Shown here piece by piece: positions 1 through 64,000 of a stretch of DNA of 64,000 nt (its first letter is position 1; each line of letters opens with the position of its first letter). Made by a program: the position numbers and the translations under genes. The stretch comes from Mesaphorura yosii (Eukaryota > Arthropoda > Collembola > Poduromorpha > Tullbergiidae). Below the pieces are notes generated by a model. The model ran no database searches. It was not told the origin of the DNA and saw only the letters and a list, made by a program, of their open reading frames with translations. Location of the stretch: positions 124,001 to 188,000 of the forward strand of contig WIXG01000036.1 in assembly GCA_009869945.1 (NCBI GenBank), in the 5' to 3' direction.

Positions 1-403
1 AGGCGTGAACAGTAAACTCATTCTGAGGAGAGGTGATAGTCCGCCTGTGCAAAAATGCGAAAGTGTGAATTCGATGTTGGTGAGCAGTGAACACAAATGA
101 AATGATTTATGAAGTCGGGTTTCCTCCTCTTCAATCGCTTTTGGAATCTCTAATTTGGTAAGCCTCCTATTTTAAGACTGCTCAGCATTGGTCGTCCTCG
201 TAAATAAAGCATCTTGAATCATCAATAATGTATTTTGGAGACTTTTTTCTTTATAGTCGGTATAATTTATAAAATTAAAGCTGCTATAAATTTAGAACTG
301 AAATTACGTCGAAACAAATAAGGAATTAGTATGGCTTCAGAGTATAATTCCGTAAACTATGTTAATAGGGAATCCCAAAAGAAAGATCGTTAAGATCTCC
401 AAA
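1..403. other. Sequence upstream of the fat start codon
   Basis: No coding sequence recognised. The region is AT-rich near 230-330. It must hold fat 5' untranslated sequence or an intron of it, but I see no convincing TATA box or initiator. Confidence 0.4.
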
Positions 404-3400
404 ATGAAGTCTCGAGGAGGTTGGCTATTCCTGCTCGGCGTTGTTGGATGCTGCATCCAACTCGTCGGAGGAGCCAATCGAGCGGACGGCGGACAAGCAA
501 TGGTTTCGAGAAGCATAGGAATGAGAGTCGAATTCAAAATCGCTGAGGAGCTTCCCAAGAACACCTTCGTTGGGCATATACCCACCAAGCCCGGCTTTAC
601 ATACCGCTTCAACGAACAAATGGACGAATTCGTCCTGAATGGTGCAAGTGGGGAAATTCGAACGGGGAAAGTCATCGATAGGGAAAATTTAACCAGCAAC
701 CATTTTGACTTGGTGATACTCTCGAGCCAGCCCGTGTATCCGGTCGAGGTCCGCATCACCATTGAAGACATAAACGTAAGCCAGTGGCATTTGCATGCGT
801 CGGCACTCAGCTGTAGGCTCATTTCTCGCCAAATAAAGTAGCACAACTTGGCATCGTTCTAGGAATTTCCGCCATCGTTCCCTGAACCCGAAATTGAAGT
901 CACTTTCTCAGAAAGTGCGAGCTCTGGCACACGCGTGTTTTTAGACACGGCGACTGATTTTGACTCTGATGTCAACGGCGTGACTTCGGAGTACAGGATT
1001 GTGTCCGGCAACGAGGAGGAGCACTTCCGCTTGGCTGTCACACCCAACCCAAGCGGTGATGCTCCATTTCTCCACTTGGAAACGACTGGAAAGCTGGACC
1101 GCGAAGCAATTGCTGCCTATCGGCTCAATATATCTGCTCAAGATGGAGGATCGCCGCCGAAGCTTGGATTCCTCATCGTCAACGTGGTCGTGCTCGACAT
1201 CAATGTACGCCTCGGAAGCTGATTTTATGAGTTTGCATTGCCTAACATTACGATTGTTTTTTCCTGCAGAATAATCCACCAATATTCGACCACTCTGACT
1301 ACGTAGTGTCATTAAACGAAAGTGCCACAATGGGAACGAACGTACTTCAAGTGCGAGCCACCGACAACGACGAAGGGGACAACGCAAAAGTTACGTACTA
1401 CTTGAACCCCACGGAACGGCAGTTTAGCATTGACCCCGAAACGGGTGACATCTTCACAATGCAGCAACCGCTTGTGTGCCAAAAAAGTTGTCCCCAAAAT
1501 CACCAAAGTTGTTCCAAGAGTTGTGTGTTCACGGTGTTTGCGCACGACCACGGAATCCCGAGACAAGACGGGCGAACTTACGTGACAGTGAATTTGATCG
1601 ACACAAACGATCACGCGCCAGCAATAAAGTTCACTTACTTTCCTCCGACCGCTAGCTCGGCCTCCGTGGACGAGAACGCGCAAAACGGTTCCGTCGTCGC
1701 CGCAATCTCCATCCTCGACATGGACGAAGGGTTGAACGGAGAGACGACCGTCGACATTCTGACCGGGAACGAACTCAATCACTTCCGGCTCGAGTCGACA
1801 CTTTCGTTTCAACTTCTGCGCGTGAATGGAGTGCTGGATCGAGAGAAGATTGGGCGGTACAATCTGACTGTTGTGGCCACCGACAAAGGCACTCCAGCAC
1901 GAAGCTCAACGGCTTTTCTCGTCATACAAGTCAACGGTAAGTGCGAGTCACGATTTGCGGCAGTTCGCATACCGCATCATTTACTCTTATCAACAGACAG
2001 GTTTCTTCTCACGCAACCAATGAACTCTCCTTCCGCTTTGCCTTTACTCTTTTGATCTTTATGCTAATATTTTTTCAATCAGAACGTCACAGATTCCACG
2101 CCTGATATTATTGACTCCTCGTTTAACGATAGCAATAGCGTCATGATTTGAGCGAGTCCGCCTTAAAAATTCTTGCCAGGACAAGATACTCGTATGTTCA
2201 AACACAATAGGGGTACTCCGGTTTCGGCTTGGCAGTTGAGCAGTTTTGCCAAGTTAGTAGAGAAACTAATGTTAAACTGCCAAAGTACTCAAGTGCTCAA
2301 CTGCCAACCCGAAATCTGAGTACCCCTAATGTAAGGTCAAATGCGATAAATTTCAATTCCGATTTCGAACAGATATCAACGATCACCTGCCCATATTTGA
2401 GAAGACTGAATATTCTGCGGTGTTGCGCGAGCTTGCCCCTATCGGAACTTACGTTGAGAGTATCACGGCAGTCGACGAAGACACGGGAATCAATTCCCAA
2501 GTGTTTTATTCCTTTGCGTCTGGAAACGAACACATGTGGTTCCACATTGACTCCTCCACGGGCCTGCTCACGACCATCAGTCACCTGGACAGAGAAGTGC
2601 AGGACACAGTCAGATTGAAAATAGCCGCAAGAGACGGTGGGCCCAATCCGAAGTGGGCACAGACTCAGATCAAGATTACTATTCTCGACGTGAACGAGAA
2701 ACCCGAGTTCAAAGCAGAGCGTCTCAATGTGACCATTTCGGAGGATGCACTGCCTGGGACTCTTATTACAAAAGTGCAAGCAGTTGACAATGACCAGGGA
2801 AGAAACGGGTCAGTCACTTACTCGTTCAGCAACGAGACTTTGGACGCCTACCCCGACGTGTTTCACTTGGACTCGAGTAGCGGACAAATAAGCACCAGAA
2901 CAAGTTTGGACCGTGAGTCGTTGGATTTTTACGAAATTTTCATCGTCGCTCATGACCAAGGAATTCCGAGCCTGTCATCAACTGCCATAATTCAGCTGAC
3001 AGTGTCCGATGTGAACGACAACGCGCCCATCGTTTACCCAATCAGTTACTTTGTACCCATTTCCCGCTCAGAAAGTGCCGTTGGACAAAGTGTAGTGCAA
3101 ATTCGGGCTTCCGACGCGGATGTAGGCCTGAATGCTAAACTGTTTTACTTCTTTACCACGGAGTCCACCGAGAACGAAGTGCCGAAGCAGTACTTTTCAA
3201 TTGACGAAATGACTGGACAGATTCGTCTGAAGCAAAGTGTGCAATCGTTAGACAGAAGTGTGGTTAAGTTAAGTGTCGGTGTGCGTGACGGTGGTGGATC
3301 TCTGGCGACGGAGAGTGCGCAAGTGCAGATTTGGATACTAGGCAACGAAGGTAGTCAGGAGCACAAACTGACCTTTGCAGAGTCCGTCTACACATTTCAT

Positions 3401-6400
3401 GTGACTGAGCACCCAAACAGTACAAATGGATCTCCAAGCACCGAGCCAGTGGAGGTGGGTAGGGTTGGGCTTGAGAACAGCAGTGGAAGGAACGCGGCGA
3501 GCTTCAGAATACTGGACGGTGACAGCCAAAGAATATTCGAGATTGACGAAAGAACTGGAGCCATCTATGCTGTGAAATCTCTCGACAGAGAAGTCAAAAG
3601 TATGTACAAGTTGACTATTGCCAGTTTCTGGAAGCAAGAAGCCTACGGTTTGTGTACAGTGAGTGTCGTCGTAGAAAACGTAAATGACTGTCATCCGAAT
3701 TTTACGAAAAGGCGTGTTGCACTCAAGCTGCCTTCGAATGCTGCAGTTGGTTCGGAAGTTTACTTGGCCAAAGCTACGGATTTGGACAGTGCGCAAGTGG
3801 CTTACAGCCTCTTGCAAAATCCTCACGACACGTTCGCCATTAACACTTCAAATGGCATCGTTTCACTTGTCAAGCCGTTGAGCTACACGAAATCACAGGT
3901 GAACAAGTTGGTAATTCGAGTTCAAGCCCAAGATAATGGCTTACCTCCATTGACCTCTGAGCAAACCATCTTCTTCACCATCCTGAGTGCTAATGAGCAT
4001 ACACCTGTCTTCGATCACACGTCGTACGAAACCTCGATCCCTGAGTCGACTCGAGTTAACCTGCGATTCTTTTCTCTGCAAGCTACCGACGAAGATGACG
4101 ACGAGAATGGACAAATAGTCTACGAAATCACAGAAGGCAATGAATTGGATAAGTTTGGGATCTTCCCAGACGGTCAGCTTTACCTGAAGAGCGAGCTTGA
4201 TCGCGAACAACAGGCGTACTTTTCTCTGTCGGTGACCGCGAAGGATGGCGGAAACCCGCCAAGGTTCTCCACCGTTTCGGTTGTGGTTTACATCATTGAC
4301 GAAAACGATAACAAACCTCAATTTCAGGGAAACGAACCGGTAAGCAATTTTGCATTTCTGCTGCACTTTACCTGTTGATTTGAATTTCATAGTTTTTGTA
4401 AGCAAATTAATTCTCCTCCACGTAACAATGCACTTTGAGCTTTAAGCCCACGGCATGAGGCCCGATCCTGTTTTTGAATTGTTTCCTTTGCTTTAATGAC
4501 TATGCTACGTCCATACTTTCAGGGAGGAAGAATTAAAAATTCAGCAGATGAAAATCAAGAATTCACTGCCTCGGGTGACTTTACAAATAAAACCTTCATA
4601 TTCTACTTGGATGAGAACGACGATGCCGACAGTTACGTTGGACGAGTGTTTGCCACTGACTTGGACGAGGGCCTGAATGCTGAACTGACATACTCGATTC
4701 CGACACTCCAGCATGACTTTGCCATTGACTCCAAGAATGGCTTCATCCGAAGCCTGAAATCTTTTGACCGTGAGCAGTTGCTGCGAACGACGGGTCATAC
4801 GTTCATCTCCTTTCAAGCGACTGTCCAGGACAACGGAGTCGTGAGACTGAAGGACACTGCTCAGCTTGTCGTATGGATTCAGGACGTTAATGACAACCAT
4901 CCGATCTTTATGAAAAAATCCTACTCCGTCGCAGTGTCCGAAAGTTCAGCCATTGGCACACAGATCCTACGCGTACTGGCAACTGATGAAGACGAAGGAC
5001 TCAATGGCGATATTCTGTACTACTTTGGTCCGAAAACGAGCGAACAGGAGAAAGGACTCTTCAAATTGGATTCGGGGACGGGACAAATCACTCTGTCTGG
5101 GCACCTGGACAGAGAGAGCCAAGTGCAGTACACCCTGACTGTCGTGGCTGAAGACATGGCGAAGCAGAATCCTTTTAACTCTACAGCAACCGTGACAATT
5201 GTGGTAACTGACGAGAACGACAACAGTCCCACGTTCGCCCAGTCTGAAGCTTTCATTTCTGTGCTCGAGACAACATCCGTGAACAGCGAGCTCATTCGCT
5301 TCCAGGCGTCAGATCCCGACTTGGGAGCCAATAAGCAAGTATTCTACTCCATTTCGGGAGGGAACCGACACGACATTTTCAGAATAGACACCAAGTCAGG
5401 GTCACTGTACCTAAACAGACCTCTTGACTTCGAACGACAAACTGTGCACGTGCTCAACATCACGGCAAGTGACGGTGGCAGTCCCAAACTTTCTTCGTCG
5501 CTGGAGTTCAAAGTGTTTGTGGTTGACTACAACGACATGCGTCCGCTGTTTCCATCCACGGCCATCGTGCGGCAAATCGTCGAAGGGATTCCTGTCAACA
5601 GTCCGATTGTGACAGTTACAGCGGAAGACGCAGACTCTGGTGCGAACGGCAAAGTTGCATACTCGATCGTCAGTCAGGAACCGGCAGGCTCACATTTTGC
5701 AATCCACTCAAACTCTGGGCTCATTTACACGACCGCCGAAATCGATCGAGAACAAACAGAAGCGTTTCGCCTTGTGATTCAAGCAACAGATCAGGCCGAG
5801 CCCGAATCCATTAGACTCTCAGCGGAGAAAATGGTCACCATCATCGTCGAAGATCTAAACGTAAGTTTAATTTGTACTAGTTGGCTCTATTTGTATTGAC
5901 ATGATTTTCAAGGTGAACAAACTGCCTAAAGTAGACCCTTTCTATCCCGATTCACAGGACAATGAGCCACATATCGTGAACATGAATGCGGCGCTGATCT
6001 CCAAAAACATGACGAGTGCAAATGAAATCATACGAATTCATGCGATTGACTTGGACTCCGAGTCCAATGGCATTGTGACATACGAAATAGTTCACGGGGA
6101 CACTTCATTGTTCAAGCTGGATCGCAGTTCTGGTTCACTGACTCTCACTCACCAGGTCCAAAACTTGCAACCACGATATCAACTGACAATCAGGGCGACT
6201 GACGAGGCGAAGCAATCGACCAGGAAGTCATCCGAGTTGTACTTGACAGTTCTCGGTGCATCGGGGCCTGACAACACGTGCAATCAACTCGTCTTCGAAA
6301 ACCCGTCGTACAAGGGCTCCATCCCGGAGAACAAGCCTGTTGGAAGTTCCATTCTCACCGTGAAGGCTCTCTTATCACCAAACGCACCAAGACAGCTCAG

Positions 6401-9400
6401 TGACACGGCCGACATAGAATATTATATTACAAGTGTAGTTTCGAAAAGTGGCGAGAAACAAAATAAGTTATTTGACGTGGACCTGAGGAGAGGAGCCATC
6501 ACGACTTCGGTCATCTTGGACCACGAAATGGAGGCATACATTTTCGATGTAGAAGTGTATGCGATTCTCTTGAGCAGCAGCGGAGTCTTCACTTGTAAAA
6601 CTAAGGTAAAAACCAAACTGCGGGCAAATCTTATCTGGCTAAGAATTTCATTGCATCTTTGGGTTACGTTTCTGTCGAGCGCTTGAGGAAACAGCGAAAC
6701 TAACAAAGGAATTCTCGTAATGGTCACGAATTCACCAGTTTAGGTGGTGAAATCCTTTTTTTTACTTGCCGCTTAGTGCATTACATAGGATGTTCCAAAA
6801 CAGACGGATGCCATCTCCGAGTCAAAGATATTTCCAGGCTCCGTCTAGTTTTTCTGTTTATCTTGCCCAATGACGATGACTGTTTCTGATAGTGGACGGA
6901 TACACGCGATGGAGGAAGGAACTCTGTGAAATGGAGCGTTGGTACCAGGCCAGGAAGTTATTCTCAGTTTTTACGAGTAAAGTAATACAATAAACATAAC
7001 AAGACAATAATCATAAATATTTTACCTGACAAACCCTTCGGATGAGGATTCCCATTTCCATTTCCACTCATTTTCACCACGGAAGGGTTTCTTAACAAGA
7101 AATGTACAAAGTCAGGCCCAGCGATAGATACTCGAGTATTTACAGGTTTCATTTTGCTAGTGCACCAATTTCGCACGTAATTGACGGTATTCGGACATTT
7201 ATCATTGATTCTCGCAAGAACTCGCTCGGATTTGCAATTTCTGAATTTTAATACGACTTTTTTTTTAAATAATTGCATTCATTTAATTTAATCCTTTCCT
7301 GCTTTGTTCCTCAGAAGAATACGTGCTTTCATGAATTGTTATTAATAAGTCACGGCTTGAGGGTATACAGCGCGGGTTAAGAATTTAAATCAGTCATTTG
7401 GTTTGCCTTCTGTTAACTTATGATTTGTGACGGTGATGAGAGTCCTGGCAGCGCTGCGTCGACTTGGTTGGTTGATTGCCGAGTATTTCCAGTGAGTATG
7501 AGGGCATAAAGAGGAATAATGATGAGTAAGACGTGGATTTAGTGAACAAATACTTTTTCTCCACATTTTATTCCATTGTTGTATTAGTAGTAAAGGGAAG
7601 GAAAACAGCGAGCACAGGTTTTTGTTGAACAACTGACGAAGGTATTTCTTTGTAGAATGTCGACTCGAGGGATTGAGAACAACGCGTCATTTTGCGTTCA
7701 CGTACTTTTTAATCTTTTGTGAACTGAAAAGTGAAGGAAGAAACTGCTGGCACGGCTGGCCATGGCAGTTCAAGGACCACAATCATCAAGAATCCAGCAG
7801 TGAATGACTTGAGCACTGCTGGGCTGCACCCCTGCTGATACCTTATATTAAATTTCTTCCACTTTTGCCTTTCTCTCCGTCCCGTCTTCAGTTACTTCGG
7901 CCGAGTATGAGTTTTAAAGATGATGAAATGCAGTTGAAGTTGTGTGGGTTAAGTACGCGGCCGCGTCGACATATTTTACTACCTGGCTGCCCCTTCCTCA
8001 GGACGCAGACGCAGACGAGGCCTCTTCAAGACTCAAGAACAAGACGTTTTATTATTAGAGCTTGAATTGGCTTCGTCTCGAATCCCAAGCCGTAAAGCAA
8101 AGGCACAAGACAGGCACAACTCCGCATTCCTCTTGCTCTTTTACTCTTTCACGTTGGTTCGTTCGCGAGATAACTCCAAGACGAGTAATAAAAAACGAAC
8201 GAAGAAGACCTTTACCTGTGCTCCGTCCGTCTCGTGTCCCTCTTCAGCCAGCCAGAAACTTGATGATGAGCCTAGCGTGCATGTTAACTTCTCCAATTGT
8301 AACCCCAACGACTCAGAGCGTTGCTCATAGATGATGAAGGTAGATAGTGTCAATCAGACGGTGAAATGCCACTCAGGCTGTACAGACTGAGTCGGCTTAG
8401 CATTCGACTGACTTAAGTCAAGTCAGGCCCGAATGAAGTCAGAAACATTACAGTACAATAAAGTACGAGACATGAACAAATCTACTTTAATGGCAGTTGA
8501 CAAAACACTTTGTTCTCATGTTTTAAGCAATTCATTCATTACACCAGATGGATGGGTTAAAATAGCCCATCTTCGCTTCGAGCAATTGTTCTTGTCTCGG
8601 TCGTAGGGAAACGACAGAATTGGAAGCGAACGGGTCAAACTTAATGACACGGTCTGAGGTCACCTAATTGAATGGTTGACGGCGTAACATTCTGGGCTTG
8701 GGACGGACTAGTCCGACGGACGAAGAAGTCGGTGATTATGATTATTAATAACAACTATTACTTACGCTGGCTTTTGGAGGAGGGAACAGAACAACAATCA
8801 CAGCCACGCAGAATCTTGGCTTGGCTGTTGGGTTCTCGCATCTTCAATTTCAACAAACAGAAGAGAAGATGCGTTGAGAAGCGAGGCACAAGCAATTTGG
8901 GCAGGGAAAATTTAATATTTATGAAACTGAACTGTTGCACCCTGTGATCAGTTACAGAGGCACCAGTTACCATTCCTCGACAACGTCGTGAACGATAATC
9001 GTATGTGCACTCAATTTCTGTAAATTGTTGGTCGTGAGTTCCCAATGATGGCTTCCTCTTTTCACTACCAGCCAGCAAATGTTTTTAATGCTCTGTCTGC
9101 TTACCGATTGTTAAGCACAGCGCTTATCTCAGAATGACTCGATTGATCTTTAAATTCTAGTTGAATTGCTGGGACAGACTTCCTGCAGTATCACATTAGA
9201 GGCTTTTTCGCCTTCGCCTTTCGTTTGATAACTGAACTTGTTTCTCCCAGGTTGAAATTGAAGTTTTGGACGAACCTGACCAAGCACCAAAATTTGAGTG
9301 GACTGAAAAAATGTTGGAAGTGTTTGAAAATACCAGAATTGGACAGGAGATCATAACGCTTGTTGCTTCAGATGCTGACAGCTGCAGCGAGATTTCGTAT

Positions 9401-12400
9401 TCCATCGTTCAAGGCGATGCAGGGAAGTTTAGTTTGGACTCCGAAACTGGGATCCTTCGCGTTCAAGGAGTGTTGGATCGAGAAACACAGGAAACGTATC
9501 GCATTATTGTGCAAGCGAGTGATGGACTGCAGGCAACGAATGCAACGTTGCACATACAGGTGAGAATTTGGCGAGTACGTTCTGAAAAACAGTTTCAGTT
9601 GACAATTCATTCACTTTCGTACAGCTCACTGACGCAAATGACAATGAGCCGAGCTGGGAAAAGTCTGTGTACTCATTTGACATTGACGAAGATGCTGGGC
9701 AAGGGAGCCGAGTGGGTCAAGTAAAGGCTTCTGACCCCGATAAAGGAATTAATGGCGTAGTGACATACGCGGTGATTTCCGATTGGGGAAACGACGTATT
9801 TGCAGTGGATCCACAAACCGGAGTTTTTACACTCACAGGACGATTAGACTACGAAGAAGTAGGTTGAACCTCTACTTGTAGGAAATAATTCAGGATGAGT
9901 TTTCTGTGGTTGTAAATTGGCAAGCTTTGGCACTTCATTTACAGATTCAGCATTACATATTCGTCGTTCAAGCTCAAGACGGAGGCCACCCAAGCTTATC
10001 ATCAACTGCCACAGTTTACATGAACGTGCAAGACTTAAATGATAACAGCCCCGAATTCACGATTAGTTCACAGGTTAGAGTTTATTAGCGATTCGGCTTA
10101 CCAGTACATATTTAATCTTCGAGTAATTTGCAGGAACATGCTCATCTGGGCAATCCAATATTCAATTCTTTGAGTTACAATAAGGAGGTATATGAAAATA
10201 TAACTGTTGGGTCCACTATCTTGACTGTGGCTGCAACTGATAAAGACTCAGGTGAGATTGTCACCCGATTAAAATTAGTTGGCCTGACTATCGCAAAGTA
10301 AGCGGAACAGACAATATGAACAATACTCATTGCAGGACTGAATGGGAAAGTCAGCTACTCAATCATGGCTGGCAACGACGACGACTTGTTTGACATTACG
10401 GAGAATGGCTCAATTATTACTAAAATGTCACTGGACCGGGAAACCAAAGCATCACACACTCTCACCATTCAGGCATCCGATGAAGGCCTTTCTCAACAGC
10501 TGTCTTCATCCATTCAGGTGAGTCCATTTTTCCTTACCTTTCACGTTGCAAAGTACGCGGAGCCCTGAGCCTCATGTCTACTTCGATGTTCAGGTCGTCA
10601 TTACGATTCGCGACATAAACGATGCGCCTCCCGTCTTTGTTTCGGAAAGCGAAGCGTCCGTACAGGAAAACGCCGCCATGAACTCTATAGTGTTAATAGT
10701 GAAGGCGACTGATGCTGACGAAGGAGGCAGAAATACGTACATTGAGTACAGTCTGAACAACGAAAGGGACTTTTTTGTACTGGGTCCCGTGGACGGAGTG
10801 CTGCGAGTTAACGGAATCATCGACCGAGAAAGTCGACAAAATTTCACACTGAAGGTATCAAAGTATAATATTGTTTAATCAAACAGAAACCTGAGCTTCT
10901 ATCTAATTGTGAGCACATTCTTCAGATTACTGCACGGGATCGTGGTGAACCTTCACTGTCAGCTTCTCAAAATCTGTTTCTCCGAGTAATTGATGCAAAC
11001 GGTAACAATTCGAACATAATTTGCGCATTCTAGTCCGCGGTGTGTCTAATTTCCTTCAATGACATTCCAGATAATGCACCCACATTTGATCCCAAGCATT
11101 ACAGTGCTGCTGTTCCTGAAAATGCTTCTTTGGGGATGAGCGTGCTGCAGGTAAATTCCTTTGTAGTGATTGATTGCTAAAATATGCCAGAAACTTCCCA
11201 TTGCCACATCTGGACATTGCCTCATCTTGTCTGCCTGCCAGGTTTCTGCAACTGATGTGGACGAAGGTCCCAATAGTCAAGTGCATTACTCCATCGTAAC
11301 TGGTGATCCCAATGGAGATTTCACGATCGGAGAAGATTCAGGCATTATCAGAGTCACAAGGAAACTTAATTTTGAGCGAAAGCGATCGTATACGTTGACG
11401 ATAAATGCGGAAGATTCGGGTGGCCAGGTAAGGACTGCACTTCAGCATATTTTCGGCAGGCCTTAGTTTGATGTCCCTACAAAATGTCGGCACGGTTTGC
11501 TTAGATTCTGCACGACACGGCAACGGCGACCATCAATGTGCAGAACATAAACGACAGCCCTCCGACGTTTCTGCATTCTCCGTACGTTGTCTATATCAGG
11601 GAAAATATACAAGCGATTCCAGCAACAATTCTGCACATGAACGCGTATGACGCCGACGCTGGAAGCCAGATCAGATACTTGATGAAGGATGGAGACAAGG
11701 GGTCATTCAGGATCAACGCAAGCACTGGCGAAGTTTCTGTTCATCGCGTCCTGGACAGAGAGGAACAGTCGGAATACCTTCTCACCGTCGTGGCGATGGA
11801 TACAGGTAGGTGTTATATCTTGGATGACACATTACTGGGCCCTTACTCATCGAAATTCCCGGCTCCTTTCGAAAAGGTACACCGAGGCTCAGTGGGACCG
11901 GATTAATTCGGATCATTGTGGAAGACTCGAATGTAAGTTAAACCTTGATTTCGGCTGGTTTCAGCTTAAATCGTGCAGAATAGTCTAACAGTTGAACACT
12001 CTCCGTCTTCTTACAGGATAATAAACCCGAATTTCCACACGACGGGTACGAATTTCTCGTACAAGAGAACACCCCCGTTGGAACCGTCATTTCACAGATC
12101 ACCGCAAACGACTCGGATGAAGGAGTCAATGCTAAAATAGCGTAAGTGTCTTAGATTGAAAGTAGGACCTCAGTGTCGTCTTCTTGAAAACATGCCTTTC
12201 CACTGAACTGCATTTCATGAAACCTCGTCGTTTCCACTGTGCAAAATATCCCGAAGACGAGAATTGCCGTCGACCATCCTTAAAAGTAGCACTCTTAAGC
12301 TCTAACCACGCGGAACTAGTTGGCTACATAAAATGTAGCACTAGCATCTATACGCTGTAGTTGAGCGGTAGACGCCAGTCGAGTTCGCTGTGAGGTGAAG

Positions 12401-15400
12401 GACCTACTACACGCCTAATGCTTGACTACCCAAACTGGTTCACTGACCGACGTGCTAGTCTATTGGTGTCAGAAATACTGTTCAATAATCTTGTATGATT
12501 GAAGATCCACTACGCCTGGTGAATATCCACTAGATCTTGTGCCGATCTGCTCTGGTCAAATATGATTCACTAAGGGGCTGGCCGGTTAACTCTGGGGCTT
12601 GCCTAGCACATATAATAGTCAGATGCAGTCAAGATGCTCAAGTGAAGTGTCAGTTGGTGTAGCAAGATTACTCGGTGAGCCTGGTACACTGTACCAGCGA
12701 ATCAACTTGCCAGGCTGGTCCACTGGGGGTGTACCAGTCGTTTGGCGAGTCACGGTGGTTCACTGTTGGATGGTGATAATAAGTACAAATTGACGAGCCA
12801 ACCTGGGCCAACCAGGCTGGTTGGCCAGTGGTAAACGTCAGGACCACTTGAAATGTCTCGTAATATAAAGTCGATAGAGAGCCCACCCCCGGTTTTATGT
12901 CTACCTTGTCGAAATTTCTTATCTTTCCGTCTCTGATTCAGGTACAAGTTCCTCGGAAACAGTCCGTTCACAATCGAGGAGTCATCTGGTGTGATAAGAG
13001 TGGCCAAAGGAATTGATCGGGAAGTGAGGGAAGTGTATCAGTTGATTTTGGAGGCGAAAGACTCGAACCCAATCCTGCAACACAAGTCCAGAACCAACGT
13101 CACAATTCGAGTGCTCGACGCGAATGACAACAGCCCCACTTGGCTACCCAAATTTAAAGACAACTTCACAGTCACGGTGCCTGATGATTTGTTGAGCGGA
13201 AGTTATGTGATTGGTGTTTCGGCAACGGATGACGACATTGGTCTTAATGGAGTCGTGAAGTACTCGTTAGGAGGCCAAGATGGGGACAAATTCCAAATCA
13301 ATCAGAACAATGGAGTCATTAAAACGTTGACTAACTTGAAATCAATATCTCGAGCATACCAAATTGAAATTCATGCGACAGACTCGTCTCTGAAGGATCC
13401 GCTTTCTGTGGTTACCTTCATCAACGTTCGCGTGGCTCGGTCAAAGCAGTTCCCAAGAATCAAACCCAGCAAAATGGACTTTACATTCTCGGAAAGCGAG
13501 CGTAATATTTACGTGATGACCATTGAAGCCTTTCCGGGTGAAGTGCATTCGAAGGAGACTACACAATCTGAAAGCGAAAGATTACTAAACAAGCGACAGA
13601 GAAATGATAGCGCCACAGTCAACAGAAGATACGCCAACTCGAACTTAAATTATTACATTGGAGGAGGGAATTTGAGGAATGCCTTCGAAATTGGGAGGCG
13701 TACTGGACAAATTAAGATATCCAACATCGGGCTCGATTACGAACTCACGCACGAGTACGAGTTGTGGATTGAAGTGTGCACTGACGAACAGCCTGAACTT
13801 CGAGCGTCCACTTCAGTTAAAATCAGCGTACTGGATTCCAATGATAATGCTCCTCAGCTGATTTCCAAAGCCGATCTGGAAGTAAGTTTAACTGCGCGTA
13901 CTTTCAGGGCTTAATATCCAACTAATTTGACATGACTTAATTTTGCTTCTCAGGTCACGGCAGGACGCTACTTGCATTTCCAACGCAGCATTTTTGAGGT
14001 CAGTGTTGCAGAAGAAGAGCCGGGTCCCAAACTGGTAACGGTTCTCTACGCCACTGATGCGGACAGTGGAAAGAACGGACAGGTGAAATACCGACTCGGC
14101 GAGGAAAGCTCCAAGTCTTTTGGCAAATTGTTCAGGGTGGACTCGGATTCTGGCGAGTTGTACTCCAAGACGAAACTGGACCGAGAGGAAGTCGGTCAAT
14201 ACACACTGACGGTTGAGGCTTTTGATTTGGGGGTGCCTTCTCTAACCGGATCTGCAACACTCATCGTGACTGTGACTGACATCAATGTGAGTACCCCTCA
14301 AGCACATTTGCACATGAGAGGGAGCATGGCACAACTTTACATACTGTTTTCACTGCAGGATCACCCTCCTCGATTTACTCGCCTTTTCAGCGTAAATGTA
14401 ACAGAAAACGTGCCAGTCGGAACATTCGTGATTCAGGTGACCAGCTCTGATAAAGATATTGGCGAGAACGCAAAATGTACGTACAGCCTAGTCGAAAACC
14501 TTGACGGCAAGTTCAAAATCGACCGTCTGACTGGAAGCATTATCGTGAATGGAATGCTGGACCGAGAGTCCCAGGACGAGTACCTCCTTCGGGTGATAGC
14601 GATTGATGGTTCCTGGAGAGCGGAAACGCTCGTCTCAATCACAATTCAGGATGTGAATGTAAGTGAATAAAAACATTAAAGCTGAGACTTTGTATTCACA
14701 AGATGATTTGGTATGGTTTTGCAGGACAATTCGCCCACGTACGACTACAGCTTCTATAGCTTCAATGTGCCTGAGCACGATCAACCGATTGCATTTGTCG
14801 GGCAAGTGACTGCCACCGATCGGGACAAGCGGGGACCCAACTCTATCATCTCGTACAGCCTGAAGAAGCCTTCCGAATTCTTTACAATCGATCCAGTCAG
14901 TGGCGAAATATTTTCCAAGCGGTCACTGAAGTACAAAACGGGAGGCAAGAAGAAATCCCCCGAGAACGAGCACAGCCTGGTCATTATTGCCTCCGACAGT
15001 GGGAAGCCTGCAATGTCGTCCGAGTGCTCCGTTCGTGTGAACGTCATACACAGGAAAAACCACGCGCCTGTTGTGGAGAAGGAGTATTACTTCAGTGCTG
15101 TGCCGAGCACTTTCAAGAGCCTTGCGAAGGTTCTTCAAGTCAAGGCGAACGACGACCTTGACTTTGGGATTAACGCCGAACTTGAGTACGTTCAAGTCGG
15201 TGGAAATGGGAGCCAGTATTTTGCCATCAACCGAGAGACTGGATGGATAAGCGTCAAAGAAGGAGCTTCCTTCTCGACAACAAATCTAATGAAGCAGTAC
15301 AACATGGAGATTGAAGTCAAGGACAAGGGAATTCCACCGCAAGGAGCGCGCATTTCCACCGAGTTTATTGTTGTCGGGCCCAACAATCACGCTCCGGTGT

Positions 15401-18400
15401 TCAGTGCCTTGAGCTATCGTGTCATAGTGCCAGAGAATGAAGGCCTTGGAACTGTGATTGTGGCCGTGAACGCTGTTGACGAAGACACGGGACCCAACGG
15501 AATTGTTTACTACAACATTACGAGTGGAAATGAAGCTGGCAAATTCGCCATAAATAGTGCTACAGGGGACGTGACAATTCAAAACGAACTCGACTGTGAC
15601 ACTGTTTCGGAATATCAGTTGAACATTACGGCTCACGATTCAGGCTACATGCCCTTGTACAGCCAAGCACAACTGTCCATAATTCTGACTGATGTTAATG
15701 ACAACCCTCCCACTTTCGACAAAATGCTATACGTTGCTCAGCTTAAGGAGAATGCGCCACTGAACACACAAGTAATGAAGCTGACTGCTGTAGATATTGA
15801 CTCGCCTAAATTCAGCATCATTCATTATTCCGTCGTTGGCGGAAATGGTCGCAATTTATTCTCCATCGACAGGTTGACCGGAATTATAACCTCGAAACAA
15901 ACTTTCGATTACGAAGAAAAGCAACAGTACAATTTGGAAGTCCTTGCGGCCAATCCCGATTCGAATCTGTTCTGCTCTATTCAAGTTGAGATACAAATTG
16001 AGGGAGTCAATGAGTTTTTCCCGAAATTCATACAACCAGTGTTTCATTTTTCTGCGTCTGAAACTGCGCCGATCGGGTCGTCGATTGGGATGGTCCAGGC
16101 AACGGACGAGGACCATGGCGCGGATGGGGTAGTGTTCTATCTCTTCATTGGGTCCAGCAACGATGGGGGATTTGCTATCAATCCAACGACAGGCATCATA
16201 ACGGTTGCGAGACTACTGGATCGTGAGACTCAGTCGCGGGTTGTTCTCAGTGTGTTGGCCAAGAACACAGGCTCAATTCACGGAAATGACACGGACGAAG
16301 CTCAGGTGATAGTGATCATCCAAGACGGAAACGACCCGCCCGTCTTTGAAAATGACGTCTATCAGGTGGAAGTTAAAGAAGACGTTTCAATTGGCTCATA
16401 CATCGGTTCAGTCAAAGCACACGACATTGATGTAAAACCGAGCAACAACAGATTCACGTACAAAATTCAAAGCGGGAACGAGAACGACACGTTCAAGATT
16501 GACCCCTACACTGGATCCATTCACACCGTCCGAGAACTCGACAGAGAAACGCTCGATTTGTTCCACCTCACAATCGGAGCGATAGACGTGGGCGATCCGC
16601 CGCAAACCGGTACAGCTGTGATGAATATTCGTATTCAAGACGTTCAAGACAATGGTCCAGTCTTGGAGGAGACATCTCTGCGTGGTACAGTGTTTGAGAA
16701 CGAGCCTCCAAACACCAAGGTCATGACACTGAAGGCAACTGATGCAGACTTGAGTCCAAACGGTGAACCATTCAAGTACTCGATTTTCGGTGGGCTGCAC
16801 AAAGAAAAGTTCAAAGTGGACAAGCTATCTGGAAACTTGTACACTTCGACAACTCTAGACAGAGAGGCACTCGTCGAAGACATTCTTCTCTCGGTGCAAA
16901 TCGAAGACAGTGGGACCCCTCCACTGAGAACCGTTCAAGAAGTTCGCATCTCCATTCAAGACGTCAATGATTCCCCGTCGCAGCCAAGGAACAGCCAGGT
17001 TTTACTGTACGGGTACAGAGGAATGGTTCCAGATAACGAAATTGCGAATGTGCAGCCTTTGGATCCTGACGTGGTTGGCCAGTATAGATGTCGCATCAAC
17101 GATCCAGAAGACATTTTCGTAGTTCCGAGCAATTGCAACATGTTCCTAAGACGCTGGCCGAAAACAAGCAGAAGACACTCGGTTAAAGTGCTCGGCGATG
17201 ACGGACAGCATGGTCAGGTCGAATCAACGCTGAACATCGAGTTTCTCACATTTGACAACAAAACTCTGGAAAATTCAATCGTCATCAGAATACTGAACAC
17301 GAGTGTCAGCTCCTTCCTGGGAAAAGCGTACATGCCAATTCGTTCTTTCCTGAGGCAAATATTTCAGCTACAACCGAATATTTACGGACTGATTCCAATG
17401 CCTGATTTGGCTGGTGTGGTTGACATCGTCGTTGCGGTTGGATCAGAAGGCAATTTTGAAGATCCTGATACAGTTGTCCGCTCCCTACAAAATCACAAAG
17501 CTCACTTGGAGGCCTTGACGGGGTCTGAGGTCATCATTGGCTACTCGCCATGTGCTACAGAAAACGTTTGCTTGAACGGTGCATCATGCACACAGTTCCT
17601 GAGAGCTTATCCGTTGCAAAAATTTGGGGAAAGTCCAAGCCTCATCCTCTCGTTTCCAACCGTTCACGTGGAATTCTCCTGCCTATGTCCCAGCGGATTC
17701 ACAGGTCGAGTTTCATATCTATTACGATTGCTGACGGATTACTATTTTGAATGTTTGCTAATCAATCAATTGACCGTTCTCGATTTTTAACAGGTCTACA
17801 ATGCGAACTTAGAAAAGAACCCTGCATGCCAAACCCATGTGAGAATTCAGCTCCATGCTTGAAGCAAGGTCACAGTTTTCAATGTCTCTGCCCACCAAAT
17901 AAACATGGAAAGCGCTGCGAACTGGATAAGCACGGAGGCTGTGACCCGAACTCCTGCGACAATGGAGGCTCTTGTCAGCTGCAGCAGAACAACTCACCGA
18001 GTGGAAATGCCTACTTCTGCTTGTGTCGTCCAGGGTTCTACGGCAGTCGTTGCCAAACAGCCATGGACGCTTGCAAGCCAAACCCTTGTCAGGTAATTGT
18101 TGTGACCCAGCAAATGTCGTCACAACTTGTGCCGTTGCCTAATATTTTAATTTTACTTCCTAGAACGGTGGCGAATGCATGAGCTTGAGTTCTCTTTCAT
18201 CGGCATATCCCGTGTGCAAATGTTCCGGTCACTTTTATGGACGTTATTGTGAGAAATCTGGGTTTGGCTTCGCTCTCGCCTCTTTTATGAGATTCCCATC
18301 GCTGGATTCCAACACAGACGACATCGCCATTGTCTTCTCAACGAACAAGGAGAATTCATTGCTGGTGTACAATTTTGGAGAGCAGATTGGTGGAAGATCA

Positions 18401-21050
18401 GACTTCGTAGCGATTGAATTAATCAATGGAAAAGTTTCGTTTTCTTTCGGCGGAGCAAGAACAGCGGTGGCGAGTGTCTCGGTCGATAAGTTTGTGGCGG
18501 ACGGCGAATGGCATCGTGTCGTGGCGATAAGAAACAGTCGACTGATTTCGCTGAGCGTGTCGCACTGTGAGGACAGCGGCGACCACTGCCAAGAGTGCTC
18601 TTTGAATGATCCTTCGTGCTACGCGAGCAATCAGGGATTCACAGGGTAAGGAACTTTATCAAGTGCTCAAATGTACAGTAATCCAAGGCGGCTCGTAATT
18701 TACATTCACGTAATTTGATTTCAAGGACGCTGAGCTTCATCACTGATTCGCTATACATTGGTGGCTTGAAAACTGTGAGCGCAATTTTGGAGAGACCGGG
18801 TCAGATTCAGACGGATGACTTCATTGGATGCGTGCACAGCGTCGAAATCAACGGACGAATGTTAAACTTGCAGTCCCCCATTGAATCCCGCTTTATTTCC
18901 GACACCTGCCAGCGGGCAGTGAATGTCTGTCAGGATAAATGCAACCCAATCCAAGAATGCATTGATCTGTGGGATACACACATTTGTAATTGCGGGGACT
19001 TCTATTCACCAAACTGTGCAGACGCCGTCTCCCCTTTCAGCATTGGTCAAGGCTCATCGGTCGAATTCAAAATTGGAGAGAAGTATCAAAGAGAAAGAGT
19101 ATTTAGCAGCTTGAAAACACACAATTATGGGAGTCTAAAGCGGCTGAGTTCGGAAAGTGGGGAGAACAGCTTAGAATTCAGTCTTCGCACCCTGGCCACC
19201 GATGGACTTCTACTGTACGCAGCTTCAAATAAAGATTTTACTCTGCTGGAGGTACGCCATAGCGTTAATAACATTAGCTAAATTCAGAGGGCAGTTTTCA
19301 GCATTCCTTTCCATTTTAGCTGGAGTCCGGAGCACTAAAGTTCAGCACCAAGATCGGTCCTAACCACTTGGTCGTGATGAATCTGGATGAGGTTCAGTTA
19401 AATGATGGATTTTGGCACAACATCAAATTGAGCTTAGAAGAAAGGGCGATCGCGGTGTACATTGACAACGAGAAGCGTGGGGAAGAATTAAACTCGGCGT
19501 CTGCTCACAACTTCATTGATCCCTTCTTGACTTCTTTGGTGCTTGGAGATGTGATTTCGGAGGGTTTACCTTCAGAGGCTCGAATTCCGTCAGGTAAATT
19601 CATGTTTCAGGTTTGCTAAAACGGTGCACTCTGCCATCTTGTTCATTCAGTTCACTTGCTTGTTGCAGGATTTGAGGGTTGCATAGCAAACTTTAGTATA
19701 AATGGTGAAATCCAGCCGCTGAATGGATCCGGAAGTCTATTCGATGCCACCATACACTACGGGAAAGTAGCAATGGGCTGCAGCAGTCCATTGGGCAACA
19801 CGATTACCGCGCCAGATCCATTGAGCATTGGAGTCACATTGGTGATTGTGTTCTTTGTCATCCTTCTTGTCGCCATCCTTGTCAGCTTTGCAGTCTTCCA
19901 TTTAAGAAAGCGAGAGAAGAGCCCGCTTCCGTCCGTTTCCTCCGGTGTGGCTGCAGGAGTCAAGCTCAGCTCCTCCGGGCTGCTGCAGACGGATGTTGTG
20001 AGAAATCATCATTTGATGGATCCCGATCCCAACTCCATGCGAAACTTCGTCCGCAATCCAAAGAAGATGAACGACAACATCTTGGGAAACTACAGTAATA
20101 AGCCAGATGTGGTAATTGAACGGATCAGCAACATGCCCTCAACTCATCACACAAACCACCCCATTCTGAATTGCAACCCCAGCATGATTCATTCGTCCTT
20201 GGGAGCTCACAGTTTGAATCAACTGTCCAATGTGATATCAATGGAGCCTGACATCTCAGAGACACCAGAACACTACGACATAGAGAACGCGAGCTCAATT
20301 GCCCCCTCGGACATCGACATTGTGTATCACTACAAAGGATTCCGAGACAACGTCCGCTTGCCCAGTCGTAACAAATCGTCTCCATTTCACCACTCCCACA
20401 ATTATTCTGGTAGCCCAAGTCATTCACAGTATTCCATGTCGAATCTCAAAAACACGCCTTTAGCAAGGCTGAGTCCAAGCAGCGAACTGTCCCAACAAAC
20501 GCCAAGAATCCTGACTCTCCAAGACATAAGCGGGAAGCCTCTACAGAGTGCGTTATTGGCAGCCACGCCAAAGGATGCGATGACTCCAAGCGAGCGGAGT
20601 CTGAATATCAGTCAAAGCTCTACGAGAAGCAGTCTCACCAGTCCGTCGAGGCACAGGGTCAAGACAAAGAAGAAAAAGAGGAGAAAATGCAGCTTGAGCG
20701 AGAGCGAAGGAGAAGTTTGCATGAATGGTGGCATGCCACTGGCAGGTGGCAGTGCGGCCATTGGTCTAACTGCTGAAGAAATTGAGAGGCTAAACAACTC
20801 TAGGCATAAGAACGACTCGAGTTTAGTGAGTACACTGGACGCGGTCTCAAGTTCCGAACGTGATGACGACGATGAAGACGTCAATAACCTGAGGAGAAGC
20901 TGCAACTCAAACAACCTGAACGCATCTAACTTAAGGATCCGGCGCAGTGGTCATCCTCACCATGACACGTCGAGCGAGGCTGAAGATGGCGAATCGGTGA
21001 ACGATTCCTTCACGTGCTCAGAATTCGAGTACGGCAGTGATAAGAAATAG
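404..21050 (+). CDS. ft: Fat-type giant protocadherin (Fat/Fat4 ortholog), 27 coding exons
   Basis: Atypical cadherin of the cell surface; in flies Fat binds Dachsous and controls Hippo growth signalling and planar polarity. I start at the ATG at 404 because it opens a signal peptide (MKSRGGWLFLLGVVGCC). About 34 cadherin repeats follow (LDRE, DxNDN-like motifs), then four EGF modules (about 17550-18255), LamG, EGF, LamG, a transmembrane helix (about 19820-19890) and a 380-residue tail. Order and sequence are colinear with insect Fat. Exons: 404-775, 863-1204, 1270-1936, 2373-4339, 4523-5860, 5958-6605, 9251-9559, 9625-9858, 9945-10073, 10134-10251, 10336-10517, 10594-10854, 10926-11001, 11071-11150, 11242-11427, 11505-11805, 11877-11932, 12017-12141, 12942-13881, 13954-14286, 14359-14658, 14725-17704, 17794-18092, 18164-18645, 18726-19251, 19320-19593, 19669-21050. 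These join in frame to 4968 aa, near fly Fat length. No frame break is seen. Confidence 0.96.
2209..2327. repeat. 119-bp foldback (MITE-like) inverted repeat in a fat intron
   Basis: The left arm 2209-2242 and the reverse complement of the right arm 2294-2327 agree at 31 of 34 bases. Both ends read AGGGGTACTC going inward. The centre (about 2243-2293) can extend the stem further, for example TTAGT pairing with ACTAA around a short loop. The element lies inside the intron 1937-2372 and has no coding capacity. It looks like a small non-autonomous palindromic element. No clear target-site duplication is visible, so its class is unassigned. Confidence 0.7.
6606..9250 (+). other. 2.6-kb intron of fat
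   Basis: The donor is GGTAAAAAC after ...TCKTK and the acceptor is CTCCCAG at 9244-9250. The exons on both sides are in phase 0 and continue a single cadherin repeat. It is by far the longest fat intron and is thus a candidate place for regulatory sites. Several short open frames occur on both strands; only the antisense one at 6964-7071 looked worth recording. Confidence 0.85.
6964..7071 (-). CDS. Possible 35-residue membrane microprotein, antisense in a fat intron
   Basis: On the minus strand an ATG with AAA just before it opens a 35-codon frame. It has a Gly/Asn-rich start (MSGNGNGNPHPKG), a hydrophobic stretch IFMIIVLLCLLYYF that could span a membrane, and a basic end (TRKN). The frame is also open upstream for 69 codons, so it may be only part of a chance open frame, and TCAG|GTAAAA inside it could be a splice donor. 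No family recognised and no poly(A) signal found nearby. This is weak. Confidence 0.15.
   Translation of the reverse strand: MSGNGNGNPHPKGLSGKIFMIIVLLCLLYYFTRKN
12142..12941 (+). other. 800-bp intron of fat carrying degenerate minisatellite sequence
   Basis: The donor GTAAGTGT follows ...AKIA and the acceptor CTGATTCAG precedes TACAAGTTCCTC. The intron interrupts a cadherin repeat that is intact after splicing. Its 3' half (about 12590-12840) contains the repeat described separately; the rest shows nothing recognisable. Confidence 0.85.
12590..12840 (-). repeat. Degenerate 41-bp repeat units inside a fat intron, inverted copy of the 22.2-kb array
   Basis: Read on the minus strand, about 12690-12750 contains GGTACACCCCCAGTGGACCA followed by GCCTGGCAAGTTGATTCG. 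This closely resembles the array unit near 22780 (CACCCCCAGTGAACCGGCCTGGCAGAATTGAC). A second copy sits about 40 bases away. Only two or three units can be recognised; the edges are fuzzy. Confidence 0.6.
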
Positions 21051-21855
21051 TAATAGCATGAAGTTCAGATCCCTTAATCATGTTCTGCTTTTAAAGGTGG
21101 AATCTGGCGGAGGAGCAGGCAAACAGGGTGGGAATGCCGAAGGACCCGTTCAGGGGTCTCTACCAACCCTAATCGCCCCGATTGACGATCTCACGTGCGT
21201 CGCAAGAGCAATAATCGCTATTCCACCCTTTCCATCCACAACTATTTTGTGTCCGCGCTAGGTTCTTTACGAATCTATTGGGACCCAATTAAACACCAGT
21301 TTCCGAATATTTAGGTCCTTACGTGAGAACTCCAGCTAGATTCAGCTCGCGACAGCCAGAAATCAGCGAATCGCATTCTCGTCCGCCCACACACCCTAAC
21401 CACGTGTATGTTTACACGAAGTCCGCCGTATATTTTAAGTAGTATTGTCGAAGTCTTCCATTAGTCTTGGATTTTTCCTCTTTTACTCATTCCAAGTGTG
21501 CGTGACCAAGCACAAGTGATAATCTGCTGCAACGATCTGTACTTATAACTCTTTGCTCGAAGGTACGCCTCGAATAGAAGCCATATTTATTTGATATGTA
21601 AGAAGCTGTTTAGCCACGCGTGGTTTACATTCAATAATCGTATTACCTCCAGCTTAATGTTACTCAACTGAAGATTTAATTGTGCCAAACGACTTAGCTA
21701 GACTTCCGCGTAGTTTAATTCTTAGACGCTAGACTTTAGAACGGATGTAAAAACTGTACTGATGTTTACTACATGTGTCATTCAATCACTTTATATCACA
21801 AGTTTGATGCTCGAAAGGAATCGTGAATCAGAATAAAATCAAATTCCCGTCCACG
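21051..21855 (+). other. 3' untranslated region of fat
   Basis: About 780 bases of non-coding sequence lie between the fat stop codon and the first good poly(A) signal. The exact cleavage site is not visible. The 255 bases that follow, to about 22110, show nothing recognisable. Confidence 0.6.
21832..21837 (+). terminator. Poly(A) signal AATAAA for fat
   Basis: This is a canonical hexamer about 780 bases after the fat stop codon and the first one on this strand in a plausible position. Confidence 0.55.
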
Positions 21856-22199
21856 AGTCAACGCCAAGACGAGTCTGTAACAGAATGCTTGCATTAACAT
21901 CGGTGTATTGGTTCACGATCATATCGCACTTTCGCAAACCCCAGGATACATTTCATCATTCACGTAGAATGGCGAGAACCACTACCCGCCTGTACACAAT
22001 GAGGAACCCTCTTTCTGTCCACGATGGAGCTACAGTGGCCAAAATAAAAATTCCAACAGAGCAGCCGAGGCTGAGGACTAGAACGGGCACTCCAGCCTCC
22101 GTCGCTTGAGCCTACACCAAACTATCTAAACTTGGTGTCCTGGCCCAAATCACCAAGTCGGTTCTTGGCTATCAGTTGGTTGAGCATGGTGTCCAATGG

Positions 22200-22960
22200 T
22201 CTCGCAAGTCAATTGACCCCGGCGGATAGACCTCGCAGGTCAATTGAATGGTACACCCCCAGCGAACCAGCCTTTCACCCCGATTGACAGTTGTACCCCC
22301 TTGAACCGTCCTGGCACAACCGGCTGCGGAACACAAGCGAACCAGACTTTCACGCTAATTGAGACGAATTAACGAATTAAGCGAACCGCCCCGGCTTGAA
22401 AAAAATTGGCTGGCGCACCCCCATCGAAAGGCCGCTCCCGCCGACGGATACGAATTACCTCCAATGAACCAACCTACCGTTCACGCCAATTGAGTGCAGC
22501 ACCCCCAAGCGAACCATCCGTTCACTAGGATTGACACGAATTATCCCCATAAAACCAGCCGTTCACGCCGATTGACTGCTGCACCACCCCATCGAAGCAG
22601 CCGTTCATGCCCGTTGACATGAATTACCTCCATTGAACAAGCCGTTCATGCCAATTGACTGCTGTACCCTCCCAGGAACCAGCTGCTCACAAAGATTGAC
22701 ACGAATTACCCCCATGCAACCGGCCTCGTATGCCAATTCGCTGCTGTACCGCATCGAACCAACCGTTCATGCCAATTGACTGCTGCACCCCCAGTGAACC
22801 GGCCTGGCAGAATTGACTAGTGTACCCTCATGGGCTAACCTTGAAAGCCAATTAACTGGTACATCCCCGGGGCACAAGTCTAGCACTTGAATTGACGTGT
22901 TCACACCAGCGAATCAGGTTGTCCCACCAATAAATTGGTAAAGCCTCATCAACCAGCTTT
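22200..22960. repeat. Degenerate 41-bp tandem repeat with alternating unit types
   Basis: The core word CCGTTCAYGCC recurs at 22477, 22518, 22559, 22601, 22642, 22683 (diverged), about 22722 (diverged) and 22763, a spacing of 39-42 bases. Two unit types tend to alternate: one reads on into TTGACTGCTGCACCCCC, the other into TTGACACGAATTACCCCCAT. That gives a dimer of about 82 bases. Older, more diverged units extend on both sides. No coding potential. It separates fat from the next gene. Confidence 0.8.
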
Positions 22961-23394
22961 GTATGCCAAGTGATCGGAGTAGCAAGAGTGGGACCCTTAT
23001 AATCAGAGACTGGACCGGGTTTGTTTTGGCCAAACTTGTTCTTAAATCCAGTTGTTGAAGCATAAAAGCGGCCGGATCTAAGTATATCACACCGAATTGA
23101 ATCAACAAAGACTTTGTGCTTCCAAACAGCGGTAAAGCACTCGAATTCAGAAGCATGCTCTTGTCTCCTCTGTTGGTTGTGGTGGTCATCGATTTGTAGA
23201 TTTTCGTCACATCTTTCCTTTCGATTACCTTCCAAATAATTCGGAGGAAGAGGGGAGTCGAACCAACAATCCATCTGAGCAGCATCATTAAATTGTCTTT
23301 CTGATGGTAAGGTTGTCTTTTTAATCTTATCTTATCCTTCTGGGTGAGAAGTGCTTTCAGCTTTTGTAAGGTAGAATTCTTGCTCCAATTAGGG

Positions 23395-24701
23395 ATGGGA
23401 CGCTCATCTAAAGACAGAAGAGACATATTCTACCGACTGGCCAAAGAAGAAGGATGGCGGGCAAGAAGCGCGTACAAGTTACTTCACATGGACCACGAAC
23501 TGAAACTCCTAGAAAATGTAAAGAGAGCAGTTGACTTGTGTGCGGCCCCAGGCAGCTGGAGTCAGGTCCTGGTGCAGTCAATGAGACCGCTGCAGACTGA
23601 CGGCAAGCACATTGTTGCAGTTGACATTCAAGATATGGCACCAATTCCAGGCGTTGTGTGCTTCAAGGGCGACATCACATTTGACGAAACACCGAGTAAA
23701 ATTATAGAACTACTCGGAAGCTCCAAGGCAGATATCGTCATTTGCGACGGGGCACCAGACGTAAGTTCAGCTTCTCCATTCTCCCCGTTAAAGGCTAAAG
23801 GATGCAAGCTGAAATGAATTTGTCATTGCAGGTTACTGGGTACCATGAATTTGACGAGCAACTGCAGTCCAACTTGTTCATGGCTGCATTGAACATTTCA
23901 GTAAAAGTTTTGTCCAAGGGGGGAACGTTCCTGGCGAAGGTATTTCGTTCTAGTAAAGAAGGCGTGCAATGGCTGGTTTCCTCTACGGAAGTGTTCTTCA
24001 AAGACGTAATGATAATCAAGCCTCGAAGTAGTCGAAGTAGCAGCATTGAAGCGTACATTGTTGGACGCCAATTTGAATTGCCTGCTGACTGTCAGGGCAA
24101 ACTTCTGGAAAAGACGTTGACACCTGAAACTTGCAGTGAAATACCTACCAGAATGTGCGGAAGCCCGACCAGTTTCGACTCTGACACAAACTACTCCTTA
24201 CGCGCACTGATCGATTACAAGTACGTATTTTCTGTACCGCCTCCGAACCCGGGTGTACTAGTCAGTTGCTACTGCATGGAAGACTTGCAGCCTGTGCAAA
24301 TGCCAATTAAGCCTCCTTACGAGGTCGCTGTGCAATTAAGGAAAAGTAAGAAGTTGGGCATATGCATCGTCCATTCACTGTCGGTGTCAGCTCAAAACCA
24401 GAAAACCGTAACTTTGGCATTCCGCGGAGGAGTGGAGAATTTGGTCAACTGCGGGAAGGATACAGAAATTTCATTCTCAGAGACTGAAGATCATCTGCTC
24501 ACGCTCAAAACTGTTCTCGACTACATCGTTGCCAATCTGATCGTAGATCGACTGGAACTATTCATCAATAAGGATGGAGACGTACGACCTGGCATATTGG
24601 TACTCGTAAATGATGTCGACTGGGAAATTCTGGGGAAACTGGATTACGAAATTCAAGATTGTGATGCAATTTCCTTTATATCCACTTTACACGGTGGATA
24701 G
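23395..24701 (+). CDS. FTSJ1/Trm7 tRNA 2'-O-methyltransferase fused to URM1 (411 aa)
   Basis: Two exons, 23395-23760 and 23832-24701 (71-bp intron, phase 0). Residues 1 to about 295 are FTSJ1/Trm7: start [23 protein letters not shown] motif [22 protein letters not shown], and the K-D-K-E catalytic residues in SAYKLL, CDGAPD, LAKVFR and SSIEAY. The FTSJ1-typical tail follows, with FDSDTNYSL and [13 protein letters not shown]. Without a stop the frame runs on into a complete URM1 (about 312-411): [32 protein letters not shown], ending in ISTLHGG with the terminal Gly-Gly that is needed for activation. FTSJ1 methylates riboses 32/34 of the tRNA anticodon loop; URM1 supplies sulfur for thiolation of U34. 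In the species I know these are separate proteins. The start is fixed by the conserved MGR. Whether the product stays fused is unknown. Confidence 0.9.
24399..24701 (+). other. URM1 (ubiquitin-related modifier) domain of the fusion
   Basis: About 100 codons cover the whole URM1 fold, which is its usual full length. No ATG stands at the normal URM1 start. The nearest upstream in-frame Met is at 24300, 33 codons before the domain. Uba4/MOCS3-type enzymes act on the C-terminal Gly-Gly, which is intact and ends the reading frame. Confidence 0.9.
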
Positions 24702-24731
24702 TTGATAGTTCTATTGCTATGAAATGATATG

Positions 24732-24737
24732 AATAAA
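24732..24737 (+). terminator. Poly(A) signal AATAAA after the FTSJ1-URM1 gene
   Basis: It lies 31 bases after the stop codon. No poly(A) hexamer is seen between the FTSJ1 and URM1 parts, in line with one transcript. Confidence 0.65.
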
Positions 24738-25325
24738 TGTTCTTCCAACCAATCAAGTGATCCAAGTCTGGAATACAATATACAAAGATTTAAATGAATC
24801 ACAGTTCATGAATCAATTCGGAAATGACTAAATGCGCCTGCATTGCATTCTTGCATCTGTTGCACCTTTGGACCACATGATCGTCTCTTGCTTTTGCTGT
24901 TTTGCTCTGGCATGAGGAGGCTGTACGTGCCTGATGTTGATTCTGTGATGTAAGGGAATTTAAAGCATAATGGAAAGTTCAGTGTACGATTGCCGTGCTG
25001 TGTCTTGTAGAATGGATCTATGAGTGCTTACAAGTAGTCGAACTGTAAACAGAAATGTGTAACATTTATTTCATTAGCACATTCCATTCGCAACTTGCGT
25101 ATTTATTTTACCTCATTGCCTCTGTATTTAGTTTAACCACTGCTTTAATTTCTGTTTAGCTGGTAACTTCTATTACTTTATCTTGACCGTTTATGAGCTA
25201 ATAGTCTGAATAGTATAGTTTATTGTGCAACCTACTTTAAAAGTTCTTCCAAGTGAGTGTGTTAATTGTAATTACGATTCTAGTTAAGTTGACTATCAGT
25301 AGAGTTCTACATCCTAACTGGATCA
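24738..25325. other. Intergenic, upstream of the proline-rich gene
   Basis: AT-rich and without coding sequence. It presumably contains the promoter and 5' untranslated region of the gene starting at 25326, but no clear core element was found. Confidence 0.4.
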
Positions 25326-27431
25326 ATGGCTGCTACCCCAAACACGGGTGCGCAAGCCGCCGTGGCCAAAGCAAGGGCCCGCCTGGAACAACTGTTGGAT
25401 ACTAGCTATGCAAAGATTGAGGAGTTAAGACAGCTCTTAATTAAGGTACCCACTGAATACATTCATGCGAATTTACGACGGTAAGTCTGCAATGTTAGTC
25501 CTTATGAGCCTATGACCTGTAGGAATCCAACATTCAATGGAAAGATTGCACACATGAAATTGGGCCGGTCATGAATCGTCAACGTATTCTTCACGAGACT
25601 GCCATGAAGCGACTGAACGAGACCATAGGGGTGGATGACTCGGCGCCCACTATTAGACACAGCGGAAAGCACATTGGAATGTCTGGAAGAAATTTGCACT
25701 GGCAGCTTAGAAACAATCGAAGTCTTGCATCGTTGCCTCAGCTTCCAAGATCTTCCTTACCACACACTTACAGTCTGCCTGCCATTGAACAGTCGATTTT
25801 ATCTGTCAGAGGTATGTAACGTGTATAATTAATTGCGAAAAATGAAAATAGCAAGGGCTTATTTATAACTGGCATCTTTTTGTTTTGTGTGTAGCAGAAC
25901 CAAAATTTGACTCAATCGCTGAGCTACGACGGGATGAACAAGCTCAGCTTCTGGCAAAATATACTAACGCTAATCATCGACATGACGATCACCCACTTCA
26001 AGTTAGGGATGATAGACAGTGGTACGTTTTGTGTTTTTATTTTTGCAATGGCCGGTAGGTCGCAAGCTATCCGAGTCCTTGACACTTCACATCACTGTAC
26101 GACCTTCTGTTTCAGGTACGGAAGTTTGGATCGAAACATGGTGAAGAAAAAGAAACGAGGCCCGATAGACAAGGCTCGTCGTCATACAAAAATTGTTGGA
26201 TCCATGGCGGCGTTAGAACGAACGGACGAGTTGCAGCCGGATGAACAGTATAAAATCGGTTTGCCAAACTTAGCTAGATTTGACTCTCTTACTAACCGTG
26301 CTTTATCGGGAGCGAGACATTCACCGCCACCCGTGGTTCATCGAGTTCAGGCGTCACCGTCCCCACCGCCACCTCCGCCGCCAAAGTCTAGCTCCATGTC
26401 GTTGCGTGCTACAACGGGGAAACCTGCTGCTCCTCCGATGCTTACACCTGATATAACAACTATCACCGAAAAGCCTCCAGGCTTGCTGCATCTTCCTAAG
26501 GAATCCAACTCAAAGTCAGTTGGCCCGATCGTAGATCGGTCTGGTAACAAGCAAGTTGGTACTTTAGGAGCTTCAGGTCGAGGGTGGTTGGAGACAAACT
26601 TGGACGAGTCGACATTCATGCCACTTAATTATACAACGGAAATTTCACAAGGTAGGAGTGGTTGGGAATCTTATGTACGATGATAAACGACTGATTCACT
26701 GTGCACATAATTACAACGTTTCTTGATCGCCTCCTTTACAGGCACTGGAAGTAGTCTCAGCACTGGTTTGGATACGACAGACTCGCTTGCTAGACCACCT
26801 TTGGCGAGTCCTGCTACCACAGACATTAGTGAAAACAGCAGCAAAAGTAAGCATAAACATCCATCGGCGGCAGAGATTGGAATGCACAAGCAACTGAGCT
26901 TGAACAATGCATTTTTGTTCGACTTGCAGGTAGCGAGGGCAGAGTTCGCGTTTACCTCAACGAGAGCATCAAGCCATTTGTGATGGCCGATTATTACAAG
27001 TACAGCACAAAATACAGACAAGCACAAAATACTCAACTGGGTAAGCAGAAAAACGGTTCAGTGACGAGCAGCGTAACAATGACACTGTTTATTCTTTAGA
27101 TGTTGGCACAGCGGACCTGGCGAATGGGAACGTTCCTCCTATGAACACTAATGACAATGAAAATCTGAACACAAACAGAAATCCTCATCTTCACGTCCCG
27201 AAACTTCCACCAAGAGACATCCAAATGTAAGTCATGCCTCTTGCGCGTTCTTGTAACGAATATATTTCAACCCCATTTAACCTTGCTTGGAAACATTTCA
27301 GGACTACCAAGTCAAATGCTACAGGTGGAGTTCCGTTGCAAGCCGATAGAACCCAACCCCCCCCGATGGTTCTGGCTCCGCTCGATGACGCCAATGTTGG
27401 CTGGGTGATGGATGCTCCTACATTGGTTTAG
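25326..27431 (+). CDS. Unrecognised proline-rich protein (514 aa, 8 exons)
   Basis: Exons 25326-25445, 25523-25811, 25895-26021, 26116-26651, 26742-26846, 26930-27040, 27100-27226 and 27302-27431 join in frame with consensus splice sites, so the gene is real. I do not recognise the family. The N-terminus (ARARLEQLLDTSYAKIEELRQ) looks helical or coiled coil. A basic patch (NMVKKKKRGPIDKARRH), a likely nuclear localisation signal, is coded at about 26140. A proline run (SPSPPPPPPPKSSS) is near 26360. Ser/Thr/Pro-rich disordered sequence follows, and the C-terminal part holds an ordered-looking stretch (YLNESIKPFVMADYYKYSTK) from exon 6. No signal peptide or membrane helix. The start is the first ATG and opens the exon. 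A nuclear or scaffold role is only a guess. Confidence 0.75.
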
Positions 27432-28303
27432 AATGGAATTTGATACAACTTACAGTAACATTACAACTCAACTACTCAAATCAAATTATTCACAAAGTCC
27501 TAAAGTTTAATGAAAGCCTTTAACGCTCATTTAAGCGAGGCAAGGAACTGCTGGTGAAAATGTGAACACCATGTACTACTTACCTATGCATTTCGTTTCA
27601 ATTCTCAGTTCTTAATTAACATTGTCAATATTCGTAATATAATTATTTATTTTGCTTTATTATTCTAAAGGGGCAGTGTGAAAGTCTTTCAAAATGTTTA
27701 CTTCTAGGCTTGTGCCTGGTACTACTATTTAGACGCCGTGATATTGTAACATGTCCTGAACTTTCCGTTCCGCTGACTAATTTATTCATAACTGTGCAAT
27801 GCAACTATGTGACAAAAGTGGCAGTTTGATTGTGCCGATCAGGCAAGTCTGAATTGATCAATCAATGCAATCATCAACTAACTCATTCCTATGCATTTGT
27901 TGCAATTATGTAAACTCTCATTAATAATCAGTTAAGATATTTATGAATCCACATTCTCACTGGGTACTTTGAGAGGTGTCTATTAGTTAATTTGAACCTT
28001 AATGTAATGTTAGTATGACCGAGAAAGATAAGAAAAAAGAGTGCCATTGCCATTAAAACTTGAACGCAAAGAAAAAGATGCAATCGACCAATGCAAAAAT
28101 TAATGCACATGATTTGATATTAAGAAATGAAATAATTGTAACTAGATTTTAGAAACTTAGCAAAAAACAAAGATTTAGTGCCTGCTGATTGTATTGACTT
28201 CGCAATATGCAAAATTTAACACTTGACATGAAACAATAAAGCAGTTGCAATTGTAATAGAAGCAGATACATTTACCAAAATAATTCAAGCGTAGATTGGA
28301 AAT
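27432..28303. other. Convergent 3' region between the proline-rich gene and PBDC1
   Basis: AT-rich sequence without coding potential. It must hold the 3' untranslated regions of two genes that point at each other. An AATAAA for the plus-strand gene occurs near 28235. Confidence 0.5.
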
Positions 28304-28309
28304 TTTATT
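28304..28309 (-). terminator. Poly(A) signal for PBDC1
   Basis: TTTATT on the plus strand reads AATAAA on the minus strand, about 120 bases after the PBDC1 stop. Confidence 0.5.
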
Positions 28310-28431
28310 CCTGGAATTTCTGGTGAAGACACTTGAGTACAGGTCGTACAGTTCGTAATACGTAATAAGATTTATGGCTGCACACATCTTAGAACATGAT
28401 CACGAATCAGAAAAAACTCCACCGCCATATG

Positions 28432-29256
28432 CTAAGATTCGCTCTCCAATTTGTGAGCTGGTGACGATTTTGAATCCCAGATGTAATTGTTAAATCCTCT
28501 TCGGTTTCGGTCGATTTCTATGGCAAGAAATTGGACCCTTGTTACCAGAATCGTGTTCTCTTCAGTGTAATCTCCTCTGCAATTCAGTCTTAGAAGTGTT
28601 CCGAAGCTGTAGTCTTCCAAATCCTTCAACTGCTCGCAAAATTGTCTCCAATTCTGAAATCATTGGAAAGACTTGATCAGTGATTCTACCCATAGACTAC
28701 ATGCAAATTACATAGACATAAGATGCGTTTGTTTTCTAACCTCTTTCGCTTGATCTGATTTGAGGTCTTCTTCCTTCACCACAGCCGTATGAAGTGTTGA
28801 AAACATTTTCTGGAATAATGTGTATATTCTTTCATCGTCCTTCGTGAGCCTTAGCAAATTCGGGTCAGCTGATGATATTAGCTGCAAAGAAGGCGCACAC
28901 CGATTGTGGGCAACTGCAAAATGGAAATTTAATAAATGGCAAGTGTCGTTTTCATACACTTAAGTGGACATCGGCGTATTCACACGCTTTGACAACCCAC
29001 ATTTCTTCGACATTGGCCTAGAAATTAACAGCCAAGTACTTAAATTGTCCTTAAAATGTAAACTAGCACTAATGTGTTCGTTCTTACATCATTGTGGTAT
29101 TCCTCGGCCGGACGATTGAGTGCAGAAGCTCCAGCAAGCAGTCCATCGACGTTCTATTGGGAAATTGAACACTGAATTAGATCTTGGATATCCAATCGAA
29201 CAAATTAGTTAATTCGGAAAGTCGGATATTTATGATATTGCTAACCAACTAACCAT
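28432..29256 (-). CDS. PBDC1: PBDC1 homolog (163 aa, 5 exons)
   Basis: Minus-strand exons 29256-29254, 29153-29088, 29017-28958, 28881-28741 and 28653-28432. The product matches the PBDC1/YPL225W family over its conserved core: LNRPAEEYHND, LISSADPNLLRLTKDDERIY, YSFGTLLRLNCRGDYTEENT and QFLAIEIDRNRRGFN. The family is small and cytosolic; the yeast member has been described as a ribosome-associated chaperone for eEF1A biogenesis. The human protein has a long acidic tail that is absent here, so this one is close to the yeast length. Oddity: the proposed first coding exon is only the ATG, directly followed by a GTTAGT donor. If that is wrong, another upstream exon supplies the start. The rest of the model is solid. 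Confidence 0.88.
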
Positions 29257-32200
29257 TGTAGTTCTATTCTATCGTGTAAATCCGGAGCGCTTCCAATTCT
29301 CCTTACCACTGATAACCGGCTTAAAGTTGTAAGGCCCCGTGATTCAGAATTGTGCCAAAACTTCAGTTATATCAAAATTGTGTGTACCGACAAGTGAATG
29401 AATAATAATAAATATGTTATGCTTGGGCCACCACACGCTAACCGTATTTACTTCGCGGCTTTCTGAAACCGTTCCGTTTGGCAGCGTCAGCGTCAGCCTC
29501 ATTTGTGAAATGTTTCAACATTCTAAAATTTTCAATCAAGTTAGACAACAATGTACTCAAGTATCATGCTATGCAATGTGATCATCGCATCGGTCACTGC
29601 AGGTGAACAGATGAAGAGGTGCAAGATTTCCAAAAACCTATACGATGGCCCCTCGATGAAAATTTTTGTCTGTGGACTCATCGAAAGGAAATACTTTTCG
29701 GTTCGTTATGTTCTGTTCGGTGGATTAGGTGCAGCTTAATATCACTTCCCATAAATTATGACTGCACTCTTAGGTTGTGCACATATTTTATCTTTAAATT
29801 AGGCCTTTAAAACTTGTACATCTGGTCAAGGCCCCCAATGTCGGTAACCAATCTCCAGTTGCATCATAATCACTTGAAATTGGATCGGAGCGTGTTCCAT
29901 GCAGGGCCAGTCGAAGTCATAGGGGCGGGCGTGGAGTGGAAGCAAGACGACACTGGACCGGAGCATGTGTTGCACGACCCGCACGCGATATCTGCTTGAT
30001 GCACGCGTGCACCTGGACGGTTCACGCTCTTCATCTGCTCCTGTCATCGTAAAAGACCTTTAAAACCTCATCCTTCGCTCGGGCCTGATGAGCAGATGTT
30101 CAGCGACCGCACGTCCAGACACTCGACCGAAGATGAGCGTCTCGAGCTTTCAGCCACAGCCATACAGTGTTTGAAGATTTTAAGACGCCACGCCACCTTA
30201 AGTGAGGAAATGAATAGGGCGAGGGTGAAAATGAAAATGCCAAGATGCTGCTTAATTCTTTCCCGGACTTCCTATGAAGACTGAAGTGTGCCGTGTCTTA
30301 ACCAAGTTTGGAGTCTGTAGCTGACGACCAGCGGTTTAATATCATTTTTCTTAGAACAATCTGTTTTAAGCCACCACGAGCACGCCTCATTCGCGTCGCA
30401 AAGCCAACGTCAATAACAATTGCAATAAACTCCATTGTGCAATGGCTCGGCTAAAATGTTCTTGGTCAATTGAAATTAAGATTTGTTCGACAATGATTCG
30501 AGTTAGCAAGAACAGATGCTGGGTTTTCGTCAAGAATTGCAAATTATCTCAAAATCTCAACCTTAAAAAAGCGCCTTGCGTGGCTTGTAAAAAGTTTCCG
30601 ACTTGGGCTTGTTTATCCTGTTTTGTGCGAGCGAGTGAAAACACAATCTCGAGACGAGACCGATGCATTAACTATTGCATTTTTGTTTTATGGCAAGACG
30701 GAGTATTTTCAATTTCTTCTTTGAAGGGTCGAAGCAAAGTTTTTGGACGAAATTGTATATTAAAGTTTGCTCACTTCTTCCGAGACCTTCGAAATCTGAA
30801 CATTTCATTTCTAATTTTTGCATGGTCAGAGGCTGCCAAACTGAAGGCAAAGAATGCTGGGAAGGCAACACGAGACGCTGCTGGTACAAAACATTTTCGA
30901 GGAGCAGCTGCACTTTTTCGAGGTCTCCGTCTTGAGTCTTGAGGAATCGACAGATGTTGAATGAAAGAAAAAGGAAAGGGAACTCCTCAAGAAATCCAAT
31001 TCCTTACCTTTTCATCTCGTCAACAGAGCCGACTCGGTCGGGTCTTGTCTTGAGCCTTTCAGGTTTCGAAAAGGAAGGCAATTCTGAAATAATCCCTCTT
31101 ATGCCACTACCCATTGCGTTCTCAACTTAATCCTTACTGCACCATTGCACCGCATCAGGAACTGGAGGAACCAATTACCATTGCCGTAATTTAACCCATA
31201 TTATAATCTTGACTCGTGTACAATGCATGGACTCAGAGCACGGATGCGGTACTTCGGATCTCCCGACGCTTCACTGGCCGGTCAGAGTCAGGCCTGGGTA
31301 ACGTGCGTCGAAGACTGGACGCATTCCCGCTGCCTGGACGATTACTTCGAATAAATGCAGTTATCGCGACAGCTGAAAACATTTGCCAACTCCAAATCCC
31401 CACACATTTGAACAGAGATAACTTGGAATTCATTTCGATTCGGATTCGATGCCGATTAGAAGGAAGAAGGCTCCAATTTCTCACTCATTCGAGAGCATCG
31501 ACAGTTCGATGTCAAATTTACTATTGCCTCCCTGTATCTGCATCGTGCAATGAATACGAAAATTCCGGTGCGATGACTGGATTATTGCCGTTGCAATGCG
31601 GAGATGAATAATGTTATCAGGATGCTCTGGCTCTGCGCCTCATAATCGTAGGATGTTGGTCGGATTAAGGCCTCGAAAATGGAACTGGGTTCATTCAACG
31701 GTGGGGAAAATGTGAAGATGAAGGAAATGAGCATGTAAAGAATTTTTTTACGTGCGCTGCACCGTGAATTCTGTATTTCGGAATAATGCGGAGCACCAGG
31801 TTCAGCGCGAGACGCAACGCAAGAAGAGCGAAACGGTGGTTCTGTTCTGACGAGCGGCGGTGGATGGTGGATTGAATGATCCGCGAGGTGAGTTGTTTGA
31901 TGAGACGAGAGACGGAAAACATCTGCCACGCTCATTTCTTCTCCTTGCCCTTGCCTTCATAACTCGAATAATTCCACATTTTGTCAGCCGTCGACCCTTC
32001 TCCAGAATTACATACTACATTGCATTACATAACCTTATTATTACTTGCCTCACGTTGCATCCGAGCAGTCTGCAGTGAAATTCCGACCGCTTTCAATAAA
32101 TAAGCGCAGAATTTCTTATTCATACGTGGCCAGGGGACATGCCATGCATGCAATGCGCGGTGTTGCGTGTAATATAGTTATTCGCACTCAAAATTCAAAT

Positions 32201-32685
32201 GTCACTTTGAGTTTGTTTTTGTTTACTGCCTTGCCCCAGTTCCGCAGTCAGAGCTGACATTTCATGTAATTACTTATTCATTTCTTGATAAGGACAAATA
32301 GCGAATTGACCAATGGCGGGCATGAGCACAAAAATGCAGGACATCCATCCGTTCCAGCCCTGAAATACCCTGATCATCGATCAGCTTTGTCGTCTCATCT
32401 GCATAAATAAGACCAATCCGGGATGGTAGGTCGCGGGATAATGGCGCAAGCATAAGCAACGAACACGTAATATGAACAATGAAGGGGCAAAATAAACGAT
32501 AAGAAAGATACGCAAACGACGAAGGGTCCCTTTTCCTCTCAAAGGCAAAGGCTACACACACATCGCACTTTAGCGCATTTAAGCTGGAACGAAAGGTAAA
32601 AGAAGTAGATCTAGGATCAGGAACCCAGTTTCGGTGGCAGTTGCAGTTGCCGTAGTTTGCTACCAGCTACCAGTTGCGTGTGGCA
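29257..32685. other. Intergenic region between PBDC1 and tincar
   Basis: About 3.4 kb with only short open frames that show no family features, splice coherence or composition bias. The part next to 29257 is the PBDC1 5' flank. I see nothing else that I can support. Confidence 0.5.
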
Positions 32686-32792
32686 TTTTATATGAGAAAA
32701 GCCGGCTGCTCAGTTCGTCCGCAGCTCAGTCCCAGACACCCCTCCGAGTAGAGAAGTTCGAGCACGGGCACAGAAAGTTGTTGCGTCTGACA
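32686..32792 (+). promoter_or_regulatory. Candidate TATA/initiator promoter and 5' non-coding exon of tincar
   Basis: TTTTATAT at 32686-32693 is followed by an arthropod-type initiator TCAGTTC whose A is at 32712, about 23-25 bases downstream. A plausible non-coding exon 32712-32792 ends at GTGAGT. The coding exon of tincar begins after an acceptor TTTTCAG at about 35683, which implies that some upstream exon exists. The link between the two is inference from orientation and the lack of another gene between. Confidence 0.4.
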
Positions 32793-35683
32793 GTGAGTGA
32801 TCTTCAGTTTGGTGAAGTAAAAAAGTGTACTGGAAACTGAATTAGCGCACAAAACTGCATCACGGGGATTACGTCTTCTATATCTTCTGCCTGGTCCTCT
32901 GGACTGGTCATTGATTGCTGGTCAAAATGATCAATTGCATAAACCCAATTTCCAAGAGTTAGTGCCGAAACAAACGTGAACGTGAAGCTGGTTTCGTCTG
33001 ACTCTGCCACTGCCATCAGACAACGTTGCCTTTTATTGTAATCGAATTGATTGGACCAGACCTTCGTTCTCCAACAAAGGTAAGAGTATTTATGTGTCTA
33101 TAATTTTATTTAACTAGCCATAGCATAATCTTAATTCATGGTGCGTAGCACCGATACGATAGAGTCGACGCATGCTTGAGACCCTTGAAAAGCGTCAATT
33201 AAAGTCGCCTGTAATATGTATCATAATCTTGTATCATATAATCTCAATCTCAGATAGAACTTCTAAGCCACTGACACTCGACATTGTCGACATTGCCATT
33301 GGTCTTGCCCGACGAATGTCTTAATTTAAGCCATTCTGGTAATTCTGAAACAGAGGACATTATTGGTTGCGTACACACAGCTGCTCTCGGTGCCGATGCT
33401 GTTTACATTCGCGTTAGCTGCGTGCGGCGGACGACAATGAACTTGAACAAGTACGTGCCTTTGGATGGATGTCATGGCTCTACTTCAATTAAAAGCTCAT
33501 TCGAGTTCAAACTTCTGCTCAAGTGTGTGTTGTGTGGCGAACAGGCATGGAGTATTGTATGGAGTACTATTTGTAGGCGAGTTGAATAACGACCGGATTT
33601 CATAACAGATAAAACGAACCCATGCACGCACAATTCAATGTTTACGTGACAAAACATCAGGCTATTTAGCGGGTTTTGTGGCTTGCGTTACCTGGCGCTC
33701 TACCTGGACCATGGACACCGGGCTTACATTTTAGAAGTATTGCACGAAAAGAGTGCTAAATCAATGCATTTATATACGATTCTTGCTTCTAAATGATGGC
33801 TAGTTTGCCATCTCAAATGCGTAATGTGTAATCCGAATTGACTGAGGAGATCTAGACCGTCAAACTGCAGATGGACAACGGGCACATACATCACTTGTAT
33901 ATTGCATAGGACAAGAGTAGTAAACAGATACGCATAAGTGTAAGGAACTAACCACAAAGTGTAAAGATATGCCGGCTGTTTCTGTGTGTCTGCTCGACAC
34001 TGGAGAAAATGGAGGAGGGTTGTTCGTTAATCGATGAAACTCGTGTGTCGTGTGCATTCGAATGGCGAGGGAAACGCATAAAAACTCAATATCAACAACT
34101 CCCGTTCCCGGGCTGGCATGGCAGGTTACACTTGAACGTGAGGAAATTGCAGAAACGACCGTGATATTGAACTCAGAGTTGCTGAAGTGCAGTGCAGTGC
34201 ATGGCAACATAAAACTATGATCCACATCCACGTTGAATCAAGGCAAGAAGAAAGCATTCTCGCCATTCTCGCGTCTTACGTTTGCGCTCGTTTGGCTTGG
34301 TGCGATTTGCACCAAAATGTGTACGTATTAAATTATGCATGAACGTAGCAACAGCGAGTCCAAACTTTTCCCTTCTAAATAATTGCTTTCTGATTCTCAG
34401 AAACTTTTACAGTTAAATGCACAACCCGACGCACGCACGCATGCACCGCCAACGTCAAGTCAAGTATGAGTAACGTTGTTGAATGCTGAAAGTGAAAACT
34501 TTGCGTGCATTTTAGTGTAGAAAGTCAAAGTCAACAATCATCCAACTCAAAACTTCAAAAGAATGTAATGTAACTCATTGTTTACACTTTCGTACGATTA
34601 CACTTTTACTCCGGTAGCACGAGTCAGCTTTGATTACGACTCTTTGTGCAATAAGAGCATGAATTTATGAATATCAACTGAAACATGAATTGTTATGCCT
34701 GGAACGATTCTACGATTCTGGAGTCTGCTTTTTGTTATCGTTGCGAATATTTCGAATTCAATAAAAACGAGATGAGAGCTCTTGACAGTTATTAGTACTG
34801 CATAATTAATTTATTTACTCATTCTACTGATCCATTAGAAAGAGAGCCTCAACAATCACAAACAACTTTTGCGTGTTAAATGTGGGTACGACGCATTAAA
34901 CATTCGTTCCATTAATCGCTCGTGCTCGCTCATTTGCGTTCAGAATGAAATCACTTCCGACATCCATCGATGTGGAGGCAAAGGCGGCCTCTACTCACTA
35001 TCTGCGGTAGATTGTTTAGACGTTTTTATTCATTAGAGCAATGGCAATGGGCAACTTTTCCGTATTTCTGACAAAGTTCGGTTGGGCGAACTGAAATGAA
35101 CCCATTACAACGAACGGTATTGTCATTATCTAATATAATGGATTTATGGAAATGGGCGAACCATGCTAATCAGAGACAGAAGATCAATCTTGCTCTCGTG
35201 ATTTTGGCAAATCTCCCCAGATTCCTAGCAAAAGGCGCCTGTTTTGCAGCTTCGCCTGACTGCTCGAAGCTAGATTTTTTGTTTCATGTTGTTATTTTTG
35301 TACGTCATGCGAATGCGAACTCAAATTCGGATACATTACGCCAGTGATAATATGACAGGTTTGATTTGTCGGGAGATTCTTCGTGCTCGCTTTGCATCTA
35401 TAATTATGGGGCTATGACTTTCTGGGGTTGGCCAAATTCGTTCCTGCTGTCTGAGCTTTATACGTATGCGTATGGAATCTCATCAGGTTAATGTGCACGA
35501 AATGCATAAGATTAAATAACAAACAAATGATCATGATGGCGCTCTTGACTTGTGAGTTATTCCCATTCCATTAGTTTATCTCTGTGTATTGCTTTATGTT
35601 TTCGTACCACTGAAATAAAGAAGCTAGAAGGTTTTACGAATCAAATGAAGAAGTATGCTAAACTTTTGCTTTTATGTTTTCAG
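32793..35683 (+). other. Probable 2.9-kb 5' untranslated intron of tincar
   Basis: It runs from the GTGAGT donor after the candidate promoter to the acceptor before GAAGATTCGTG. No coding sequence is visible. If the model is right, such a long first intron would be a likely home for developmental enhancers. Confidence 0.35.
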
Positions 35684-35714
35684 GAAGATTCGTGAATCTG
35701 AAACAATTGACAAA

Positions 35715-38700
35715 ATGACGAGCAAAAGCATCAGCACATCGTCACTGCCTCAGCAGAAGCCCAAGCCACGGCTGAATTCTATGTTATCCATCTGGTAATT
35801 ACCCTTAATGTTCTTAATTACTCTGTTCAATTGTTGAACTTGGAATTTGGCACTGAACATGATTTCAATAATGAGACACATTTCGCCGGTTTGTTTACTC
35901 AAGGTACGGGATTATGATTGGCATTCTCCAAGTGTATCTGACAGTTCAAAGCGTGAGGAAATTTATTTGGTTTACTGAGCTGTCCTGGCCGTACCAGAAG
36001 ACACCGTTCGTTGAACTGAACATTTATATCGCACTAATAGGTAAACATTCGCGAGCTCTCATAATGAACTCTTTACATCATGCTAATGCGAACTCTTGAC
36101 AAGAAGTGTGTTAATATTCGCATTTTTGTTGCTTTGAAGGAGTTGCTGTTCTCATGCTCCCATTTTTCCTGGCTGCCTCATTCCTCCGAATCGGAAACAC
36201 TGCCAATGATAATGGATTCTTGGGAAGACATTTGAATCTCAGAGACGACTGGGCCGAGTTTCTTATGCCCAGCATGTTGTATCAAGGGAGTCATGGACTT
36301 TTCCGCACAATTTGGACTCACAGCGGACCCACGGCCAGCCTCATCCATGTCATCTCAAGCTTCTGCCTTCTGCTGCCACAAACCGTCATGGAGGCCGTGC
36401 TTATTAAATACGGGCACTTGTCCAGAGGTACTATCCAAACCTTTCTTTCGCTATTTCTTTTCTCCAGCTTATAGTCGCAGTGGTTTTTTATGCCTGCAAA
36501 GTTTGGGGATTTCCAGCGATGAGTTTGCAAGCAGTATAAATAAAGCAGCGGGCAAGGGAATAAAAGCGCAAGCGAAAACAGAATGAGTCATCATTAGAGT
36601 GTGCGCTATGCTGGACCGCGTGTGTGCTAACGACCTCAAAGAGATGGATTTAGCGTTCGTCATTCTTCAGTTCTATTAATAATCGTAACTTTCTTGTTTC
36701 GCTCTCACGAAGAATGTATTCTGATTTTGGGAAGATTTAAGAGGTTTCTTTCATCATAATTGTATTAACTCAAAAGGCTGAGACGGAGATCGGCGAAATG
36801 AAACTCAGATCTTCCATCCACCAACGAGTTTTCCACAAAGCTTTTGTTCTTGGAATCAATGATTCCGTTGTAGAGAGCAGAAACCTAACCGCAGCCTTGT
36901 TCATACGATGAAGACATGCAGCATGCAACCAGGAAATAAAGTTATCATAAACTGACAATCTTATCCAATATTTCATACGTATCATACTGACGAATGACTT
37001 TTCTTTTTGACCAATGGAATCAGAGATTCATTTCTGCTTTCTTCACATGGAAATTTCAGATGCGCTGTGGACGACAGACATGGATTTCATGGTTTCCCAA
37101 AGGGATCGAAATGCTATTCTCAAAATTCTCAGCCTTGGCGAAGTCGAGAGTAAATTGATGCCTGAGCAAATTTCTTTGATGGATCACAGTCCGGAAGTTA
37201 TCCGTGTTGAATTTTTCAACTACGCACTCGCATTGGTTGTGTTTGCTCTTCGCTACTCAAATGTATTTTGGTTCACCAACAAGTCCTTCTCGTTGGTGTT
37301 CAGCATTCAGCTCATCCTGACTGCTCTTCACACTCTGATTTCATTCTTCGCCTTCTCCATCCTCTACAAACTCCATGTTTTTGGACCTGAAAAAATATTG
37401 CACAAGAGTCTGCCATTTCTTCTAAATCATCACATCACGCTGCTCCTCTACATTCTCTCCATTATGATTCTACTTGCGTCCAGCAGTGTCTTTTACCATT
37501 ACGGATATGTCAAACTCGCCTCCTTCGTAAGACAAAGAGCGAGGAGCTTCCACATCACCAATGGACAAGCCGGTTCCGGGTACGTTCACGTTTTTTACGG
37601 TTTCAAGCTCTGTTCAAGAATTCCAGCACTGACAAAAATTTATTATGCAGAATTGGTTGGGCTTACTTTCCTCACTGCTCTGCCTTGGCAGTTCTTCTGG
37701 CACTTACCGCGTCACAGAGCTCTCTGATCCATGATGCCGCATTGCTGTATCGTTTGTGTCTCGATATGAATTTGCTTATGTACATTGTCAGCGTGGTCAT
37801 ATTCATGCTTATTTGGATCCTTACATGGCTTGTTCTGACCATCAAGAGTAACTGGACCTTCCAATTGAACGTAATAACCAACTTCGATCAACTATAATTT
37901 TGAAGCATGCAGGAATATTTATTTCATTCGTTTGCCAATGATTTATAGGTCAATGTGGGAAATTTGCGCATGAGAGATCTCGATTCTCTGAGACTTTGTG
38001 CCGAAATTTCGTTGGCTAGCCCGTCAGATATCAACAAGCCGTCAACGCCATTAGTTTCGTCTATGCTCGTCATCAACGAGGGACAAGCTTTCGAGGTGTC
38101 GGATATCGATGCGAAGCGAAATGTCCTAGAAAACTTACTACAGGTAACTGCACCCGCACCTTGTAATCCATTTCGTTATCTTAGACGAAGCTAATTATGA
38201 GTTGCTCTTTTTCGCAGAGCTCACACTTGAAGAGGGAGAAAGATTCGTCTGAGAGAATCTACTGGCCGAGATCCTGCCCAGTAAGCGAGACACAAAATTC
38301 TCTCGAACCAGAAGAGCAGCCATGGCTGAAAGAAACAACAGAAGTAGTTCCGACGAAAAACAAAGTCACCTTCCAGGATGATTTCTTGGCACCAAGGTAT
38401 GACGAATTTCCTACTGTAATTTGTAATTAATTGTTGACGGAGGCTTTCATTGAATCTCACGATTCACAGGAGATATTCTACTACACCGACGCCAAGATCC
38501 GGTGGGCTGAAGGGAATCTACCGCGATGTTAGTTACACTCAGCACAAACCTTGCAGCATTGATGACGGTGACTACGCGCTACTCAGATGCGGAAAGCAGC
38601 CAATCAATCGATGCTCTCTGTCTCAGGAGCAAAGGGCCGAAGAGAAACACGTAAGTATAAACAAAGACATTTCAAAATTTTTAAAACTATTGAAACTGCA

Positions 38701-40267
38701 ACCCGAGTCAGAGACCTTTTATGAGTTCTGGGTTGCCATCAATCTGTACTTGTTTGTGACTAACTCAAGATATTTTACTCTAATCCATAGGTTTTAATTG
38801 ATCTTGGCTCAGCATCGCCTCGTCATCAGCAAATGATGCCGACAGCCTTGAACCCAATGCTTCCAAGTGCACAGGTAAGACGTTATTGAATTAAAGGCGT
38901 ACTTCCTTTCTCCTTCAATAAAGTATCAGGAATGAAGTTGGATGTGCATTTAGAGAAGAGATTTTATGAAGGCACCTGCTGCGTTTAGATTTATTGGACA
39001 TTGACAATTTGATCCCATGAACAATTCACAGCGGATTGACCGTAATTATCTAAATTGATTTCCATTCGATGTGTAACGCATTTTCGCTCTAACCCTTTGT
39101 GAAGCGACCGCCAAAGCTCTCCTGGACTAGCTAAATGTAGTAGAATAACAAACTAGCGAGTAGTGCAAACCAGATTCGATTGCAAAAGAGCTTTCTCCTT
39201 GATAGCAGTATTTGACAGATTGAAAGGGTCAAAATGCTAAGATAGTGGCCGCGCATCAAAATGCCAGATCGCCGGGCTATCAGAAGTAGAAAATAGAAAG
39301 CTTTCTGTGTAATTTCATTTTGCTTTTAAAAATCATTCTCAAATCAGTTTAAGCGCATGGGGCATAATCAAATTATTTGTTCTTGCAGGGAGTTCCTGGA
39401 AGTTCCGACTCTGGTTATAATGGAACTGGAAGCAGCACAGTCTCTTGTTCGGACTCAAGAAGCACGAGTTCCAACTCACCACCCGACAGAACCGTGTGCG
39501 GCGAGTATCTCAAGTCGGGAGAACCAGCTTGCTGCAGCCAAATTGCAGACTGTGGATGCGATTCTCAACAATGCTACTCCAGTCACTCAACGTATGGAAA
39601 AATTGGGCTGAGTCGAAAGAACAGTGTCAGATCCCATATTGAGCCAATCTATGAAACCAAGCGAGTGTACGATCTTCGACATGTTCCATTGGACGGAACG
39701 TACGGTGAAACTACCAAGAGGCCAATGCTACAGTCGCCGACTAATGCCTCAGGAGCTGGTCCCTCTAATTATCAAATCAAACCCCAAGAAAAAGAGTACA
39801 GCAGCAGAACATTGCCCGAGGTAGATTACAAAAATACTCACACGCCACCGGCGCCCGTGCAGCAGAACAGCAGCGCCAGTGAAAGCGATTACGGAATGAC
39901 AATTCACAGAAGGCACTCCATGCGTCGGTCTTTCACACACAATGACTCTACTATTCAAACGACTCCGTACGGGCGCTGTACAAACATCAAAATAAACCCT
40001 GCCGATCAGATGCCGCCTGTCCCTCCACCACTTCCTCCGCTTTCCTTCCTGGGCTCGTCGGCAACCACGGGTATAAACTCAGCAACCCCCATGTCAAATA
40101 ATTCCCACAATAGCCCAAGAAACTCAGCAGCATATTTCGTGTCCACATCCAACTTTTCTCCTCACCACACAACAATCCCCAACCACAATAACCTCGCTTC
40201 ACCGCCATCTCAGTTGACACCAAATACTTGCTCTACCTTCCTGAATAATTCTTACAGTTTAAAATAA
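35715..40267 (+). CDS. tinc: Tincar-type eight-pass membrane protein (about 920 aa, 10 exons)
   Basis: Exons 35715-35794, 35904-36040, 36140-36427, 37060-37579, 37651-37870, 37949-38143, 38218-38396, 38470-38650, 38791-38874 and 39389-40267. The N-terminal half has eight hydrophobic segments: near WYGIMIGILQVYL, IALIGVAVLMLPFFLA, HVISSFCLLLPQTV, FFNYALALVVFAL, SIQLILTALHTLISFF, LLLYILSIMILLASS, ALAVLLALTASQ and YIVSVVIFMLIWILTW. A Ser/Pro-rich cytoplasmic tail of roughly 500 residues follows. This matches Drosophila Tincar, a developmentally regulated protein (heart, eye) of unknown biochemical role. The acceptor of exon 4 is uncertain: one 39 bases upstream, just after AATCAG, is also in frame. 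No signal peptide; the start is the first ATG of the exon. Confidence 0.82.
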
Positions 40268-40427
40268 ACTGAATGATTTTACATATTAAGTTATTAATCT
40301 AGAAGGTTAGTAGAAATCTAGAAATAGGTTGCAAATAAGAACAGTAGCATAGACGAATGAATCCTCTGTAAGGCTTTAAACATTACGTGGATAAGTTATG
40401 GTTTTAACGCAAACAATGTGCCAACTA

Positions 40428-40433
40428 TTTATT
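40428..40433 (-). terminator. Poly(A) signal for the coiled-coil gene
   Basis: TTTATT on the plus strand gives AATAAA on the minus strand, 129 bases after that gene's stop and inside the tincar 3' untranslated region. Confidence 0.45.
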
Positions 40434-40537
40434 TGCAAAGCAACTTATTGAACATGTCGTTATTTTTGCCTAAAGGTTAAGTTATGTTTGTTAATAATAG
40501 TTTAAGTATTCGCATATTCAAACGATCCAGGTTTTGG

Positions 40538-40543
40538 AATAAA
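40538..40543 (+). terminator. Poly(A) signal for tincar
   Basis: This AATAAA is 270 bases after the tincar stop and ends 19 bases before the stop codon of the opposing coiled-coil gene. Confidence 0.5.
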
Positions 40544-40561
40544 CTTGTTTCTTGTGTGTTG

Positions 40562-41977
40562 TTACGCTTTGGTCGAGGTGGTGCCCGGGTCCTTCTTTTT
40601 GAATTGAAATGTGCGTGGATTTGATGAACTAGTTCCGTTGAAGCTATTCTCGAACCCCTCACAATTTTCCTTTGAAATTTCCTCGACTTCGAAATGGGGA
40701 TCCAGCGCAGGGACTTTAGTCGCTAGAAACACCGGCAGTTTATAGATTTAGACCCTCACTTTATTCTTGTAAGCATGTTGGCGCCTGGTAACAGAAGTAC
40801 TTACGTGGTGCTTCCTTGGGTACGGCAGGCGACGGAGCCGACACGTGACATCGGAAATTCGGTCTCGCCGGTTCAGAACACCCCAATGACTTTGGCTTCC
40901 CACTGCTACGCTTATTTTTCAGCCACTCATTTTCGATTTCAGAAACTCTGTTTTCCCAAAAGGCTATAGAATCACGAGTCTTCGAAATTTGCTGCGAGAG
41001 TCTGTTTTACAACGACATGAGTCACGATAGTTTGCGTAAAAAGATTCTGGAGAGTAGACTTTCTATCATCTTACCTTGACGCCTCCGAACTCGGCTTTTT
41101 GACTTCCTTCCGTTCTTTCTTCAACGAGGAAATTTTGCTTTCGGTCTCTTTGATTTCCAAGCGAATTTTGTTCTCCTCTTCCTTAATATCGCCGAGGGAG
41201 CTCTTGTATTTTCTTTCCAATTCACTCTTTTCACGCTCACCTTCTTCAAGCTTACGCATGGGGATGACAATGCTAGCAACTTCTAAGAATTATAAGGGTA
41301 TTTAATTTCTTGTTGAGAAAGACTGGAAATATGCAAAAACGTTACTCACGTCGTTCTTTTGCAGCCATTTGTGCTTTGTACAGTTCACATGCAAAGTCGA
41401 GGAGGAATTTGCGATAATTTTCGCCCTCGGATGCCGAATTCCATTCAATCATAAACTGTTCCACCTTCTCCAACCTCTTACCCAACTGAACTGTGAGTCG
41501 ATGGTAGGAAAATTCCTGCGAGACATGTAAAATATGCGTGATTTCAATTTTCTGGTTCATCTACAAAATTCTGGATGGAATGGCTCACCCCACGATTTGA
41601 CTTCTGTTGAAGATAATCTTGTAACTCATTGCAACGTTCGGTTAGGACTCGAAGTTTGATCTTCTGTAAGCCGATATCAGTTGCCTTTAGAGCAATCGCC
41701 TCTGCCAATTGTGCAAGCTTCCTCAGGGTTGAACCCCATCTTTCCCTTAAAATGGTGAGTAGGTCTTGGGCGACCTTAATGTCGCGTTTAACTAATACAA
41801 ACAGTGATTTATCTTCTATAAAGGCATGAAAGATGAAGAGTTCTTTGACCAAGAACCAAGTTGTTTAGTTGTTTTACCTTTCTCGTAGGATTTTCTATCA
41901 TTTTCAAGTGCGATTCGATTCAGTTGAAGCACATTCAGCATCCTCCGTAGGTCGGAGTTGTTCATTGCGGCATCCAT
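40562..41977 (-). CDS. Unrecognised coiled-coil protein (about 352 aa, 6 exons)
   Basis: Minus-strand exons 41977-41878, about 41815-41589, 41515-41350, 41282-41075, 41001-40805 and 40722-40562 join in frame. The start MDAAMNNSDLRRMLNVLQLN is the first ATG in the exon. The middle is strongly helical: VAQDLLTILRERWGSTLRKL, then LGKRLEKVEQFMIEW, then a highly charged coiled coil (EEENKIRLEIKETESKISSL). The C-terminal 110 residues are polar and disordered and end in FQFKKKDPGTTSTKA. No signal peptide or membrane segment. Candidates would be cytoskeletal, ciliary or kinetochore coiled-coil proteins, but I cannot place it. The last two exons were found by continuing the frame through consensus splice sites. 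Confidence 0.68.
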
Positions 41978-42946
41978 CGCTAAAGGTCTTGGAATAATAG
42001 ATGAGCGTGCTCAAGCAGGAAGTCAAGAAAGTGAATAAGCGAAGAATTTCTGCAGATTCGATCAGAATATTCGAATTGCAGGGTGCTGGCAAAGTTACTG
42101 CAAACAGTTAGTGTAGGAAGCAATAATCAGCTTAATCATAATCTTGTCAAAAGCTTAATCAGACCTTTCCTCATTCAAAAGCTGTTAAACGAAGATATTT
42201 TGTCAACTTACCGGTCACCAGGGGTGTACTAATTACTAAATAAAGCTGATGGTCGGAATGGCTTCGAGATACGTTTGATCAAAATTTGAACTAAGAAATT
42301 AGCTGTTAAGAAGTACGTTTTGCAATTACAAATTACGAATTAAATTACGAAAGAGAACCAAGGAATATGACATAAAAAATCAAATCGAAATGTCGACAAG
42401 TGTTTGTATTATGCCGCTGGTTTTTCGTGTGTTTTGTTGTTAGATTCTCATAGTGCATGAAACAAATGAAATGGAAGGTAAATCTTTGACCTCCAAATTG
42501 CCCAACTTTAGGAGCATCCAGATGCAAAGTGATGAGGGCAGCGAAAGTTCAACGTCTGTGTTTCAGACTCTTAAATACAGCAAATGAGACCAACATCTCA
42601 ACAAAGGATTGTCAAAAGCAATAATGTTCCAAGAAAGTATTAATTCTGTGGTCGAAAACATTGACAAATGCACCTCTTCAGCACGAGCACGGATTCGACC
42701 AATTCGGGTTGCAAGTAGAATGGATGAGATGAGGTGCAGCAAAAAGGATAGTCGGATAGTTCGAGTCTCTATACATGGCAAACTTCAACTTCCAGAGCTG
42801 TTGCTGAATATATGTATTAGTTCACATCAGAGGAATGCATACTTTTATCAATTTATTTGATAGATGTGAACCTTACAATAGAGTATGAATAATAGTGAAA
42901 CAAATAGTAATAAGATAGCCATCGAATCAGTGTTCACACGAACACA
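41978..42946. other. Gap between the coiled-coil gene and eIF3a
   Basis: About 970 bases hold the 5' flank of the coiled-coil gene and the 3' flank of eIF3a. Short open frames occur but nothing supports them as genes. Confidence 0.45.
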
Positions 42947-45900
42947 TTAAGCAGGTGTATCCTTCTTGGCAGGTGCGCTTCTCCAGCTTCCATCGCTTTC
43001 CCCTTGCCCCGCATCTTTCTCACGTTTCTCGTCGCGCCTGGAATAGTTGGGTGAATTAGTATGGATTCAATCAACCTTTATCATTCTACCAAGTTTTTTT
43101 CTTAATTCACTAACCAATTAGTCTCTCTGACACGTCTCGGCTCCGAGTCCTTCTCCTTGCGTGGCTCCGAGTCTCTGCCAGCTGGAGTGCTACCGCCACC
43201 ACGTCTCCAAGTTGGCTGCCAAGCAGCAGATTTCTCGCCACCTTCCTTATCATCATCTCGAGCAGGACGGTCACGGCCGTCACGGTCTCGGCGCATCTCA
43301 AAGTCGTCCCGGCCAGCTGGTCTGTCACGTCTTGCACTTCCACCAACCTCGAACTCACGAGCGTTGGGTTGTCTGCCACGAGTTGGTTCCATGTCAAACT
43401 CGCGAGAATTTGACTGTCTAGTGCGAGTCGGTTCCATATCGAACTCACGAGAGTTTGATTGTCTCGCGCGAGGTGGCTCCAAATCAAATTCACGAGAGTT
43501 TGGTTGCCTGGCACGAAGTGATGGTTCCATGTCGAATTCACGAGCATTTGTTGACGGTCTAGCACGAATTGGCTGCTCTCGATTGTTACCGAGGTCACGC
43601 CTTGCTTCAGCTTCAAACTCGCGATTGAGGTTCCGACGCAAGTCCGGTTCCTCACGCGGAGTTCTTTCTTGTCTTCCGTCCAAATCTCTATCCTTTCGCG
43701 TATCAGTGCTGTTGTTTGTAACACTTGCGCCACCACCTCCGCGCTTCCAGCTCGGTTGCCAAATGCCAGCCGACGGTGATGGCTTGTCGCGAGCTTCTTT
43801 TTCTTCCAATTCTCGGTTTCGAGCCAATTGTTTCTCCAATGTGAGTTTGTTTGCCTCTTCTTTTTCCTTTTCTATTTTCTCTCGTTCTTGCCGCATCTTC
43901 TCTTCCTCGCGCTGTTTAATTTCTTCCAGTCGGCGTCGCTCAATCTCTGCTTGCTCGTCGAGGTACTTTCGACGTCTATCTTCCTTTCTTTGTAGTTTTC
44001 TTTCAGCCAAACGCTTTGCCTTCTCTTCGGCAAACTTCTTTTCATAATCAGCAACCTTGGCCAGGAAGACATCTCGACGGGAGTCCAAAAGTTTCTTAAG
44101 AAATTCGTCCTTGTCTTCTTTCATTCGCTTCATCCTGTCGCGATTTGCAACCGCAAGTTTACGCTCTTCGATCAAGTTTACAATGCGCTCTTGCTCATGA
44201 ATCTCCCAATCTTTCTGCTCCTGCTCCTTCTTCTCTGTGAAGCTCTTTTCAATGACAGGAATTTCTTCAAGGCGCTTAGCTCTCTCCAAGTGATCAAAAC
44301 GCTTTGATTGGAACTTCAGACGTTGACGATGCTCGTTTGCTTCTTTAGCCATTTCCTCTTGCTGGCGCAACATCACTGTTTCCACGTCCAATTTTCCCAG
44401 ATCGTCTTCTTCAAGTTTCTTGAAGACATTTTTACCAAATGGTGTTTTAGACAATTTTTCCATTTGTTCTTTGAAGATGCGAGCCTGAATTTCCAGTCTT
44501 TCTGTTTCAAGACGCTTCTTCTCCCGGTCTTCTCTTTCAGCCTCCAATCGTCTGTGTTCCAATAGCAGCTGTGCTTTAGCGAGCTGCTCATTTCTCCATT
44601 TTTCTTCATTTTCTCGGTCCACGGCTGTTCTTTCCAGCTCCTCACGTCTATCAGAAATAATCTTTTGTCGCTGCATCAGCTTATGGTGACTTTGCTTTTC
44701 ATAGGTGAGATAATGGTTGTGAATTTGGCTGCGAAGTTTATCTTCTTTAGCCTGCACATGAACAAAAATGTAAGAATGGAAATATCACTTTCCATAATTT
44801 GCATGTAGCACTGAACCTACTTACTTGTAAATGAACTGGTCCAATCATTTCCACCGTTTCTCCCAAAACATTGAAGACGTTCACCAGTTGGAGCCGAACT
44901 GTTTCAGAAGGCATCTCTTGCAAATGTGGTCCTTCAGTAAGATCCTCCCTCGACGCCTCAGCCAACGAATCTCCGAATCTTACACAATTCGATCTGTGAT
45001 CGATCATGATTTGCATATCATTGAAACGAACTGCATCGACAAGAAGCTGTTCCAAGCGAGACTTGTCACCAAAGACTCCCATACTTAGAAAATGTTCGTA
45101 GTTGATTGACTTATACAGCTACAATAAAGTATTAATATTAGAAATCAGTCTCTGGCAACTCCCAAGTTAAGCTTATTCTGCAATTTGCATCAAGAAACGG
45201 TGAAAGCTGTACCTGCGAAACTTGTTTAATCAAGCGAACCAAAGCCACATCTTGAAGGGGTTCAATATATTGCTTCAAGTATTCGTTTTCATTGTTCTCG
45301 ACCAGAGCTTGAGTGATGGTGTTAACATTAGCACACAACAGCAGTGGATTGAATTCAACTTCCAGAAGTTCATGCAGCTCCTGCAACGCAGGGACAGAAT
45401 GAGCCAATACTCCGTAGCGATGCAAGTCTCGAATCAAAGATTTTCTTGTGGGCGGTTGAGACAAGAACAAAAGTGTAGACAACTTCTGGGCCTTTTCCAT
45501 CATGCCCTTTTCAGTCTCCACAAATCTTTCAAATTCAGGATGAGTGACCGGGAAAGGAATTGCCAATGTTGCCAGCGCCACTTGAGATGCATTTCTACAG
45601 AAATGAGAATTTATTAAAGATTGTTCAATCATTTTTCAGCAAACTTGACTTGACTTATTACTTACCTTTGCAATTCTTCGCGGGACAAAGATTTCTTCAT
45701 ATCCTTGCAGAGCAAGTAGTACTTCAGCAGAGTTGCAGCATGGAACAACAAATTCCCAGCCTTCCAGAAAACAAGAGACAATTTCTGGTAGTAATATGCC
45801 ATCATTCGTGTTTGTGATTTTCTTGATTGGTTCATCAGAAGATGAATGTCCTCGATCGCTTTGTAAGCCTCTTGCCACAGCTCCATTGAAATGGCCGAAT

Positions 45901-47120
45901 CCAGCTGAACAAGTCGAGTTTCCATGTTCAACTGCTGAGTTTCTGGGGACGAGAAGTCAATGCTATTGATTTGCGAGCTTGATCTGTTGATGATGTCATC
46001 AAAATGCTTTCGCAGACGTTCACAGAGCTTGCGAAATTCAGTCTTGCGATTATAGCTCAGACAAAACTTGAAGGCCTAAAAAGAATCATATTTCAATTAC
46101 CGGAGTTAGAAATGCAAAGAGCTAACAATTCGCGTCAAGTGCAACTGAAACTAACCATTTGAGCGATGTCGTGATATAAATTTTCAAGTCGGGCATTGTT
46201 TCGGAGCAAATCCAAGCATTGTGTGTATGATTCCCAGAGAAACTTGACCCAGGGGATGAGAGCAGCTCGATCACTACGCTCTTGTGCTTGTTCTTCAGTT
46301 ATAATGCTATAAAATGAATGAGATTACGGGTTTGTAAACTTTCTTTTTACGAGTTAAGAGACCTAGAATAGAATAGAAGAGCTTACTTCAACAGAGTAAC
46401 TTCAGTCATTGGCAAGTTATCCAGATCATCGACCTCCACTATGTCCTGTGGGGCATTTTCTGCCGTTGACTTCGTCTTAAGTGACTCCCGGGCACTTTCG
46501 GTTCTTTCTTCAGCCATTTTAATGTAATTGCGGATAACTTTCTCCAGCAACCCAATGTTAACCTACAAAACATAAATGAGTTGAATGAAGGCACCACCTT
46601 AAAAAATAGCAACGTAACGTAATCTTAAGTCTCTTACCGCTTGGCACATAATTCTGTACTGATAAAGGCCCTCCTTAGCAATGTGAGGCTTTTTGAGTTC
46701 CACGCATAGTTCCAAGTATTTGAGCATGATCGGTTCGATGATCTTCTCAGTGAATGCTCGGTGCTTCTTGCCTTTGATGACATCGTACAAGGTATCCAAA
46801 GCACGAGTTGGTTTCCCAACTTCAATAAATTCTGCAAATAGTAAATTAAGTAATAGACCAATTAATTAGCGGAAGCCAATCATGGCATTAGATAAAACAG
46901 TGATTGAGCCGGTTGGGCATTCAATGGTTGGACATTATTTGTACGTTAATCTTTTAGAAAGAATTCAACAGCCAGAAAATTGGAAATCATTGGTTCGTGC
47001 CACATTTGCCTATTGGTCATCTACTTCCTAAACTGCTCATACAAAACGATTAAATTAGTGATTACACTTACCGTTTGCCTTCTTGAGGGCATTTTCGGGA
47101 CGTTGGAAGTATCGCGACAT
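42947..47120 (-). CDS. eIF3a: Eukaryotic translation initiation factor 3 subunit A (1127 aa, 9 exons)
   Basis: Largest eIF3 subunit; it scaffolds the complex and helps recruit mRNA to the 40S ribosome. Minus-strand exons 47120-47072, 46831-46638, 46562-46387, 46306-46156, 46075-45666, 45594-45213, 45118-44825, 44751-43115 and 43037-42947. The N-terminus [20 protein letters not shown] is diagnostic. The N-terminal helical and PCI region runs to about residue 550 ([16 protein letters not shown]). Next comes a long charged helix rich in Glu/Arg/Lys (spectrin-like and eIF3b/g-binding part). The C-terminal Arg/Glu-rich tail has 15-16-residue repeats and two WQPxWxRGGG motifs. Size and order fit the family, though vertebrate proteins are longer because of a bigger repeat tail. 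A second ATG lies directly upstream in frame (47123), giving one extra Met. Confidence 0.96.
43330..43565 (-). repeat. Tandem protein repeat in the eIF3a tail
   Basis: On the minus strand the tail encodes four near-identical units of 15-16 residues, [15 protein letters not shown] and variants (SLRARQP, PRARQS, TRTRQS, TRGRQP). A fifth, partial unit is [12 protein letters not shown] identity between units is high, pointing to recent duplication. A diverged unit ([15 protein letters not shown]) sits just N-terminal. Confidence 0.85.
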
Positions 47121-47299
47121 CATTCAGTTGTAGAAGTAGTTGTAATCACTTTCAAACAATCAGCAATCTCACCACGAACCCTAAATTTTGCAAGGTTAGA
47201 ACTTTCACTGTTAAATTTCGCTTAGTTTATCAGTTAAAATTAGTTGAATCTTCTCACAGGTCGCATGAAAACGTACCAGATTGCGATTCCAGCACCTAC

Positions 47300-47322
47300 T
47301 GAACCAAAAGAGAAAGAAACCC
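47300..47322 (-). promoter_or_regulatory. Candidate pyrimidine (TCT/TOP-like) start of eIF3a
   Basis: The minus strand reads GTTTCTTTCTCTTTTG about 190 bases before the start codon. Genes for translation factors in animals often start at a pyrimidine-rich TCT initiator. Position and composition fit, but nothing else confirms it. The neighbouring 47330-47720 has no supportable gene. Confidence 0.25.
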
Positions 47323-47760
47323 TCTCACTCGCATGCCGAATTCGAACGCAGTGCAGTACAGTGCAGCAGTGCTCGATGTACGTACAACATACGTAGCGCA
47401 GCGGAGAAGGAGCGAGCTTACACACTTACAAAGTACAATGCAATGCGGTGGTAGACTGTGCTGAGGTGCGTTCCTCGTAAAAAAGCAAGCCAGCAGCAGA
47501 AGAGGCAGGCAGCATGCTCATCATGGCCTGCTCTCTGTGACATTCGCCGGCCGCCGGCTTTGAGCTTTTGCGTTGCTCTCAACTGTTCGTACACAAAGCT
47601 ACCTCTTTGAACTAACCACTCAACTATGTGCTCGAATGTCCAACTCTTCACTTCGCTTTGTCCTTCTGCGAGGTCGTATTTGCGGTGCATTAAGAACATC
47701 CCACAATGACAAATGGCCTGCATAATGCATAATACTTGAGATGCAATAAAAGTATAACAA

Positions 47761-47766
47761 TTTATT
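47761..47766 (-). terminator. Poly(A) signal for the first clarin-like gene
   Basis: TTTATT on the plus strand gives AATAAA on the minus strand, about 550 bases after the stop at 48313. The stretch between is non-coding and would be its 3' untranslated region. Confidence 0.45.
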
Positions 47767-48312
47767 CAAGTAATTAACAATTTATGGCGTCTAATGCTTC
47801 TTCCTGTGCAGAAGGGAACTGATACTGACATAGCACAATAAATTACAGAATTTGTCCTTCCTCACTTTGGCTTAGCCTTAACTATTTAGTTAACTAGCGC
47901 TCAGCACAACATTTCCAATCTAGGAGCTTATCGTATAGAGTAAAAGAAGGGTTGTAATCTTGTGTATCAATATGGCTATTCTAAATTTAACTACTTGCAT
48001 TGACAAATAATCATTACTCATGGCTTCATTCTGCTAGAAGGCTGCGACTCTTGGGATTCTTCGGGGAGGGTGTCCTTGACTCGATTCTGTTCGAACTACG
48101 ATCAAGTCCCTAATTCTTATCTAATTTGTAGGGTTCACTTAATAAAATATCAAAGGCAATATTTTCTCACTTTAGACGGCTTCACAACCCAGGAACAGTT
48201 ACTTGGCATTGTGTCATAAAACTTGAATCTATATCAGAGGACCTTTTATCGGCCACTCTCGAATGACGACAAAGTTGGCGAATTTCACATTGTTGAGTGG
48301 CTGTGGCTGACT

Positions 48313-50781
48313 TCAGTAGAGCATAATGGCACCGTTCCCCTTCTCCTCTGTCGGTTTTAGTGTGAGATGGCGATCTCTCGTCGCTTGTTGTGATCCGAAG
48401 AATATCAGGGCTAAATTGAGGAAGTGTATGATGGCTGCTCCAACTACGAACCAGAATGAATATCCTAAAACAGCCAGTCCCTCAGAATTCCAAAAATTCT
48501 CTCGGTCTTCGACTGACAGGATATTCCTCCTCAATTTCAGGTGGTACTGAACAACCCAAGTTATCACTGCGCCGAGATTGCTTAACACTGATCAAAAAGG
48601 AACACATATTCAATCATTGAATTATTGCCTACCGTAGAGCGATTCAGTACATACGTGCTATTGAGTTCCAGATGTACAGTCCAGGAATGCCTGTAATGGC
48701 TTCAATTGGCGTTGTAGCTGCAATTGGAATAATGCATTTTGATTACTACGTGGGACACCACCAACAGTTTGGTAACTATAATTTCCAAGAGAAGGTGGCA
48801 TTTGTTATTACCTGTGTTTATCAGTCCAAAGACAGCAGAAAATACAGCAAATAAAATGGCAAGGCAGACACAACCAATCGTTGTGATCCAGAGACCCCAA
48901 CTCATGAAATTGCGATCTTCATTGAGTAGCTGGACAACTACGGAATCATAAAAAAATTTTGGTTAAATTGTTGTATGTTTGGGAACGTATAAAGATGCGC
49001 TGTAAGCTGCAATTCAAAGTGCATGAGATTCGTTTATTAAATAGGCTTATATCTTAAGCGTAACAAATCCCTGAAATGATATGACATGACGTGAGCATCT
49101 TCCGTCTTTTTTACTTTCTTTTTCTTCGTATATCGAAGAGTCTTGTGCTTTGTGAACAAGTTTGAGAAAAGGACTGTTGAAACAAAGCTGATAAATGTAG
49201 AATTAATCCTCATACACATTTTATGTGATGAATCTTTGAATCTCTTTCCAAAAGAGTAAATTAAACCACGAGATCAGTTTTCTGGTGACGAGGAAATTTG
49301 TCCCACACCACAAATTGAATGGTTCTCAGAAGAACAACGTTTCTGATCTTCAGTTTAGCTGGCCAAATTCGTGACAAAATGAGCAGAGTTCACAAGACGG
49401 GGATAGCTTGCTTAGAACAATGGCAATGCGAAGGAAGCGTTGTGTATGAAACCGTGAGCATGAAGTATGAAGTCGTCCGCACGCCAGCCATAACGTTGAT
49501 AACTATGATTAAGTGAATGAAGCGTTTGAAGTTGTAAGATGCTTTGCACATGCATATTTCAGCTGAGGTGTACCTGCCATTACGCTGAGACCAGATATTA
49601 TGAACTTTGAATTACCATTATTGACAGTACCAACAAATATGTTGACCACTGAACAATAAAATTGGATAACCGCAAATTTAGACGTGCTCGTCGCCAGTAC
49701 AGTGCTCTAAATTCCCTCTCGTCTCTTCTTCTTTCTTGCGTCGCGTCCTCAGTCTACACAAAAATTGGTTAACCAACGCATTTTCTACCTACCAGCTGCC
49801 CTGAGAGCCTTGCCATCATAGTTCACCCGTTTTGTGAAAATGTGTCCATGACATGTTAATATAGTCAGAGGTCAAGAGATCAAAACTTTGCTAATGAAAG
49901 AGGTGCATTAAAGCTTGATAGTCGGACAGTTTCACTGAACTTTCGTGGAATGGCGAAGTGGAAAAGCGGTAAGCTTTCTTCAGAAGATTGATATTACAGC
50001 GGCCTACCATACCAATGAGAATATTCAAGTGATATTCCCAGCATACGCTTCTCTAATCTAAATGGTAGTGAAATTAAAGGAAATTAATTTGAAGTCTCAG
50101 CATACACGTGCAGGCTTGTACGAGTTTGTGAGAAGAAGCGTAGCGTAGTAGGTAACCTTGTTATTAAGCGTCTAATTAAGTACAATTAGCTTCAATAAAG
50201 AAGAACGCTTGAGAGTTTGTGTAGAAAGAGAAATGACAATGGATTAAATCTCGCCAGCGACCGTACGCACACGCACATTTTGTTTTTCTCGATTGACTTG
50301 CTCTGGAATGCCAACCTGCTAGAAAATCTGCCTCCTAGCACGCACATTATGATGAGATGTCATTTTTGTCAATAGCTACATTGTTAATTAGACCCTAATT
50401 GTTGTTCGCGTGATGTTCGTGTGCCATTCTAATTATACAACTAATTGCCTCTTGCACGTCCTTCCAAAGTGTGGTTGAAAGAAATTATGCAAAAATGGTG
50501 CCGTAAACACAAAATTATCAGCGTCTTGCTTTCATATTTCATTTTTAATTACCTGTAATATCGACTGTCCTCCATCCGTACCCAACATTGAGTTTCTTTG
50601 TGCCATGAAACAGTCCAAACTGAATCCTTCCGTCGGAACTGTTTGGCTGTTCGGTTTTTCGATGTGCCCTTCCAACGACCCAATGCTGCGTGCTCAGGGC
50701 AGCTAGAAGCAAAGCCAATGCTGCACAACATGTCAAGAAACTCACAAGCGTCATCCCGCGCTGGAAAGCTAATCTGCTCAT
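48313..50781 (-). CDS. Clarin-like four-pass membrane protein A (230 aa, 4 exons)
   Basis: Minus-strand exons 50781-50553, 48937-48812, 48717-48655 and 48587-48313; the first intron is 1.6 kb. Four hydrophobic segments: LVSFLTCCAALALLLAAL, ITTIGCVCLAILFAVFSAVF, IPGLYIWNSIALLSNLGAVI and YSFWFVVGAAIIHFLNLALI. The motif FGLFHGTKKLN after helix 1 and the SFW...HFLN pattern in helix 4 match clarins (Usher-syndrome protein CLRN1, 232 aa), so the length also fits. Clarins are tetraspan proteins of sensory-cell membranes. The ATG at 50781 is chosen because it is the first ATG before helix 1. Its paralog lies 1.4 kb upstream in the same orientation. Confidence 0.8.
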
Positions 50782-52174
50782 TTTGTCTACTCGCACTGTG
50801 GCCACAATCGGAAAAATAGGAAACCGTTGTCGGTTTTAGTTAATTGAAACTGATCACTCGAACTCGATTGTCTTCGTCACATTCCCGGATTTCTCTTAGA
50901 CATGGCTGGAAGTCAGCTTAGCTGCGAGGTAATGTCCGTCGCCGCATGACACTTCGACTCATGGCACCAGCCCTCGCCTCCGTTTCTCGGAGCAGGAGCA
51001 ATTGCACTTTAACCCGAATCACTACAAATTGTTCCTATTGTATTCCAAACACTGAGACAATGCAATTTAAAACTCTTTCTTTGCACACAAATCCCTTTCA
51101 GTTGGAGGATGCTGATTTTGATTGTTTCAATCCCAAATTCTTTGCTAGTTTCGCTACGCCTTACCGCTCTAGAATCGGAATAATGGAATAAAAAAGGAAT
51201 TGAAACAGGAATTTGTTAATGTGTCTTTTTTGTGCAGCTTCGACAAAACAAACCCTCTGCCAAATGCCAGACCCAAACCAGAACCAAGTGAGATACAGTT
51301 CGACGATGGAAACCAAGTCGCGAGCCTGAAGGCAATCTCACCTCGTAATCGAGTAGCGAGCGAATAGTGCATTGTTGTTGTTTTCAGCCGTACGCGTACA
51401 CCACAGTTCATTGTATTTCACGACATGGGAAGCATTGTTGTGCTCATTCACGTCCCTCATCTTCCATTTCAGACCAACTCAGCCAAGCCAGGTCACAGTC
51501 GTACTCATAATCATCACATCTCAACAATGCAGTGAGCAGGCACTGCGCAACGGAGCATGGGGGCATATTAGTTTCCTTAAGCTTGGGATTACTCACAAAT
51601 CCAAATCCACTGAACAAAACTGAAAGGTGAAGCGAGTATGCCTGCCTGCGCACTAAACGCATTGTTTATGCTCAAGTGAAACACGGAACGTACGTGAATT
51701 TAATGATGACATCCTTCCTCAACATTCTTTCTCTCAACTTGGTTTTGGTTTTGCACTTTGTACTAAACACGAACAAAAAGCTGATCTCGAGTTCACGCCT
51801 CATGCGAATAATCACAATCAGTTGTGAGACTTCCGTTGGTCAGGCTGTCTTACTTGTTCTTCGTTCTGGCAAGCATCCACAAATACAATTTGCGAATCGT
51901 GAGATGAAATTTACACTCGAATGAATCTTCAATTCAACACGTTTTAACCCAATTGGGTTAGGCTGAGAGGTTTCCACTGCCTGAGTTCTGAAATCGACAG
52001 GTCTAGCAATACGCGTCGATTTAACGCGGACGATTGGCGAGTAAAGTAATGCTCGTTTCGAGTTAATGCCAAGACCGGGCCGAACAATTAAATATTACAA
52101 TGTTATTTCATAAAAGCAGACTTCGACATTAGCTAAAATATCATTTAAGCACGCAAGAGTAAACTGCTGAGCCA
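50782..52174. other. Spacer between the two clarin-like genes
   Basis: This 1.4 kb should contain the promoter of gene A and the 3' end of gene B. Several short open frames are present on both strands; none shows domain features. Confidence 0.45.
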
Positions 52175-53299
52175 CTAAAACAGCAGCACATCTCCACTTG
52201 CTAATTTTGGATCAATTTTTTGATTAACTGCGTCAATCCGCGAGATCTTCCATGATCGAAGGCGGAGAACTCCGATATTTAGCAACGCCAAAATTTCCGC
52301 CAGTAACAAAATCCTGAACAAAATATTCGCATTATTGAACCAATCTTACGTTGATTATGGCTAATCAAAGTGTGTCTACGAGTGTTAGATTGCAATCGCA
52401 AACTTACCAGAAAGAGAACCCAAGCCTTCCACTCGTATCTTGCTTTAAGTTTCCGTGAAGAGTTTCGCTAACATTAGCATTTTTTTTCAAAGTGCTCCCG
52501 AATACAACTCCCCAAACAATCATCGCACACAAAACACAAGCAGCTGGGCAAATTAGAAACATCAGACGGTTAACAATTCGGCCTTAGAAACTGGTCAGCG
52601 ACCAGTCGTATTTCATTTACCAGCAATCCCATTCCAAATGTAAAGGCCCAAAACGCTGAAGATGGGTTGAATTGGGACTCTGAAGGAGTTGTAGCCAGCG
52701 AGCAGTGCACCCACTGCAAAGAAGAAAATGGCAGCCGAGAGGAAGAAAATTGTCGCCAGCCACAAGCCAAATTTAAGAAAGTCGGAATCTTTCACTTCTG
52801 TTGGATGCAGAATACAAATTCATGAGTCCAGAAATGAGAAGTTGGACACGGCCTTATAATTGTCACCTTGGAGCGGACGGCTTCCTCCAATCGTCCCTTC
52901 TGTACATACGAGATTACTCCATTGTCCACTCGCGCGTACATTTTTCATGTCAATTTCGCGATATGCTTTTGTGACCCCACAGCTGAACATGCAGAGGCCA
53001 TCCATGCATATTACTGGCAAACAGAAGGTAGCAAATTGATTTTAGCAGTCAGCTAACTGAACATGGTTATGAACATTACATCGCAAGTCGTGATCCTCAG
53101 ACCCTGGTTGCAGGAGGGTTTTAGTCGTCTTGGTCCCCTTGAAGAGGCCATATCTGACTTCGACCTTCAAGTTTCCAGTCTGAGCCGCAGATCCATGAAA
53201 CCAAAAATCGGTTCCAAGCGCAACGGCGCACGTCACAATGCCCACACAACAACTCACAATTGTCACAAAAATGAACGGAGTGTACTTCCGCACAGCCAT
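52175..53299 (-). CDS. Clarin-like four-pass membrane protein B (272 aa, 5 exons)
   Basis: Minus-strand exons 53299-53080, 53013-52867, 52797-52621, 52543-52408 and 52313-52175. It shares with gene A the YGLFKGTK motif after helix 1, FGLWLATIFFLSAAIFFFAV as helix 2 and LGLYIWNGIAG as the start of helix 3. Helix 4 (GFSFWILLLAEILALLNIGV) is split by the last intron. Unlike A it has an extra 49-codon exon (53013-52867) that lengthens the first extracellular loop and adds cysteines (ICMDGLCMFSCGV). Start: ATG before KYTPFIFVTIVSCCVG. Probably a tandem duplicate of gene A that has diverged strongly. Confidence 0.8.
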
Positions 53300-54125
53300 T
53301 TTCAAGCTGTTACTTTGCACAAATAATCCGGCAATTAAACCATCATTCTCTCAATCGGGCGTGAAAAGCACGAGCTCGTGCACTTTGACTATCATCAAAG
53401 TCATTGTTCAACGCACTTGAGCATCCAATACCTGCTTTATCTGTGATACTCCGAATTGTATCAAGCAATGGCCTTGTCAATTGACAGTTGTACTTCAGAT
53501 AACCAGAATGGCGAAAGGCTATCAGTTGAATGGTTGATAAGGCCTAGGGCTGTGTTTCTAGTATGCGATTGTAATTGTTAAGTCTGCTGCAGCACAGTTG
53601 GTCATTGTATTGGTCAAATGATGTAAGTATTAATAGCATTGACAATAACAATAAATAGTTTCAGTTTATTCATTTCCAGGTCATAAATAGTTTGCCATTT
53701 CATGTTTAGAATGGACGACCAAAGAATAGGGCTCTTGGACCTTAAGAAATTAGTTAATTATAATCTGGTAATGACTAACGCCATATTAAGCGGTACTAGA
53801 ACTTGTATACAAAGATCACGTGTAGTCTCGACCCTTTTGTTCAATAGTTAATCCTCGCGTAAGTATCAGCGATTCAGGAATGACGAATAGTTTGGTAACT
53901 TTCTTGGAATCAAGTCAGGTTCACATTTCATTTGCAAAATACAATATCTTATAGTAAATAGTGATAATGAGAATAAATAGTTTATCAATGGTTGCAACTT
54001 ACAAATTGCCGTCGAAATATATAACTAACCTAAGAGTCACGTTTTGTGATGAGAACTGAGTAAATATCGTAATCTTTATACAACACCGCGTGTATATTAC
54101 ACAGAAAAATATGGAATTAGTCAAA
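53300..54125. other. Region between clarin-like B and the Ret 3' end
   Basis: Non-coding and AT-rich. It holds the clarin B 5' flank and the Ret 3' untranslated region. The word ATAAATAGTTT occurs three times between about 53650 and 53985. Confidence 0.5.
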
Positions 54126-59989
<5,864 letters not shown>

Positions 59990-62900
59990 CAGACACATTG
60001 GTTCAAGGTGCTCAAGTGCAAGCTCTAATTTCGATATTATATTCACAGCGGCAGCGTAAAACGCGTAGAACTTAATGCTATATGCCAACTCTTTCACTTT
60101 CTACACACGCTGGCTGTTGAAGTTGCTCACACGCAATCTGCTCATATGCTGCTGGACCGACTGGGACCTGGGTATTCGGATAAACCCATAATTTGCAAAC
60201 CGAAGTAAAATACGACAAATGACACACTTTGCTGACTTCAGTCTAAAGTATTAAAGTCGCCATTCCAGTTTGTGTTTCTCGACTCACAAGCCGACGTGGG
60301 CGCGATAGCTGCAAAGTAGTGCGAGCTGCAAACTGAATTGATTCTATGCACAAAAATGACATTGCGAATGAATGAATGATATTGCGAATGGTAGATTACA
60401 TGTATTCGGAAAAAATCAGCAACAAAATTGCAGTCAAATCTCTTTAATTTGTAAGGCGTCCTAGATAATATATTAATCTATTTCTCAAGTTCAGATAAGC
60501 ACGTGTCTCAGAAGTAACAGCTCAATAGGCCGGCCATCAAGCGCCTTCCCAAGCTGACATTAAATTGATAGTCACATTATTAATACGCAGGAATGAACTC
60601 GTAAAAATGCAAAGAAACTTTTCGTCGTCGAGTTGTCTGGGATCAAAATAGAACAATATGCGTCTGGGACATTTAGGCGCCATGTATCTCATGTTAATAA
60701 ACGTCAACATCGAATTGTTTCTAACTTTGCTTATCGCTTTCATTTTGCAGGTTTCAAAGCTTTGAAATTTATTCTCATTCCCACCAGTGATTGGTAGCGA
60801 TTATACATTATGTAAGAATATAAAGCATGTGGAAAATTCAATGCGCACTGAATGTGCAAAAAGAAGACTTATCAGTGCAGGCATTCTTCTAATTTATTTT
60901 GGTCTATATTTACCATAGTCCATCATTATATCACTGATTATTAAGAAACAAGAAGCCGTGTCCTTTCATACATGGAAACGCGTCTACCTTGTTTAGGGGC
61001 CTATTAATTAATTCATCATTTTCTGCATAATACCCGCTGGGAAGAGGACAAATTCGTACACGGTTTCTTGTCAAAGTCAAATGCTCTCTATTTTGTGTAG
61101 TTCCAAATAATCCTACTGCCTGATTTAATACTGCGAGAACAGTTAAATACTTCGAAAGTAACTGCGTCAGTTCACAAAATACAAGCACCAAGTTCAACAA
61201 AAGTCGTTCAAGCGACGCTAATCTAAGCTTTAGTGTCGAAGCTTGATTAGCGAAAACTTGCGTGGGCATTTCACGTATTGAGTGTGTGATTTCCTCACTT
61301 GTGAGTTTCTCATTTCTGGGTTTCTGAGAACCGAAACCTTGAAAAGCCCACATTCACACAGAGCACAAATAATTCTTTTCTCAGGAATGGAATAAAAAAC
61401 ACATGAAAGCTTGGCAGAGGAGAAAGTCACATTTCAATCGGGGCAAGTTCTATTGCTTTGTCGCGTGCAAGGTTTACATTTCGGACAGAGAAATAAAAAT
61501 GTCTGGTACAGCTCCGTCATATCCTATCGTTTAAGGTCAACTTCGTATTTTCCATGTTCCGATGGCAAGTACGGGAAGCAAATAGCCAACAGCAATGTGT
61601 GATTAGCTCAGCGAATTGCGAATGAAGGCGCGCGCTGTATAATTCTTCAATTAACACGCTCGTCACGGCTTCTGGCATGACAATACTCACTGCCGACAGC
61701 TCCGAACATTTATCGCTAGCAACTAATTAATATGTAATTTCGTTTTATTTGATTCGTCCTACACAAATTCTAGCCTTTTATTCTCGGATACATAATGCGT
61801 CATACTCAGTCAATTACAGTGAAAATCGAGTATGAGATTGGTTCGAGATAAAGTAACGAGCAGCTCTGTCCATTAAAATTTATGTCCCTGTTGTTGCTTT
61901 CCCTCACGAATTCCACAGAATCGAAAATTGGGTAACGAGCCCAACGACACCATTTGATTAATTTGCGTCGACATTTGGCTGATTTCAACCATCGCATCAG
62001 CCTGCTGGAGTTCTGGTCTTCGTTCGTAAGGCGAAAGATCTCATCGCCACAAGAGATTGACCAGTGTGGCTCCTTCACTTGAATTCCATTAGGACACTAA
62101 CAAGTCCAAGAGGAGCTCAAGCAGAGCGATGACGACGACGACGTATTTCTTCGGCACACTCCTGGGCGTTTTTTCACATCAATTTAAAACTTCAGTAACG
62201 AGGTCGAGGCTCGTACTTGAAAGTTTCTTGGTTACGTTTCAGATTCTATGGTCACCGGTTATTGCAGCAAAATAATAAGTAAACCGTTTATGATCTATTG
62301 TACAGATCAAGACACAGTCCAGGTGCAGGACAACACAGCAGGCATCACAGCGTAATGATGAAGGAATAAATGATAAATGGCTTCGAGTTGCCAGTTGCCG
62401 CGCGAGAACAAAACAGTCTCACTCGAACTCGGTACGATTTCCAGTTCATTGTCCATTGTCACGTCGTGCGTCGTGTCACTGTCCATGAAAGTAGACAGCA
62501 TAAGAAAATCCTGAAAAATATGCGTATGATACTTTCTCTTTCTATTCTCGGCTAATTTCGCTTTCGTTTTCTTGATATTTTAAGCATATTATCGGTCCAG
62601 CTGCGTCGCCAATGACGATGGCATGACATTCATTAACCCGTGAACGTAAACATGCAGCACACGCGTATTTGAGGACGCTAACGCACTACGCGTAACGCAT
62701 TACAACGCGTGTGACAACATTTGCAAGGTGACAGTGATGGGCGAAGGCACAAAATTACGAATACTGTAGAATTTGATGAAATTACTCGTATTAAAAAGAA
62801 AAACGACGGAGTCTTCTCAGATTGATTGAATTGCCTCTGCAAACCCAATGCTAATATTGAGACAGTGAACAGTGAGACGAAGCGACGCGCACAGGCACGC

Positions 62901-64000
62901 CAGAGATTGAATCATTCGTGGCGGACAAACAGACAAAATTACATTGATAAAACAACACCATTACAGATTGAGTCTGTAGACTCGCCTTGGCCTTACCAGT
63001 ATGGGTCCAATTTCCTACTCCTACTCTTGCTACGATAATGGTAATAAGCTAATATAATTCAGAACCAGCACAAAACCAGAAGACTGATTTTGCTAATCTC
63101 ATTTCCAATATCAAAATCCTGGAACGGGAACTAATCTGATCATATGTATATATTAAGAAGGGGCGTGTGCCGAATTAGCAAGCAGTGCTTGCAACTGGCT
63201 GGTGCTGGCTGACTGCAAAATTCATCATAAAAATATTTCTAGACAACTTCTTACTTCTGCTCCTCTTTCACAGAATTGGATTGGCACAGGGGAGATTGGA
63301 TTAAATGAATTAGTAATGTGCTGAAGATTTCAGGATGAATATTCCATTTCGAAACGGAAAATACGAGCCTAGCTTTGCGTTGGCGCTTGCAATTTACTTC
63401 TACTCATTTTCAAAATCATTCATATGTAAGCGCACTCTCGAGGAAGAATAATAACGCATTATTTCACAACCGAGTTCACATGCCATTATTTCATACATTT
63501 AATGCACTTGACACACGTTGAGTGTTCAGGGCGCTTGAAACATTGTGAGCCTGCTAACAAGGTATAAATAATACAGTTTGCGTTTCTTCTCTTGCAAAGT
63601 GTTGAATTAAAGCGAAAACGATGCGGTTCAGAGAAGAAAAGATGAACGATAACTTTCAACGTCTTACAGGAAGAACGCTAACTCGAATCCCGTCTACCGT
63701 CGCCCCGTCTTCGTCTTTCTGACCTTTCCGTTTCTGATCCGCTGTGCTTCCAAGCATAAGCAAGCACACAGTGCAGACCGCACACTCAGTCATAATAATG
63801 CTCATTTGATTACGCGAATCCAAGCTCATTTCTCGTCTCTCCATAATCTTTCCTTCCTGAATCTTCATTCATTAAAGTTAGTCTCGGAGTCTATGGCTAC
63901 GCTCTGCATATGCGGGCAATCAATGAATCCTTCGTGGTTTTGATACTTGAAACTTGATACGTGTCCTTGGCAGGCAATTAATTGTACAAGTTCATTCATT
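59990..64000. other. Upstream of Ret; no gene recognised
   Basis: 4 kb with only scattered short open frames lacking any family signal. It includes the Ret 5' flank. TATA-like words at 63143-63153 and 63561-63570 could be core promoters, but no initiator or transcript could be tied to them. Confidence 0.5.

Follow-up and report, generated by a model that had tools for sequence, protein, structure and literature searches.

The window analysed here, a stretch of 64,000 nucleotides from contig WIXG01000036.1 (C36) of the collembolan Mesaphorura yosii, contains a gene for a 411-residue protein in which a tRNA methyltransferase of the Trm7/FTSJ1 type is joined to a complete URM1. A second, diverged gene with the same construction is found on another contig of the assembly (C5). 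We call these genes copy A and copy B, respectively. Trm7/FTSJ1 is the 2'-O-methyltransferase responsible for Cm32 and Nm34 in tRNA, and Trm7 and URM1 both act in the anticodon loop. Both parts belong to known families, and as far as we have searched their joining is undescribed.

Gene structure of copy A

Copy A occupies positions 23395–24701 of the window on the + strand. Its ATG lies at 23395, and the 411-residue product is obtained after splicing of a 71-nt intron (23761–23831) that separates an exon of 122 codons from a second one encoding 289 residues and the stop codon. The features to which we refer below are the following, in window coordinates:

23395–23760, + strand: exon 1, fusion residues 1–122, the start of Trm7/FTSJ1 with K28 and D118; 80% identity to exon 1 of copy B
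23761–23831, + strand: intron of 71 nt, phase 0, GT-AG; matched in copy B by an intron of equal length and codon position
23832–24701, + strand: exon 2, with the remainder of the methyltransferase, the Trm7 tail, the linker, URM1 and the stop codon
23455–24074, + strand: FtsJ domain (Pfam), residues 21–203, interrupted by the intron; K28, D118, K158 and E195
24075–24407, + strand: C-terminal region of Trm7 plus linker, residues 204–314, with a segment resembling the THADA contact (CG...DSD..Y) and the conserved tail
24306–24356, + strand: conserved tail block of Trm7, 17 residues, from the alignment to yeast Trm7 (6jp6)
24300–24302, + strand: Met279, the last in-frame ATG, with no Met codon from there to the stop
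24346–24350, + strand: junction word GTAAG, which might act as a cryptic splice donor; copy B has none at its junction
24408–24698, + strand: URM1 domain, residues 315–411, with the HGG end
24732–24737, + strand: AATAAA-type signal 3' of the URM1 stop, the sole A[A/T]TAAA within 23395–25000

The preliminary description of this DNA stated that one reading frame joins FTSJ1/Trm7 to URM1. The fusion is real, but because the intron falls in the methyltransferase half, which that description missed, copy A does not, strictly speaking, form a single reading frame in the genome. Its further statements stand: no stop follows the FTSJ1 tail, and the frame runs on into a complete URM1 that ends in ISTLHGG, directly followed by the stop, with the C-terminal Gly-Gly free. 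The junction and the whole of URM1 lie inside a single exon, which is open from residue 123 to the stop; the coding frame of exon 2 contains no internal stops, as against 13 and 18 in the other two forward frames. A 45-nt mini-intron at 24346–24390 was considered and rejected, since its donor would start inside conserved Trm7 tail codons and is missing from copy B.

Identity of the two domains

The Pfam scans of the fusion proteins, performed with a threshold of E up to 0.001, place an FtsJ domain at residues 21–203 of copy A with E 8.4e-51. In a PDB sequence search with copy A alone, the best structures for this half were human FTSJ1 (8y2o, E 4.7e-73, 249.5 bits) and yeast Trm7 (6jp6, E 5.4e-63, 216.4 bits), well ahead of the best SPB1/FTSJ3 match (SPB1, 132.7 bits) and of MRM2 (111.4 bits). 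The alignment with yeast Trm7 extends through the 17-residue tail block, which lies opposite TNPPYKKALELKRSGKL in the yeast protein, so the fusion point comes after essentially the whole of Trm7. The K-D-K-E catalytic set is found in copies A and B as K28, D118, K158 and E195; the corresponding human residues are K28, D116, K156 and E191, according to the portion available of the report on the FTSJ1 complex with THADA and tRNA (PMC12145424).

That report gives Cys238–Tyr250 as the THADA site of human FTSJ1, with further contacts at D126 and Y130, and describes residues 208–227 and 253–329 as invisible in the complex (PMC12145424). In the numbering of the 8y2o alignment, both copies have retained Cys238, Gly239 and Tyr250, and Ser249 is present in copy B alone. 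Three other contacts are lost in both: Asp240 is replaced by S in copy A and K in copy B, D126 by E and I, and Y130 by Q and H, respectively. The invisibility of residues 253–329 suggests that the tail is probably flexible, and URM1 appended to such a tail need not disturb methylation.

The Urm1 family is matched at residues 315–411 of copy A with E 6.2e-30, and in copies A and B alike the alignment covers positions 2–96 of the 96 in the beta-grasp profile (Pfam). The closest solved structure to this half of copy A is mouse URM1 (1xo3, E 2.9e-21, PDB sequence search). Adenylation and thiocarboxylation of URM1 require a free C-terminal Gly-Gly. In both copies HGG directly precedes the stop, and it is the order of the domains, Trm7 and then URM1, that leaves the Gly-Gly free. 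URM1 of copy A has no ATG of its own; as the last Met is residue 279, any URM1 made from an ordinary AUG start would carry 35 further residues from the Trm7 tail and the linker.

A second fused copy

Copy B (contig C5, locus L003, 1441–2777) encodes 421 residues and agrees with copy A in domain order, in the phase-0 intron site, in the 71-nt length of the intron and in the HGG end. Exon 2 of copy B likewise has no internal stops in the coding frame, against 13 and 20 in the remaining forward frames. Across 409 aligned residues, the identity between the copy A and copy B proteins is 62%. With an overall pS of 0.88, synonymous change between them has reached saturation and no dN/dS ratio can be obtained; dN itself is low, 0.13 for the methyltransferase core and 0.29 for URM1. 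The least conserved stretch is the tail plus linker, with 33% identity and dN 0.72, values affected by an uncertain alignment in that region. From the saturation of synonymous sites and the low dN in both domains, we conclude from these alignments that the duplication is old and that both domains have been constrained ever since. The simplest reading would be a single fusion event with duplication afterwards.

At the level of sequence, the open frame beside stop-rich alternatives and the keeping of the fusion in a copy as diverged as B confirm that the joining is more than chance. An assembly or annotation artefact, in which two neighbouring genes were misread as one, is extremely improbable in our judgement, and nothing was found that speaks for it. 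Two contigs, 349 and 668 kb long, carry the same fusion at 62% identity, and a comparison of C5:50001–140000 with C36:114001–198000 (open frames of at least 40 aa, E 1e-4) revealed no common gene besides the fusion. With such a second copy and its unrelated flanks, it is very unlikely that the assembly was collapsed or misjoined here, and likewise that the junction is an error, a possibility named beforehand as something that would undo the finding. A segmental duplication was likewise rejected, the fusion gene being all that these two stretches share and no wider block being found between them. A mixture of two species as the origin of the two copies was also considered and is unlikely: the CTU2, CTU1 and THADA matches described below each fall on one contig, and one ThiF locus is recognised as MOCS3, among four loci whose ThiF frames were listed and of which one frame was scanned with Pfam for rhodanese.

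Another possibility is that each locus gives two separate proteins, by alternative transcription, splicing, polyadenylation or internal initiation, the fused frame being a by-product. Several features could serve this purpose: the GTAAG of copy A at 24346 and, in copy B, the linker residue Met305 as a possible start of free URM1, an ATTAAA word between the domains (L003 2430) and acceptor-like stretches upstream of the linker (L003 2252 and 2314). However, none of these is common to the two copies, and the linker is open and in frame in both of them despite synonymous saturation. The copy A GTAAG falls where the codons align with the tail of yeast Trm7, the sole GT[A/G]AG word of copy B exon 2 sits inside URM1, and copy A offers neither a Met in URM1 nor an A[A/T]TAAA before the URM1 stop. 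Hence, we think that separate products are quite unlikely.

Search for unfused genes and for partners

The genome searched is a 93-Mb assembly of 1127 contigs, which may have gaps. A search of it with the Urm1 family gave no separate URM1, the two candidates found both being fused; when the URM1 domain of copy B was used as query with E up to 10, the same two fusion loci were recovered and nothing else. URM1 is thus encoded as part of a fusion, rather than as a stand-alone small protein, at both of the loci found. The FtsJ family search gave 15 exon-level matches, 4 of them in the two fusion genes and 11 at nine other loci. By tblastn of both fusions against these nine loci (E up to 1), the one on contig C113 showed 31–34% identity over 220–241 residues and that on C955 matched in two pieces, about 23% and 45% identical; C296 (E 0.019) and C324 (E 0.17) were weak, and five of the nine gave nothing. 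The genes on C324 and C281 resemble cyclopropane synthases (PF02353), as described below. No close unfused Trm7 was detected with exon 1 as query either (E up to 10), the fusions being followed by C113 (39% over 67 residues) and C955 (45% over 42 residues). The check for a separate URM1 or FTSJ1 gene that had been proposed for this assembly has therefore returned neither an unfused URM1 nor an unfused close Trm7.

That the two fusions are the only form of URM1 and of close Trm7 in the assembly is well supported by these searches, but not proved, on account of the possible assembly gaps and of searching exon by exon. The latter can miss split genes, as was the case for a PP-loop family search that missed the CTU1 pieces caught by a protein query.

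The partners expected for both activities were also sought. A frame on C80 with the end of a ThiF domain and a rhodanese domain (Pfam) is the candidate for MOCS3. CTU1 is represented by a candidate in five pieces on C104, with a best E of 1.7e-24 obtained with an approximate protein query, and CTU2 by a single, partial hit on C10, which scored 31.9 bits (E 9.9e-6) where the cut-off was 27.9. A THADA-family domain, DUF2428, is found on C234 with E 2.5e-25. With these candidates present, the URM1-dependent thiolation pathway and at least one partner of Trm7 appear to exist in this animal.

A further PP-loop protein, resembling thiolases of the TtuA type (5gha, E 2.7e-6), is encoded on C113, a contig of about 8.3 kb (L025 1675–2148, minus strand). 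This protein is not the CTU1 candidate of C104, and it shares its 3.3-kb locus with short cysteine-rich frames that look metallothionein-like by eye.

Functional interpretation

The reading that we favour, and consider fairly probable, is that of a bifunctional protein for anticodon-loop modification, which would combine ribose methylation with sulfur carriage by a URM1 of free Gly-Gly end. The Trm7 part, together with THADA and probably also WDR6, would methylate tRNA at the ribose of position 32, of position 34 or of both. URM1, hanging on the probably flexible tether that Trm7 already has and leaving the methyltransferase unblocked, would be adenylated and thiocarboxylated by MOCS3 and would pass its sulfur to CTU1-CTU2 for the formation of 2-thiouridine at U34. 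Against this reading count the only partial retention of the human THADA contacts, the GTAAG of copy A and, in copy B, Met305 and the ATTAAA between the domains. The minimal consequence would be a fixed one-to-one supply of both activities; a stronger and unproven one is that the sulfur carrier might be brought to the Trm7 complexes bound to tRNA. The preliminary description likewise suggested that the fusion could couple the two modifications, direct URM1 to tRNA or give methyltransferase conjugates through the free Gly-Gly; each of these is a hypothesis. More tentative, and on balance unlikely to us, is obligate tethering, in which the URM1 thiocarboxylate would be carried on Trm7-THADA/WDR6, so that methylation and U34 thiolation took place at one hub or were ordered by it, and the two ancient paralogues might each have their own positions or tRNAs.

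Alternatively, the protein might be a precursor, made as one chain that is afterwards cleaved within the linker to release an ordinary Trm7 and a URM1 with a short N-terminal extension, in which case the joint would only fix the product ratio. The low conservation of tail and linker is as expected of sequence of little importance, and the cutting of a fused sulfur carrier has precedent, since DRJAMM is reported to cleave Deinococcus MoaD-MoaE in the part available of PMC8832034. Nevertheless, activation of URM1 requires no cut here, its Gly-Gly being already free at the C-terminus, and in the alignment no common cleavage-like motif was recognised by eye in the two linkers. We regard this possibility as unlikely, if less so than separate products from each locus.

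It could also be argued that URM1 is mainly a handle for conjugation rather than for thiolation, by which Trm7 would be attached to other proteins or regulated. The preserved HGG ends would suit such a role, and URM1 is a known protein conjugator, as in the urmylation of Ahp1 (PMC7016264, from the portion available). However, no other URM1 gene was found, and the genome keeps candidates for MOCS3, CTU1 and CTU2, so some of the fused URM1 presumably serves thiolation; a mainly conjugative function thus seems very improbable.

The interest of the system is that it offers a natural test of coordination between two anticodon-loop modifications, as the only URM1 found is a C-terminal domain of Trm7; the literature searched does not present Trm7 and URM1 as one machine. 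It also suggests that URM1 can function with a large N-terminal partner.

Comparison with known systems

No description of a Trm7-URM1 fusion was found in the open-access literature searched; within that scope, the earlier remark that no fusion of this kind is described agrees with ours. Judging by titles and the openings of abstracts, papers that name both proteins are mostly reviews of tRNA modification, next to some work on yeast, plants and mammals. In the part available of a 2026 review on Trm7/FTSJ1 (PMC13299246), the words 'fusion' and 'URM1' do not occur. As for relatives elsewhere, none of the seven pattern matches in viral contigs and none of the 20 in prokaryotic genome contigs was confirmed, which says little on other animals.

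In comparison with Trm7/FTSJ1 proteins, the similarity of the fusion begins at residue 1, reaches into the C-terminal tail and includes the catalytic residues, but the fusion adds a whole URM1 after the tail and is present in two genomic copies. In comparison with URM1, the profile and the free HGG are the same, whereas here the domain is found only as the C-terminal part of Trm7, and in copy A it lacks an ATG of its own. Drosophila also has two Trm7 paralogues per genome, CG5220 for position 32 and CG7009 for position 34, with no URM1 fusion mentioned in the portion available of the report (PMC7038984). According to PMC12145424, conservation of Cys238 does not extend to the Nm34 enzyme of Drosophila; both copies here have this Cys, which therefore does not point to a Drosophila-like division between positions 32 and 34.

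The nearest precedents, judging from the part available of PMC2948915, are the thaumarchaeal Cgi121-Ubl and the MoaD-MoaE fusions. The first also joins a ubiquitin-like domain to a tRNA-modification protein, but it is archaeal and differs in partner (KEOPS) and modification (t6A) (PMC2948915). Bacterial and archaeal MoaD-MoaE proteins combine a sulfur-carrier domain with an enzyme, as here, although their partner is an enzyme of the carrier's own pathway (parts of PMC2948915 and PMC8832034). The surroundings of the two genes are described below. The domain order of MoaD-MoaE also differs from that of Trm7-URM1.

Neighbouring and other loci

The region upstream of copy A (window 356–21050, + strand) contains a giant cadherin gene of many exons, Fat-like by reading, whose extent was estimated by eye. 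It includes a 1027-aa frame with seven cadherin stretches (14707–17790), and the frame 18164–18649 carries a laminin G domain. The many cadherin domains together with laminin G point to an animal. Queries with a tardigrade CAHS protein and with the nematode cuticle-collagen family PF01484 returned no matches, although neither had a positive control and so they exclude nothing firmly. Just upstream of copy B lies instead a frame that resembles F-box/leucine-rich-repeat proteins by eye (L014 2244–3542, + strand). Also recognised in the window is eIF3a (43102–45635, minus strand), its frame 45141–45635 matching eIF3a of 3j8b with E 9.7e-25; the highly charged 560-aa frame beside it may be the C-terminal part of eIF3a. 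This frame is one of five, among the eight window frames scanned, with no Pfam match (E up to 0.001), the others being those at 19620–21050, 25895–26683, 37011–37727 and 39368–40267 on the + strand.

Among the remaining loci there are genes resembling cyclopropane-fatty-acid/mycolic-acid synthases, a family that is uncommon in animals. They were found on C324 (L044 957–1767, PF02353, E 1.7e-85) and C281 (L048 745–1369, E 3e-61), and a third, judged by eye only, lies on C13 (L047, about 994–1237).
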